A stretch of DNA of 50,981 nt from Gemmatimonadota bacterium. Its GTDB lineage: Bacteria > Gemmatimonadota > Gemmatimonadetes > Gemmatimonadales > Gemmatimonadaceae. Both the position numbers and the translations under genes were made by a program. Position 1 is the first letter of the stretch. The number at the start of each line of letters is the position of its first letter. This document shows positions 1-50,981 of the stretch, in pieces. The stretch covers positions 1 through 50,981 of the forward strand of contig VHBP01000010.1 of NCBI GenBank assembly GCA_016871915.1. The letters are read 5' to 3'. The notes beneath the pieces are model-generated. The model saw only the letters and a list, made by a program, of their open reading frames with translations. It searched no databases and was not told the DNA's origin.

Positions 1-473
1 CGGGGCGTCACCCGGTGCTGGCGGCCGAGGCGATGCGTCGGATCACCTCGGCGGCAGAGCAGGCGGAGGTGACGCGCGGGCAGGGGCTCGATCGCGTGGC
101 GCCGGGTTCCGCGACCACGGAGGAGACGATCGCGGCGGCGGTCGTGACCGCGGCACGCATGATGGGCGCACAGTCGCTCGTGGTCTTCACCAAGAGTGGA
201 TTCTCGGCGCGGGTGATGGCGGCGCGCCGTCCAGGGGTGCGCATCATGGTGCTCACCGATCAGCCGCGCACCTACCGGCAGCTCGCGTTGGTCTGGGGCG
301 TCGTCCCCTTCCTCGTCGCGCCGGCGGAGACCTATCAGGACATGCTCACGATCGCGCGCGGCCTCTTGTTGCGGCACGGGTTCGCCGAGGCGGGGGAGCG
401 CATCCTCGTCACCGCGGGCGTGCCGTTCAACATCCCGGGCACGACGAACCTGCTCAAGGTGGAGACGGTGTGA
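1..473 (+). CDS. pyk: Pyruvate kinase, C-terminal part (5' end outside window)
   Basis: Only the last ~157 codons are present; the reading frame is open from the window edge (first full codon at position 3) to the TGA at 471-473. Pyruvate kinase converts phosphoenolpyruvate and ADP to pyruvate and ATP, the last step of glycolysis. The visible part is the end of the barrel (HPVLAAEAMRRI, equivalent to the family's YPVEAV..M..I segment) followed by the regulatory C-domain with VVFTKSGFSAR, LTDQPRTYRQLAL and WGV, hallmarks of this domain. The TKSG loop is where allosteric sugar phosphates bind in characterised enzymes. The stop codon overlaps the next start (GTGA, 470-473), and pgi and an aldolase follow, so this is a glycolytic gene group. 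Confidence 0.93.
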   Translation, partial: GRHPVLAAEAMRRITSAAEQAEVTRGQGLDRVAPGSATTEETIAAAVVTAARMMGAQSLVVFTKSGFSARVMAARRPGVRIMVLTDQPRTYRQLALVWGVVPFLVAPAETYQDMLTIARGLLLRHGFAEAGERILVTAGVPFNIPGTTNLLKVETV

Positions 474-1252
474 AGCTGACGTTCCTGGGGACGGGGACGA
501 GCTTCGGGGTACCGCAGGTCGGGTGTGACTGTGAGGTCTGTCGCTCGACGGATCCTCGCGACAAGCGGACCCGGGTCGGGGCCGTGGTGGAGCAGGGCGG
601 CGAGCGGCTCCTCCTCGACACGCCGCCGGAACTCCGTCTCCAGCTCATCGCCACGGGGATCCATCACGTGGACGCGGTGGTGTATACGCATAACCATGCG
701 GACCACACGCATGGGATCGACGACATCCGCGCGATATCCATCCGGCGGAGTGGGGGGATCCCGATCTACGGGCCGGCGGAGACGATCGCGGCGCTGCGCG
801 AGAAGTTCACCTACGTGTTCGACGAGACGATGCGCCCGTTGCCGGGCACCTCGAAGCCTGAGGCGGCGGGGCATGTGCTGACGCCCGGCGTGCCGACGCG
901 CATCGGGGGCTTCACCGTGATCCCGGTCGAGGTCCCGCATGGGCGGTCGCGGGTCTTCGGGTATCGGATCGGGCCGTTGGCCTATGTGACCGATGCGAAG
1001 ACACTCCCCGACGCCGCCGTCGAGCTCCTGCGCGGCGCGGAGGTGTTGGTGCTCAACGCGCTCTTCCGGACGCCACACCCGACGCATCTCTCCGTCGAGG
1101 AATCGGTCGCGGCGGCGCGGCGCGTCGGGGCGGCGCGCACCTACCTCACCCATCTGACCCATCAGACCGGACATGCGGCGCTCGTGGCGGAGCTTCCCGC
1201 CGAAATCCAGCCCGCGTATGACGGTCTCACCGTGGAGATGTCTGCCGCATGA
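470..1252 (+). CDS. MBL-fold metallohydrolase, PhnP-like phosphodiesterase family
   Basis: A 260-residue metallo-beta-lactamase-fold hydrolase. The metal site T-H-N-H-A-D-H is at residues 73-79 (H74, H76, D78, H79), with further ligands expected at VPHGR and near the C-terminal HLTHQ. The N-terminal CDCEVC (C19, C21, C24) matches the structural-zinc cysteines of PhnP, which hydrolyses cyclic phosphodiesters such as 5-phosphoribosyl 1,2-cyclic phosphate. No phn genes are nearby, so the substrate is unknown; a general cyclic phosphate or nucleotide diesterase is equally possible. The GTG start overlaps the pyk stop by four bases and the stop overlaps the pgi start (ATGA), so it is translated as part of the glycolytic operon. 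Confidence 0.8.
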   Translation: MKLTFLGTGTSFGVPQVGCDCEVCRSTDPRDKRTRVGAVVEQGGERLLLDTPPELRLQLIATGIHHVDAVVYTHNHADHTHGIDDIRAISIRRSGGIPIYGPAETIAALREKFTYVFDETMRPLPGTSKPEAAGHVLTPGVPTRIGGFTVIPVEVPHGRSRVFGYRIGPLAYVTDAKTLPDAAVELLRGAEVLVLNALFRTPHPTHLSVEESVAAARRVGAARTYLTHLTHQTGHAALVAELPAEIQPAYDGLTVEMSAA

Positions 1253-2628
1253 CGATCCAACTCGATTGCACCGGCATGACGCAGCGTGCCGTGCCCTGTG
1301 GGGTGACCGCGGAGCAATTCGCCTCCCTCGCGCCTCGCGCCGCGGAGGCGCATGCGGGGCTGCTCGCCGATGCGGGCCGCGGACGGTTGGGGTTCCGCGA
1401 GCTCGAGGCGCAGGGCGCTGAGCGCGCGCGGGTGATCGCGTGGGCCCGTGAGCGCGCCGGCCGCTACGACGACCTCGTCGTGCTTGGGATCGGTGGCTCG
1501 GCCCTCGGTGCCCTCGCGCTGCGCACCGCGCTCCTCCCGCGCGACTGGAACGCGCGTCCGGCGGGGCAGCGAGGGGGACGGCCGCGCCTCCACATCCTCG
1601 ACAATGTCGACCCGCGCTCGGTGCGCGGGGTCTTCGAGCAGGTCGCACTCGATCGCACGCTCTTTCTCGTGGTCTCCAAGTCGGGGAGCACGGCGGAGAC
1701 GATGGCGCAGTATCTCCTGGTGCGCGAGCGTCTCGCGGTCGCGGGGGTCCCCGCTGCGCAGGGGATGGTCTTCGTCACCGACCCGGTGAAGGGGGTGCTA
1801 CGGGAGGTCGGGGCCGCCGAGGGGATCGCGATGTTCGAGGTCCCACCGAATGTCGGCGGACGCTTCTCCGTGCTCTCGCCCGTCGGGACCTTGCCGGCGG
1901 CGCTCTTGGGGATCGATGTCGATGCGCTCGTCGCCGGCGCCGTCGCGATGCGCGAGCGCTGCGCCACCGGGGCGATCCGCGAGAACCCCGCGCTCGCCTT
2001 CGCCCTCCTGCAGTGGCGTGCACATCAGGAGGCGGGGCAGGGGATGCATGTGCTCATGCCCTATTCAGACGCCTACCGCGATCTCGCCCCCTGGTTCGTA
2101 CAGCTCTGGGCGGAGAGTCTCGGGAAGCGCACGGTCGGCGGGGAGCATGTGGGGCCCACCCCGATCGTCGCCGTCGGGGCGACCGATCAGCATGCGCAGG
2201 TCCAGCTCTTCATGGAGGGACCGATCGACAAGACGGTGACCTTCCTCGACGTGGAGGAGCCCGAGGGCGGGGAGCTCACGATCCCCGGTCAGGGGCCGGC
2301 GGAGCTCGCCTATCTCGGGGGGCATGGCTTCCATGAGCTCCTCCGGGCGGAGTGCCGCGCCACGGCGGGAGCGCTTGCGACGCAGGGGCGCCCCACGATG
2401 ACCCTCCGCGTGACCCGGGCCGATCCCTGGCACCTGGGTGGGCTCTTCATGTTCTTCGAGCTAGCGACGATCTACGCCGGCCAGCTCTACGGGATCGATC
2501 CGCTGGATCAGCCCGGGGTCGAGCTCGGAAAACAGCTCACCTACTACCAGTTCGGGCATCCGGGGTGGTCCCAGATGCGTTCGGTATGGGAGGCGCTCCC
2601 CGCCTCCGATCCCGACTGGCTGTTATAG
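1249..2628 (+). CDS. pgi: Glucose-6-phosphate isomerase
   Basis: A 459-residue phosphoglucose isomerase that interconverts glucose 6-phosphate and fructose 6-phosphate in the cytoplasm. Diagnostic features are the sugar-phosphate SIS fold (VVLGIGGSALGALALR, then VSKSGSTAET, which binds phosphate), the family signature NVGGRFSVLSPVG, and the catalytic glutamate region QLWAESLGKR. The length matches the compact ~450-residue bacterial type rather than the ~550-residue E. coli type. ATG at 1249 overlaps the upstream TGA (ATGA). It ends with TAG at 2626-2628, and the next gene starts 40 bases later behind its own weak promoter. Confidence 0.95.
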   Translation: MTIQLDCTGMTQRAVPCGVTAEQFASLAPRAAEAHAGLLADAGRGRLGFRELEAQGAERARVIAWARERAGRYDDLVVLGIGGSALGALALRTALLPRDWNARPAGQRGGRPRLHILDNVDPRSVRGVFEQVALDRTLFLVVSKSGSTAETMAQYLLVRERLAVAGVPAAQGMVFVTDPVKGVLREVGAAEGIAMFEVPPNVGGRFSVLSPVGTLPAALLGIDVDALVAGAVAMRERCATGAIRENPALAFALLQWRAHQEAGQGMHVLMPYSDAYRDLAPWFVQLWAESLGKRTVGGEHVGPTPIVAVGATDQHAQVQLFMEGPIDKTVTFLDVEEPEGGELTIPGQGPAELAYLGGHGFHELLRAECRATAGALATQGRPTMTLRVTRADPWHLGGLFMFFELATIYAGQLYGIDPLDQPGVELGKQLTYYQFGHPGWSQMRSVWEALPASDPDWLL

Positions 2629-2632
2629 CGCG

Positions 2633-2668
2633 TTGCTCCGAGGGAGGGGGGCCGGCAGATTTCCCGGG
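2633..2668 (+). promoter_or_regulatory. Candidate promoter of the aldolase gene
   Basis: TTGCTC at 2633-2638, an 18-base spacer, AGATTT at 2657-2662, then six bases to the ATG at 2669. The hexamer is a poor match to TAnnTT, but both spacings equal those at grpE (TTGCTT, 18 bases, GAACTT, six bases, ATG). A GAGGGAGG run at 2640-2647 is too far upstream to be a ribosome binding site for this start. Confidence 0.4.
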
Positions 2669-4087
2669 ATGTCGACGCTTCCTTCCTCCGTTCAGCGGAC
2701 CATCGCCCCGGCCATCACCGTCTCGGGCAGTCAGCTCACCGTCACCGATCAGGCGGCGCTCGCCGGTCCCCTGATGGATGCCCTCGTGCGCCACGCCGTC
2801 TTCGGCGCCGAGGACGAGCGCGCCTGGGCGCGCTGGATCATCTGGGAGGCGGCGCGCGTCGTCGGGACCCATCCCGCGTCGATCCACGGCTTCTACATGG
2901 CACGGGGCCGCGGCGACGTGCCGCCGGTGACGGTGCCCGCGATGAACATCCGTGGCGCGTCGTACGACACCATGCGCTCCATCTTCCGGACCTCGATCGC
3001 GATGGATGGCGGTGCCTTCATCCTCGAGATCGCACGCTCCGAGATCGCCTATACCGAGCAGCGTCCGGATGAGTATGTGAGCGTCGCCCTCGCGGCGGCG
3101 CTACGCGAAGGGTTCCGTGGCCCCGTCTTCATCCAAGGCGATCACTTCCAGGTGAACGCCAAAAAGTACAAGGCCGACCCGACCGCCGAACTCGACGCGG
3201 TGAAGCAGCTCGTGCGCGAGGGGATCGCGGCGGGGTTCTACAACATCGATCTCGACACCTCGACGCTGGTCGATCTCGCGCACCCGACGCTCGATGCGCA
3301 GCAGCGCCTGAACTACGAGCTCGGGGTGGAGCTCACGCGCTTCGCGCGCGCCCTCGAGCCGAAGGGGATCACCGTCTCCCTCGGCGGAGAGATCGGCGAG
3401 GTGGGGACGGAGAACTCGACCGTGCCCGAGCTCGAGGCGTTCATGGATGGCTACAACCGCACCTTGGCCGCGCAGGCGCCGGGAATGGTGGGGCTCTCGA
3501 AGATCTCTGTGCAGTCGGGGACCTCGCACGGTGGCGTGGTGCTGCCCGACGGCTCGATCGCCGACGTCGCGCTCGACTTCAAGACGCTCGAGGATCTCTC
3601 GCGGGTCGCGCGGCAGAAGTACGGGCTCTCCGGCGCGGTGCAGCATGGGGCCTCGACCCTGCCCGATGGCGCCTTCAACCACTTCCCGCGGACCGAGACC
3701 TCGGAGATCCATCTCGCGACCGGATTCCAAAACATGCTGTACGACCATCTCCCCACCGCCTTGCGCGAGGAGATCTACACCTGGCTACGTACCAACGCAG
3801 CGGAGGAGCGCAAGGCGGGCGATTCCGACGAGCAGTTCTTCTACAAGACGCGGAAGAAGGCGCTCGGTCCGTTCAAGCGACAGCTGTGGGATCTCCCGGC
3901 CGAGGTGAAGGCGACGCTGGCGAAGGCGTACGACGCGAAGTTCGCCTTCCTCTTCGACCAGCTCGCGGTGCGCGGGACGAAGGCGGGGGTGCAGCGCTTC
4001 GTGATGGAGCCGGCGGTGGTGCGCCAGGCGCCGGGGAAGGCGACGGTCATCGAGGCCGCGCCGGATGACGCGGACGCCGGTGAGTAA
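2669..4087 (+). CDS. Class II (metal-dependent) fructose-bisphosphate aldolase family protein
   Basis: A 472-residue class II aldolase-type enzyme, expected to cleave or condense fructose 1,6-bisphosphate with a zinc ion. Metal and catalytic motifs follow the family order: QGDHFQVN (D and H), LGGEIGEVG (E), SGTSHGG (H) and QHGAST (H). It is longer than the usual ~300-350-residue class II enzyme, with an extra N-terminal segment and a ~120-residue C-terminal extension rich in Lys and Arg; the GatZ/KbaZ-like or long FBA subfamilies are alternatives. ATG 2669 is preferred over the longer frame from 2633 because homology-like sequence begins here and a -10-like element lies at leaderless spacing. 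pgi and pyk upstream support a glycolysis/gluconeogenesis role. It ends in TAA. Confidence 0.8.
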   Translation: MSTLPSSVQRTIAPAITVSGSQLTVTDQAALAGPLMDALVRHAVFGAEDERAWARWIIWEAARVVGTHPASIHGFYMARGRGDVPPVTVPAMNIRGASYDTMRSIFRTSIAMDGGAFILEIARSEIAYTEQRPDEYVSVALAAALREGFRGPVFIQGDHFQVNAKKYKADPTAELDAVKQLVREGIAAGFYNIDLDTSTLVDLAHPTLDAQQRLNYELGVELTRFARALEPKGITVSLGGEIGEVGTENSTVPELEAFMDGYNRTLAAQAPGMVGLSKISVQSGTSHGGVVLPDGSIADVALDFKTLEDLSRVARQKYGLSGAVQHGASTLPDGAFNHFPRTETSEIHLATGFQNMLYDHLPTALREEIYTWLRTNAAEERKAGDSDEQFFYKTRKKALGPFKRQLWDLPAEVKATLAKAYDAKFAFLFDQLAVRGTKAGVQRFVMEPAVVRQAPGKATVIEAAPDDADAGE

Positions 4088-5084
4088 GGCGCCGGCGGGG
4101 ACCTCGGAGGGGCTGATCCGACGGGCGGTGATGTTCGTCCGCGCGGTGCTGCGGCGCTTCCAAGTGGATGACGCGACCTTTCTTGCGGGCGGAGTCGCCT
4201 TCAACGTGCTCCTCACCGGGATCCCCTTCGTCCTCCTCTTGGCGGCGGGGCTCGGGTTCCTGCTGCGTCGCTCGCCGGACACCGTCGCGCCCGCGGTGCA
4301 GGGGGTGCTCGCCAATCTCTTCCCGTCGACGTCAGCGGCCGGCGGCTCGATCCTCGATCCGGTATTGGCGGAGATCGTGCGCACGCGGGCGGCGGTGGGC
4401 GTCGGTGGCGCGCTCAGCTTCGCCTGGTTCGCGTCACAGCTCTTCGGGACGCTGCGGAATGTCCTCGCCTTCGTCTTCATGCATGGCAAGGAGCGGAGTT
4501 TCGTGCATGGGAAGTTGATTGACATCAACCTCGTCCTGTTCTCGCTCCTCCTCGTGGTGCTCTGGGTCTCGACCAACACCTGGCTCGCGGTCACCTCCGG
4601 GAAGGTCGGGGCGATGCTCGCGGGGCAGGGCGTCCTCGAGGGGACGACGTCGACGGTCGCGTACGCCGCGGGGCGTGCGCTCTCCCTCGCCGTGGTGTTC
4701 GGGATCTTCGCGGCGCTCTATCGCTTCCTGCCGCTGCGGGCCATCCCGTGGCAACCGATCGTGGCGGGCAGTGCGACCGCGACGGTCATGTTCGAGGTGG
4801 CGCGCGCGCTCTTCGCGGCGTTCTTCCTCCAGTCGGCGCCCGCTTCGCTCTACACGGGGACGCTTGGCGCGATCTTCACCGTGATCTTCTGGACCTACTA
4901 CGCCGCGCTGATCTTCATTGTCGGCGCCGAGGTTGCGCATGTGACGGAACTCCGTCTGATCGAGGCCGGGAAGCTCCCGCCACGAACCGAGCTCCTGATC
5001 GATCGCTCCACCACGCTCGAGATGAACCTCTCGGAGATCATGGAGCAGACGCGGCAGCGGCGCTCCGAAGCGAAGCGTCGATGA
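4065..5084 (+). CDS. YihY/BrkB family inner-membrane protein
   Basis: A 339-residue integral membrane protein of the YihY (UPF0761/BrkB) family, function unresolved in general; older names such as ribonuclease BN are not supported. Six hydrophobic segments are visible at about residues 44-66, 110-130, 152-172, 198-220, 230-255 and 266-292. Family landmarks are DDATFLAGGVAFNVLL near the start, FGTLRNVLAFVF in the middle, and TGTLGAIFTVIFWTYYAALIFIVGAE near the end. The C-terminal ~45 residues are a charged cytoplasmic tail. ATG 4065 overlaps the aldolase by 23 bases; an in-frame GTG at 4080 would shorten the overlap to eight. The stop overlaps the threonine aldolase start (ATGA). Confidence 0.85.
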   Translation: MTRTPVSKAPAGTSEGLIRRAVMFVRAVLRRFQVDDATFLAGGVAFNVLLTGIPFVLLLAAGLGFLLRRSPDTVAPAVQGVLANLFPSTSAAGGSILDPVLAEIVRTRAAVGVGGALSFAWFASQLFGTLRNVLAFVFMHGKERSFVHGKLIDINLVLFSLLLVVLWVSTNTWLAVTSGKVGAMLAGQGVLEGTTSTVAYAAGRALSLAVVFGIFAALYRFLPLRAIPWQPIVAGSATATVMFEVARALFAAFFLQSAPASLYTGTLGAIFTVIFWTYYAALIFIVGAEVAHVTELRLIEAGKLPPRTELLIDRSTTLEMNLSEIMEQTRQRRSEAKRR

Positions 5085-6109
5085 GTCCGACCCCGATCGA
5101 CCTGCGGAGCGACACCGTCACCCGTCCCTCCGCGGCGATGCGTCGGGCGATGGCGGAGGCCGAGGTCGGAGACGATGTGCTCGACGGCGATCCCACGGTC
5201 CGTGCCCTTGAGGCGTGTGTCGCCAACCTGCTGGGCAAGCCGAGCGCGCTCTTCTTCCCGTCGGGGACGATGGCAAACCAAGCCGCGCTTTGGTTGCTCG
5301 GTGAGCCCGGGACCGAGGTCTATGCGCACGAGGACTCCCATATCGTGAATTGGGAGATCGCGGGGACCGCCGGTCTCGTCGGCCTGCAGGTGCGCGTCGT
5401 GCGCGGCGCGCCGGTGCTCGAGGCCGATGCGCTACAGGCTGCCTTCCGTCCGGCATCGATCCATGCGCCGCGCGCCTCGCTGGTCTGCGCGGAGAACACG
5501 CACAATGGCGCCGGTGGGATGGTCACGCCGCTCGCCCATCTGCAGGCCATCCAGGCGACCGCCGTCGAGCAGGGGCTCCCCGTGCATCTCGATGGCGCGC
5601 GGCTCTGGAATGCGCATGTGGCGACCGGCACCCCGCTCGCCGACTTCGCCGCCTGTGCATCGACGGTGATGGTCTCCTTCTCCAAGGGACTCGGCGCTCC
5701 GGTCGGGGCCTGTCTCGCCGGTGATGCTGCGCCGATGCGCCGCGCCTGGGAGGTGCGGAAGCGCTTCGGGGGTGGGATGCGCCAGTCGGGAATCCTCGCG
5801 GCGGCGGCGCTCTATGGGATCGAGCAGAACCTCACGCGGCTCGGAGAGGACCACGCACGCGCACGTCGTTTGGCTGCTGCGCTCGCCGAGGTGCCAGGTG
5901 TGCAGGTGGTCTCGCCCGACACGAACATCGTGATGTGCGATCTCATCGGTGGCGTGACCGCGCCGGAGGTCGTCGCTCGCGCCAAGTCCGCGGGCGTGCT
6001 CGTCACGGCATGGCACCAGACGCGCGTACGCTGCGTGTTGCATCTCGACATCGATGATGCGGCGTTGGCGCGTGCCTCCACGGTGCTCGCCGAGGTCATG
6101 GCGGCGTGA
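5081..6109 (+). CDS. ltaE: Low-specificity L-threonine aldolase
   Basis: A 342-residue fold-type I PLP enzyme that cleaves L-threonine or allo-threonine to glycine and acetaldehyde. The N-terminus DLRSDTVTRPS and the following VGDDVLDGDPTV are signatures of the threonine aldolase family; FFPSGTMANQAAL is the cofactor phosphate region, DGARLWNAHVA contains the aspartate that contacts the pyridine nitrogen, and VSFSKGLGAPVGA carries the Schiff-base lysine. ATG 5081 overlaps the YihY stop (ATGA) and the stop overlaps the histidine-kinase GTG start (6106), so five reading frames from 2669 to 7441 form one unit, although their functions look unrelated. Confidence 0.92.
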   Translation: MSPTPIDLRSDTVTRPSAAMRRAMAEAEVGDDVLDGDPTVRALEACVANLLGKPSALFFPSGTMANQAALWLLGEPGTEVYAHEDSHIVNWEIAGTAGLVGLQVRVVRGAPVLEADALQAAFRPASIHAPRASLVCAENTHNGAGGMVTPLAHLQAIQATAVEQGLPVHLDGARLWNAHVATGTPLADFAACASTVMVSFSKGLGAPVGACLAGDAAPMRRAWEVRKRFGGGMRQSGILAAAALYGIEQNLTRLGEDHARARRLAAALAEVPGVQVVSPDTNIVMCDLIGGVTAPEVVARAKSAGVLVTAWHQTRVRCVLHLDIDDAALARASTVLAEVMAA

Positions 6110-6789
6110 CGACCGCCGAGGAGTCACCAGGGACCGCCTCCCTCCGACTCCTCGCTACGGGGGAGCGCGAGCTCCAGCGGATCGTCCTCGACATGCACGA
6201 CGGTCCGGTGCAGGACCTCTTCGCGGCGATGTCGCACCTGCAACTGCTCGAGCGCGAGCTCGCGGCACAGCCGGAGGCGCAGCGACGCACCCAGCAGTCG
6301 ATCCATCTCCTCGAGCGTGCGCTCGGCGAGATCCGCACGTTGATCGGCGTCTTCCGGCCGCCGGGATTCGAGCGGCGAGACCTGGGCGCGATCCTCGAGG
6401 GGCTCGTCGTCCAGCACGAGGCGTTGACCGATCAGTCGGTGGAGCTCACGCTCGATCCTGCGCTCGGCGATTGTCCGTTGCCGACGAAGATCGCGTTGTA
6501 TCGGATCCTCCAGGAGGCGCTCGCCAACAGCCATCGGCACGCCGCCGCGACGCGGCAGACGGTGACGGTGGAGCGGACGGGCGCACAGTTCGCGCTCACG
6601 GTGAGCGATGATGGTCGTGGGTTCGAATCGCGGCGCGTCCTCGCAGCGGAGGCCGATGTCGGCGTCGAAGGAGGGCACTTTGGCCTGCGCGGCATCCAAG
6701 ATCGGGTCGGGATGCTCGGCGGGACCTTCACCATCGAGAGCGCGCCGGGGCGGGGGACCACACTCCGCGTCACCCTACCGGCGGCCTGA
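6106..6789 (+). CDS. Soluble NarL-family sensor histidine kinase (HisKA_3)
   Basis: A 227-residue cytoplasmic histidine kinase without membrane segments or a recognisable input domain. The dimerisation and phosphoacceptor helix has the HisKA_3 form LDMHDGPVQDLFAAMSHLQ with H31. The ATP lid domain shows the N box (LQEALANSHRHAAA), DDGRGFE and GLRGIQDRVGMLGG, then a GRGTTLRVTLP end. Kinases of this class phosphorylate LuxR-type regulators, and one follows 13 bases downstream. With only ~20 residues before the H box, the sensing must come from a partner protein or from the coiled region itself. Start GTG 6106 overlaps the upstream stop (GTGA). Confidence 0.9.
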   Translation: MTTAEESPGTASLRLLATGERELQRIVLDMHDGPVQDLFAAMSHLQLLERELAAQPEAQRRTQQSIHLLERALGEIRTLIGVFRPPGFERRDLGAILEGLVVQHEALTDQSVELTLDPALGDCPLPTKIALYRILQEALANSHRHAAATRQTVTVERTGAQFALTVSDDGRGFESRRVLAAEADVGVEGGHFGLRGIQDRVGMLGGTFTIESAPGRGTTLRVTLPAA

Positions 6790-6802
6790 ACGTCCGTCGC
6801 CC

Positions 6803-7441
6803 ATGATGATCCGCATCTGCCTCGCCGACGATCATGCGATCGTGCTCGAGGGGCTGCGCGCCCTCGTCGACGGAGAGCCCGATATGACGGTGGTCGGGGC
6901 GACCACCGACGGGGACGCGGTCGAGGCGCTGGTGCGCCGCGAGGCGCCGGATGTGCTCGTGCTCGACTACGAGTTGGGGGGGCGTCGTGCCCCCGAGGTG
7001 ATCCAGGCGCTCCGACAGGGGGAGCAGGTCCCGCGGATCCTCATCCTGACCGCCTACCACGACGGGGAGACGATCCGATCGGCGCTCGAGTCGGGGGCAG
7101 AGGGGCTCGCCCTCAAGACCGCCTCCCCACAGCAGACCCTCTCGGCGATTCGGCAGGTGATGGCGGGGCAGTTGGTCTTCCCGCAGGCGGCGCGTCGGTG
7201 GCTCGAGGCGCGTCAGGCCTCGCGGAGCGATGAGGTGACGGCCCGCGAGCGGGAGGTCTGGGGGCTGATCGCCGAGGGGCTCACCAACGTGCAGATCGCG
7301 GAGCGGCTCGCCCTCTCGGAGAACACGGTCAAGTTCCATGTCCAGCACCTCTTCCAGAAGCTCGGGGTGAAGAACCGGACGGAGGCGGCCCTGCGGCATG
7401 CGACCTCGGGCCGGGTGCCCCGGGGCCCCACGACCGGTTAA
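6803..7441 (+). CDS. LuxR/NarL-family response regulator
   Basis: A 212-residue two-domain regulator, partner of the preceding kinase. The receiver domain has the acidic pair D9-D10, phosphoacceptor D55 (LVLDYEL), the conserved Thr in LILTAY and Lys in ALKTAS. The C-terminal domain is a LuxR helix-turn-helix (VTAREREVWGLIAEGLTN, IAERLALSENTVKFHV, LGVKNRTEA). It should bind DNA as a dimer when phosphorylated; targets cannot be read from the window. ATGATG at 6803 gives two possible starts three bases apart; no Shine-Dalgarno is visible. Its TAA stop (7439-7441) forms the first half of TAAGTT, the candidate -10 box of the SRP RNA. Confidence 0.92.
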   Translation: MMIRICLADDHAIVLEGLRALVDGEPDMTVVGATTDGDAVEALVRREAPDVLVLDYELGGRRAPEVIQALRQGEQVPRILILTAYHDGETIRSALESGAEGLALKTASPQQTLSAIRQVMAGQLVFPQAARRWLEARQASRSDEVTAREREVWGLIAEGLTNVQIAERLALSENTVKFHVQHLFQKLGVKNRTEAALRHATSGRVPRGPTTG

Positions 7442-7444
7442 GTT
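7439..7444 (+). promoter_or_regulatory. Candidate -10 box of the SRP RNA gene
   Basis: TAAGTT, with six bases between its end and 7451, the 5' base of the terminal SRP RNA stem. The spacing equals that of the protein-gene -10 boxes here. The first three bases are the stop codon of the response regulator. Confidence 0.55.
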
Positions 7445-7450
7445 GACAGG

Positions 7451-7546
7451 GTCCCAGGTCCCGGGGGGCGTCAGTCCATCAACCCCGCCAGGGCCGAAAG
7501 GCAGCAACGGTACGTGTGACGGTCGTCGCTCCGTCAGGCCTGGGGC
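7451..7546 (+). ncRNA. ffs: Signal recognition particle RNA, small bacterial type
   Basis: The conserved SRP apical loop region is present: CCCCGCCAGGGCCGAAAGGCAG at 7483-7504, containing the GGCCGAAAGGCAGCA tetraloop and asymmetric-loop sequence to which Ffh binds, followed by AACGGTA. The ends close as a helix: GTCCCAGG (7451-7458) pairs with CCTGGGGC (7539-7546). The RNA with Ffh targets nascent membrane and secreted proteins to SecYEG. Its place directly before dnaX recurs in many bacteria. A strong intrinsic terminator follows at 7548-7601. The 3' end is set by the helix and could extend to the terminator. Confidence 0.9.
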
Positions 7547-7547
7547 A

Positions 7548-7601
7548 CTCGCGCGGGAGAGCAGCCGGTTCGTCCGGATCGCTCCCCGCGCGAGCCTTTT
7601 T
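7548..7601 (+). terminator. Intrinsic terminator after the SRP RNA
   Basis: CTCGCGCGGG (7548-7557) pairs perfectly with CCCGCGCGAG (7585-7594). The 27-base loop holds a smaller CCGG/CCGG hairpin, and a run of five T follows at 7597-7601. It is the clearest intrinsic terminator in the window and lies just before the dnaX -10 box. Confidence 0.85.
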
Positions 7602-7609
7602 CCGGGCGC

Positions 7610-7621
7610 TATCTTTCGGGT
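7610..7621 (+). promoter_or_regulatory. -10 box of dnaX, leaderless spacing
   Basis: TATCTT at 7610-7615 and six bases to ATG 7622. There is no Shine-Dalgarno sequence. The preceding terminator stops SRP RNA transcription, so dnaX needs its own promoter; no recognisable -35 is present. Confidence 0.7.
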
Positions 7622-9292
7622 ATGTCCCTCGCGCTCGCCCGGAAATACCGCCCCCGTCGGTTCGCCGATGTCGCGGTTCAGTCGCACGTGGCGACGACCC
7701 TGCGGAACGCGATCGGATCCGACCGGCTGGGGCACGCCTACCTCTTCTGTGGGCCGCGCGGGACGGGGAAGACGACCCTCGCGCGCGTGCTGGCGATGGC
7801 GCTCAATTGCGAGCAGAAGCGCCCCGATCATGAGCCATGTGGCGAGTGCCCGTCATGTCAGCGGATCTGGAGCGGGGGGGCCTCGCTCGACGTGATCGAG
7901 ATGGATGCCGCATCCAACCGCAGTGTGGATGATGCGCGCGAGCTCCGCGAGCGCGCGATGTACGCCCCCTCAGGGGATGATCGCCATAAGATCTACATCC
8001 TCGACGAAGCGCACATGCTCACGCGCGAGGCGTGGAACACCCTGCTCAAGGTGCTCGAGGAACCGCCGCCGCGGGTCATCTTCATCTTCGCGACGACGGA
8101 TCCGCAGAAGATCCAGCAGGCGGCGGCGCCGGTGCTCTCGCGCGTGCAGCGCTTCGACCTGCGTCGCATCGGGCCCGCCGAGGTGCGGGAGCGTCTGCGG
8201 AGCGTGCTCGCGGCGGAGGGGATCACGGCGGAGCCCGAGGCGCTGGCGATGCTCGCGCGCGCGGCCGATGGCTCGATGCGTGATGCGCTTTCCCTCACCG
8301 ATCAGGCGCTCTCCCTGGGCGGGGACACGTTGACGGCGGAGCGTGTGCGCGAGTCGCTCGGGCTGGTCCACGAAGAGGAACATCTCCGGCTCCTCGAGCT
8401 CGTCGCGCAGCGGCAGGCGGGAGAGGTCTTCGCAACGGTGGCGCGGCTCGCCGATCATGGGGTGGATTTCAGCATCCTCCTCACCGACTTCGCGAACATC
8501 CTGCGTGCGCAGCTCGCGGTGGTGCTCGGGGGCACCCTCCCCGATCTCTCGGAGCGCGTACGTGATGCGCTGGCCGCACGAACCGGGGATTTCTCCGCCG
8601 GCGATCTACTGCGGATGCTGCATCTGGTCTCCGAGCTGGAGCCGCACATGCGCCGGAGCGGACAGCAGCAACTCCTCTTCGAGACGTTGTTGGTGCGGTG
8701 CGCGCTGTTGGATCGGACGCTCGACCTCGAACAGGTGTTGCGTGGGGTGAGCGAGGGTGGTGGGGCGCCGCGTGCTGCGGCGGCTCCCGCCTCGCGGCGG
8801 GCGGCGCCTCCGCCATCGACCGCGGCACCGCGCGCCTCGGCTCCTCCTCCCGCCCCGATCCCGGTGGTCGCGGATCGTGCGGAGGCCACGACGGGCCCTC
8901 GGATCCCGCTCGATCTGAATCGCCTCGTCGAACACTGGGAATCGATCACCGATGCGGTGCATGGGGAGCATGGCGCATTGATGCTCTCGAGCACCCTCGC
9001 GCATGCCACCCCCTCGGCGGTCACCGCCAGCGGGACGGTGACCCTCACCGTGACCGCCGAGGCGCACGCCGAGTTGATCTCAGGCGGAGCCGCAACCGTT
9101 CTCGCGGCGATCCGTCGGCGCTTCGATGGGGTGCAGGCGGTCGCGGTGCGCGTCGAGACGCCAGAGGCCGATCGCGCGCCGCGCCGCCTGAACGAAGGGG
9201 CGGTGAAGGCCGATCGCATGGCGATGCTCCGCAAGCAGTCCCCGCTTCTCGACGCGGCGGTCGAGGCCCTGGACCTCGAACTTCTCGATTGA
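7622..9292 (+). CDS. dnaX: DNA polymerase III subunit gamma/tau
   Basis: A 556-residue clamp-loader ATPase. It opens with the family N-terminus ALARKYRPRRFADV, Walker A GPRGTGKTT (residues 44-52), a zinc module of C63, C73, C76 and C79, Walker B ILDEAHML and the sensor segment FATTDPQKI. Domain III follows to about residue 370, then a Pro/Ala-rich linker (~380-420) and a C-terminal domain ending DLELLD. No A-rich slippery sequence is seen in the linker region, so a programmed frameshift producing a short gamma form is not evident. ATG 7622 sits at +1 of its candidate promoter. recR follows 23 bases downstream; the ybaB gene often found between them is absent. Confidence 0.95.
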   Translation: MSLALARKYRPRRFADVAVQSHVATTLRNAIGSDRLGHAYLFCGPRGTGKTTLARVLAMALNCEQKRPDHEPCGECPSCQRIWSGGASLDVIEMDAASNRSVDDARELRERAMYAPSGDDRHKIYILDEAHMLTREAWNTLLKVLEEPPPRVIFIFATTDPQKIQQAAAPVLSRVQRFDLRRIGPAEVRERLRSVLAAEGITAEPEALAMLARAADGSMRDALSLTDQALSLGGDTLTAERVRESLGLVHEEEHLRLLELVAQRQAGEVFATVARLADHGVDFSILLTDFANILRAQLAVVLGGTLPDLSERVRDALAARTGDFSAGDLLRMLHLVSELEPHMRRSGQQQLLFETLLVRCALLDRTLDLEQVLRGVSEGGGAPRAAAAPASRRAAPPPSTAAPRASAPPPAPIPVVADRAEATTGPRIPLDLNRLVEHWESITDAVHGEHGALMLSSTLAHATPSAVTASGTVTLTVTAEAHAELISGGAATVLAAIRRRFDGVQAVAVRVETPEADRAPRRLNEGAVKADRMAMLRKQSPLLDAAVEALDLELLD

Positions 9293-9315
9293 ACGACCGA
9301 TGGACCACCTGACGC

Positions 9316-9903
9316 ATGTCGGCGATTGACGAACTGATCACCGAGCTCTCGCGGCTCCCGACCATCGGCCGGAAGTCGGCGATGCGCCTCACCTATCATC
9401 TGCTCCGGCAACCCGCGGCCCAAAGCCGCAAGTTGGCCGAGGCGTTGGTGGCGCTCGTCGAGCGGATCCGTCCCTGCGAAACCTGCTTCAACCTCACGGA
9501 GGCCTCGCCGTGCGCGATCTGTGCCGATGCGCGGCGGGACCGGCAAGTGATCTGTGTGGTGGAGGCGGCGTCGGACATCGCGTCGATCGAGCGGACCGGC
9601 GAGTATCGCGGGGTCTACCATGTGCTCGGCGGGCGACTCGCACCGCTCGATGGCATCGGCCCCTCGCACCTGACCATCGCCCCGCTCGTCTCGCGCGTGA
9701 CGCAGACGGGGGCGCGGGAGGTGATCGTCGCGACCAACCCGACGCTCGAAGGGGATGCGACGGCGCTCTATCTCTCCGAGCAGCTGCGCGCCTCCGGGGT
9801 GGCGGTGAGTCGGCTCGCCCGTGGGCTCCCGATGGGCGGCGACCTCGAGTACGCCGACGGGGGGACGATCGTGCAGGCGCTCGCCGCACGGCGCACGATC
9901 TGA
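9316..9903 (+). CDS. recR: Recombination mediator protein RecR
   Basis: A 195-residue RecR, part of the RecFOR pathway that loads RecA on gapped DNA. It shows the N-terminal helix-hairpin-helix (ELSRLPTIGRKSAMRLTYHLL), a four-cysteine zinc motif (CETCFN...CAICAD), the Toprim domain starting VICVVEAASDI with YHVLGGRLAPLDGIGP, and the Walker-like C-terminal segment LARGLPMGGDLEYADGGTI. Length and domain order are normal. There is no Shine-Dalgarno or -10-like element in the 23-base gap from dnaX, so it is probably co-transcribed. Its stop overlaps the next start as TGATG. Confidence 0.95.
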   Translation: MSAIDELITELSRLPTIGRKSAMRLTYHLLRQPAAQSRKLAEALVALVERIRPCETCFNLTEASPCAICADARRDRQVICVVEAASDIASIERTGEYRGVYHVLGGRLAPLDGIGPSHLTIAPLVSRVTQTGAREVIVATNPTLEGDATALYLSEQLRASGVAVSRLARGLPMGGDLEYADGGTIVQALAARRTI

Positions 9904-10508
9904 TGTCTTCCACCAACCACGCCGCGCGCGAGATCCACTGCAAGATCGTCTACTACGGCCCGGGGCTCGGGGGCAAGACGACCAACCTCGAGGTGATCCA
10001 TCGTCGCACCGCACCGGAGACGCGCGGTCGGCTCGTGGCCCTCGCCATGGCAGAGGCGCGGACCCCCCACTTCGACTTCCTTCCGGTGGACATCGGTGCG
10101 GTGCGTGGGTTTCAGGCTCGCTTCCATCTGCATTCGGTGCCGGGGCAGGTGGTGCACAACGCGATCCGTCGACGCATCCTGACGGGGGTCGACGCGATCG
10201 TCTTCGTCGCGGATTCCGATCGGGCGCGCCTGGATGCGAACGTCGAGTCGATGCAGAGTTTGCATGACAATCTCGCGGCGCACGGACGCGCACTTGCCGG
10301 ACTCCCGTTCGTGATCCAATACAACAAGCGTGACCTCCCACAGGCTGCACCGATCTCGGAGTTGGAGGCGGTGCTGCGTCCGATGGTCGAGGCAGCGGAG
10401 GGGGTGGTGTGCGCCCCGTCGCAGGAGGCGGTCGCGCGCACCGGTATCGGGGTTTTCGAGACGCTTAAGATCGTCGGAGAACGCCTCGTGCAGGAGTGCG
10501 TGCCGTGA
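9903..10508 (+). CDS. MglA-like small Ras-superfamily GTPase
   Basis: A 201-residue GTPase close in motif to MglA of Myxococcus, which sets cell polarity and drives gliding. Seen here: EIHCKIVYYGPGLGGKTTNLE (P-loop, residues 19-27), FDFLPVDIG and RFHLHSVPGQV (switch regions with PGQ), FVADSD, and QYNKRDL (base recognition NKxD). MglA proteins usually read GPGLCGKTTN; here Cys is replaced by Gly. No MglB-type GAP gene is in the window. It sits between recR and pgsA with one-base and four-base overlaps, so it is co-translated with DNA-repair and lipid genes. A polarity, motility or envelope role is possible; the exact function is unknown. Confidence 0.85.
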   Translation: MSSTNHAAREIHCKIVYYGPGLGGKTTNLEVIHRRTAPETRGRLVALAMAEARTPHFDFLPVDIGAVRGFQARFHLHSVPGQVVHNAIRRRILTGVDAIVFVADSDRARLDANVESMQSLHDNLAAHGRALAGLPFVIQYNKRDLPQAAPISELEAVLRPMVEAAEGVVCAPSQEAVARTGIGVFETLKIVGERLVQECVP

Positions 10509-11191
10509 ATCTCCCGAACACCATCTCGGCGGCGCGCATCGTCGCCGCTCCCATCGTCGCGGCGTTGCCCTTCATCCCGTCGGTCGGGGTGCGGGCCTTC
10601 GCCTTCGTCCTCTACCTCGTGACGGCGATCTCCGATCACTTCGATGGAAAGCTCGCGCGTGAACGCGGGCTCATCACCGATCTCGGGAAGATCCTCGATC
10701 CGTTGGCCGACAAACTGCTCCTGTTGGGGACCTTCATCCCGATGTTCCTCTTGCAGGGGGCGCCGGATGATGCGTTGCTCGGTCTATTCCCCGCATTCAC
10801 CGAACGGAGCGCCTATGCCTTCACCACCTGGGGTTTCGAGGCGATCTGGTTCCCCTGGTGGGTGTTGGTCGTGATCCTCGGGCGCGAGGCCTTCATGACC
10901 TGGTTCCGTAGCTATGCGCAGGCTCGTGGCGTGGTAATCGCCGCGCAGCGACTCGGGAAGTGGAAAGCGGGGTTCCAGTACACCTGGATGGGTGCCTCCT
11001 ACCTCTGGTTCGCCGTGAAGCTCCTGCTCGATGAGCAGCAGTGGCATGGCGGAGCCTCGATGGCGGTCGCGCAGGGGATCGGGCTGATCGGCGGGGTGAC
11101 GATGGTGGTGGCAACGTTGCTCACGCTCTGGTCGCTCGGCGATTACCTCTCGCGGCACGGTGACGTCTTCGGACGTCCCCGCGTGCGCTGA
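10505..11191 (+). CDS. pgsA: CDP-diacylglycerol--glycerol-3-phosphate 3-phosphatidyltransferase
   Basis: A 228-residue membrane enzyme that makes phosphatidylglycerol phosphate from CDP-diacylglycerol and glycerol 3-phosphate. The CDP-alcohol phosphotransferase motif is complete: D-x2-D-G-x2-A-R-x8-G-x3-D-x3-D in DHFDGKLARERGLITDLGKILDPLADK. The N-terminus NLPNTISAARIVAAPI is typical of PgsA. Hydrophobic helices flank the motif, including a last one at VAQGIGLIGGVTMVVATLLTLWSL. The C-terminal half has a longer loop than E. coli PgsA (PAFTERSAYAFTTWGFEAIWF). GTG 10505 overlaps the GTPase stop (GTGA); a GTG nine bases further up is less likely. Confidence 0.88.
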   Translation: MNLPNTISAARIVAAPIVAALPFIPSVGVRAFAFVLYLVTAISDHFDGKLARERGLITDLGKILDPLADKLLLLGTFIPMFLLQGAPDDALLGLFPAFTERSAYAFTTWGFEAIWFPWWVLVVILGREAFMTWFRSYAQARGVVIAAQRLGKWKAGFQYTWMGASYLWFAVKLLLDEQQWHGGASMAVAQGIGLIGGVTMVVATLLTLWSLGDYLSRHGDVFGRPRVR

Positions 11192-11211
11192 GCCCTCACG
11201 AGGGACCGCCC

Positions 11212-12483
11212 ATGGACGTCGAACTCGTCTCGATAGGCGATGAGCTCCTGCTGGGGTTCACCATCGACACCAACGCCGCATACTTCGCTCGGCAGGCGGC
11301 AGCGGTGGGGATCCGTGTCGTGCGGCGTGCCACCGTCGGCGACGGCGCAGAGGAGATCGCCGCTGCGGTGCGAGCGGGGCTCGAGCGTACGGGCGCGGTG
11401 GTCACGAGCGGCGGACTCGGGCCGACCGCGGATGACCTGACCAAGGCCGCGATCGCCGCGCTCTTCGGTCGGGGGATGATCCTTGATGAGGGGATCCTGG
11501 AATCCTTGCGCGCGCGATGGAAGGCGAGATGGTCGCGCGAGCTTCCGGTGGCGAACTGCGCGCAGGCGATGATCCCTGAAGGCGCGACGATCCTCCCCAA
11601 TGGCCACGGCTCGGCGCCAGGCATCTGGCTCGAGGATGCGCAGGGACGCTGGGTGGCGATGCTCCCGGGGGTGCCGCGTGAGTTCCGCGGGATGCTCGCC
11701 GATGTCCTGCTGCCGAAGATGATCGAGCGCATGGGTGGGGCGACGGAGCGGCGCGTGATCCGTTCGCGCACGCTACGCACCACTGGAATCGCCGAGTCGG
11801 CGGTGGCTGATCTCCTGCAGCGGCTCGATCGTACCGCGTTCCCTGCGTCGCTCGCCTTTCTCCCCGGTTGGGAGGGCGTCGATCTTCGTCTCACCGTGCG
11901 GAACGTCTCGCCCGAGGAGGCCGATACGCGGCTCGAGGCCGCCGCTGCGCAGGTACGTGCGCCACTCGCCGACTGGATCTATGGCGAGGGGGACGATGAT
12001 CTCGCCGAGGTCGTGGTACATGCACTGCGCGCGTCCGGGCGCACCATCGCCGTCGCGGAGAGCTGCACCGGGGGGATGCTCGGGATGCGCCTCACGGCGG
12101 TCTCTGGAGCGAGTCATGCGGTGATGGGCGGGGTGATCGCCTATGACAACGCGGTGAAGGTCCGGGAGCTCGGGGTGCGCGAGTCGACGCTGGCCGAGCA
12201 CGGGGCCGTGAGCGTCGAGACCGCGCGGGAGATGGCCGCCGGGGTCCGGACGAAGTTCGGCGTGGACGTCGGGGTGAGCATCACCGGGATCGCGGGCCCG
12301 GGGGGCGGGACCCCCGAGAAGCCGGTCGGGACCGTCTGCATCGGGGTCGACCTTGGTGGGGCGGTCTCTGCTCAGCGCATCGTGACCATCGGGGATCGGC
12401 ACGAGATCCGGCAGCGGAGTGCCCAGGCGGCGCTCGCCAAGGTCCTCCGGGCCCTGAAATCTGCCGATTCGGCAGCGGGGTAG
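11212..12483 (+). CDS. cinA: CinA family protein, competence/damage-inducible nicotinamide-nucleotide amidase
   Basis: A 423-residue two-domain CinA. The N-terminal COG1058 domain (residues 1 to ~250) opens VELVSIGDELLLGFTIDTNAAYFAR and carries TSGGLGPTADDLTKAA and MLPGVPREF. The C-terminal domain (from ~265) begins AEVVVHALRASGRTIAVAESCTGGMLG and includes SITGIAGPGGGTPEKPVG; in characterised members it deamidates nicotinamide mononucleotide, recycling pyridine nucleotides. It lies 20 bases after pgsA and has a visible GAGGG at 11200-11204, seven bases before ATG 11212, one of few Shine-Dalgarno-like sites here. It ends in TAG. Confidence 0.93.
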   Translation: MDVELVSIGDELLLGFTIDTNAAYFARQAAAVGIRVVRRATVGDGAEEIAAAVRAGLERTGAVVTSGGLGPTADDLTKAAIAALFGRGMILDEGILESLRARWKARWSRELPVANCAQAMIPEGATILPNGHGSAPGIWLEDAQGRWVAMLPGVPREFRGMLADVLLPKMIERMGGATERRVIRSRTLRTTGIAESAVADLLQRLDRTAFPASLAFLPGWEGVDLRLTVRNVSPEEADTRLEAAAAQVRAPLADWIYGEGDDDLAEVVVHALRASGRTIAVAESCTGGMLGMRLTAVSGASHAVMGGVIAYDNAVKVRELGVRESTLAEHGAVSVETAREMAAGVRTKFGVDVGVSITGIAGPGGGTPEKPVGTVCIGVDLGGAVSAQRIVTIGDRHEIRQRSAQAALAKVLRALKSADSAAG

Positions 12484-12494
12484 CGGCACGGGCG

Positions 12495-12530
12495 TTGCTT
12501 CATCTATCGGCAACCCGCGAACTTACGCCG
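12495..12530 (+). promoter_or_regulatory. Candidate grpE promoter, leaderless spacing
   Basis: TTGCTT at 12495-12500, an 18-base spacer, GAACTT at 12519-12524, then six bases to ATG 12531. The -10 lacks the initial T of TAnnTT. The same arrangement is seen before the aldolase at 2669. Confidence 0.55.
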
Positions 12531-13106
12531 ATGACCGATACGCATACCAACGATTCTCCTGACACCTCCGCGACCGCGGAGGGGCCCATCGATCCTGCGA
12601 CCGAGGGGACGCCCACCGGCGCCGATGCCGTCGCGGATCCCGGAGCCCCCGCGGTCGATCCCGTGGCACAGGAGCTCGCCGAGCAGAAGGACAAGTACCT
12701 CCGGCTCTACGCCGAGTTCGAGAACTTCAAGCGCCGCGCCGTGCGTGATCGTCAGGACGCCGAGCACCGCGGGATGCAGCATCTCTTGCGTGGATTGCTC
12801 GACTCCCTCGATGACCTCTCGCGCTTCGTGACAGTCGATCCCGCGACGACCGACGCCAAGACCGTCGTCGATGGGGTGGGGCTCGTGGAGCGGAACGTGA
12901 TGAAGTCGCTCGCGGGCCATGGGCTCGAGGTCGTGAATCCCGCCGGCCAGCCGTTCGATCCCGCGGTGCATGAGGCGCTGACCACCGCCCCGGCGGCCTC
13001 CAAGGATGAGGATGGTCTCGTCGCCCAGGTCTACCAGGTGGGCTATCTCCTGAATGGCACCCTGCTGCGTCCGGCGCGGGTCGTCGTTCAGCAGTGGAAC
13101 GGATGA
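12531..13106 (+). CDS. grpE: Nucleotide exchange factor GrpE
   Basis: A 191-residue GrpE, the co-chaperone that releases ADP from DnaK. About 50 N-terminal residues are acidic and low-complexity (Asp, Thr, Ala, Pro). A long helix follows from QELAEQKDKYLRLYAEFENFKRRAVRDRQDAE, the family's conserved dimerising segment. The C-terminal beta domain shows GQPFDPAVHEALTT, VAQVYQVGYLLNGTLLRPARVVV. Length is normal. ATG 12531 is chosen because it lies at +1 of the candidate promoter and the sequence before it is not conserved. The stop overlaps the dnaJ-like start (ATGA). No dnaK or hrcA is in the window. Confidence 0.95.
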   Translation: MTDTHTNDSPDTSATAEGPIDPATEGTPTGADAVADPGAPAVDPVAQELAEQKDKYLRLYAEFENFKRRAVRDRQDAEHRGMQHLLRGLLDSLDDLSRFVTVDPATTDAKTVVDGVGLVERNVMKSLAGHGLEVVNPAGQPFDPAVHEALTTAPAASKDEDGLVAQVYQVGYLLNGTLLRPARVVVQQWNG

Positions 13107-14023
13107 GCCAGAAGGACTTCTACGCCGTCCTCGGAGTGAAGGAGTCTGCGACCGCTGAGGAGATCAAGCGCGTCTATCGCAAGCTCGCCAAGCAGTTCCA
13201 TCCTGACACCAATACGGGGGATGCGAAGGCGGCGGATCGCTTCAAGGAGATCTCGGAGGCGTACAACACGCTGGGGGACGCCGAGAAGCGGCGCGAGTAT
13301 GACGAGATGCGTCGGCTCGGGGCCTTCGGTGGCTATCCCGGTGGTGGCTTCCCCGGCGGCGGCGCGCGGCGTGGCGGGCGTGGGCCCAGCGGCGGCCCCC
13401 GCATGGAGGAGTTCGACATCTCCGGGATCGGCGGCTTCGGCGATCTCTTCGGGTCGATGTTCGGTGGTGGCGGCGCGCGGCGACCGGCGGGGCCGGAGAA
13501 GGGACAGAACGTGGAGACCACGTTCACGATCCCGTTCCGTACCGCGGTGCTCGGCGGCAAGGTCCCGCTCGACTTCACGCTCGATGGCGTGAGCAAGTCG
13601 GTGCGCATCACCGTGGCGCAGGGGAGCGAGCATGGCTCGCGCATCAAGCTCTCAGGGCAGGGTGGACCCGGGGTGCGTGGCGGGCCCGCAGGGGATCTCT
13701 ATATCACCCTCGAGGTCGCGCCCGATCCGGTCTTCACGCGTGAGGGGCGCGACCTCATCGTCGTGCTCCCTCTCAACATCGTACAGGCCACGCTCGGCAC
13801 GAAGCTCTCGGTGCGCACGATCGACGAGAAGACGGTGACGCTCACCGTGCCGAAGGGGACGGCGAGCGGCAAGCGGCTCCGGGTGCGCGGGCAGGGCGTG
13901 ACGCAGGGCGGGAAGACGGGGGATCTCCTCGTCGAGCTGCGGATCGTGGCGCCCGAGTCGCTCACCGAGGCGCAGGAGCAGCTGTTGATGCAGTTCGCCG
14001 AGGCCGCGGAGCTCGAGCGATAG
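13103..14023 (+). CDS. DnaJ-class co-chaperone lacking the zinc-finger domain (CbpA-like)
   Basis: A 306-residue J-protein that should stimulate DnaK ATP hydrolysis. The J domain is residues ~4-70 with the HPD motif at 33-35 in KQFHPDTNTGD. A Gly/Phe-rich linker follows (GGYPGGGFPGGG, to ~125), then two beta-rich client-binding domains from VETTFTIPFRTAVLGG and a C-terminal dimerisation end. The four CxxCxGxG repeats of classical DnaJ are absent, so it is a type II, CbpA-like protein. It starts within the grpE stop (ATGA), implying matched production; another ATG nine bases upstream is possible. It ends TAG. Confidence 0.9.
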   Translation: MSQKDFYAVLGVKESATAEEIKRVYRKLAKQFHPDTNTGDAKAADRFKEISEAYNTLGDAEKRREYDEMRRLGAFGGYPGGGFPGGGARRGGRGPSGGPRMEEFDISGIGGFGDLFGSMFGGGGARRPAGPEKGQNVETTFTIPFRTAVLGGKVPLDFTLDGVSKSVRITVAQGSEHGSRIKLSGQGGPGVRGGPAGDLYITLEVAPDPVFTREGRDLIVVLPLNIVQATLGTKLSVRTIDEKTVTLTVPKGTASGKRLRVRGQGVTQGGKTGDLLVELRIVAPESLTEAQEQLLMQFAEAAELER

Positions 14024-14030
14024 CAGCGGT

Positions 14031-14051
14031 GACCGCGCATGAGGCGCGGTC
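14031..14051. terminator. Hairpin between convergent dnaJ-like and mnmA genes
   Basis: GACCGCGC (14031-14038) and GCGCGGTC (14044-14051) form a perfect 8-bp stem with a 5-base loop in the 42-base gap between convergent genes. There is no T-run on either side, so it may terminate weakly or protect both mRNA 3' ends. Confidence 0.5.
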
Positions 14052-14065
14052 GTGCTTGGCCGAGG

Positions 14066-15163
14066 TTACGCCGCGCGCACCGGGAGGGCGCGCTTGCTCC
14101 GCGCGATGACCCCGCCGCCGAGCGTCACATCGTCGGCGTAGAAGACCACTGACTGGCCCGGGGAGATCGCATAGACCGACTCCTCGAGCACGACCTCGAT
14201 CTCACCCCCATCGAGCCGTACGATCGTGCCGGGCACCGGAGTCGCGCGGTGGCGGATGCGTACCTGCACGGCGTCCCCGATGCGTGGGGTGGAATCGACG
14301 AGCCAGTTCACCTCGTCCGCGACGAGGCCGCGGCCGAGGAGCTCCTCGCGCGGCCCGACGACCACGGCGCGCGTCTCCGGCCTGAGCGCCACGACGAAGA
14401 TCGGCTCGCTCCCGCCGCCGGGGAGGCCACGCCGTTGTCCGATGGTGTAGCGCGCGAACCCGGCGTGCTCGCCGATCACCGTCCCATCGCTCTTCATGAT
14501 GGGGCCAGGCAGCAACGCCGGGGCATCAGCGGGGAGCTCACGCTCGAGCACCTTCACGTAATCGCCGTCAGGGACGAAGCAGATCTCCTGGCTCTCCGGC
14601 TTCTCCGCCGTGAGCAGGCCCAGTTCGCGCGCGACGGCGCGGGTCTCCGCCTTGGTCAGCGATCCGACCGGCATCATCAGACGCGAGAGCACGCCGCGGT
14701 CGATCCCCCAGAGGAAATACGTCTGATCCTTGTCGGCGTCGCGGCCGCGCAGGAGCTGACCGTCGACGATGCGCGCATAATGCCCCGTGGCGACCCATCG
14801 CGCATCGATCTGATCGGCCTTGACGACGAGATCGCGGAACTTGGTGAAGGTATTGCAGCGCACGCAGGGGATCGGGGTGCGCCCTGCGGCATATTCGGCG
14901 ACGAACTGTTGTAGCACGTCGTGCCCGAACTGGTCCTGCAAGTTGAGCACGTAGTGCGGGATCCCGAGCCCTTCGGCCACGCGGCGCGCATCGTTGACGC
15001 TGTCGAGCGAGCAGCAAGGGCGATCGGGGATGTCGCCGCCGTCGTGGAAGAGCTTCATCGTCACGCCGATCACATCGTAGCCCTGGCGCACGAGCAACGC
15101 GGCGGCCACCGATGAATCGACGCCCCCTGACATGGCGACCAAGACCCGCTCCCGCGTGGCCAT
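14066..15163 (-). CDS. mnmA: tRNA-specific 2-thiouridylase MnmA
   Basis: A 365-residue PP-loop enzyme that adds sulfur to C2 of the wobble uridine in tRNA-Lys, -Glu and -Gln. It has VLVAMSGGVDSSVAAALL (ATP PP-loop), the first catalytic cysteine in IPCVRCNTFTKF, ATGHYAR, KDQTYFLW and the second catalytic cysteine in ESQEICFVPDG, then the C-terminal beta barrel with RYTIGQRRGL. The extra CCSLDSVNDARRVAE segment near residue 50 is typical of the family. Its ATG overlaps by one base the stop of the cysteine desulfurase upstream (TGATG), a sensible pairing because the desulfurase supplies the persulfide sulfur. It ends with TAA at the hairpin shared with the dnaJ-like gene. Confidence 0.95.
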   Translation of the reverse strand: MATRERVLVAMSGGVDSSVAAALLVRQGYDVIGVTMKLFHDGGDIPDRPCCSLDSVNDARRVAEGLGIPHYVLNLQDQFGHDVLQQFVAEYAAGRTPIPCVRCNTFTKFRDLVVKADQIDARWVATGHYARIVDGQLLRGRDADKDQTYFLWGIDRGVLSRLMMPVGSLTKAETRAVARELGLLTAEKPESQEICFVPDGDYVKVLERELPADAPALLPGPIMKSDGTVIGEHAGFARYTIGQRRGLPGGGSEPIFVVALRPETRAVVVGPREELLGRGLVADEVNWLVDSTPRIGDAVQVRIRHRATPVPGTIVRLDGGEIEVVLEESVYAISPGQSVVFYADDVTLGGGVIARSKRALPVRAA

Positions 15164-16329
15164 CAGGCGATCCCTGCGAGCCCTCGTGCCTTGGCGACGA
15201 GGGCGGGGAAGAGCTCCGCCACGCGCGTGACATCGTCGGGGGTGGAGAGCGAGCCGAAGCTCATGCGCACGGCGGCGTTGGCGATCTCAGCGGGGATCCC
15301 CATCGCGGAGAGCACATGCGACGGGGTGACGCTCCCACTCTGACAAGCGGAGCCACTCGAGGCGGCGACCCCCTGGAGATCGAGTGCCATGAGGAGCGAC
15401 TCGGAGTCGGTGCCCGGGACGGAGACGTTGAGGATATGCGGCGCGCGTGCGGCACCGGCGCTGTGCACGACGAGACCGGGCACGCGCTCGCGGAGCGCCG
15501 CCTCCAGCGCGTCGCGCATCGCCTCGAGCTCGTGCCAGTGCGCCTCGCGCTCGACGATCGCCAGCTCCATCGCCCGCGCGAGGCCGACCGCCATCGCGAC
15601 GTTCTCGGTGCCGGGGCGACGCCCGCGATCCTGCGACCCGCCGAAGAAGAGGGGCTCGAGCGAGGTGCCGCGCCGGATGTAGAAGCAGCCGATTCCCTTC
15701 GCTGCCCCGAGCTTATGGCCGCTCACCGAGGCGAAGTCGAAGGGGATCGTCGTCGCATCGACCTCGACCTTCCCGAAGGCCTGCACCGCGTCGGTGTGGA
15801 AGAGGGCACCGCGCGCCTTGGCGAGCGCAGCGAGCTCGGCGATCGGCTGGAGCACCCCCGTCTCGTTGTTCACCCACATCACCGAGGCGATGGCGACGTC
15901 ACCCGGAGCGAGCTTCGCCTCGGCGTCAGCGAGATCGACGGCACCGCTCGCGGCGACGGCGAGGATCCGCTCCTCCGCCCCCTCCTTGGCCGCCTGATGC
16001 GCGGCGACGAGGACCGCCTTGTGTTCGGTGGGGGAGGTCACCACCGCACGCTTCCCGTGCGCCTTGAGACTCCGCCACGCGCCGAGGACGGCGAGGTTGT
16101 CGGACTCGGTGCCGCCGGAGGTGAAGCAGACCTCATCGGGGGCGGCGTGAAGACACTGCGCGACCCGCTCCCGCGCCTCGTCGAGCGCCGCCCGGGCCTC
16201 ACGGCCCCACCGATGGGTGGAGCTCGGGTTCCCGAAGCGGGGGCCGAAGTAGGGGGTCATCGCCTCGAGGACCTCCGGGCGGACCGGGGTCGTGGCGGCG
16301 TGGTCGAGGTAGATCGGGGCGGGGGGCAT
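15163..16329 (-). CDS. Cysteine desulfurase, NifS/IscS type
   Basis: A 388-residue PLP enzyme that takes sulfur from L-cysteine, leaving alanine, and holds it as a persulfide. It opens IYLDHAATTPVRPEVLEAM; the cofactor lysine is in SVSGHKLGAAKGIGCFYIRRG, the PLP His in SPTEHKAVL, and the sulfur-carrying cysteine in SSGSACQSGS. Directly coupled to mnmA, it most likely feeds tRNA thiolation, though it may also supply Fe-S assembly, since no isc or suf genes are seen here. ATG 16329 lies three bases after the predicted transcription start of a TATATT box. Confidence 0.93.
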   Translation of the reverse strand: MPPAPIYLDHAATTPVRPEVLEAMTPYFGPRFGNPSSTHRWGREARAALDEARERVAQCLHAAPDEVCFTSGGTESDNLAVLGAWRSLKAHGKRAVVTSPTEHKAVLVAAHQAAKEGAEERILAVAASGAVDLADAEAKLAPGDVAIASVMWVNNETGVLQPIAELAALAKARGALFHTDAVQAFGKVEVDATTIPFDFASVSGHKLGAAKGIGCFYIRRGTSLEPLFFGGSQDRGRRPGTENVAMAVGLARAMELAIVEREAHWHELEAMRDALEAALRERVPGLVVHSAGAARAPHILNVSVPGTDSESLLMALDLQGVAASSGSACQSGSVTPSHVLSAMGIPAEIANAAVRMSFGSLSTPDDVTRVAELFPALVAKARGLAGIA

Positions 16330-16338
16330 ACGCGTCGG

Positions 16339-16344
16339 AATATA
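16339..16344 (-). promoter_or_regulatory. Candidate -10 box of the desulfurase-mnmA operon
   Basis: TATATT reading leftward from 16344 to 16339. A +1 seven bases on (16332) would leave a 3-base leader before ATG 16329. It lies in the 20-base gap after the M28 peptidase gene. Confidence 0.5.
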
Positions 16345-16349
16345 CCCGG

Positions 16350-18203
16350 TCAGCGGTTGCAGCTCGGGTAGCTCGGATCGGGCCCGGTGATCTTGAGGCG
16401 GGTCGGCCGAGCGGCGATGGCGGCCATCACATCGTAGATAAAGCGCCCGAGCCGCGCCGAGTGATCGTACTCGATGTACTGCGGCTCGTCGGTCACCTGA
16501 TGGTAGTCCTGTGCGTAGCCCAGGGAGAAGTAGGTGACGGGGATGTCCTTGGAGACATAGCTCACCTGGTCACTCCGACAGAACCGATTGAGCGGGTTGT
16601 GTGTCACGTCCCAGCTCCGGTCGATCGCCATCGGCTCCCGGGAGTTGGCGTTCACGGAATCGATCACATCGCCGAACTCGCGGGAGAGGCGGCGCGCGCC
16701 GAGCATCTGCACCGAGTTGGGGCCGCCGTACTTCACTTGATCGGCGCGGCCCTTCCCGAGCATGTCCATGTTGTGCGCGGCGACGATCTTGGTGAGATCG
16801 ACGGTGGGGTGGTCGACGAACCACCGTGAGCCGAGGAGGCCGGCCTCTTCCCCCTGATGCGAGATGAAGAGGATCGAGCGCGCCGGCTTCTCCTTGGCGA
16901 AGCGTTCGGCGATCTCGAGGAGCACGACGGTGCCGGAGCCGTCGTCATCGGCGCCATTGCTGATCGAGTCGAGCCGCGCGGGGCGGATGGCGCGTGCCCG
17001 AGCGATGAGGGAGTCGATCGCGCGCTGCTGCGCCGGTGTCGGGACGCAGGCAGGATCGTTCGCCCCCTGGCGTCTGGTGATGGTGTTCACCGCACGGAGG
17101 GAGTCGTGATCGACCGGAGCGGTGTTGACCCCCACATGGTCGTTGTGCGCGCCGACGAGGACGTATTCGTTCGCCAGCGTGGGGTCGGCGCCCGGAAGCA
17201 TGGCGATCACATTGCGCGAGTTCTCGGCGGGGGCGCGGGTGAAGGCGTAATTCCAGCGGGCCGTGAGCCGCGTGCCAGTGGTGCCGGGCGAGAGCGAGGC
17301 GACCGCGCGACCACCGAAGAGACGGGCGGCGGCGGCCTGCGAGATAGTCGCGGCGGCCAGGGTGCCATCGGAGCCGGGGATCCGCACGGGCTGCATCATC
17401 CGGGTGGGAGTGAGGGCACCGGTGCGCGCGGTCTCGCTCATCCCGTCGAGCGCCACGACGAGGACGCCGATTGCGCCGGCGTCGATGGCGCGCTTGAAGC
17501 GGTTGACGGGGAGCGCCGGGCGCGGCGCGGGCGGACGGTTCTGCGCCTGCGCGCGCTGCGCCGCCTCGAAGGCGATCACCGCATCGGCCCCGAATTTGTC
17601 AGGGACGTCGGCGCAGCTCACGAAACTCGGTGGGACGGCGCGGGCACCGGCGGTGCCAGCGGCGTCACTGACAAAGACTGCGGTGCGCCCCTTCACCTCA
17701 GCGGCGAGCGGGAGGGTGTCCTCCCACCGGCCGGCGAAGATGACGGGGACGTCGCGCAGATCGGCGCGCGCGGTGACGCCATTTATCGCCGACGGAGCGG
17801 TCGGGAGCCAATCGCGGCGGAGATCGAGTGCGCCTCCACCGATGGCCAGGCGAGCCGAGGCGGCGTCGACACCGAAGGCACCGTAGGGCAGGGACTGGAA
17901 CCAGGTGCCATTGTCCCCCGCCGGCCGGAGGCCGAGTCGCGCGAACTCGCGCGCGATGTAGTCGGTGACCTTCGCGTTCCCAATCTCGCCGATGCGACGG
18001 CCCTGCATCGAGTCGTCGGCGATCTGATAGAGGCGCGTGCGCAGGTCGTTCGCATTGATCGCCGATTCGGTGGGGCGCGGGGGCCAGGTCATCGGCCCCT
18101 CATCGGGCCAGACCGGCTTGTGCGAGGCGCGAGTCTGTGCGGCCGCGGTCGAGGTGATCGTGAGGAGGAGCGCGGCGAGGCGCGTGACGGCGTGACGAGT
18201 CAT
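16350..18203 (-). CDS. Secreted M28 family metallopeptidase (aminopeptidase-like)
   Basis: A 617-residue protein with an N-terminal signal peptide (positive start, LAALLLTITSTAAAQ, cleavage near residue 23). A protease-associated (PA) insert lies at about residues 130-330, and a di-zinc M28 catalytic domain after that: GAHNDHVGV, NGADDDGSGTVVLLEIAERF, SHQGEEAGLLGSRWF with the catalytic and ligand Glu, HNMDMLGKG, and a C-terminal His in AQDYHQVTDE. These supply all expected zinc ligands. It should remove N-terminal residues from peptides outside the cytoplasm. Its ATG overlaps the kynurenine formamidase stop (ATGA), making it the last gene of a four-gene operon with tryptophan catabolism. Confidence 0.88.
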   Translation of the reverse strand: MTRHAVTRLAALLLTITSTAAAQTRASHKPVWPDEGPMTWPPRPTESAINANDLRTRLYQIADDSMQGRRIGEIGNAKVTDYIAREFARLGLRPAGDNGTWFQSLPYGAFGVDAASARLAIGGGALDLRRDWLPTAPSAINGVTARADLRDVPVIFAGRWEDTLPLAAEVKGRTAVFVSDAAGTAGARAVPPSFVSCADVPDKFGADAVIAFEAAQRAQAQNRPPAPRPALPVNRFKRAIDAGAIGVLVVALDGMSETARTGALTPTRMMQPVRIPGSDGTLAAATISQAAAARLFGGRAVASLSPGTTGTRLTARWNYAFTRAPAENSRNVIAMLPGADPTLANEYVLVGAHNDHVGVNTAPVDHDSLRAVNTITRRQGANDPACVPTPAQQRAIDSLIARARAIRPARLDSISNGADDDGSGTVVLLEIAERFAKEKPARSILFISHQGEEAGLLGSRWFVDHPTVDLTKIVAAHNMDMLGKGRADQVKYGGPNSVQMLGARRLSREFGDVIDSVNANSREPMAIDRSWDVTHNPLNRFCRSDQVSYVSKDIPVTYFSLGYAQDYHQVTDEPQYIEYDHSARLGRFIYDVMAAIAARPTRLKITGPDPSYPSCNR

Positions 18204-18832
18204 AGCGGTCTTAGGAGGGCACGTACCGGCGCGGCATCGATCGCGCCGACGGCGAGGGGAGGAGCGAGGAGTTCGTACGGGCCGGGGCGGATCGCCCGCA
18301 GGTCGAGATTCTCGAGGACGTTGGCGCCCCCATCGAAGAGGATCCTATGGACCTCGAGCGTCTTGCTCTCGCGGGCATCGACGCTGGGGCAATCGACGCC
18401 GAGGAGGCCGAGGCCATCGGCGACGAGGGCGCGGGCGGCGGCGGGTGCGAGCACGGGCCACGCCTCAGGAAAGGTCCCGTTCGCGATGGTCCGCCCAGTG
18501 TGCAGCAGGAGTCGCACCGTCCCCGAGAGATAGCCCGCCGCCTCGAGTTGGCCCATCGTGATCTCACCCTCGAGGTGCCGCACATCGATCACCCGGCTCA
18601 GCCCGATGAAGGCCTCGAGGGGGAGTTGGTTCGCCCCCGAGGCATCAAGGGCCACGTGGAGCGGGGCATCAGCGTGCGTCCCCACGTGCGGGCTCGTCTC
18701 CATCCGCGACACGTTCACGCTCGCGCCATCGGCGATCGCCCAGCTCCAGCCGCAGGAGCAGGGGGTATCGCCCGGCCACTCGGGAGTGCCGGGCGCCAGG
18801 GCGATCGAGATGTCGTGGATGGGGCGCGTCAT
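18200..18832 (-). CDS. kynB: Kynurenine formamidase / cyclase-family hydrolase
   Basis: A 210-residue metal-dependent hydrolase of the cyclase (KynB) family. The signature HVGTHADAPLHV matches the family's HxGTHxDxPxH zinc motif, and VDCPSVDARES and EVHRILFDGGANVLENLDL match conserved later segments. KynB hydrolyses N-formylkynurenine, the product of tryptophan 2,3-dioxygenase, to kynurenine; the dioxygenase gene ends one base upstream, which favours this substrate over other cyclase-family reactions. The start is taken at ATG 18832 (MTRPIHDIS) rather than a longer frame from 18928, because the extra 32 residues would lie entirely within the dioxygenase gene. Length equals characterised KynB. 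Confidence 0.85.
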   Translation of the reverse strand: MTRPIHDISIALAPGTPEWPGDTPCSCGWSWAIADGASVNVSRMETSPHVGTHADAPLHVALDASGANQLPLEAFIGLSRVIDVRHLEGEITMGQLEAAGYLSGTVRLLLHTGRTIANGTFPEAWPVLAPAAARALVADGLGLLGVDCPSVDARESKTLEVHRILFDGGANVLENLDLRAIRPGPYELLAPPLAVGAIDAAPVRALLRPL

Positions 18833-18833
18833 C

Positions 18834-19574
18834 TCACCCCGCGTAGAGGCGGGCGCGGACCGCCCAGAGTTCGGGGAAGAAGCGCTGCTGGATGGTCTTG
18901 TTGAGGTACTTCGCCCCCAAGGTGCCACCGGTGCCCCCCGTCATCGGACCGATGATCCGCTCGACGAGTTGCACATGCAGGAAGCGCCACTGCGCGAACC
19001 CCTGCTCGTATTCGAGAAAGGCCTCGGCGAGCATCAGTAAGAGGCCGTGCTGCGGTTCGGTGTAGAGCGCTTCGAGTGTGATGCCGCGGCGGGAGAGCAT
19101 CTCGAGGAAGAGCGCCTGCAGCGTCGGGCGAGCGAGCGCCCGCTGCACGACTGCGGGAATCTCGCCGTGCTCTTGGAGCGCCGCCATGAAGTGCGACTCA
19201 CGCAGCCCGCTCGTCGCCTCGATCGCGCGGAACTGGGCGCTCTGCGACCCACTCGAGCTCCCGAGGTAGCCACGGAACTGCTTGAAGCGCTGTGGCGGGA
19301 GGGTGTCGAGCGCGCGGAGCTCATGCGAGACGAGGCCCACGAGCGAGTTGATCCGCTGCATGGTGAAGACCGCGGCCTGCGCATCATCCTGCTCGAGATG
19401 CGCGATCAACTGATCGAACTCATGGAGCAGCACCTTGAACCAGAGCTCGCTCGCCTGATGCACGACGATGAAGAGCAGTTCGTCCGGATGTTCCGGTGTG
19501 CTCTGGGGCCGCTGCAGGTCGAGCAGTGCGTCGAGGTGCAGGTAGGTCGGGTAGGAGATCTCGTCGGTGCTCAA
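18834..19574 (-). CDS. kynA: Tryptophan 2,3-dioxygenase
   Basis: A 246-residue heme dioxygenase that opens the indole ring of L-tryptophan to give N-formylkynurenine. Diagnostic segments are ISYPTYLHLDALLDLQ, FIVVHQASELWFKVLLHEFD (distal heme-pocket His), FRGYLGSSSGSQSAQFRAIE, and FLHVQLVERIIG...TGGTGGTLGAKYL, which bears the proximal heme His and the tryptophan-binding GTGG loop. It is somewhat shorter than the ~280-residue Xanthomonas enzyme. The start codon is TTG, overlapping the preceding stop as TTGA (19574-19571). No kynureninase gene is in the window, so the route beyond kynurenine is not visible here. Confidence 0.92.
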   Translation of the reverse strand: MSTDEISYPTYLHLDALLDLQRPQSTPEHPDELLFIVVHQASELWFKVLLHEFDQLIAHLEQDDAQAAVFTMQRINSLVGLVSHELRALDTLPPQRFKQFRGYLGSSSGSQSAQFRAIEATSGLRESHFMAALQEHGEIPAVVQRALARPTLQALFLEMLSRRGITLEALYTEPQHGLLLMLAEAFLEYEQGFAQWRFLHVQLVERIIGPMTGGTGGTLGAKYLNKTIQQRFFPELWAVRARLYAG

Positions 19575-20293
19575 AAGGTCGATACCTCGAGGGCGCGGAA
19601 ATCGTCGACGCGCATCGTCTCGTGCGTCAGGAAGGGTTCACCGAAGCGGCAGCGGATCAGCGAGCCGTAATGCGCCGCCTGATGCCGCACCACGTCGAAG
19701 AGGGGCTCGCCGGTGGGGAAGACCTCCCCGGCCTGTGTGGCGCCCTCGAACTGCGAGGCGTAGCAGCGGAGCGCCTCGAGCTTGGTCTCGAAGGTGTCGG
19801 AGATGTCGGCGACGAAGGTCGGTTTGATCTGGTCCTCGCGGAAGGCGATCGCGTAGAGGACCTTGAGCGGGCGATGGGGCGCGGTGCTCGGGTCGAACTT
19901 GGCGAGCCCGGCCAGGAAGCTCGCATCGCGGATCAGCTCACTCGCCACGCGATGGTCGGGATGCCGGCCCTGTGGCGCCGGCGCGATCACGATCCGTGGC
20001 CGGAGCTCCCGGAGCAGTCGCGCCAACTGTCGGCGTGTGTCATCGGTATTGGTAATGCCGGCATCGGGGAGGCCGAGGTTCCGACGCTCCGCCACGCCGA
20101 GGACTGCTGCGGCGCGCTCCGCTTCCTGCGCCCGGAGCTCAGCGGAGCCCCGCGTCCCCATCTCCCCCTGCGTCAGATCGAGGATCCCGACGCGGAGCCC
20201 GAGGCGGACCTGCCGGGCGATCGTCCCCCCGGCCAGAAGCTCGACGTCGTCCCGGTGGGGGCCGATCGCGAGGAGGTCGAGTGGGAGCGCCAT
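19571..20293 (-). CDS. bshB1: PIG-L family deacetylase, bacillithiol biosynthesis BshB1-like
   Basis: A 240-residue zinc deacetylase of the LmbE/PIG-L superfamily. BshB1 removes acetate from GlcNAc-malate during bacillithiol synthesis. Matches to that subgroup include LDLLAIGPHRDDVEL, GGTIARQVRLGLRVGILDLTQGEMGTRGSAELR, RNLGLPDAGI, GRHPDHRVASEL and RCYASQF. The first motif is usually AHPDDxE; here it reads PHRDD, keeping H13, D15 and D16. bshA and bshC are not in the window, so other deacetylation targets remain possible. ATG 20293 lies one base after the predicted transcription start; a longer frame to 20356 would run through the divergent promoter. It heads the kynA-kynB-peptidase operon. 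Confidence 0.82.
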   Translation of the reverse strand: MALPLDLLAIGPHRDDVELLAGGTIARQVRLGLRVGILDLTQGEMGTRGSAELRAQEAERAAAVLGVAERRNLGLPDAGITNTDDTRRQLARLLRELRPRIVIAPAPQGRHPDHRVASELIRDASFLAGLAKFDPSTAPHRPLKVLYAIAFREDQIKPTFVADISDTFETKLEALRCYASQFEGATQAGEVFPTGEPLFDVVRHQAAHYGSLIRCRFGEPFLTHETMRVDDFRALEVSTF

Positions 20294-20300
20294 GGGAGGG

Positions 20301-20306
20301 AATCTA
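20301..20306 (-). promoter_or_regulatory. -10 box of the bshB1-kynAB-peptidase operon
   Basis: TAGATT reading leftward from 20306 to 20301. The predicted +1 is 20294, one base before ATG 20293. It shares its TA base pairs with the divergent GNAT -10 box. Confidence 0.6.
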
Positions 20307-20316
20307 TCTTCCTGAG
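20305..20316 (+). promoter_or_regulatory. -10 box of the GNAT gene, leaderless spacing
   Basis: TATCTT at 20305-20310 and six bases to ATG 20317. It overlaps the opposite-strand TAGATT box within the near-symmetric GGAATCTATCTTCC (20299-20312). Confidence 0.7.
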
Positions 20317-20877
20317 ATGGTGTCGCACCCTCCCGCGCCCTCGGCCCAGCCCACACTCGCCACCCCCCGGCTCCTCCTCCGGGCGTTCCTCCCCACGGAC
20401 GCCGCGGCGGTGACGCGGGAGGTCTCCGACCCGCGGGTGGCGCGTCAGACCCTCCTCCCGCATCCGTACCCGGTGGGCGCCGCTGAGGTTTTCATCGGGC
20501 GTTGCGCGATGGAATGGGAGGCGGGGAAGGCCGCGACCTGGGCGATCACACGGCGGGATGACATGTCGCTCATCGGGGCGATCGCCGTCCGGATGGTGCG
20601 GGCGCACCAGACGGGTGACCTCGGGTACTGGCTCGCCGTGCCGACCTGGGGGCAGGGGTTCATGACCGAGGCGATCGATGCCGTCGCCACCGTTGCGTTC
20701 GCCGGACTCGGCCTGCATCGGCTCGAAGCACGGCTCTTCCCGGACAACCCGGCATCGGCGCGCGTGCTCGAGAAGTGTGGGTTCCGCCAGGAGGGAACGC
20801 TGCGGGGCGCACTCTGGAAGGAGAATGCGCCCCGCGACGTTCGGCTCTATGCTCGGTTGGTGACCGACGCGCGATGA
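20317..20877 (+). CDS. GNAT family N-acetyltransferase, RimJ/RimL-like
   Basis: A 186-residue acetyl-CoA-dependent acetyltransferase. The fold runs TPRLLLRAFLPTDAAAVTREVSD (beta1-alpha1), IGAIAVRM (beta strands), DLGYWLAVPTWGQGFMTEAIDAVATVAFAGLGLHRLEARLFPDNPASARVLEKCGFRQEG. The GQGFMTEA segment is the acetyl-CoA pyrophosphate loop, and N-x-AS-x-x-VLEK-x-GF is typical of RimJ/RimL-type enzymes acting on protein N-termini or small amines. The substrate is unknown. It is a single gene under its own leaderless promoter, divergent from bshB1, and its TGA directly abuts the stop of the convergent Spy-like gene with no gap. Confidence 0.88.
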   Translation: MVSHPPAPSAQPTLATPRLLLRAFLPTDAAAVTREVSDPRVARQTLLPHPYPVGAAEVFIGRCAMEWEAGKAATWAITRRDDMSLIGAIAVRMVRAHQTGDLGYWLAVPTWGQGFMTEAIDAVATVAFAGLGLHRLEARLFPDNPASARVLEKCGFRQEGTLRGALWKENAPRDVRLYARLVTDAR

Positions 20878-21309
20878 TCAGCGTCGGGGCGGGGGACGGC
20901 GACCGCCCCCCATCCCACCGGCGTTCTGCTGCATCTCCGCCTGATTCTTATCGTACTGCACCTGCTGCTCCGGCGTGAGCACGTTGCGTACGGCCGCGGC
21001 CTGTGCCTGACGCATCGCCACCATCTGGTCCCGCATCGCCGACATGTCGGCGCCGGACTGCATCATCCCCTGCATGGTGGCGCGCCCTGCGGCCTGGATC
21101 GAGTCGATCTTCGCCTTCTGCGCGTCGGTCAGATTGATGCCCTTATAGAGCATCTCATTCTGACGGGCCATGCCGCCCTGGCCCATCCCACCGGGACGGC
21201 CACCGCCCATCCCGCCGCCGGGAGGCCCACCCATCCCGCCGCCCTGTGCCTGCGCCACCGAGGCGACCAGCACCAACATCGCCGCCGCGAGTCCACGTCC
21301 GAATCGCAT
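20878..21309 (-). CDS. Small periplasmic Spy/CpxP-like LTxxQ protein
   Basis: A 143-residue exported protein. A signal peptide (MRFGRG, then AAAMLVLVASVAQA) is followed by a Gly/Met/Pro-rich stretch (GGGMGGPPGGGMGGGRPGG) and a helical region containing two LTxxQ motifs, LTDAQKAKID and LTPEQQVQYD, as in the Spy/CpxP family of periplasmic chaperones and stress sensors. The helix is rich in Met and Gln (MQSGADMSAMRDQMVAMRQAQ). It ends with a basic GGGRRPPPRR tail. A good GGAGG at about 21316-21320 precedes ATG 21309, unlike most genes here. Possible roles are envelope-stress chaperone or metal binding; neither can be shown from sequence. Confidence 0.75.
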   Translation of the reverse strand: MRFGRGLAAAMLVLVASVAQAQGGGMGGPPGGGMGGGRPGGMGQGGMARQNEMLYKGINLTDAQKAKIDSIQAAGRATMQGMMQSGADMSAMRDQMVAMRQAQAAAVRNVLTPEQQVQYDKNQAEMQQNAGGMGGGRRPPPRR

Positions 21310-21387
21310 TCGTATCCTCCAGAGAGTGAGGTCCGGCCGCGAAACGGGGTCGGACATCCTGTTAGACGTCGCGACCCCGGATTTCGT

Positions 21388-22812
21388 TCAACGACCGCCC
21401 CGCCGCCGGCCGCCCCCACCACGCCTTCCTCCCCCCGCCGGGGAGCCCGGTCGGTGGTTGTCGGGTCGGCTCGGATCGTGGCGTGGGCCGTCGGGCCGCC
21501 GAGGTTCCTGCCGCTTGGTGGAACGCTCCGCCTCGGCCTTCGCGTGGGCCTCGCGCCGTGCCAGCTTCTCCTTGGCGCGCTTGCGATCCTCCGCCTTGCG
21601 GGCGCGGATGGCGGCGATGCGCTCGGCGAGCGGGACCTCGAAGCGTTCGACCGGCTTATGCGCGTAGTCGAAGCCCGAGAGGGTCCGGCGTGGGAGCTTC
21701 CGCCCGATCGCCTTCTCGATGGCGCGTAGATCGACCTCTTCCTCAGGCGAGACCAGCGTGAACGCCTCACCGGTGGCCTCGGCGCGCGCCGTGCGGCCCA
21801 CGCGATGGATGTAGTCCTCGGCCATATGCGGGACGTCGAAATTCACCACGTGTTCCAGCGCCTCGACGTCGATCCCGCGCGCGACGATGTCGGTCGCGAC
21901 GAGCACACGGACCTTCCCCGACTTGAAGTCGGCGAGCGCCTCGGTGCGCTGATTCTGGCTCCGGTTCCCGTGGATGCGTGCGTTGGGGATCCCTGCGTTC
22001 GTGAGCACCTCGGAGAGACGATTGCTCCGATGCTTGGTGCGGGTGAAGCAGATCACGTTGCCGACGACGTCCTGACGCAGCAGCGAGATGAAGAGGTCGG
22101 CCTTGAGTGCCTCAGCAACGGGCCAGAGCGCCTGTTCGATCTTGGACGCCGGCGCGGCGACACGCTCGACGTTGAGGCGCACGGGGTCGTGCAGCATCTC
22201 GCGCGAGAGCGCGACGATCGGCGCGGGCATCGTCGCCGAGAAGAAGAGGGTCTGCCGCTGCTTGGGGAGATGATGCAGGACGCGCTTGATGTCAGGAAGA
22301 AATCCCATGTCGAGCATGCGGTCCGCCTCGTCGAGGATCAGCACCTCGAGGGTGCTGAAGTCGACGTACTTCCCGGGCTGTCCGAGATGATCGAGGAGTC
22401 GCCCCGGGGTCGCGATGATCACGTCGACGCGCTGCCGGAAGGCCGTTTCCTGGGGTCCCATCCCGACGCCGCCGAAGATCGCGGCGCTACGCAGCGTGGT
22501 GAACTTGGCGAGGTCGGTGAAGTCGGCGTGCACCTGTGCGGCGAGTTCGCGCGTGGGGGCGAGGACGAGGGCGCGGGTGGCGCGCGTCGGCTGCTCGAGG
22601 AGCCGATGCATCACCGGCAGGAGGAACGCCGCGGTCTTCCCGCTCCCCGTCATGGCGCAGGCGAGGAGGTCGCGCCCCTCGCGAGCGGGGGGGACGGCGT
22701 CGAGCTGGATCGGGGTGGGCTTGGCCCAGCCGAGGCCGGTCGTGGCTCGCACCAGTTCTGGCGCGAGTCCGAGGGAGTCGAAGGTCATGTCGTGGGATGA
22801 GGGCGAACGCAC
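21388..22812 (-). CDS. DEAD-box ATP-dependent RNA helicase
   Basis: A ~474-residue RNA helicase with all core motifs: Q motif (FDSLGLAPELVRATTGLGWAKPTPIQ), AMTGSGKTAAFLLP, PTRELAAQ, TPGRLLDHL, DEAD in LILDEADRML, SAT, then the second domain with ARGIDVE and HRVGRTARA. After about residue 375 comes a basic, Arg/Gly/Pro-rich tail typical of RhlE-type helicases that act on ribosome assembly or mRNA decay. Start choice: a TAGCTT box at 22824-22819 predicts +1 at the GTG 22812-22810; the neighbouring ATG at 22815 would be upstream of the transcript, and ATG 22788 is a third option. It lies downstream of the permease cluster but has its own promoter. Confidence 0.92.
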   Translation of the reverse strand: MRSPSSHDMTFDSLGLAPELVRATTGLGWAKPTPIQLDAVPPAREGRDLLACAMTGSGKTAAFLLPVMHRLLEQPTRATRALVLAPTRELAAQVHADFTDLAKFTTLRSAAIFGGVGMGPQETAFRQRVDVIIATPGRLLDHLGQPGKYVDFSTLEVLILDEADRMLDMGFLPDIKRVLHHLPKQRQTLFFSATMPAPIVALSREMLHDPVRLNVERVAAPASKIEQALWPVAEALKADLFISLLRQDVVGNVICFTRTKHRSNRLSEVLTNAGIPNARIHGNRSQNQRTEALADFKSGKVRVLVATDIVARGIDVEALEHVVNFDVPHMAEDYIHRVGRTARAEATGEAFTLVSPEEEVDLRAIEKAIGRKLPRRTLSGFDYAHKPVERFEVPLAERIAAIRARKAEDRKRAKEKLARREAHAKAEAERSTKRQEPRRPDGPRHDPSRPDNHRPGSPAGGGRRGGGGRRRGGR

Positions 22813-22818
22813 CATTGA

Positions 22819-22824
22819 AAGCTA
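22819..22824 (-). promoter_or_regulatory. -10 box of the DEAD helicase gene
   Basis: TAGCTT reading leftward from 22824 to 22819. Six bases later is GTG 22812. It lies six bases downstream of a TGTGA-N8-TCACA palindrome. Confidence 0.65.
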
Positions 22825-22829
22825 TCGGG

Positions 22830-22847
22830 TGTGACGCCCCGCTCACA
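22830..22847. promoter_or_regulatory. TGTGA-N8-TCACA palindrome upstream of the helicase -10 box
   Basis: TGTGA (22830-22834) and TCACA (22843-22847) flank eight bases. It covers about -18 to -35 of the predicted helicase start. The half-sites resemble those of CRP/FNR-family regulators, whose usual spacers are shorter (six for CRP), so the binding protein is unknown. Confidence 0.35.
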
Positions 22848-22885
22848 GGATGCGCGGGCGATACGGCGGCATTACGCGGGACTGG

Positions 22886-24145
22886 CTATTCGTGCCGCAG
22901 CGCCTCGATCGGATCGAGTCGGGCGGCGCGCTGCGCGGGGATCACACCGAAGACGATCCCGATCCCCACTGAGACGAGGACGGCGATGAGGGTGAGGGTG
23001 ACTGGTGGGCTCGCTGAGATCCCGAGCGCGGCATTCACGATCGCGCCCGACCCGAGCCCGATGAGGATCCCGATCACCCCACCGATCCCGGTGAGGGTCG
23101 CCGCCTCGATCAGGAACTGGACCGCGATGTCGCCGCGCGTGGCGCCGAGCGCCTTGCGCACCCCGATCTCGCGGGTGCGGTCGGTGACCGAGACCATCAT
23201 GATCGCCATCACGCCGATCCCGCCCACGAGGAGCGCGACCGAGGCCAGCACGATCATCACGAGGAAGAAGACCCCCGTGAGTTGGTTGAAGACATCAAGG
23301 ATCTGATCCGCGGTGACGAGGTCGAAGCTGTTGCGCTGGGCCGGTCGGAGCCGCCGTTGCTCGCGCATCGCGACCATCACCGCCTCCTGCGCGTCCGCGA
23401 CCGTCACCCCAGCACGTGGCTTCACCGGGATCCAGAGGGCGTTGGTCTTGTCGATCGTGTACTGCGCATCGAGCATACGGAAGGGGATGATCGCTCCCGT
23501 CTCCGCCCCCTGAGGCGCGAAGATGTTCTCGGGGGGGAGATAGAGGCCGATGACCTCTGCCGGACGCCCCCCGACGCTGATCGTCCTGCCGATCGGGTTC
23601 TCGCGACCGAAGAGTTGGCGCGCCATCGCCTCGTTCATCACGACGACCGCCGCGCCCCCCAAGATCTCGTTGCGACTGAACCAGCGCCCGGCGGCGAGGG
23701 TCCCCCCCTGGGCCTCCGTGAATCCGGCATCGGCCCCGAAGAGCGCCACCGGCTGCGTGCGCTCCCCACGATATGAGAGGCGCGCGACCGTCTGGCCCCA
23801 GAGCGCGGCGTACGCGATCTCCGGGAGGCGACGGATCCGCTCGGCTTCCTCGGGGGCGAGGTCCGGCCGGATCCGGATGTACGCTGGCGGGTTGTCGGGA
23901 TTCACCGGCGTACTCGAATACGCCTTGAGCACGTAGAAGGTCGTCGGCCCCGCCACCTCGACACTGCGGATGATCTGGCTCCGCAATCCCTCGACCAACG
24001 ACGCCATCGTCATCACCGTCGCGACCCCGATGACGACGCCGAGGATCGTGAGCCCCGAGCGCAGCTTGGAGACGCGCAACGTCTCCATCGCGATCGCGAG
24101 GTTCTCCTGATACTGATCGAGGCGGAGCCGTCGGAGCCAGCGCAC
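22886..24145 (-). CDS. MacB-type ABC transporter permease (B2)
   Basis: A 419-residue permease of the MacB/FtsX type: one transmembrane helix near the N-terminus (LRSGLTILGVVIGVATVMTMA), a ~220-residue periplasmic domain, then three C-terminal helices (FFLVMIVLASVALLVGGIGVMAIMM; AATLTGIGGVIGILIGLGSG; TLIAVLVSVGIGIVFGVIPAQRAA) ending ARLDPIEALRHE. MacB-type proteins do not move substrate through the membrane but transmit ATP energy to periplasmic adaptor and TolC. It lacks an ATPase domain, which must come from 27983-28792. It closely resembles the permease at 25403-26668. The GTG start has GGAGGAG 9-15 bases upstream, a clear Shine-Dalgarno, and follows A2 by three bases. It ends TAG. Confidence 0.88.
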   Translation of the reverse strand: MRWLRRLRLDQYQENLAIAMETLRVSKLRSGLTILGVVIGVATVMTMASLVEGLRSQIIRSVEVAGPTTFYVLKAYSSTPVNPDNPPAYIRIRPDLAPEEAERIRRLPEIAYAALWGQTVARLSYRGERTQPVALFGADAGFTEAQGGTLAAGRWFSRNEILGGAAVVVMNEAMARQLFGRENPIGRTISVGGRPAEVIGLYLPPENIFAPQGAETGAIIPFRMLDAQYTIDKTNALWIPVKPRAGVTVADAQEAVMVAMREQRRLRPAQRNSFDLVTADQILDVFNQLTGVFFLVMIVLASVALLVGGIGVMAIMMVSVTDRTREIGVRKALGATRGDIAVQFLIEAATLTGIGGVIGILIGLGSGAIVNAALGISASPPVTLTLIAVLVSVGIGIVFGVIPAQRAARLDPIEALRHE

Positions 24146-24148
24146 CGG

Positions 24149-25390
24149 CTACTCCTCCCGCATCGCGGCGATCGGATCGAGTCGCGCCGCCCGTCGAGCA
24201 GGATAGACGCCGAAGAGCACCCCGATCCCCGCACCGAGGGCGAGCGCCAACGCGACCGACCACCAAGTGATGCGGGCGGGAAGGGGGGAGAGCGCCGCCA
24301 CGAGTCCGGCGAAGGCCCATCCCGCGAGCACGCCGATCACGCCACCGAGCATCGCGAGCGTGATCGTCTCAGCGAGGAACTGCTGCTCGATGTCGCGCGC
24401 GGTGGCGCCGACGGCCTTGCGGATCCCGATTTCGCGCGTGCGCTCGCTCACCGCCATCAACATGATGTTCATGATCACGATCCCCCCGACGACGATTCCG
24501 ATCGCCACGACGGCGGGGATCACCGCGAAGAGGACGCGGGTGAGGTCGGTCCAGAACTTCACGAGTGCGTCGGCGGTCTCGATCGAGAAGTCGTTCTCCT
24601 GCCCAGGGCGCAGTTCGTGTGACACGCGCATCGCCTCCTCCGCGCGCTGCATCGCCGCGGGGAGCTGCACCGCATCGCGCATCTTCACCGAGATCGTCGT
24701 CGTGAGGCGCCGGCCGTAGCGCATCTCGAAGCGCGAGATCGGGATCAGGGTGTAGGCGTCGAAGGACTGACCCAGGACCCGTCCCTTGGCGGCGTTCACC
24801 CCGATCACGGTGTAGGGTTCACCGGCGAGGCGGATCTCCTGACCGATCGGATCGACCTCCTCGAAGAGCTTCTCCGCCACCTCCTGACCGATCACCACGA
24901 CGGGCATGCGCTGCGAGACGTCCACCGCGCTCAGGGCGCGTCCCTTGATGATCGTGTAGCCCTGCACGAGCTGGAATTCGGGGGTGATCCCGAAGACGAG
25001 GAGGTCCCCGACGGTGCGGCCGCGCCAGATCGCGTCGGCGCGCGGGGTGGGCCACCCCGACTGCATCGAGACCGCCTGCGCGTCGGGGAAGGTGGCGCGG
25101 ACGGTGGCCGCATCGGCTTCGGTGATCATCGGACGGCGCTGGATGCGGAGCCAATCGTCGTCGCTCACGCGGCCCACCGTCACCGGCGAGCGGCGCACTT
25201 GAAAGGTGTTGTTGCCGATCATGGCGTCCGCGATGTTCTCGCGGACGAAGGCGTTCATCCCCTGGATGATCGCGACGACGGCGACCAGGAAGGCGACCGA
25301 GACGATGATCCCGAGCAGCGTGAAGGCGCTGCGCAGGGGATTCACGCGGATCTGTTCTGCCGCGATGCCGATGACGTCGGACCGGCGCAC
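24149..25390 (-). CDS. MacB-type ABC transporter permease (A2)
   Basis: A 413-residue permease with the same four-helix MacB layout: N-terminal helix at SAFTLLGIIVSVAFLVAVVAIIQG, periplasmic domain with FQVRRSP and DWLRIQRRPMI, and C-terminal helices ending ARLDPIAAMREE. The sequence is closer to A1 (26672-27910) than to its immediate neighbours; both share an N-terminal F..RRSP/VSRAP segment followed by a Trp-containing QRRP motif. The start is GTG 25390, exactly at +1 of a TAGCTT box located between the upstream TAG stop and the start, so this gene and B2 could be transcribed separately from the rest of the cluster. Confidence 0.88.
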   Translation of the reverse strand: MRRSDVIGIAAEQIRVNPLRSAFTLLGIIVSVAFLVAVVAIIQGMNAFVRENIADAMIGNNTFQVRRSPVTVGRVSDDDWLRIQRRPMITEADAATVRATFPDAQAVSMQSGWPTPRADAIWRGRTVGDLLVFGITPEFQLVQGYTIIKGRALSAVDVSQRMPVVVIGQEVAEKLFEEVDPIGQEIRLAGEPYTVIGVNAAKGRVLGQSFDAYTLIPISRFEMRYGRRLTTTISVKMRDAVQLPAAMQRAEEAMRVSHELRPGQENDFSIETADALVKFWTDLTRVLFAVIPAVVAIGIVVGGIVIMNIMLMAVSERTREIGIRKAVGATARDIEQQFLAETITLAMLGGVIGVLAGWAFAGLVAALSPLPARITWWSVALALALGAGIGVLFGVYPARRAARLDPIAAMREE

Positions 25391-25396
25391 CCCTGA

Positions 25397-25402
25397 AAGC
25401 TA
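25397..25402 (-). promoter_or_regulatory. Internal -10 box for permeases A2 and B2
   Basis: TAGCTT reading leftward from 25402 to 25397. Six bases later is GTG 25390. It begins immediately after the TAG stop of permease B1. Confidence 0.6.
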
Positions 25403-26668
25403 CTACTCGTGCCGGAGCGCCTCGACGGGATCGAGCTTGGAGGCGCGCGTGGCGGGGAGCATCCCGAAGGCGACCCCGGTGAGGGCGGCCGCGGCGAGCG
25501 AGGCGATGATCGCGGCGGGGGGGACCGAGGCAGGGATCGAGCTGTTGGCGCGGATCACCCAGGCGAGCCCACCGCCCAGGATGAGCCCGATCCCAGCGCC
25601 CAACGAGGTCAGGGTCGCCGCTTCGACCAGGAACTGCCAGAGGATCGTAGCGCGGGTGGCGCCGAGCGCCTTCCGGACGCCGATCTCCCGGGTGCGCTCG
25701 GTGACGGAGATCATCATGATCGCGACGACCCCGACCCCGCCTACGAGTAGGCCGACCGCGGAGAGCCCGATCCCGACGAGGAAGATCGCCCCGAAGAGGG
25801 AGTTGAAGGTCTCGAGGATCTTGTCTTGGCCGACGAGGAAGAAGGTGTTCGGCTCGGTGGGGCGGAGGCCACGCATCCCGCGCAGCGTGGCCGTCACGGC
25901 GTCCATCGCCTCGTCACGGGAGATGTCCGCGCGCGGACGCACCATCAAGAGGAGCGCCCGCCGCCAGGCGTTGAGGCGCTGGTACGCGGTGAGCATCGGC
26001 AGGATGATCCGCGGCGTATCGGGGCCGCGCCCATCGAGCGACTTGAGGAATCCCGCCTTCGTCTGGAAGACCCCGATCACGGTGAGGCGGAGGCCGTCGA
26101 GTTCGATCTCTTTCCCAATAGGGTCGGAATCACCGAAGAGCGCCGCGGCCAACGTATCGTTCACGAGGGCGACCGGGGCGGCCGCATCGTGTTCTGACTC
26201 CGAGAAGGTCCGGCCCGGCGCCACATCGGCGACATCGGTCTCGATCCATTCGGTGCTCTGCGCATCGTATCCGACGTTCTTCACCTGCCGGTCGCGGTAG
26301 GTGACGGTCCCGCTCCCCGGGAGCCAGGCCATCGCGCGATGCACCTCGGGGAGCCGCTGGATGGTCCGCCACTCGGTGAGGGAGACCGCCGGATAGCGCC
26401 GCTCCGGGCAGTTCTCGTTGGTCGGATTGCAGTTGTTGAAGCCGGGATTGGTGCGTCGCACCTGGAAGGTGGTGGCCCCGAACTCCTCCATATCCTTCTC
26501 GAACGACTGCCGGATACCATGCACCGTCGCCGCCATCGCGACCACCACGAAGACGCCGATGGCGACGCCCGAGATGGTGAGGGCGGCACGCACCTTGTTC
26601 GCTCGCAGCGAGTCGAGGGCGATGGTCACCCCCTCCAGACTCATCAGGATCCGATCGCGCAGGCGCAT
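25403..26668 (-). CDS. MacB-type ABC transporter permease (B1)
   Basis: A 421-residue MacB-type permease: N-terminal helix at AALTISGVAIGVFVVVAMAATVHG, periplasmic domain, C-terminal helices beginning AIFLVGIGLSAVGLLVGGVGVVAIMMISVTERTREIGVRKALGA, and the end SKLDPVEALRHE. The periplasmic part has a short Cys-containing insert (NNCNPTNENCPE) not seen in the other three; these two cysteines could form a disulfide outside the membrane. It is most similar to B2. ATG 26668 follows the A1 stop by three bases with AGGA upstream, so it is translationally coupled to A1. Confidence 0.88.
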   Translation of the reverse strand: MRLRDRILMSLEGVTIALDSLRANKVRAALTISGVAIGVFVVVAMAATVHGIRQSFEKDMEEFGATTFQVRRTNPGFNNCNPTNENCPERRYPAVSLTEWRTIQRLPEVHRAMAWLPGSGTVTYRDRQVKNVGYDAQSTEWIETDVADVAPGRTFSESEHDAAAPVALVNDTLAAALFGDSDPIGKEIELDGLRLTVIGVFQTKAGFLKSLDGRGPDTPRIILPMLTAYQRLNAWRRALLLMVRPRADISRDEAMDAVTATLRGMRGLRPTEPNTFFLVGQDKILETFNSLFGAIFLVGIGLSAVGLLVGGVGVVAIMMISVTERTREIGVRKALGATRATILWQFLVEAATLTSLGAGIGLILGGGLAWVIRANSSIPASVPPAAIIASLAAAALTGVAFGMLPATRASKLDPVEALRHE

Positions 26669-26671
26669 CGG

Positions 26672-27910
26672 CTATTCCTGTCGGAGGGCCGCGATCGGAT
26701 CCAGGCGCGCCGCGCGACTCGCAGGATAGATCCCGGCGGTGATCCCGACCCCCGCGCCGACGATCAGCGCCGCGACGAGCGACCAGGGGGCGACGGAGGC
26801 GGGCAATGGCGTTACCGCCGCGATCAACTTGGCGAGGCCGACCCCGCAGGCCGCCCCGATCATCGCCCCGATGATCGAGAGCGTGGACGCTTCGACGAGG
26901 AATTGTGCGATGATGTCGCGCCGGCGCGCGCCGAGCGCCTTCCGCACCCCGATCTCACGGGTGCGCTCTGAGACGGCGACGAGCATGATGTTCATGATGA
27001 CGAGGGCGCCGACCACGAGCCCGATCGCCGGGAGCGCCGTGCCGAAGAGGACGAGCTTGCTCTTGAGACCGTCGAAGAAGGAGAGGGCTGCGGAGGAGGT
27101 GGTGAGGGCGAAATCATCTTCCTCACTCGGGCCCAAGCCCCGGAAGCCACGGAGCGCCTCGCGTGAGAGCTCCATCCCCTCGGTGATCAGCTCGCGATTG
27201 CCCGCTTGGACGGTGATAAAATCGATGTCCCCGCGCGGATTGATCGCCCGCGTGAGTGGGGTGGTGACGGGGGCGATCACGAGCCGGTCCATGGAGAAGC
27301 CGAAGACCGATCCCTGCTCCTCGATCACCCCGATGACGGTATAGGGGAGTCCGGCGATCCGAAGTTCACGTCCTACCGGATCGAGCCCCTCGTAGTAATA
27401 GGAGGCGACCTCGCTGCCGATGACGACGACCCGTGCCCCCGTCGCGACCTCCTGCTGCGTGAAGGCGCGGCCCGCGGTCAGACCGAATCTCTTGATGTCG
27501 AAATACGATGCATCGGTCGCGACCGCCTGTACCGATCGGGGGCGGAGCCCCGGCACGGTTGCCGGGAGGAAACTCTGATTCACCCGCGCGATCCGGAAAT
27601 CCCCGGGCAGGGCATTCCGCACCACCTCGGCCTCAGGATCGAAGAGGCGGGGGCGCCGCTGCCAGGCGCGCCACTGCTCCTCGTCGGCGTCGACGACGAA
27701 GCTCGGGGCGCGCGACACATCGAAGGTGTTCGTCCCGATGATCTTCGCGGCGAAGTCGTTCTCGACGTAATCGCTCATCCCCTCGACGATCGAGACGACG
27801 GCGATGAGGAACATCACCCCGATCATCACGCCCAAGAGCGTGAAGAAGCTCTTGAGCTTCTGCACGCGGATGGTCTGCAGGGCGAGCCGGACGGCCTCGA
27901 AGAACGGCAT
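26672..27910 (-). CDS. MacB-type ABC transporter permease (A1)
   Basis: A 412-residue MacB-type permease. It has an N-terminal helix at SFFTLLGVMIGVMFLIAVVSIVEG, a periplasmic domain with NTFDVSRAPSFVVDADEEQWRAWQRRPRLFD, three C-terminal helices (including LPAIGLVVGALVIMNIMLVAVSERTREIGVRKALGA) and the end ARLDPIAALRQE. It belongs with A2 by its end motif and QRRP segment. The gene lies 72 bases after the ATPase gene, and the gap contains tandem and inverted repeats (27911-27963). The ATG at 27910 has no -10 box or Shine-Dalgarno directly upstream. Confidence 0.88.
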   Translation of the reverse strand: MPFFEAVRLALQTIRVQKLKSFFTLLGVMIGVMFLIAVVSIVEGMSDYVENDFAAKIIGTNTFDVSRAPSFVVDADEEQWRAWQRRPRLFDPEAEVVRNALPGDFRIARVNQSFLPATVPGLRPRSVQAVATDASYFDIKRFGLTAGRAFTQQEVATGARVVVIGSEVASYYYEGLDPVGRELRIAGLPYTVIGVIEEQGSVFGFSMDRLVIAPVTTPLTRAINPRGDIDFITVQAGNRELITEGMELSREALRGFRGLGPSEEDDFALTTSSAALSFFDGLKSKLVLFGTALPAIGLVVGALVIMNIMLVAVSERTREIGVRKALGARRRDIIAQFLVEASTLSIIGAMIGAACGVGLAKLIAAVTPLPASVAPWSLVAALIVGAGVGITAGIYPASRAARLDPIAALRQE

Positions 27911-27963
27911 GGGTCAGGGATCAGGGATCAGGAGGGCGAGGGAGGGACCTGTCCCCTGACCCC
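27911..27963. repeat. Heptamer tandem repeats with an inverted copy, between ABC ATPase and permease genes
   Basis: The plus strand reads GGGTCA then two GGGATCA units and a partial third (27911-27932), then the opposite-sense CCCCTGACCCC (27953-27963). GGGTCAGGG (27911-27919) and CCCTGACCC (27954-27962) are perfect inverted repeats, with a smaller GGGAC/GTCCC palindrome (27944-27955) inside. The transcript could fold into a stem-loop between the two coding regions. Confidence 0.7.
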
Positions 27964-27982
27964 TGTCACCTGTGATCTGCGG

Positions 27983-28792
27983 TCAGTGGGCGTGCTGGCC
28001 GGCGCCGATGCGCGCGACGAACTGGGCCTTGGTCTCGTCGCTCGCGATCCGGCCGTCGCGCAGCACCACGACGCGCCGCGCATGTGAGGCGATGTCGGAC
28101 TCGTGCGTCACCATGATCACCGTCTGGCCGGAGTCAGCGAGATGCTCGAACACTTTCATGATCTCCTCGGAGGTATTCGAGTCGAGGTTCCCCGTCGGCT
28201 CGTCGGCGAGGAGGATCGAGGGGTCATTCACCAACGCGCGCGCGATCGCGACGCGCTGCCGCTGCCCACCCGAGAGCTCGTTCGGCCGGTGATGTACGCG
28301 CTCCCCGAGCTGCACCTTCTCCAGCGCCTCCATGGCCCGCTGCTTCCGCTCCGCCGCCGGCACGCCAGCGTAAACCAGCGGGAGTTCGACATTGGCGAGC
28401 GCCGAGGCGCGGGGGAGGAGGTTGAAGGTCTGGAAGACGAAGCCGATCTCCTTGTTCCGGACCCGCGCCAACGCGTCATCCCCCATCTCGGAGACGAGCT
28501 GGCCGTTGAGCCAGTACTCCCCCTCGTTCGGGGTGTCGAGGCACCCGACGATGTTCATGAGGGTCGATTTGCCGGAGCCCGAGGGGCCCATGATCGCCAC
28601 GTACTCGTTGCGCTTGACCGCGAGGTCCACGCCTCGGAGGGCCCGCACGATCTCGCCTCCCATGTCGTACTCGCGCGTGAGCCCGCGGGTGACGATCACC
28701 CATTCGGCGCTCGGCGCCTGGCCGACCGCGCGCATCACCACCTGCCGCTCGGGGGTTGTCCCCGCCGGGGCCTCCATCAGGTCCGGACTCAT
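27983..28792 (-). CDS. ABC transporter ATP-binding protein, MacB/LolD type
   Basis: A 269-residue ATPase that should power the neighbouring MacB-type permeases. It has Walker [13 protein letters not shown], the Q loop ([22 protein letters not shown]), the signature [15 protein letters not shown], Walker [15 protein letters not shown], and the switch His in MVTHESDIA, all as in the MacB/LolD/FtsE group. An N-terminal ~30-residue Pro-rich extension precedes the core ([15 protein letters not shown]). It is the only ATPase in a cluster with four permeases. The ATG overlaps the adaptor-gene stop (ATGA) and has an AAGAAGAG purine run upstream. Confidence 0.93.
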
Positions 28793-30078
28793 CTCTTCTT
28801 CTCCTTCGCCACGGTGGGCGTCATCGGCTCCTGTTCCTTCACGAGCTGCCCGTCCTTGAGCTCGCGGATCGCCTGATAGGTCCCCGCGACGATCCGCTCC
28901 CTCTGATCGAGCCCGCGGATCACCTCGAAGTGCTTCTCGCCGGCGATCCCCACCTGTACGGGGCGGAAGGTCACGGTGTTGTCGGTGTTCACGACGAAGA
29001 CCCCCTCCACATCGCGCTTCCCGACCTGCACGGCGGGTCCGGTCTGGCGCGGCCCCGCGGCGGAGTCCTGCTGCGCCTGCGATTCGTCCTCACGGACGGT
29101 GAGGGCGATGATCGGGATCGCGAGCACCTGTCGGCGGGTGTCGGTGATGATCTTCGCCGTCGACGAGAAGTCGGGACGCGTGGCGGGTGGGGGATTCAGG
29201 ATCCGCACCGTGACCTCGTAGTCGATCGCCTGATCGGTCGAGGCCGCCGCCGCCCCGGCCCCACGCACCGAGCTGTTGGAGATCTCGACCACCTCCCCGC
29301 GGAAGGTGGTGTCCGGGAAGGCGTCGATCTGGACGATGGCGGTGTCGCCGACACCGATCCGGCTCACATCGGTCTCGTCGACCTTCACCTTGGTCTCGAG
29401 GATGCTCATGTCGGAGATCGTGAGGAGGGTCGCCGCGTCCTTGTTCAGCGTCCCCATGATCGCCGTCTCACCGACCTCGACGTTGAGCCGAGTCACGCGT
29501 CCCGCCATCGGCGCATAGATCGTCGTGCGCGAGAGCTGGAAGCGTGCGTCCTTGAGCGAGGCCTCCGCTTGCTTCACGTTCTCGCTCGCCGCTTCCACGA
29601 GCGCCTCGTTCACCTCGAGCTGCGTCTCGAGCCGCTCGATCTCCTGCGTGGAGACGAGCTCGGCGTTGGTCTTCCGGATCTGTTGCTGCCGCTCGAGGTC
29701 GCGCTTGGCCTGGAGGAGGTTGGCCCGCGCCTGCGCCGCGCTGGCCCGCGCGTTCGCCAGTGCCGCCTCCGCGCGCTGCACCTGTGCCTCGAACTGCGTC
29801 GGGTCAATCTGGAGGAGGAACTGGCCCTCCTTCACCGTATCACCGTCCTTCACCGCGAGCTTCGTGATGCGACCGGTGATGTCGGAGGAGATGTCGACCT
29901 TGGTACGAGGGCGCACCTGACCGCTCGCGGTCACGGAGGCGACGAGATCCTGGAGTCCCGCGGCCTCGATGCGCACCTCGGTGGCCTTGGCGCGGTTCTT
30001 GGCGATGGACTGGGCGATCGAGCCGCCCACGAGGAGGACGCCGACGGCGCCGAGGATGATCTTGGTTCGCTTGGTCAC
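28789..30078 (-). CDS. MacA/HlyD-type periplasmic adaptor protein
   Basis: A 429-residue membrane-fusion protein that bridges the inner-membrane permease and TolC. It has an N-terminal anchor helix ([20 protein letters not shown]), a split lipoyl domain ([41 protein letters not shown] ... [20 protein letters not shown]-like), a long alpha-helical coiled-coil hairpin (residues ~85-175, rich in Ala, Gln, Glu), and beta-barrel and membrane-proximal domains. It fits the MacA family found with MacB-type permeases. The start is GTG 30078, seven bases after the TolC stop. A charged Lys/Glu tail ends the protein. Confidence 0.9.
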
Positions 30079-30085
30079 AACGATC

Positions 30086-31612
30086 TCAGTTGGGGCGAAG
30101 GGTGCGTCCGACGGCGGCTTCGAGTGCCGCGAACGCCCGGTGGAATTCGTAGACCGCGTCGATGCGGTCGGTCTCGGCGCGCTCGAACTCGGCGCGCGAG
30201 GTGGTCAGGTCGACGAACGTGGTGCTCCCGACCTTGTAGCGCTGCTCAGCGAGGGTGAGCGCCTCACGCGCCGTCCCCGCGTTGCGGGACTGCAGTTGCA
30301 CCGTCTGATACGCCGCTTCCAGCGTCACGAAGGCCGAGGTGACCTCGGCGGTGAGGGCGAGCTCTTGGCGGCGGACGCCGTAGCGCGCGTCGGTCCGCGA
30401 GGCATTCGCCTCCTGCAGGCGCTGTTCGCGGCCGAAGCCGTCGAAGAGGGGGAGGGAGATCCCCATCGAGAGGGTGTAGGGGTTCCGCGTGAAGTCGAAG
30501 GGATAGCTCGAGTTCGCGGAACGGATCGCCGCCTCCTGCGTGGGGCCGAAGACGATCGCGGCGCACTGCGGGGCGATCGTCCCCAGTCCGGTGCGCGTGC
30601 GGATCGAGTCGGTGGTGAGGCAGGAGGCGCGCTGTGAGGCGGCCTGCGCCGCCCCCTGCGCGAGCGCGGGATCGAGGTCCAGCTGTTTCTGCGCGACGCC
30701 ACCGACGTTGGCGGAGAGGGAGAGGACTGGGGTGTACTCGCCACGGGCCGCGCTCACGCCAGCGACGGCGACCCGCTCTCGTGCCTCGAGGGCGCGGAGG
30801 GTGGGATTGGCGGATCGTGCGGTGGTCAGCAGGTCCTCCAGGACGAAACGCGGGGCCTCGACGGGGAGATCGGCGACCAGTGCGACGCCGGCCGGCATCG
30901 CGACACCGATCTGCTGGAAGAGCTGGAGCCGCGCGACGGCGGCCGCATTGCGTGCGCGGAGCGCCGCCACCTGCTGCGTCCCGAGCCCCACCTCAGCGCG
31001 CTTCACATCCAACGAGGTGAGCTGGCCCACGCCCGCGCGGGCTTTCGCGAGGTCGAGCAGGAGCTGTTGTTGCACCACGAGCGAGTCCTGCAGGGCGGCG
31101 CGGGCCTGCGCCTGCAGGGCGCCGATGAACTGCGCCGTCACCCCCGAGCGCAGGTTGAACAGCGCGGCGTCGACCTCCGCCTCCGCGGCGTCGAGCGCGG
31201 CATTCGCGCGACGGACGGTGTTGATGGAGTTGACGCTCAGCCGAGCGTTCGCGCCCAGTCCCCAGCTGGAGGAGACGATGTCCGAGGTGGCACCGAAGGC
31301 GAGGCCGCCGAAGAACTGGGGGCGTCCCTCTCGATAGCTCGAACCGATCGAGGCGTCGGCGCTCGGCAAGAGCGCCCCATAGGCGGAGCGGAGGGCGGCG
31401 CTGGCGCGCGTGCGCCCGGTGATCGACTGCAGGTACGCGGGGTTGTTACGCTTGGCGAGGTCGAGCGCCTCGGTGAGCGAAAGGGTCGTCCGCGCGCCCT
31501 GCGCCGCGAGTGGGGCCGCGAGGCAGAGGGCGACGAACGCAAAGTGGAACGATCGGGTCAACGCAGGTACCTGGTCATGAAGAGGAGAGAGGGAGAGGGC
31601 CCGGAGAGTCAT
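30086..31612 (-). CDS. TolC-family outer-membrane efflux protein
   Basis: A TolC-like channel protein of up to 508 residues. A signal peptide (FHFAFVALCLAAPLAAQG) precedes the first structural repeat (LSLTEALDLAKRNNPAYLQS); two long helical repeats follow, rich in Ala, Gln and Arg, and the second begins LEDLLTTARSANPTLRALEARERVAVAGVSAARGEYTPVLSL. The C-terminal SRAEFERAETDRIDAVYEFHRAFAALEAAVGRTL is typical of the family. The start is uncertain: ATG 31612 gives a long N-region before the signal peptide, whereas TTG 31561 (MTRSFHFAF) gives a normal signal sequence and may be the true start. It forms a tripartite exporter with the adaptor and permeases downstream. Confidence 0.88.
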   Translation of the reverse strand: MTLRALSLSPLHDQVPALTRSFHFAFVALCLAAPLAAQGARTTLSLTEALDLAKRNNPAYLQSITGRTRASAALRSAYGALLPSADASIGSSYREGRPQFFGGLAFGATSDIVSSSWGLGANARLSVNSINTVRRANAALDAAEAEVDAALFNLRSGVTAQFIGALQAQARAALQDSLVVQQQLLLDLAKARAGVGQLTSLDVKRAEVGLGTQQVAALRARNAAAVARLQLFQQIGVAMPAGVALVADLPVEAPRFVLEDLLTTARSANPTLRALEARERVAVAGVSAARGEYTPVLSLSANVGGVAQKQLDLDPALAQGAAQAASQRASCLTTDSIRTRTGLGTIAPQCAAIVFGPTQEAAIRSANSSYPFDFTRNPYTLSMGISLPLFDGFGREQRLQEANASRTDARYGVRRQELALTAEVTSAFVTLEAAYQTVQLQSRNAGTAREALTLAEQRYKVGSTTFVDLTTSRAEFERAETDRIDAVYEFHRAFAALEAAVGRTLRPN

Positions 31613-31635
31613 ACGCACGGGTCCCGCCCAGAGTT

Positions 31636-32325
31636 TCACTGCGGGATGTCGTCGCGCACCGCGTCGAGGTCGAGGGCGGGGAAGCGCACGCGGAGCAGGC
31701 GACCCCGCGAATCGGTCCAGACCTCCTGGACCACGAGGTCACCAGCGCGGATCACCCACCGCTGTGCTGCCACATCGACGGTGCCGAATCGCAGGAGCTC
31801 GCTCCCTGATGGCGACAGGACCACCTGCTGCCGCTCGACGGCCCGCGGTGCCAACCGACCCATCGGTCCCTCAGTGCGAAAGCGCAGCAGGAACCAGACC
31901 TGATGTGCGATGTCCTCGTCACCGGCCAGGGTGCCCGGTGGGAGGCGGAATTCACGGGCTGATTCCCCGAGGAGGCTCAGGGTACGCCCGGACCAGATCG
32001 TCCCGCGGGACTCCCCCGTGGTGGTCTCGGCGGTGCGACCGGCCTGGAAGGTCTCGTGGGAATACCGAAGGGGATATCCGGCGGAGTCGACGGTCAGGAC
32101 CACGGTGCGCCGCACCTCCCCCGTGGTGACGTTCGCCTGCGCGATCATCGTCGTCCCCGAGGAGCTCTGCACGCGTCGGATGCTGAAATCCTCGCGCCCG
32201 ATGCGCACCTCCTGTCGGAGGAGGGAGAAGGTCCCTTCCTCCACCACCGTGACCTGGCCCTCCGCCTGGCGCGGGAGCAGGAGGGTGTGTAGTGCGATGA
32301 TGAGGACCGAGGCACGCCGAACCAT
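31636..32325 (-). CDS. Secreted protein of unknown function heading the efflux operon
   Basis: A 229-residue protein with an N-terminal signal peptide (VRRASVLIIALHTLLLPRQAEGQ). The rest is beta-strand rich, without cysteines or a catalytic motif I recognise; alternating strands such as VRRTVVLTVDSAGYPLRYSHETF and QRWVIRAGDLVVQEVWTDSRGRLLRVRFPALDL suggest an outer-membrane-associated or periplasmic beta fold, loosely like DUF3108-type proteins. It is the first gene of the tolC-macA-ATPase-permease cluster, ending 24 bases before the TolC start, so it may assist export or bind the exported compound. ATG 32325 lies exactly at +1 of a TAGATTTG box. Confidence 0.6.
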   Translation of the reverse strand: MVRRASVLIIALHTLLLPRQAEGQVTVVEEGTFSLLRQEVRIGREDFSIRRVQSSSGTTMIAQANVTTGEVRRTVVLTVDSAGYPLRYSHETFQAGRTAETTTGESRGTIWSGRTLSLLGESAREFRLPPGTLAGDEDIAHQVWFLLRFRTEGPMGRLAPRAVERQQVVLSPSGSELLRFGTVDVAAQRWVIRAGDLVVQEVWTDSRGRLLRVRFPALDLDAVRDDIPQ

Positions 32326-32331
32326 CCCTCA

Positions 32332-32337
32332 AATCTA
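32332..32337 (-). promoter_or_regulatory. -10 box of the efflux operon
   Basis: TAGATT reading leftward from 32337 to 32332; with the next two bases it reads TAGATTTG, a full match to the Bacteroidota TAnnTTTG element. Six bases separate TAGATT from ATG 32325. Confidence 0.7.
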
Positions 32338-32391
32338 GCCACGGGGCACGCGACCGACTGGGGGGTGGGAGCCCCGTGATGTGGGGTGGGG

Positions 32392-32403
32392 TATCTTCCT
32401 CGC
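32392..32403 (+). promoter_or_regulatory. -10 box of the giant histidine kinase gene
   Basis: TATCTT at 32392-32397 and six bases to GTG 32404. This fixes GTG as the start in preference to the in-frame ATG-like codon at 32386. It is divergent from the efflux operon box 55 bases away. Confidence 0.7.
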
Positions 32404-35400
32404 GTGACGCCCTCGCTCCTCGCGATCTGGATCATCCTCCTCTCGGGCGCGTTCTGGGTCCGCACCCCATCGGTCCTGGGGGTCGCGGCGCTCACCGGTG
32501 CGGTCCTCGTCCTCTCGTGGGAGCTGCGCCGTGGGACGGTGACGCGTCGTCGTCGCGCGATCGCGGCCCTCATGGGATGGGCGCTCGTCGCACTCACCGC
32601 GCAGCCGCTGTTCGTCAATCGGGCCGCCTCGGAGCGCCGAGGCGGCGGCGCGGTGGCCCCCTCGGCACCTGGAGAGGCCTTGCGTACAGCGGTGGCCGCG
32701 GAGGGGGAGCGTCTGGTGGCGGCGGCCCGTCGCGCCACGCAGCTCTCGCGGGACCGTACGACGGCGTTCCGGGAGATCGGGGGGCTCCTGCCCTCGGAGG
32801 TCGATCGGGCCGTGATCGTCGCGCAGGCGGGACGACCCTTCGCCTGGAGCGGTCGCTTGGTGGTGCCGCTCGATTCGTTGCGGGGCTCGGTGGGGGCGAT
32901 CGTCACCCCCTTCTATGTGGTGCTGTACGCCGCGCATCTCGATGGGGACCGCCTCGGGGTGGCGACCACCCTCCTGCACGGGGCCGCCCCCGCCCTCGGG
33001 CTGAGTCGTCCACTCGATCGCATGCTGACCTCGGTGGACGCCGAGGACTTCGCGTATGGGGAGGTCGCGGCGGCGTCGGGGGTGCCGGGGGCGGTGGTGC
33101 TCGAGCTGAAAGGACGACCGATCCTCGCGGCTCGAGGGGAGGCCGCCTCTCGCGAGGCCCGAGAGCTCACGACCACCGAGCGAGTGCGATGGCAGGTGTT
33201 GTTGGTGCTCGCCCTCCTCGCGCTCGTGGCCGTTGCGAAGGTCTGGCATCGCGGTCGTGGGGTGGGGCCGCGCGTCGCGACGCTCGGCATCCTGGTGGGC
33301 GTGGTGCTCCTCACGCCGTTCAACACCTTCTCGAACCGCTCGGTCTGGTTCGATCCGGTTGTCTACTTCACCTCATTCGGCGGTCCATTCACGGGGACGG
33401 CCGCGGCGCTCGCGATCAGCAGCGCCCTCGCCCTGCTCGGGTTGCTCACCGTGCGGCGCAAGCGGATCCGGCCGCGAAGCCGTGGGATCGCCATCGGACT
33501 CGTCCTCTTCATCGCGGCCATCGGCCCCTTCGTGTTGCGAGAACTCGCGCGGGGCATCCAGGTGCCCGCCACGGGGATTCCCCGCGCCCTGTGGGTCGCT
33601 TGGCAGGTCCCGATTTTCCTTGCCGCGGTTACGGTGTTGCTGGCCGGGGTAGCCGCGGGCCGCCCGATCGTGCGCGACTGGATCGGGGTGCCGCGCTGGG
33701 TCGCGCCCGCGATCGCCATCGTCGCCGCGATCCTCACGCCGCTCGTCCTCTCCGGGCCAGGTCGACTCCCTGCCACCTTTCCAGTCCTGTGGATCGCGGC
33801 GATCATCGCGCTGGCACTCACCAAGCGGCGTCGCACTCTGGTGCTCCCGGTGGCGATCGTCGCCGCCTGCGGCTCGGTGACGACCATCTGGGCCGCCACG
33901 GTCCGTGACCGCGTGGCGCTCGCCGCGGCGGACATCCGCAGTCTCACCGCGAGCGATCCAATGGGGGTCACCCTGCTCGATCGCTATGCGCAGCGGCTCG
34001 ACCCACGAGGGGCGGCCCGGACACGCACCGAGTTGTTGGAGGCCTACACCGCCACGGATCTCGCCGCCGCAGCGCGTCCGGCGGAGGTCGCCTCCTGGGA
34101 TCCGAGCGGGGGACTGCTCGCGGAGCTCCGCGTGCGCCGTGCCCCTGGGATCACCGCTGGGGTCGAGCGATTCGCCGACGAGGCACGAGCGACCGGGGCC
34201 GCCTTCATCCGTGAAGTCGATGGGGAGCCCGGGCGTCATCTCGTGCTTGCTGTCCCACACGCCGACCGCACGGTGACCACCGTGGTCCTCGCCCCGGCGA
34301 CCTCGCTCGTGCGTCCCGATGCCTTCGGCGCGCTCCTCGGGTTCTCGACGCCCCCCACCATCGATCCGCCCTATCGATTGACCCTCGGCCAGACCCCGCG
34401 GCTCCCGGTCCCTGCGGAGACCGCGCAACGCTGGGAGCGCGATGGGACCGAACTGCATGGCGATTGGTATCTGCCGGCGGACGAAGGCGCGGTGCGACGC
34501 ATCCACGCCACCGTCGAGCTGCGCTCCCTCGATGCCCTCGTGATGCGAGGCACCCTCCTCGTGTTCCTCGACCTCGCGATCCTCGGGACGCTCTGGATCC
34601 TCGTGCTCGTCGCCGATGGCTTACTTCCGCGGTGGTGGCGCCAGCGTCACCCCGAGTTGCTGCGGAGCTTTCGCGTCCGGCTCTCTGGCGCGCTCTTCGC
34701 GGCCTTCGTGATCCCCTCCGCGCTCTTTGGCTGGTGGTCGTTCCAGCGACTACAGGTGGAGGATGCGCAGCGGCGGAATCTCGTCGTGCGCGAGACGCTC
34801 CGTGGCATCGCGGCGGCAGCGTCCGCCGAGGAGCTCTCCGCTGCCGCGACGCGCTTCGAGACCCCCCTCTTCCTCTACGCCGATGGGATCCTCGCCTCCA
34901 CCAGCGATCCGCTCCTCGATGCCCTGGCGCCGCTCGGCCGATTGCTACCGGCGGAGGTGGCCCTGACGCTCGCGCAGGGGGAGGAGCCCTCCGCGGGCGC
35001 GCTCACCACGGTCGGCGACAAGGTCGTCCGACTCGGCTACCGGGCCGCACTCGCCTCCGATGGCACGGCCCTCGTCCTCGCGGCGCCGGCTCGGCTCGAC
35101 GATCGGCTCCTCGATCGCCAGCGTGACGATCTCGTGATCTTCCTCCTCTTCGCGCTCAGCCTCGGAGGCATCATCGCGCTCGCGGCGAGTGGCGTCGGGG
35201 CGCGGCAGCTGTCGCGTCCCATCCACGTGCTTCGACAGCGGGCCCTCACCCTCGCGCGTGGCGAGGGCGCCCCAGCGACCATGGAGCGCCCGCCCTCGGA
35301 GTTCGTCCCGGTCTTCCGCGCCTTCGACCGCATGACGGTGGAGCTCGCGGAGCACCGGCGGGAACTCGTGCGGGCGGAGCGCGTGCTCGCGTGGGGGGAG

Positions 35401-36087
35401 ATGGCGCGACAGGTGGCGCATGAGATCAAGAATCCCCTCACGCCGATCCGACTGGGGGTACAGCATCTGCTTCGCGCTCGGCAAGATGCGCGTGTGGACT
35501 TCGATGCGGTGCTGGAGACCAACGCCACCCGGATCCTCCAAGAGATCGATCGGCTGGATGAGATCGCGCGTACGTTCAGCCGGTATGGGCTCGCGCCGCT
35601 CGAGGATGCGGCGCCGGTGGCGGTGGATCTCGCGGCGGTAGCGCGGGATCTCCTGGCGCTCGAGCGACTCGGCGCCGGCGAGGTGACCTGGCAGAGCGAC
35701 ATCCCCGAGGGAACCATCCTAGTGGCGGCGGAGGAACGCGCGCTCCGAGATGTGCTGATGAACCTGCTCGAGAACGCGCGGTCGGCGCAGGCGCGCACGG
35801 TGCGACTCGGGATCACCCGAACCGCGACGGGCGGGGCCTCCGTGACCGTGACCGATGATGGACATGGCATAGAGGCGACGATGCTCCCACGGATCTTCGA
35901 GCCCCATTTCTCCACGCGCACCAGTGGGAGCGGACTCGGTCTCGCGGTCAGTCGGCGGCTCGTGGAGCGGTGGGGCGGGAGCATCACCGCGGCGAGTGAG
36001 CCCGGACACGGGACGACGATGACGGTGCGGCTCACCGCGGCCCCCGGTGAAGTCGCGATATCTTTCGCGCCCGATGGCCACCGCTGA
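32404..36087 (+). CDS. Giant multi-pass sensor histidine kinase, NtrY-like C-terminus
   Basis: A 1227-residue membrane kinase. About 14 hydrophobic segments are visible: three at residues 4-72, eight between ~263 and 500, and single ones near 716-738, 760-780 and 910-932. Extracytoplasmic loops of ~190 (73-262), ~215 (501-715) and ~130 (781-909) residues could sense signals. A HAMP domain (~935-985) leads to the H box EMARQVAHEIKNPLTPIRLG with H1006, then the N box (NLLENARSAQA), DDGHGIE, IFEPHFSTRTSGSGLGLAVSRRLVERWGGS. The H-box form is that of NtrY kinases, but there is no PAS domain, and the N-terminal region is far larger than in NtrY. The gene overlaps the downstream kinase gene by 14 bases. 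The cognate regulator is not adjacent. Confidence 0.88.
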   Translation: MTPSLLAIWIILLSGAFWVRTPSVLGVAALTGAVLVLSWELRRGTVTRRRRAIAALMGWALVALTAQPLFVNRAASERRGGGAVAPSAPGEALRTAVAAEGERLVAAARRATQLSRDRTTAFREIGGLLPSEVDRAVIVAQAGRPFAWSGRLVVPLDSLRGSVGAIVTPFYVVLYAAHLDGDRLGVATTLLHGAAPALGLSRPLDRMLTSVDAEDFAYGEVAAASGVPGAVVLELKGRPILAARGEAASREARELTTTERVRWQVLLVLALLALVAVAKVWHRGRGVGPRVATLGILVGVVLLTPFNTFSNRSVWFDPVVYFTSFGGPFTGTAAALAISSALALLGLLTVRRKRIRPRSRGIAIGLVLFIAAIGPFVLRELARGIQVPATGIPRALWVAWQVPIFLAAVTVLLAGVAAGRPIVRDWIGVPRWVAPAIAIVAAILTPLVLSGPGRLPATFPVLWIAAIIALALTKRRRTLVLPVAIVAACGSVTTIWAATVRDRVALAAADIRSLTASDPMGVTLLDRYAQRLDPRGAARTRTELLEAYTATDLAAAARPAEVASWDPSGGLLAELRVRRAPGITAGVERFADEARATGAAFIREVDGEPGRHLVLAVPHADRTVTTVVLAPATSLVRPDAFGALLGFSTPPTIDPPYRLTLGQTPRLPVPAETAQRWERDGTELHGDWYLPADEGAVRRIHATVELRSLDALVMRGTLLVFLDLAILGTLWILVLVADGLLPRWWRQRHPELLRSFRVRLSGALFAAFVIPSALFGWWSFQRLQVEDAQRRNLVVRETLRGIAAAASAEELSAAATRFETPLFLYADGILASTSDPLLDALAPLGRLLPAEVALTLAQGEEPSAGALTTVGDKVVRLGYRAALASDGTALVLAAPARLDDRLLDRQRDDLVIFLLFALSLGGIIALAASGVGARQLSRPIHVLRQRALTLARGEGAPATMERPPSEFVPVFRAFDRMTVELAEHRRELVRAERVLAWGEMARQVAHEIKNPLTPIRLGVQHLLRARQDARVDFDAVLETNATRILQEIDRLDEIARTFSRYGLAPLEDAAPVAVDLAAVARDLLALERLGAGEVTWQSDIPEGTILVAAEERALRDVLMNLLENARSAQARTVRLGITRTATGGASVTVTDDGHGIEATMLPRIFEPHFSTRTSGSGLGLAVSRRLVERWGGSITAASEPGHGTTMTVRLTAAPGEVAISFAPDGHR
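36059..36064 (+). promoter_or_regulatory. Candidate internal -10 box for the pseudokinase-kinase gene
   Basis: TATCTT inside the 3' end of the histidine kinase gene. A +1 at 36071 would leave a 3-base leader before ATG 36074. Confidence 0.45.
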
Positions 36088-37828
36088 ACCCTCTCTCACG
36101 AACCGTCCCTCCACCGGCGTGCCTGCGCACGTCGCGTCGTGGAGTCTGCCCCCCGATTGGCGGTGGGGGGTAGGCGGCGTCCACACCCCGTATCGGCATG
36201 CGCAGGAGATCATCGATGCGCTCGGGCGTTCGCTCGCGTTGGTGACCGCGCCCGATCCCGCGCACCACGCCTGGCTCTTCCGCGAGGCGCGCCACCTCGC
36301 GCAGCGTAACCATCCGAGCATCCCGACCACCTACCACTTCTGGCAGCAGCACCCTGGGAGCCCCCGTGGCCCGGGCTATCTGCGCCGATGGGTGACGGGA
36401 CAGACGATGGGGGAGCGGTTGCGCCGTTCCGGACCGGAGACCATCCCGGTCGCGTTGCGCATCATCCGGTTGGTGGGCTCCGCACTCGCCTATCTGCACG
36501 ATTCGGGTGCGACGCATGGGGCGCTCGGACCGGAGACTACCTATCTCACCCCGACGGGGCGCGTCTGGCTCCTCGGATGGCAGTGGGCGATCCCCCGCGA
36601 TGAGATCCCGATGGGCGTCACCCCCGACCCGCGTCGCACGCCTTGGGCGCCCGAGTGGGGGAGCGAGTGGAAGCCCACCCATGGGTCAGATCAGTGGCAA
36701 CTCGGCGCGGTCGCCTTCGCGATGCTCACCGGTGAGGTGCCGGTGGCGGGGCACATCCCGCCGCTCCGCATCGCGCGCCCTGATGTGCCCGCCTCCGTCG
36801 CCGAGCTAGTCGATCAGATGCTCGCGTTCGATCCCGGTCAGCGCTTCTCGAGCATCGCGGGGATGCTCCGTCGCATCGAGCGCATCTCTGGCACCTCGTC
36901 CCTCGCCGTGCCGAGCGCTGAGAAGGGGGAGGAGGTATCGCAGGAGGATCGGCTCCGCTGGGCCACTGGGGATGATTACGAGGTGCTCGCCCCGCTCGGG
37001 TCGGGCACGTACGGGTCGGTGTGGCGTGTGCGCGACCTCTCGCTCGAGCGCGAGGTCGCGCTCAAGATGTTGCACCCCACCGTCGCGCGGAACGCGGTCG
37101 CGGTGGCGCGCTTCCGGCGTGAGGCGCAGCTGGCGGCGCAGCTGCAGCATCCTGCCATCGTCCCGATCTTCGCCTGGGACGCGAAGGGCGAGGTCAACTG
37201 GTACATCATGGAGCTCGAGGAGGAGGGATCGGTTGCCGATCTCATCCGACGGGATGGCCCCCAGTCGCTGACGTCGATCGGCCCGCAGATCGATTCCGTG
37301 CTCGACGGCCTCGCGGTCGCGCATGCCGCGGGGATCGTCCATCGCGATCTCAAGCCCGAGAACATCCTGATCGATCGGTATCGCCGCTGGCGGATCGCCG
37401 ACTTCGGTATCGCCAACGCGATGGGGGGCGAACTCGCCGGGGCCTCGGGGACACCGGCCTTCGCCGCACCCGAGCAACTCCTCGGCGAGGAGCAAGGGGT
37501 GCAGACCGATCTGTTCGCGCTCGCGGGGATCGTGATCTATGCGCTCACCGGGGAACCACCGTTCGCGGGGACCGATGGTAAGACGATCCTCGCCGCGCAG
37601 CTCGCCGGTCGGATGGAGCTCGATCAGTTCGACTCGCATCTCCGTGCCTGGTTGCGACGGGCCCTCGCTGCCGATCCCGCCGATCGCTTCCGCGATGCGC
37701 AGACGATGCGGCATGCGTGGCGCGCGCTGGTGCGTGAGGCGGCGCGCGACGAGCGGCGGCAGGCGCGTCCGCTCGGACGGGTCTGGACGCACCTCCGCCG
37801 CCTCTTCGTCCGGCCCGCATCGACCTGA
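36074..37828 (+). CDS. Pseudokinase-Ser/Thr kinase fusion protein
   Basis: A 584-residue soluble protein with two protein-kinase folds. Domain 2 (~302-555) is intact: GSGTYGSV loop, K331 in VALKML, E350, HRDLKPEN (D425, N430), D443-F444-G445 and APE at 465-467. Domain 1 (~40-270) keeps the overall order: a Glu at 71, SALAYLHDSGATHGA, GVTPDPRRTPWAPEW, SDQWQLGAVAFAMLTGEVP, and DPGQRF. It lacks catalytic residues: the lysine is lost in LALVTA, HRD is HGA with Ala150, the Asn is T155, and DFG is replaced by LGW. Domain 1 should regulate or scaffold domain 2. ATG 36074 is preferred over the upstream GTG 36047. It ends with TGATG into the TonB-receptor gene. Confidence 0.9.
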   Translation: MATAEPSLTNRPSTGVPAHVASWSLPPDWRWGVGGVHTPYRHAQEIIDALGRSLALVTAPDPAHHAWLFREARHLAQRNHPSIPTTYHFWQQHPGSPRGPGYLRRWVTGQTMGERLRRSGPETIPVALRIIRLVGSALAYLHDSGATHGALGPETTYLTPTGRVWLLGWQWAIPRDEIPMGVTPDPRRTPWAPEWGSEWKPTHGSDQWQLGAVAFAMLTGEVPVAGHIPPLRIARPDVPASVAELVDQMLAFDPGQRFSSIAGMLRRIERISGTSSLAVPSAEKGEEVSQEDRLRWATGDDYEVLAPLGSGTYGSVWRVRDLSLEREVALKMLHPTVARNAVAVARFRREAQLAAQLQHPAIVPIFAWDAKGEVNWYIMELEEEGSVADLIRRDGPQSLTSIGPQIDSVLDGLAVAHAAGIVHRDLKPENILIDRYRRWRIADFGIANAMGGELAGASGTPAFAAPEQLLGEEQGVQTDLFALAGIVIYALTGEPPFAGTDGKTILAAQLAGRMELDQFDSHLRAWLRRALAADPADRFRDAQTMRHAWRALVREAARDERRQARPLGRVWTHLRRLFVRPAST

Positions 37829-40023
37829 TGCAGAGGGCCGTCCGCCACGGGGTCGGTGCGGTCCTCGCACTGATCACGCTCGTCGCGCCGGCTGAGGGAC
37901 AGCTCGACACGACGCGCCGCACCACCGCACCGCGCGTCACGGTGCCACGCGACGCAGTGCCACGCGATTCGGTGCGCGCGCAGGTGATCGCCCCGGTGCA
38001 GGTCACGGTGACGGGACGGAGTCAGGCGCTCCCACGGGTCCCATGGGCGGTCGGCACGCAGGAGCTTCGCGACCTGCGCCGCGGCCAGGCGACGATCGGC
38101 GTCGATGAAGCGCTCGCCAACATCCCGGGCGTCGTGATCGCGAATCGCTACAATGCCGCCGTCGATCAGCGTCTCTCGATCCGCGGGGCGGGGAGTCGCG
38201 CGAACTTCGGCGTGCGCGGGGTGAAGGTCCTCCTCGATGGGATCCCGCAGTCGCTCCCCGATGGGCAGAGTCAACTCACGAACATCGATCTCGCTGCGAT
38301 CGGTCGCGTGGAGGTCCTGCGCGGCTCGGCGTCGGCCCTTTATGGGAATGGGTCGGGGGGGGTGCTCAGCTTCACCACCGATCTCTCCGCGCCCGATCCC
38401 CTCGGGGTGACGGCCCGATCACTCCAGGGCTCGTTCGGTCTGCGCAAATCCCAGCTGCGCCTGAGTGGGCGCGGCGGTGCGACCGTCGGGGCGCTCTCCC
38501 TCTCGCGGACCTCATCTGATGGGTTCCGGCAGCACAGCGCCTTCGTGACGGACCAGCTCTCGCTCGCCCTCGATCGATCGTTCGGCGCCGATCGCGTGCT
38601 CGAGCTCCGCAGTGGACTCGCCCAGACACCGACGGCCTTCAATCCCGGCGCACTGACCCTCACGGAGTACGCACTGAATCCCGATACGGCGGCCCTCGCC
38701 AACGTGCGCCGTGGCGCGCGACGGGCGATCGCCCAGCGCCATCTCTCGGCGCGAATGCGCGGTGGGGACGCGCAGCGGTCGTGGAGCGTGAGTATCTACG
38801 GGCAGGGGCGTACCGTGGACAATCCGCTTGCGACGCCGCCCCCCGCGCCCGCTGGCCCGACGAACGGCATCTACTCGACGATCGATCGCGCCGTCACCGG
38901 CGCGCGCGCCGAACTCACCCGGTCGCTCGGCGCGCGCGCGCGGCTGGGCCAGCTCACCAGTGGCGTGGACGTGCAGCGCTCGCGCGACTGGCGGCGCAAC
39001 TGGCGCTCGACGGCCGGGGCGCGAGACCTCCCCACCGACACGCTCCTCCTCGAGCAGCGCGAGATCGTCACAAGTGTCGGGCCCTTCGTGCAGTGGCTCA
39101 TCGACCCGCGCGACTGGATGACGGTGAGTGCTGGGGGGCGTCTGGATCATCTCACCTTTGCGGTGGACGATCGCTTCTCCGGTGACGGCGATGATGACTC
39201 AGGCCGCCGCGCGATGCAGGCGTGGAGTGGACATCTCGGGGTCGTGCTCCGACCGCACCCCGCGGTCTCACCCTATCTCAACTGGTCGACCGCCTTCGAG
39301 ACGCCGACCACGACGGAACTCAATGCGCGGCCCGATGGACTCGGTGGATTCAATCCCGAGCTCGGTCCGCAACAGACGTCTACCGTCGAGGTGGGGGTGC
39401 GAGGGGCCGTCGGGGGATCACGCCTACGCTATGAGGTCGCGCTCTTCGATGCGCGCGCTCGTGACGCGATCGTCCAGTACCTCGAGACGAACGGCCGTGC
39501 CTTCTTCCGGAACGCGGGACGCACACGGAGTCGCGGGGCCGAGGGAGGGGTGACGCTGGTGGTGCACCCGGCCGTGGAGCTCCGCACCGCCTGGACGCGT
39601 GCCGAGTACACCTTCGCGACCTATCGCGTCCCCTCAGCCACGCGGCCCGCGCCGGCGCTCGACACGCTCGACGGGAATCGGCTCGCTGGTGTGCCGCGCA
39701 CCTCGGTGCGTCTCGGCGCGCGCCTCACGCACCGTGGGTTCGCCCTCGATGCCGATCACACGCTGCAGTCGGCGCTCTGGGGGAACGATGCGAACACCGT
39801 GCGTGTGCCTGGCTGGGGACGGGGTCTCCTCCAGCTTCGAGCGTCTTGGCGCGGACGGATTGGCGCGCAGGAGATCGAACCCTTCGCGGCGGTGCAGAAC
39901 CTCCTCGAGCAGCGGCTCATCGGGGCGATCACCCTGAATGGGGCGTTCGGACGTGTTCTTGAGCCGGCACCGAGGCGCAATCTCTACCTCGGGCTCGAGA
40001 TCGGAAGGGCATTGCGGCGCTGA
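37828..40023 (+). CDS. TonB-dependent outer-membrane receptor
   Basis: A 731-residue outer-membrane receptor. A signal peptide (VGAVLALITLVAPAEG) and a ~30-residue Thr/Pro/Arg-rich linker precede the plug domain (residues ~65-200): GVDEALANIPGVVIANRYN, RLSIRGAGSRANFGVRGVKVLLDGIPQSLPDGQSQL, IDLAAIGRVEVLRGSASALYGNGSGGVLSFTT. The rest is a 22-strand-type barrel with alternating strands and the conserved WSTAFETPTTTELN region. Such proteins import metal chelates, cobalamin or large organic ligands; the plug is of the iron-complex receptor type, but the substrate is unknown. The last residue is Arg rather than the usual aromatic. The ATG overlaps the kinase-gene stop by one base, so production is coupled to the signalling genes. 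Confidence 0.9.
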   Translation: MQRAVRHGVGAVLALITLVAPAEGQLDTTRRTTAPRVTVPRDAVPRDSVRAQVIAPVQVTVTGRSQALPRVPWAVGTQELRDLRRGQATIGVDEALANIPGVVIANRYNAAVDQRLSIRGAGSRANFGVRGVKVLLDGIPQSLPDGQSQLTNIDLAAIGRVEVLRGSASALYGNGSGGVLSFTTDLSAPDPLGVTARSLQGSFGLRKSQLRLSGRGGATVGALSLSRTSSDGFRQHSAFVTDQLSLALDRSFGADRVLELRSGLAQTPTAFNPGALTLTEYALNPDTAALANVRRGARRAIAQRHLSARMRGGDAQRSWSVSIYGQGRTVDNPLATPPPAPAGPTNGIYSTIDRAVTGARAELTRSLGARARLGQLTSGVDVQRSRDWRRNWRSTAGARDLPTDTLLLEQREIVTSVGPFVQWLIDPRDWMTVSAGGRLDHLTFAVDDRFSGDGDDDSGRRAMQAWSGHLGVVLRPHPAVSPYLNWSTAFETPTTTELNARPDGLGGFNPELGPQQTSTVEVGVRGAVGGSRLRYEVALFDARARDAIVQYLETNGRAFFRNAGRTRSRGAEGGVTLVVHPAVELRTAWTRAEYTFATYRVPSATRPAPALDTLDGNRLAGVPRTSVRLGARLTHRGFALDADHTLQSALWGNDANTVRVPGWGRGLLQLRASWRGRIGAQEIEPFAAVQNLLEQRLIGAITLNGAFGRVLEPAPRRNLYLGLEIGRALRR

Positions 40024-40024
40024 T

Positions 40025-40030
40025 TAGTTT
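40025..40030 (+). promoter_or_regulatory. Candidate -10 box of the SET-domain gene
   Basis: TAGTTT directly after the TonB-receptor stop. The predicted +1 is 40037, two bases before ATG 40039. Confidence 0.5.
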
Positions 40031-40038
40031 CCCGCCTC

Positions 40039-40569
40039 ATGTCCACTCCACTGGCTTTCAAAGTTCGGGAATCCGCGGTCGCGGGAAAGGGTGCCTTCGC
40101 CATCCGCCCCATCACGAAGGGCGAGCGCATCACCGAGTACACGGGGGAGCGCATCTCGCACCCGGAGGCCGATACGCGCTATGACGACGAGTCGATGCAG
40201 GAGCACCACACCTTCCTCTTCTCCGTCACCAGCCGGACGGTGATAGATGCCTCGCACGGCGGGAACGAGGCGCGGTTCATCAACCACTCCTGCGATCCCA
40301 ACTGCGAGACGGAGATCGAGAAGGGACGCGTCTATATCTTCGCGCTCCGGGACATCCCGGCTGGGGAGGAGCTCCATTACGACTACGCCTATGAGCGGAG
40401 CGGGGACGAGACCGCTGAGGATGAGCGCCGCTACAAGTGTCTCTGCGGGTCGCCGACGTGCCGCGGTTCGATCATGGAGCCCAAGGCGACCTATCTGAAG
40501 CGCAAGCGCGCCGAGGCGGCGAAGGGGGCCGCGAAGCAACGCAGCAGCGCGCCGGCGCGGAAGAAGTGA
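40039..40569 (+). CDS. SET-domain protein lysine methyltransferase with post-SET zinc cysteines
   Basis: A 176-residue SET protein that would transfer methyl from S-adenosylmethionine to protein lysines. Motifs: AGKGAF (residues 16-20), EYTGERIS, ARFINHSCDPNCE (N82, H83, S84, C85), GEELHYDYAY (Y114, D115, Y116), and a post-SET CLCGSPTC (C134, C136, C141) which with C85 could bind zinc as in eukaryotic SUV39/SET2-type enzymes. The tail from 153 (KRKRAEAAKGAAKQ) is strongly basic and may bind nucleic acid or the substrate. Bacterial SET genes of this compact kind are known, but the substrates are mostly undefined. ATG 40039 lies two bases after the predicted transcript start. Confidence 0.88.
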   Translation: MSTPLAFKVRESAVAGKGAFAIRPITKGERITEYTGERISHPEADTRYDDESMQEHHTFLFSVTSRTVIDASHGGNEARFINHSCDPNCETEIEKGRVYIFALRDIPAGEELHYDYAYERSGDETAEDERRYKCLCGSPTCRGSIMEPKATYLKRKRAEAAKGAAKQRSSAPARKK

Positions 40570-40571
40570 TC

Positions 40572-40589
40572 CGCGCCCTCAGGGGCGCG
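40572..40589. terminator. Hairpin between convergent SET and hydrolase genes
   Basis: CGCGCCC (40572-40578) and GGGCGCG (40583-40589) form a 7-bp stem with a TCAG loop, just after the SET stop. The loop contains the stop codon of the convergent hydrolase gene. No T-run follows, so it resembles the hairpin at 14031-14051. Confidence 0.5.
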
Positions 40590-41211
40590 CGAGCCACTGC
40601 TGGGCGTGCGTGAGGTCGGCGCGGGTGAGCTGATGCCCGCCGGGCACCCATTCGAGGGTCACGTTGGCGCCTCCCGACCGTAGCAGCTCGGCCAGGCGAT
40701 CCGGTTGCGCGACCGGGACGATCGGATCGTTCGCGCTCGAGAGCAGGAGCGCGCGATGCGCGCGGAGGTCGGGCATCGCGTTCGGCTCGAAGGGGAGCAT
40801 CGCGCGGAGGAGGATCCCGGCGCGCAGCGCCTCGGGACGCTGCAGCATCGTACTCGCGGCGATGTTCGCGCCATTCGAGAATCCCACCGCCATTACGGTA
40901 TCGATCGCGAAGCCGTAGTGCGCTGATGTCTCGCCGATGAACGTGGCGAGCGCCTCGGTCCGGACGCGCAGATCGTCGAGGTCGAACACCCCCTCGGCCA
41001 GACGACGGAAGAAGCGCGGCATCCCGTGCTCGAGCACCTGACCGCGCGGGCTCAGCAGGTTCGCCGTTGGATCGAGCATCTCGCCGAGCGAGAGGAGATC
41101 GGTCTCATTCCCCCCGGTGCCGTGCAACAGGAGCAGCGTACGCGTAGCGCCCTCGCGCGGGATCCAGTGATGAATGAATCCTGCGAGCTCGGTCGCGGCG
41201 GGTGGCGTCAT
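40579..41211 (-). CDS. Alpha/beta hydrolase, phospholipase/carboxylesterase-like
   Basis: A 210-residue cytoplasmic serine hydrolase of the YpfH/carboxylesterase group. LLLLHGTGGNETDL carries the oxyanion HG, GFSNGANIAAS the nucleophile Ser, SSANDPIVPVAQ the Asp, and PGGHQLTRAD the His, so the triad is complete. Substrates are likely small acyl esters or lysophospholipids; the family is broad. ATG 41211 overlaps the cyclophilin stop (ATGA), so it is the third gene of a small operon. The stop lies inside a hairpin shared with the SET gene. Confidence 0.85.
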   Translation of the reverse strand: MTPPAATELAGFIHHWIPREGATRTLLLLHGTGGNETDLLSLGEMLDPTANLLSPRGQVLEHGMPRFFRRLAEGVFDLDDLRVRTEALATFIGETSAHYGFAIDTVMAVGFSNGANIAASTMLQRPEALRAGILLRAMLPFEPNAMPDLRAHRALLLSSANDPIVPVAQPDRLAELLRSGGANVTLEWVPGGHQLTRADLTHAQQWLARP

Positions 41212-41903
41212 CGCGGGGCGGGCGATCGCGGATCGGGCCAGAGCGAGATCACGCGCATCGAGAGCACCGTGTCGAGCAGGGGGAACTCGGCGGCGAGATA
41301 GGCCTCCCCCTCCTTTATGATCCGATCCTGCGACGGACCTTTGCCCATCGGGGCGCCCTCCCCGTAGCCGGCGTGGAGGGAGTCGACCACGTCGAGTCCC
41401 GCGACGATCTCGCCGATCGGGGCGAATCCCATCCCATCGAGTCGCGCATTGTCACGCATGTTGATGAAGAGCTGCGTCGTACGGGTGTCGCGCCCCCCCA
41501 TCGCGTAGGTGACGGTCCCGCGGCGGTTGGTCTCCTTCACCGGATCGTCCGGGATGCGGCGTGGCAGCCAGGTGGCGGTCGTCATCGGATTGGCGGCGAG
41601 TCCCCACTGCACCACAAAGCCAGGGAGCACACGGAAGAACCGTCCGCCATCGTAGTACGCGTTGAGCACGAGTTCGCCGAGCTGCGCCGCCCCACGCGGT
41701 GCCCAGACGGATCGCACCATGAGGTCCATCGCGCCCTTGGAGGTCTCGATCCGCACGAGGAAGGAATCCGCGGCGGCGAGCATCGGCGGGGTGATGGGCG
41801 GCGGTGGGGGCGGGACGACGGGGCCGCGGAGGCCGGCGCACCCGGCGGCGCCGATGAGGACGAGGGCCGCGAGGCCGCGTGAGAGGCGTGGACGCGTGGT
41901 CAC
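41208..41903 (-). CDS. Lipoprotein cyclophilin-type peptidyl-prolyl isomerase
   Basis: A 231-residue cyclophilin with a lipoprotein signal peptide: lipobox LIGAAGC, Cys22, then a Pro-rich tether (RGPVVPPPPPPITPP). The isomerase domain shows FLVRIETSKGAMDL, YYDGGRFFRVLPGFVVQWG, RRGTVTYAMGGRDTRTTQLFINMRDNARLDGMGFAPIGEIVAGLDVVD, which covers the active-site Arg and the conserved Q-F-I/FIN segment. It would assist folding of envelope proteins at the membrane. The GTG start overlaps the preceding stop (GTGA). Confidence 0.9.
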   Translation of the reverse strand: MTTRPRLSRGLAALVLIGAAGCAGLRGPVVPPPPPPITPPMLAAADSFLVRIETSKGAMDLMVRSVWAPRGAAQLGELVLNAYYDGGRFFRVLPGFVVQWGLAANPMTTATWLPRRIPDDPVKETNRRGTVTYAMGGRDTRTTQLFINMRDNARLDGMGFAPIGEIVAGLDVVDSLHAGYGEGAPMGKGPSQDRIIKEGEAYLAAEFPLLDTVLSMRVISLWPDPRSPAPR

Positions 41904-42391
41904 AGGATGTTGGGCGCGTGTTTGAGTCGAAGGATACGACGGCGCGAGACCGCGCCGTTGCGATAGTCGAAGGGCACGGCGATCCGACCGCTCGATTCGA
42001 CGGTGCCGTCGAGCATCTGCAGTCCCTGCGTGTCGGCGCTGGGATCCGGCGTGAAGCGGATCGCACTCCCCGTCACGGCGAAGGTGCCGTTCACCGTCAT
42101 CGATTGCACCGGCGTGGAGCGCGCGAGTGAGCGGGTCGAGCCGCCGACCGAGGTCAACGTACGGCGGAAGCGCACCACCGCGCGGAAGCGATTCCCGTTG
42201 CGGAGCGAGAGCACGAGGCGCTCGAACTCAACGAGGTAGGTGGTCCCCTGCGGGTCGGTGACGCGATCGGTCATCGGGAGCGGGGCCTGATCGATCCGAT
42301 CGGCGAGGTACGCCCCCATCGTCTGCGCCTGGAGCGCGACCGGGCGGACGAAGGAGAGCAGGGCGATGGTGATCGCGAGGCGGTGTCGCAT
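41900..42391 (-). CDS. Small secreted protein of unknown function
   Basis: A 163-residue protein with a signal peptide (MRHRLAITIALLSFVRPVALQA) and a short beta-rich mature part with no motif I recognise. Visible features are a central Thr/Ser-rich strand region (RRTLTSVGGSTRSLARSTPVQSM, VNGTFAVTGSAIRFTPDPSAD) and a basic end (RRRILRLKHAPNIL). It heads the cyclophilin and hydrolase operon, so it may be a periplasmic protein helped by the cyclophilin. ATG 42391 lies exactly at +1 of a TAGGTT box. Confidence 0.6.
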   Translation of the reverse strand: MRHRLAITIALLSFVRPVALQAQTMGAYLADRIDQAPLPMTDRVTDPQGTTYLVEFERLVLSLRNGNRFRAVVRFRRTLTSVGGSTRSLARSTPVQSMTVNGTFAVTGSAIRFTPDPSADTQGLQMLDGTVESSGRIAVPFDYRNGAVSRRRILRLKHAPNIL

Positions 42392-42397
42392 GGGAGG

Positions 42398-42403
42398 AAC
42401 CTA
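42398..42403 (-). promoter_or_regulatory. -10 box of the secreted-protein/cyclophilin operon
   Basis: TAGGTT reading leftward from 42403 to 42398. Six bases later is ATG 42391. Confidence 0.6.
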
Positions 42404-42430
42404 TCGTGAGACGGCGGCGCGGGGGTAGCA

Positions 42431-42461
42431 GGGCACCGGTCGCGTCGGATCGGTGGTGCCC
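42431..42461. promoter_or_regulatory. Inverted repeat in the divergent region before comM
   Basis: GGGCACC (42431-42437) and GGTGCCC (42455-42461) are perfect 7-base arms around 17 bases, placed between the divergent starts at 42391 and 42491. They could be an operator or a hairpin in an extended leader; nothing else in the 99-base gap is recognisable. Confidence 0.35.
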
Positions 42462-42490
42462 CACACGGTCAGGGAAGCCATCCTCGCCCC

Positions 42491-44017
42491 ATGCCTGCCG
42501 CGATTCGCAGTGGGGCCGTCCTCGGGATCGAGGCCGCGCCGGTGACCGTCGAGGTCGATGCCGCCCCAGGTCTTCCGGGGTGGACGATGGTCGGGCTCCC
42601 ATCCGGGAGTGTGAAGGAGGCGCGCGACCGCGTCGGGGCGGCGCTGGTCAACGCGGGCTTCGCACTCCCTCCAAGACGCTGGACCATCAACCTCTCTCCC
42701 GCTGATCTCCGAAAGGAAGGCACGGCCTTCGATCTTCCGATCGCGATCGCGGTGCTGGTCGCGAGCGGTCAGCTCGCGGCTGACGCCGTCGAGGGGATCT
42801 GGTTCGCCGGCGAGCTGGGGCTCGATGGCTCGGTGCGTCCCATCCGTGGCGCCTTGCCCCTCGCGCGCGCGGCAGGCATGGCCCACGCCCGCGCCTTGGC
42901 GCTCCCCGCGGCCAACATCGACGAAGCGGCGTTGATGCGTGGCATCCCCCTCGCCGCCATCACCGATCTCGTGGCGCTGGTCCGCGCCCTCAAGACGCGC
43001 CGACTCCCCGCCGTCGATCACGATCCCCTCACCGCCGCGGTACGCGATCCATCGGGTCCTGACTTCGCCGAGGTCGTCGGGCAGGCGAAGCCGAAGCGCG
43101 CGCTCGAGATCGCGGCCGCTGGTGGCCATAACTGCCTCATGGTCGGCCCCCCGGGGACGGGGAAGACGATGCTCGCGCGACGCCTCCCCTCGATCCTCCC
43201 GCCCCTCGATGACGAGGCGCTGCTCGATGTCGTCGCGATCCACTCCGTCGGTGGCGTGCTCCCGCCCGGTGCCGCCCCGACGCGCGTGCCCCCCTTTCGC
43301 GCCCCGCATCACACCGTCTCCCTCGCCGGACTCATCGGCGGTGGCCCGGGGCCGCGCCCCGGTGAGGTCAGTCTCGCCCATCGCGGGGTCCTCTCCCTCG
43401 ATGAACTCCTCGAACTTCCACGCCATGTGCTCGATGCGATGCGCCAACCCCTCGAGGATGGCCGCGTCGTGATCGCGCTCGCTGCGCAGTCGGTCGGCTT
43501 TCCCTCGCGCTTTCTCCTGTTGGGCGCGGCGAACCCCTGTCCCTGCGGATTCGAAGGGGAGCCCGCCGGCACCTGTCGTTGCTCCGCGAGCGAGGTCGCG
43601 CGCTACCGCGCACGCCTCTCCGGGCCGCTCAGCGATCGCATCGATCTGCATGTGCGGGTCGGCGTGGTCGCGCTCCACGACCTCGATCGCGCGGCGCCGT
43701 CGGAGTCGAGCGCCATCATCCGCGCGCGGGTCGCGGCGGCCCGCATGCGGCAGGGCGTGCGCTACGCCGCCCTGCCGGGGATGCGCTGGAACGCCGAGGT
43801 GCCAGGGCGGTGGCTCCTCACCGAAGGGGCGATCGAACCCGCGGCCCGGACCCTCCTGCGACAGATGGCAGAGCAGCTCCGCCTCTCCGCTCGCGCCTTC
43901 CACCGCACGATCCGCGTCGCACAGACGGTGGCCGATCTCGCGGGGGCCGACGCGGTCCACCCGGATCACGTCGCCGAGGCCTTCTTGTTCAAACCGATGG
44001 AGCCGGGGCCCGTGTAA
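42491..44017 (+). CDS. comM: YifB/ComM-family Mg chelatase-like AAA+ ATPase
   Basis: A 508-residue ComM-type helicase. The N-terminal Lon-protease-like fold (GIEAAPVTVEVDAAPGLPGWTMVGLPSGSVKEARDRV) precedes the AAA+ core: Walker A GPPGTGKTMLARRLPSILP, APHHTVSLAGLIGGG, HRGVLSLDELLE (Walker B), then a C-terminal Mg-chelatase-type domain with a cysteine cluster (NPCPCGFEGEPAGTCRCS). ComM drives branch migration during natural transformation. Length is normal for YifB. No strong -10 box precedes it; CATCCT at 42479-42484 has the leaderless spacing. Its TAA stop (44015-44017) is the start of the larE -10 box. Confidence 0.93.
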   Translation: MPAAIRSGAVLGIEAAPVTVEVDAAPGLPGWTMVGLPSGSVKEARDRVGAALVNAGFALPPRRWTINLSPADLRKEGTAFDLPIAIAVLVASGQLAADAVEGIWFAGELGLDGSVRPIRGALPLARAAGMAHARALALPAANIDEAALMRGIPLAAITDLVALVRALKTRRLPAVDHDPLTAAVRDPSGPDFAEVVGQAKPKRALEIAAAGGHNCLMVGPPGTGKTMLARRLPSILPPLDDEALLDVVAIHSVGGVLPPGAAPTRVPPFRAPHHTVSLAGLIGGGPGPRPGEVSLAHRGVLSLDELLELPRHVLDAMRQPLEDGRVVIALAAQSVGFPSRFLLLGAANPCPCGFEGEPAGTCRCSASEVARYRARLSGPLSDRIDLHVRVGVVALHDLDRAAPSESSAIIRARVAAARMRQGVRYAALPGMRWNAEVPGRWLLTEGAIEPAARTLLRQMAEQLRLSARAFHRTIRVAQTVADLAGADAVHPDHVAEAFLFKPMEPGPV

Positions 44018-44026
44018 CTTTCCCCC
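44015..44026 (+). promoter_or_regulatory. -10 box of larE, built on the comM stop codon
   Basis: TAACTT at 44015-44020 and six bases to ATG 44027. Its TAA is the comM stop. Confidence 0.7.
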
Positions 44027-44863
44027 ATGGATTCGCATGGGTCGGCCATGGAGAAGGAGGGGCGCCTCCTCGAGTGGTTCCGAGCGCAGGGCTCCGCTCT
44101 CATCGGCTTCTCTGGTGGGGTCGATTCCGCGTACCTCGCCTGCGTGGCGCTCGAGGCGGTGGGACCGGACCGCTGTCTTGCCGTGATCGGCCGGAGTGCC
44201 TCGTATCCGGCGGTGCAGTGGGAGAAGGCACGCGCTGTGGCCGATCGCTTCGGACTCCCCGTGCAGGAGGTCGACACCGAGGAACTCGCTGACCCACGCT
44301 ACGCCGCGAACCCGACCAATCGCTGCTATTTCTGCAAATCCGAACTCTGGACTCGGCTCGTGCCGATCGCCCAGACGCGTGGGCTTGCCGTGGTCGTCGA
44401 TGGCACCAACGCCGATGATCGTCACGACCATCGGCCAGGTGCGCGGGCCGCGGCGGAGCAGGGGGTCCGGTCCCCCCTCGCCGAGCTGGGCTTCTCAAAG
44501 GCCGAGATCCGCGCCGCCTCGGCGGCACGCGGGATCCCTACGTGGGACCAGCCCGCCTCCCCCTGTCTCTCCTCTCGGCTCCCCTACGGGACCGAGGTCA
44601 CCCCCTTGCGCCTTCGCGTGGTGGAGACCGCCGAGGCCGCGGTGCGCGCGCTCGGGGTCACCGGGAACTTGCGGGTGCGCTACTTCGGGGAACGGGCGCA
44701 GGTCGAACTCGATGCGGAGGAGTTGACCCAGTGGTCGGCGGAGCCGGCGCGCGCGGCGCTCGAGGCGACGGTACGTGCGGCGGGCTTCACCGAGGTGGAG
44801 CTGCACGGCTTCCGCTCTGGCGCGCTCAACATCTTGGCCGGCGTGACCGGCGGAGCGGCGTGA
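44027..44863 (+). CDS. larE: LarE-type ATP-dependent sacrificial sulfur transferase
   Basis: A 278-residue PP-loop protein. LarE activates pyridinium-3,5-biscarboxylate mononucleotide and inserts sulfur, in Lactobacillus by giving up its own cysteine sulfur, to build the nickel-pincer cofactor of lactate racemase. Here SGGVDS is at residues 29-34, NPTNRCYFCKSELW at about 95-108, VDGTNADDRHDHRPG at ~124-138 and the candidate sacrificial cysteine is C180 in SPCLSSR. larA, larB and larC are not in the window, so its product may be used by other nickel-pincer enzymes encoded elsewhere. It starts leaderless at ATG 44027; an internal ATG at residue 8 is less likely. The stop overlaps the next start (TGATG). 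Confidence 0.88.
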   Translation: MDSHGSAMEKEGRLLEWFRAQGSALIGFSGGVDSAYLACVALEAVGPDRCLAVIGRSASYPAVQWEKARAVADRFGLPVQEVDTEELADPRYAANPTNRCYFCKSELWTRLVPIAQTRGLAVVVDGTNADDRHDHRPGARAAAEQGVRSPLAELGFSKAEIRAASAARGIPTWDQPASPCLSSRLPYGTEVTPLRLRVVETAEAAVRALGVTGNLRVRYFGERAQVELDAEELTQWSAEPARAALEATVRAAGFTEVELHGFRSGALNILAGVTGGAA

Positions 44864-45066
44864 TGTTCGGCTGCTTGGGCAGGATCCTCTCCGCGATCTT
44901 CTTCATCATCCTCGGCGCGGTGTTGCACGCGCAGTGGCCGGCGATCAAGCGCGAGCTTCGCGAGCGTGTGCCGGACGTACTGCCCGCCCCGGTAGCGGAG
45001 AAGGCGCGGACGATCGTCTCGATCGAGGTGACCCCCGATCAGGTGATCGCGCGGAGGATCGGGTGA
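44863..45066 (+). CDS. Small single-pass membrane protein of unknown function
   Basis: A 67-residue protein between larE (TGATG overlap) and the NtrC-type regulator (stop overlapping its GTG). The N-terminus MFGCLGRI is followed by one hydrophobic helix (ILSAIFFIILGAVLHA, residues ~8-24) and a basic then acidic cytoplasmic or periplasmic tail (PAIKRELRERVPDVLPAPVAEKARTIVSIEVTPDQ). I know no family for it. Coding is supported by perfect overlap at both ends and by a plausible start and length. Its position suggests production with the regulator; it may be an accessory membrane subunit. Confidence 0.6.
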   Translation: MFGCLGRILSAIFFIILGAVLHAQWPAIKRELRERVPDVLPAPVAEKARTIVSIEVTPDQVIARRIG

Positions 45067-46430
45067 GCGACCGCATCTTGGTGGTCGATGACGAACCCGG
45101 GGTCCGCGCCGCCCTCACGCAGTTGTTGGAATACGAGGGCTACGAGGTGCGGGCCGTCGCGAGCGGCACGGAGGCGCTCGCCACCTACGCGAGTTGGACG
45201 CCGCGCCTCGTGCTCCTCGACGTGAAGATGGCGGGGATCGATGGGCTCGAGACCCTCTCGCGGTTGCGGGCCGCCGACCCCGAGGCGGTGGTGGTGATGA
45301 TCTCGGGCCACGCCACGCTCCGCGACGCCGTCGACGCGACGCAGCGTGGTGCGTATGACATCCTCGAGAAGCCGCTCGACACCGATCGGATCCTCGTCAC
45401 GATCCGGAATGCGATCGGCCACCTCACCCTGCGAGAGGAGAACGCGCGCCTCCGCGCCCACGTGGAATGGCATGGGGCGATCGTCGGCGCGTCGCCACCG
45501 ATCCGCGCCCTGGTCGCGCAGATCGATCGGGTCGCCGCCACCGGCGCGCGGGTGCTGATCACCGGGGAGAACGGCACGGGGAAGGAGTTGGTCGCGCGCG
45601 CCATCCATGCCAAGTCGCCTCGCGCCTCAGCGCCGTTCATCGAGGTCAACTGCGCGGCGATCCCGGGCGAGCTGATCGAGAGCGAACTCTTCGGCCATAT
45701 GCGCGGCTCCTTCACGGGGGCGGTGCAGGATCGCCCGGGCAAGTTCGAACTCGCGGATGGGGGGACCCTCTTCCTCGACGAGATCGGCGACATGTCGCTC
45801 GCGGCGCAGGCTAAGGTGCTGCGCGTCCTCGAGGACGGCGCGGTCACCCGCATCGGCGGGCGCACGAGTCGCACCGTCGACGTACGCGTGCTCGCGGCGA
45901 CGAACAAGCGCCTCGAGGAGGAGATCGCCGCGGGGCGCTTCCGCGAGGATCTCTACTATCGCCTCAACGTCGTCCCGCTCACGGTGCCGGCGCTCCGCGA
46001 ACGCCGTGAGGACATCCCGATGCTCATCACGCACTTCGTCGAGCGGATGGCGGCGGAGGCGGGGATGACGCCGCGCCCCTTCGATGCGATGGCGATGGAG
46101 CGGCTGGTCACGCTCGACTGGCCGGGCAACGTGCGCGAGCTCCGGAACACCATCGAGCGGCTCCTCATCCTCTCCGTGGGGCCACGCGTCACGGTCGCCG
46201 ATATCGATCGCCTCGTCGCGGGCCGCGCCGCCGAGGTGGGTGGGGGGCTCGGCCCCATCGAGGGGGCCCGTACCTGGGAGGAGTTCAAGCGCACCGCGGA
46301 ACGCACCTTCCTGCTCCATCATCTCCGGCGCCACGATTGGAACATCGCCGAGACGGCGCGTGCCCTCGAGATGCCGCGCTCCAATCTGTATGCCAAGCTC
46401 GAACGCCACGGGATCTCCCGGGACCACTAA
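45063..46430 (+). CDS. Sigma-54-dependent response regulator, NtrC/NtrX type
   Basis: A 455-residue three-domain transcription activator. The receiver has D9-D10, phosphoacceptor D53 (LVLLDVKM), MISGHATLRDAV and K103 (DILEKPLD), a form close to NtrX. The AAA+ domain shows Walker A GENGTGKE (168-175), the sigma-54 contact loop as GSFTGA (215-220) where most members read GAFTGA, Walker B GGTLFLDEIGD, and the arginine-finger region FREDLYYRLNV. A Fis-type helix-turn-helix ends the protein (NIAETARALEMPRSNLYAKLERHGI). It is a plausible partner for the NtrY-like kinase at 32404-36087. The TAA stop forms part of the next -10 box. GTG 45063 overlaps the small membrane gene (GTGA). Confidence 0.92.
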   Translation: MSDRILVVDDEPGVRAALTQLLEYEGYEVRAVASGTEALATYASWTPRLVLLDVKMAGIDGLETLSRLRAADPEAVVVMISGHATLRDAVDATQRGAYDILEKPLDTDRILVTIRNAIGHLTLREENARLRAHVEWHGAIVGASPPIRALVAQIDRVAATGARVLITGENGTGKELVARAIHAKSPRASAPFIEVNCAAIPGELIESELFGHMRGSFTGAVQDRPGKFELADGGTLFLDEIGDMSLAAQAKVLRVLEDGAVTRIGGRTSRTVDVRVLAATNKRLEEEIAAGRFREDLYYRLNVVPLTVPALRERREDIPMLITHFVERMAAEAGMTPRPFDAMAMERLVTLDWPGNVRELRNTIERLLILSVGPRVTVADIDRLVAGRAAEVGGGLGPIEGARTWEEFKRTAERTFLLHHLRRHDWNIAETARALEMPRSNLYAKLERHGISRDH

Positions 46431-46439
46431 CTTCCGATC
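46428..46439 (+). promoter_or_regulatory. -10 box of the aldehyde dehydrogenase gene, built on a stop codon
   Basis: TAACTT at 46428-46433 and six bases to ATG 46440. Its TAA is the stop codon of the NtrC-type gene. Confidence 0.7.
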
Positions 46440-47921
46440 ATGACGACCTTCCAGAACTTCATCGCCGGTGAGTGGGTCAGTGCCGCCTCCGGCCAGACCT
46501 TCGATAACCGCAACCCCGCCGACACGCGCGATCTCGTGGGGCACTTCCCGCGCTCCGGGGCGGCCGACGTCGAGCGTGCCGTCGCCTCGGCCACGCGCGG
46601 CTTCGCCAGGTGGAGCCGCACCCCAGCGCCGGCCCGCGGTGATGTGCTGCGGCGGGTCGGTGACTTGTTGAGCGCCCGGAAGGAGGAGCTCGCCGACCTC
46701 ATGACGCGGGAGATGGGGAAGCCCCTCTCCGAGACGCGCGGCGATGTGCAGGAAGGGATCGACACGGCGTACTACGCGGCCGTCGAAGGGCGTCGGCTCT
46801 TCGGGCACACCGTCCCGAGCGAGCTCCGCGACAAGTGGGCGATGAGCTTCCGCCGCCCGATCGGAATCGCGGGGCTGATCACCCCGTTCAACTTCCCGCT
46901 CGCGATACCCACGTGGAAAATGTTCCCCGCGCTCGTCTGCGGGAACGCGGTGATCTTCAAGCCGGGGGAGGATGTGCCGCACACCGGGCACGTGCTCGTC
47001 GAGATCCTCCTCGAGGCAGGGCTCCCGCCTGAGGTCATCCAGCTCCTGCATGGAGATGGCGAGGTTGGCGCAGCGATGGTCGCCCATCCGCAGATCCCGC
47101 TTATCTCGTTCACCGGCTCCACCGAGACGGGGAGCAAGGTCGGCGAGGTCTGCGGGCGGATGCACAAGCGCCTCTCGCTCGAGATGGGCGGGAAGAACGC
47201 GCAGGTCGTGCTGGACGATGCGAATCTCGACCTCGCCCTCGACGGCGTGCTCTGGGGCGCCTTCGGCACCACGGGGCAGCGCTGCACCGCGACGAGCCGC
47301 CTGATCCTGCAGGCCGGGATCCACGATGCCTTCATGGATCGCCTCATCGCCCGTGCGAAGTCGCTCCGACTCGGCGACGGCCGCAAGGCGGGCACCGATG
47401 TGGGGCCGGTGATCCATGAGGAGAGTCTCGCGAAGATCGCGTCCTATGTGGCGATCGGGCAGCAGGAGGGGGCGACCCTCGCCCTCGGGGGCGCTCGTGC
47501 AACCGGTGCGGGACTCGAGCATGGTCACTTCTTCCAGCCGACGATCCTCACTGGCGTACGCCCCGAGATGCGGGTGGCGCAGGAGGAGATCTTCGGTCCC
47601 GTGCTCTCGGTGATCCGCGTCGCCGATGCCGACGAGGCCTTCCGCGTGAACAACGGTGTGAAGTACGGGCTCTCCAGCTCGCTTTACACGCAGGATGTGA
47701 ACCTCGCCTTCCGCGCGATGCAGGAGCTCGACAACGGGATCACCTATGTGAATGCCCCCACGATCGGCGCCGAGGCGCATCTCCCCTTCGGTGGGGTGAA
47801 GCAGACGGGGAATGGGCATCGCGAGGGCGGGTGGGAGGTCTACGAGTTCTATTCGGAGACCAAGGTCGGCTACGTCGACTACAGCGGGACCCTCCAGCGC
47901 GCACAGATCGACAACTATTGA
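46440..47921 (+). CDS. NAD(P)-dependent aldehyde dehydrogenase
   Basis: A 493-residue aldehyde dehydrogenase that oxidises an aldehyde to a carboxylate. Landmarks are NFIAGEWVSAASGQTFDNRNPAD, ITPFNFPLAIPTWKMFPALVCGNAVIFKPGED (cofactor site), SFTGSTETGSKV, LEMGGKNAQVVL (general base Glu) and GTTGQRCTATSR (nucleophile Cys), then EEIFGPVLSVI and PFGGVKQTGNGHREGG. The family is broad; the LEMGGKN and QRCTATSR forms resemble alpha-ketoglutarate semialdehyde or similar dehydrogenases, but the substrate cannot be assigned. It starts at +1 of its promoter and ends TGATG into lepB. Confidence 0.9.
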   Translation: MTTFQNFIAGEWVSAASGQTFDNRNPADTRDLVGHFPRSGAADVERAVASATRGFARWSRTPAPARGDVLRRVGDLLSARKEELADLMTREMGKPLSETRGDVQEGIDTAYYAAVEGRRLFGHTVPSELRDKWAMSFRRPIGIAGLITPFNFPLAIPTWKMFPALVCGNAVIFKPGEDVPHTGHVLVEILLEAGLPPEVIQLLHGDGEVGAAMVAHPQIPLISFTGSTETGSKVGEVCGRMHKRLSLEMGGKNAQVVLDDANLDLALDGVLWGAFGTTGQRCTATSRLILQAGIHDAFMDRLIARAKSLRLGDGRKAGTDVGPVIHEESLAKIASYVAIGQQEGATLALGGARATGAGLEHGHFFQPTILTGVRPEMRVAQEEIFGPVLSVIRVADADEAFRVNNGVKYGLSSSLYTQDVNLAFRAMQELDNGITYVNAPTIGAEAHLPFGGVKQTGNGHREGGWEVYEFYSETKVGYVDYSGTLQRAQIDNY

Positions 47922-48634
47922 TGACCACCTCGCGCTGGCCTCGAGCCCGACGCGTCGGGCGCACGATCTGGGAGGGGCTCAAGTCCCTCCAGGTCGTCGT
48001 GCTCGTATTCGTGCTCGTGCGGGCGCTGGTGGTGGAGGCCTTCCGGATCCCCAGCAGATCGATGGAAGGGACGCTCCTGATCGGGGATTTCCTCCTCGTG
48101 AACAAGCTGCTCTATGGCGCCGAGCTCCCGGTGGTGAAGCGGCAGCTCCCACCGATCCGGGACCCGCGTCATGGCGATGTGGTTGTCTTCCGGTGGCCGG
48201 AGGATCCACGCAAGCACTTCGTGAAGCGCTTGGTGGGACTCCCCGGGGACACGCTCGAGATGCGGCAGGGTGTCTTGGTCCGGAACGGGATGGCGCAGCA
48301 GGAAGGCTACGCGCATCAGCTCCCCGAGCTCCTCGACGGCACGGTGCTGGAGTTCGCGTGGCAGCGCGACCATCTGCTCCCCGCGGTCGATGCCTCGCAC
48401 TACTTCCCGTCGCGCGATGACTGGGGACCGCTCGTCGTGGCACCGCGGCACTACTTCGTCCTCGGCGACAATCGCGACAACTCCCTCGATTCGCGGTATT
48501 GGGGGTTCGTGCCCGATTCGCTCATCCGCGGGGCGCCCCTCCTCGTCTACTTCAGTCTCCGACCCGATAGCACCGCGCGCGCGGGATGGACCTCGCGGGT
48601 CCGATGGGATCGACTCGGCGCCTTCGTCGAGTGA
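47921..48634 (+). CDS. lepB: Signal peptidase I
   Basis: A 237-residue inner-membrane protease that removes signal peptides from exported proteins. One N-terminal transmembrane helix ([19 protein letters not shown], residues ~23-41) leads to [16 protein letters not shown] with nucleophile S47, then [13 protein letters not shown] with general base K102, and [16 protein letters not shown], the conserved box E. The catalytic dyad is complete. It should serve the many secreted proteins seen here. The start is ATG 47921, overlapping the preceding stop (TGATG), so lepB is coupled to the aldehyde dehydrogenase gene. Confidence 0.95.
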
Positions 48635-48743
48635 TGGCGGGAGGGGTCGCAGGGTAGGGTGCATGGGGGGTGCTTCCCTCCGTTCGGTCCCCGCTGCACA
48701 TTCTGAACGTTGGAACGCTCGCCGCCCCCCGGAGACGCCCCGC

Positions 48744-49610
48744 GTGAGACGTACCGCCCGTTTGCACAAGCGCCGGTCACACGACGAAGGATCGCTCGAC
48801 CAGTATCTGCGCGACATCAGCGCCTACCCGCTCATCACGCGGGAGGAGGAAGTCGTCCTCGCGCAGCGCATCCGCCTGAATGATCAAGAGGCCCTTGATT
48901 GCCTCGTGCGGGCGAATCTCCGCTTCGTCGTCTCGGTCGCCAAGAAATACCAGAATCAGGGGGTCTCCCTCTCCGATCTGATCAACGAGGGGAACCTCGG
49001 CCTCATCCGCGCCGCCCACAAGTTCGATGAGACCAAGGGCATCAAGTTCATCTCGTACGCCGTCTGGTGGATCCGGCAGGCGATCCTCCAGGCGCTCGCC
49101 GAGCAGAGCCGCATCGTCCGTGTCCCGCTCAATCGCGCGGGGGAGATCCATCGGATCGGGAAGCGGGCCAACGCCCTCCTGCAGGAGCTCGGGCGCGAGG
49201 CGACCCACGCCGAGATCGCCGAGGGGATGGAGCTGAGTGAGGAGGAGGTCGCCAAGTCGATGGCGATCTCGCAGGCCCATGTCTCCCTCGACGCGCCGAT
49301 GGCCCCGGGGGAGGACAACCGCCTCCTCGACTACATCGCCGACACCACCCACGCGAACCCCGAGGACGAGGTGACCGAGATGGCGTTGATGGAGTCGGTG
49401 CAGCAGGCCCTCGCCGGCCTCAAGGAGCGGGAGGCCAAGATCCTCCGGCTCTACTTCGGGCTCGATGGGGCGGAACCGATGACCTTGGAGCAGATCGGGG
49501 CGGTGCTCAACATCACCCGAGAGCGGGTCCGCCAGATCAAGGAGAAGGCGCTCTCGCGGCTGCGGCACGTCTCCCGCGCCCGGTCGCTGGAGAGCTACCT
49601 GGGCGACTAA
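48744..49610 (+). CDS. Primary-type RNA polymerase sigma factor (compact, Bacteroidota-like)
   Basis: A 288-residue sigma-70 family factor with regions 1.2 ([27 protein letters not shown]), 2 ([70 protein letters not shown]), 3 and 4 ([29 protein letters not shown]-type, here MTLEQIG...). Region 1.1 is absent. Length and sequence match the primary sigma of Bacteroidota, which reads TAnnTTTG; the match is close enough to propose that this factor uses the TAnnTT boxes in this window. It could instead be a second group 2 sigma. Start GTG 48744 is chosen because GGAGA lies at 48731-48735, eight bases upstream, and because the longer frame from 48270 runs through lepB. The TAA stop is part of the yajQ -10 box. 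Confidence 0.92.
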
Positions 49611-49619
49611 CTTTCGAGG
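49608..49619 (+). promoter_or_regulatory. -10 box of yajQ, built on the sigma-factor stop codon
   Basis: TAACTT at 49608-49613 and six bases to ATG 49620. Its TAA is the sigma-factor stop codon. Confidence 0.7.
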
Positions 49620-50123
49620 ATGTCCAAAGACGCCTCGTTCGATATCACGACCGCCGTTGACCTCCAGGAGGTCGACAACGCCGTCAATCAGGCGGCCAAA
49701 GAGATCGCCCAGCGGTACGACTTCAAGGACGCGAAGCTCGCGACGGTCGAGTTCTCGCGCGGGGAGGGGACGATCACCCTCGCCACCGATACCGACATGC
49801 GCCTCCGCGCTATGTGGGACATCCTGCAGGGGAAGCTCATCAAGCGCGGTGTCCCGGTGAAGAACCTCGACGCCGGCGAACCGTCGCAGGCGGGGGGCGA
49901 TACCTGGCGTCGCGTCATCACCCTCAAGCAGTCCCTCGATGGGGAGACCTGCAAGAAGGTCGTCGCCGCCATCAAGACGCAGAAGTTCAAGAAGGTGCAG
50001 GCGTCCATTCAAGGCGACACCGTGCGTGTCGTCTCGCCGAGCCGCGATGAGTTGCAGACGGTGATGGGCTTCCTGCGCGGCGAGGACTTCGGGGTCCAGC
50101 TGCAGTTCGGGAACTATCGGTGA
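49620..50123 (+). CDS. YajQ family nucleotide-binding protein
   Basis: A 167-residue YajQ protein, two ferredoxin-like domains. Members bind nucleic acid or cyclic di-GMP in some species; the role here is unknown. Family landmarks are DASFDITTAVDLQEVDNAVNQAAKEIAQRYDFKDA at the start, LRAMWDILQGKLIKRGVPVKNLD in the middle and QGDTVRVVSPSRDELQTVMGFLRGEDFGVQLQFGNYR at the end. Length is normal. It starts at +1 of the box built on the sigma-factor stop, and its own stop overlaps the rimO start (GTGA). Confidence 0.95.
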   Translation: MSKDASFDITTAVDLQEVDNAVNQAAKEIAQRYDFKDAKLATVEFSRGEGTITLATDTDMRLRAMWDILQGKLIKRGVPVKNLDAGEPSQAGGDTWRRVITLKQSLDGETCKKVVAAIKTQKFKKVQASIQGDTVRVVSPSRDELQTVMGFLRGEDFGVQLQFGNYR

Positions 50124-50981
50124 GATTCCAGGTCGTCACGCTGGGCTGTGACAAGAACACCGTCGACTCGGAGCGCTATCGCGCGCAGCTGATCGATCAT
50201 GGCGGGGTGCAGGTCGCCGAGGCGGAGGACGCCGAGGTGATCATCGTGAACACCTGCGGGTTCATCGATGCGGCGAAGCGCGAGTCGATCGATGCGATCG
50301 TCGCGGCCGGGCGATTGAAGGGGGAGGGGAGCGCGACCGCGGTCGTCGCCGTCGGGTGCATGGTGGAGCGCCACAAGGACGAGCTCGTCGAGGCGTTGCC
50401 CGAGGTCGATCTCTTCCTTGGCGCCTCGGAGACGGAGCGACTCGTCCCGCTCCTCCATGCGCGCGGGTTGATCGGCGATCCGGTGACGGTGCACCCGGGC
50501 CAGCGCGTCTATGCGGGCGATACCCCCTTCGTGCGCTATCTCAAGGTGAGCGAGGGGTGCGATCACGGCTGCGCCTTCTGCGCCATCCCACTCATGCGGG
50601 GGAAGCATCGCTCCTTCGCGCTCGACGAGATCGTGCGCGAGGCGCAGCTGCTCGAGTTGCAGGGGGCGCGTGAGGTGAACCTCGTGGCCCAGGACCTCGC
50701 GCACTACGGTCGAGATCTCCGCGATGGCGCCCGGCTCCCCGAGCTCCTGGAGGCCCTCCTCCGCGAGACCTCGATCCCTTGGATCCGCAACATGTACCTC
50801 TACTCCGCGGGGATCACGCCGCGCCTGCTCGAGGTGATCGCGGCGCAGCCGCGGATCGTGCCCTATCTCGATATGCCGATCCAGCATGCCTCCGACGCGG
50901 TGCTCGAGCGGATGCGGCGGCCAGAGCGGCAGCGGACGATCCGCGAGAAGGTCGCGCGCTTCCGTGAGGCGGTGCCCGGGG
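50120..50981 (+). CDS. rimO: Ribosomal protein S12 methylthiotransferase RimO (3' end outside window)
   Basis: The first 287 codons of RimO, a radical-SAM enzyme that methylthiolates an Asp of ribosomal protein S12. The N-terminal UPF0004 domain shows QVVTLGCDKNTVDSE (C10), VNTCGFIDAAKRESID and VAVGCMVERH, the three cysteines of the auxiliary cluster. The radical-SAM cluster is CDHGCAFC within SEGCDHGCAFCAIPLMRG. Further on are VAQDLAHYGRD and YLDMPIQHASDAVLERMRR. The DKNTVDSE form (rather than QMN) separates RimO from MiaB. GTG 50120 overlaps the yajQ stop; the frame is open to the window end. Confidence 0.95.
   Translation, partial: MRFQVVTLGCDKNTVDSERYRAQLIDHGGVQVAEAEDAEVIIVNTCGFIDAAKRESIDAIVAAGRLKGEGSATAVVAVGCMVERHKDELVEALPEVDLFLGASETERLVPLLHARGLIGDPVTVHPGQRVYAGDTPFVRYLKVSEGCDHGCAFCAIPLMRGKHRSFALDEIVREAQLLELQGAREVNLVAQDLAHYGRDLRDGARLPELLEALLRETSIPWIRNMYLYSAGITPRLLEVIAAQPRIVPYLDMPIQHASDAVLERMRRPERQRTIREKVARFREAVPG

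Follow-up and report, generated by a model that had tools for sequence, protein, structure and literature searches.

The window analysed here is a stretch of 50,981 nucleotides from a bacterium of the Gemmatimonadaceae (phylum Gemmatimonadota). It carries a gene whose product contains two protein kinase domains in a row, the first apparently inactive and the second apparently complete. This raises the questions whether the first domain is a kinase fold that has lost catalysis, whether the two-domain protein represents a stable family, and whether the dead domain could control the live one. The original prediction for this locus had read the protein as a bacterial pseudokinase joined to an active Ser/Thr kinase, in an arrangement recalling that of JAK.

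Domain organization of the tandem protein

The features of the tandem gene and of the histidine kinase gene upstream of it are listed in Table 1. Comparison of the protein with the Pfam Pkinase model gave a match for domain 2 (residues 302-549) with an E-value of 1.8e-43, and a match for residues 67-259 with an E-value of 2.7e-7 and 30.7 bits, the curated cut-off being 31.7 bits. Two types of this protein could be distinguished among homologues, based on the first domain: type A, to which the protein of the window belongs, and type B, found in sister families. As had been predicted, domain 2 represents a complete kinase, whose catalytic set (VAIK, HRDxKxxN, DFG, APE) was present in 49/49 proteins of type A and 29/29 of type B. 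The C-terminal tails of the tandem proteins are basic and contain Trp or Phe, which suggests peripheral membrane attachment.

Table 1. Features of the tandem pseudokinase-kinase gene and of the adjacent histidine kinase gene, with positions in the window
Feature	Position	Strand	Remarks
NtrY/AtoS-like sensor histidine kinase, 1233 aa	32386..36087	+	Overlaps start of tandem gene by 14 nt
Tandem pseudokinase-kinase gene	36074..37828	+	ATG start; 584 aa plus stop
Domain 1, pseudokinase, about residues 18-280	36125..36913	+	Pkinase match, model, 50 homologues
V57, position of the VAIK lysine	36242..36244	+	V/I/L in 50/50 type A; R in 28/30 type B
E71, helix C glutamate	36284..36286	+	Kept in 80/80 (types A and B)
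RGPGYLRRW, strand 5 and hinge	36365..36391	+	Gatekeeper R104; hinge W106, W in 80/80
H148-G149-A150 at HRD site	36515..36523	+	Alignment
G168-W169-Q170 at DFG site	36575..36583	+	W in 50/50
Linker motif ExRLRxAxGDDYE, residues 291-303	36944..36982	+	Common to tandem types A and B
Domain 2, complete Ser/Thr kinase, residues 302-549	36977..37720	+	VALK, HRDLKPEN, DFG, APE
Basic C-terminal tail, Arg-rich with Trp/Phe	37721..37825	+	No evident transmembrane segment

Loss of catalytic residues in the first domain

For the analysis of domain 1, 50 homologues from Gemmatimonadaceae (type A) were aligned jointly with 44 other Ser/Thr kinase domains of Gemmatimonadota. All 44 of the latter keep the catalytic Lys, both Asp residues and the Asn. 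Among the type A domains, the VAIK lysine is absent from every sequence and Val, Ile or Leu stands in its place. The predicted loss of this lysine could be confirmed, with its site moved to V57 (LALV against VALK/VALR) rather than T58. DFG is likewise absent from all 50 and is replaced by G/E-W-x; here too the loss itself stood, and the site aligned to residues 168-170 and not to the L-G-W originally named. At the HRD site the motif HG(A) is found and the catalytic Asp is missing from 49/50 homologues, as proposed for A150. The sole exception (homologue L053) has HGD at this site and still lacks both the Lys and DFG. The Asn of the catalytic loop, which had been considered lost at T155, is mostly replaced by Thr or Ser.

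Residues with a structural role are kept in domain 1, namely the helix-C Glu (correctly assigned to Glu71 before), the APE Glu and the helix-F Asp. An additional feature, absent from the original prediction, is the gatekeeper Arg R104 in the hinge motif, with Arg at this position in 50/50 type A domains. Many Trp, His and Arg residues are invariant in type A; R104, R105, W106 and W169 are all invariant or nearly so, and R104, W106, H148, G149 and W169 map to the former ATP cleft according to the alignment. The first domain of type B is degraded differently, carrying VALR, xRR and DLR. It retains the DFG Asp in 30/30 sequences and has Arg at the lysine site in 28/30.

Judged by these alignments, domain 1 is a kinase fold that lacks the residues for ATP binding and phosphate transfer. 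Type A very probably does not bind nucleotide, and type B might still do so, given its DFG Asp and the Arg in place of the lysine.

Structure prediction of the first domain

Searching with the whole chain in Foldseek gave only single kinases among the matches listed. Since these matches were mostly driven by domain 2, domain 1 was modelled separately, from 82 homologues. The AlphaFold2 model of domain 1 alone reached a pLDDT of 92 and a pTM of 0.89. Its best structural match (Foldseek, VIA-align) was PknB, with a Z-score of 26.7 and an rmsd of 2.7 over 239 residues. Sequence search against the PDB also placed PknA and PknB of M. tuberculosis closest to domain 1 (E-values of 1e-14 to 1e-11), and PknB was the closest solved fold for both domains of the tandem. 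The kinase fold proposed for residues ~40-270 was thus supported by structure prediction, and a non-kinase fold is excluded within the limits of such prediction.

Distribution, descent and selection

Searches with domain 1 revealed one clear orthologue per genome across most Gemmatimonadaceae, including Gemmatimonas and Roseisolibacter. A kinase census of a genome from a sister family identified an ORF of 605 aa with one weak and one strong kinase match, which has the same layout as the tandem and a similar linker (EKRLRRALGDDYE against EDRLRWATGDDYE). Such type B tandems were found in most genomes of two sister families, ruling out the limitation of the tandem to Gemmatimonadaceae to which the domain-1 profile (E-value 1e-40) had pointed.

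The two-domain layout, which it had been proposed to look for in Gemmatimonadota, was then followed with a profile that runs from the end of domain 1 through the linker into the first part of domain 2. Of 395 genomes of the phylum, 205 were matched by this profile, every one of them from three families of one order, with E-values of 1e-50 to 1e-62 in most members. Outside the order no match was obtained at 1e-17 among the 395 genomes searched. The tandem is mostly single-copy, as there was nearly always one match per genome. A search of plasmids retrieved generic kinases only. In the genome of the window, which is small (2.07 Mb), only five kinase-domain (STK) loci were counted, the tandem among them, and four relatives had 18 to 34 kinase-domain matches.

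In the phylogenetic tree, the first domains of types A and B grouped in a single clade and their second domains in a separate one, each with a UFBoot value of 100. Based on these clades and on the order-wide distribution, the tandem dates back to the ancestor of the order. First and second domains grouped together with a support of 77; the tandem possibly arose by internal duplication, for which this tree support is weak. Since then, the first domain has been degraded along two fixed routes, represented by types A and B.

The dN/dS values of domain 1 between orthologues ranged from 0.03 to 0.18 and were close to those of domain 2. These values indicate purifying selection on domain 1, and both domains are evidently under such selection as far as can be read from sequence comparison.

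Second copies were seen at a few loci. In family f3, three loci (L251, L256 and L261) have a further tandem-like kinase gene, situated 2 to 5.5 kb downstream of the type B tandem. Loci L051 and L052 (genomes G026 and G053) carry a second, more divergent tandem paralogue with no histidine kinase nearby, and the dN/dS of its domain 1 is higher (0.29).

Genomic context

Near neighbours of the tandem gene encode the histidine kinase, a MacAB-TolC-like exporter, a TonB receptor and a SET protein. Among 99 loci of Gemmatimonadaceae, the tandem is situated directly behind an NtrY/AtoS-like histidine kinase of approximately 1200 aa in 75, the two genes mostly overlapping or lying within about 50 nt of each other. 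At 17 further loci of the 99, the histidine kinase is found downstream, on the opposite strand and within 9.5 kb. In two genera of this family (g7 and g34) the histidine kinase occurs without the tandem, and in another (g30) the tandem occurs without this histidine kinase. The sister families have other genes in the position behind the NtrY-like histidine kinase, and no universal neighbour gene was found for the type B tandems. A fixed rule placing the tandem beside the histidine kinase is ruled out by the sister families and by some of the genera. The link to the histidine kinase is therefore not obligatory, and since the histidine kinase is followed elsewhere by other genes, the placement of the tandem behind it is a trait of Gemmatimonadaceae. 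Where it occurs, this placement makes the locus a concrete candidate for cross-talk of Ser/Thr kinases with two-component systems.

The operon of the MacAB-TolC-like exporter (window 27983-32325, divergent, with a 229-aa protein) is kept beside the histidine kinase in three families. The association of the histidine kinase with this divergent export operon is older than the place of the tandem there, judging by its occurrence in the sister families and in genera of Gemmatimonadaceae that have no tandem.

Comparison with known systems

The members of the JAK family are tyrosine kinases with the layout FERM-SH2-JH2-JH1, and a layout of this kind is regarded as eukaryotic. Like JAK and TYK2, the tandem has a pseudokinase (JH2 in those proteins) N-terminal to an active kinase (JH1) in one chain. 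However, it is built from two PknB-like domains, has no FERM or SH2 domain, and carries the Ser/Thr-type loop HRDLKPEN. The comparison with JAK that was made originally holds for the order of the domains and does not reach beyond this layout.

With respect to layout, the nearest precedent among bacteria is PglW from the Pgl/BREX phage defence system. In this protein, described in 2015, an atypical kinase domain without ATP site (195-490) is followed by a Hanks-type Ser/Thr kinase (530-816), and autokinase activity was shown (PMC4365076). The PglW profile (NF033442) is co-linear with the tandem over residues 70-563, with a score of about 112 bits against a curated cut-off of 990 bits. PglW differs in its length of about 1400 aa (584 aa for the tandem), its NERD domain and its location in a defence locus, and the tandem locus is unlike a Pgl/BREX locus with PglX and PglZ. 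A search for PglW in 121 genomes of the phylum at an E-value of 1e-100 gave no match, the control genomes being equally silent.

Two proteins of M. tuberculosis share further features with the tandem. MviN, one of the ActPs3 pseudokinases, has an STK-type fold in which all three motifs are lost and bulky aromatic residues lie in the cleft; the ActPs3 group has an activation-loop deletion and often a C-terminal transmembrane region (PMC12599244). PknB is regulated through contact of two kinase domains (PMC6333020); there the contact is made within a homodimer whose domains are both active and which has a receptor part, whereas in the tandem an inactive partner is fused in cis. Comparison with the equivalog of the PASTA kinase Stk1 (NF033483) gave 229.6 bits against the 450 required, and there was no PASTA match.

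Bacterial pseudokinase families have been catalogued by O'Boyle et al. 2025 and are experimentally largely unexplored (PMC12599244). This review makes no mention of tandem, two kinase domains, dual, or Gemmatimonad, and no description of the tandem family was found in the literature searched on Gemmatimonas kinases and on bacterial tandem pseudokinases. The original remark that the arrangement was not known as a described bacterial class can be largely maintained for the family, but not for the layout, which PglW already presents (PMC4365076). The tandem belongs among the bacterial pseudokinase families, its distinguishing marks being the fusion with a live kinase and the fixation in one order. 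Its members have about 600 aa and no receptor parts, and the dead and the live kinase have been fused since the ancestor of the order. The two differently degraded versions amount to a natural experiment on the features that a pseudokinase has to retain in order to act on a kinase.

Possible role of the pseudokinase domain

Taken together, the results would fit an order-wide tandem family in which domain 1 regulates domain 2 in cis, together with the NtrY-like histidine kinase in Gemmatimonadaceae; a probability of roughly 0.6 is given to this reading. Control of domain 2 by domain 1 is plausible on the basis of the purifying selection, the conserved linker and the order-wide co-inheritance of both domains. 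Domain 1 would then be a non-catalytic regulatory domain which holds or switches domain 2 through interdomain contact, most likely via the N-lobes, by analogy to the back-to-back contact of the PknB type. In type A, the Arg gatekeeper and the Trp at the position of the DFG Phe stand at the former ATP cleft. In Gemmatimonadaceae, the switch could cooperate with the upstream NtrY-like histidine kinase, for example by phosphorylation of the histidine kinase or of its response regulator. A more specific version must be regarded as tentative. In it, the tandem would be an order-defining switch, the dead domain in its two classes (an Arg gatekeeper and a Trp for the DFG Phe in type A, VALR and DLR in type B) would gate the kinase allosterically, and in Gemmatimonadaceae, where it came to lie behind the NtrY-like histidine kinase, it would work with that kinase and so join Ser/Thr and His-Asp signalling at one locus.

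The back-to-back dimer of PknB has been proposed to act allosterically, via contact of the kinase domains (PMC6333020). In the tandem proteins, residue 301 is Asp or Glu in 78/78 second domains, and Arg is found there in 24 of 45 other STKs of the phylum. This residue presumably lies at the edge of the N-lobe, at the site of the PknB Arg in the back-to-back dimer interface (Arg10-Asp76 contact). As a lead from residue 301, the tandem may have traded a homodimer contact for an intrachain one. The full-length model of the tandem had a pTM of 0.60, so the relative placement of the two domains is not confidently predicted.

Alternatively, domain 1 could be a docking scaffold that brings a partner or substrate to domain 2 and leaves the activity of domain 2 unchanged, candidate partners being the histidine kinase, its response regulator or a membrane protein. 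Precedents would be the pseudokinase MviN, which recruits FhaA, and EssB/YukC, which assembles a secretion machine (PMC12599244). The many invariant Trp, His and Arg residues of type A and the conserved gene neighbour would suit such a role. However, conservation of this neighbour is limited to a single family out of the three in which the tandem occurs, and the location of R104, W106, H148, G149 and W169 argues that the state of the cleft itself is conserved. Scaffolding is considered rather unlikely, though the most probable of the alternatives.

Domain 1 could also be the sensor of the protein, with a ligand bound in the altered cleft next to the Arg gatekeeper and the Trp. The near-invariance of R104, R105, W106 and W169 in type A would agree with this, as would type B, where nucleotide binding could persist through the retained DFG Asp and the Arg at the lysine site. 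The aromatic side chains may just as well occupy the pocket themselves, which is the case in MviN (PMC12599244), and a sensor is considered improbable. A new enzymatic activity of domain 1, like the AMPylation by SelO or the glutamylation by SidJ, could likewise be supposed from its conserved cleft residues, but type A lacks the ATP lysine and the metal-motif Asp which both of these enzymes retain (PMC12599244), making this explanation highly improbable. Least credible is a decaying, functionless duplicate, which the grouping of domains 1 and 2 would fit as an old internal duplication but which is contradicted by the dN/dS and conservation of domain 1, the order-wide retention and the two distinct fixed sets of replacements.

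Genes downstream of the tandem

An NtrX/NtrC-like sigma-54 response regulator is encoded at window 44934-46430, about 9 kb downstream of the histidine kinase, and is a possible partner of this NtrY-like kinase. The gene for the SET-domain protein (window 40039-40569, 176 aa) keeps its place downstream of the TonB receptor gene in the gene order of near relatives.

The tandem gene and the gene for the TonB-dependent (PqqU-like) receptor overlap as TGATG (window 37825-37830). At four loci from two genera (L073, L081, L083 and L088), the tandem ORF lacks a stop codon and continues in frame into the downstream TonB-dependent receptor. The resulting fused ORFs have 1292-1308 aa, the two parts being connected by a basic segment and a hydrophobic core that resembles a signal peptide, and in L073 there is no in-frame ATG, GTG or TTG between the tandem and receptor parts. 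A kinase joined to an outer-membrane receptor via an internal signal peptide would, if true, be most unusual.
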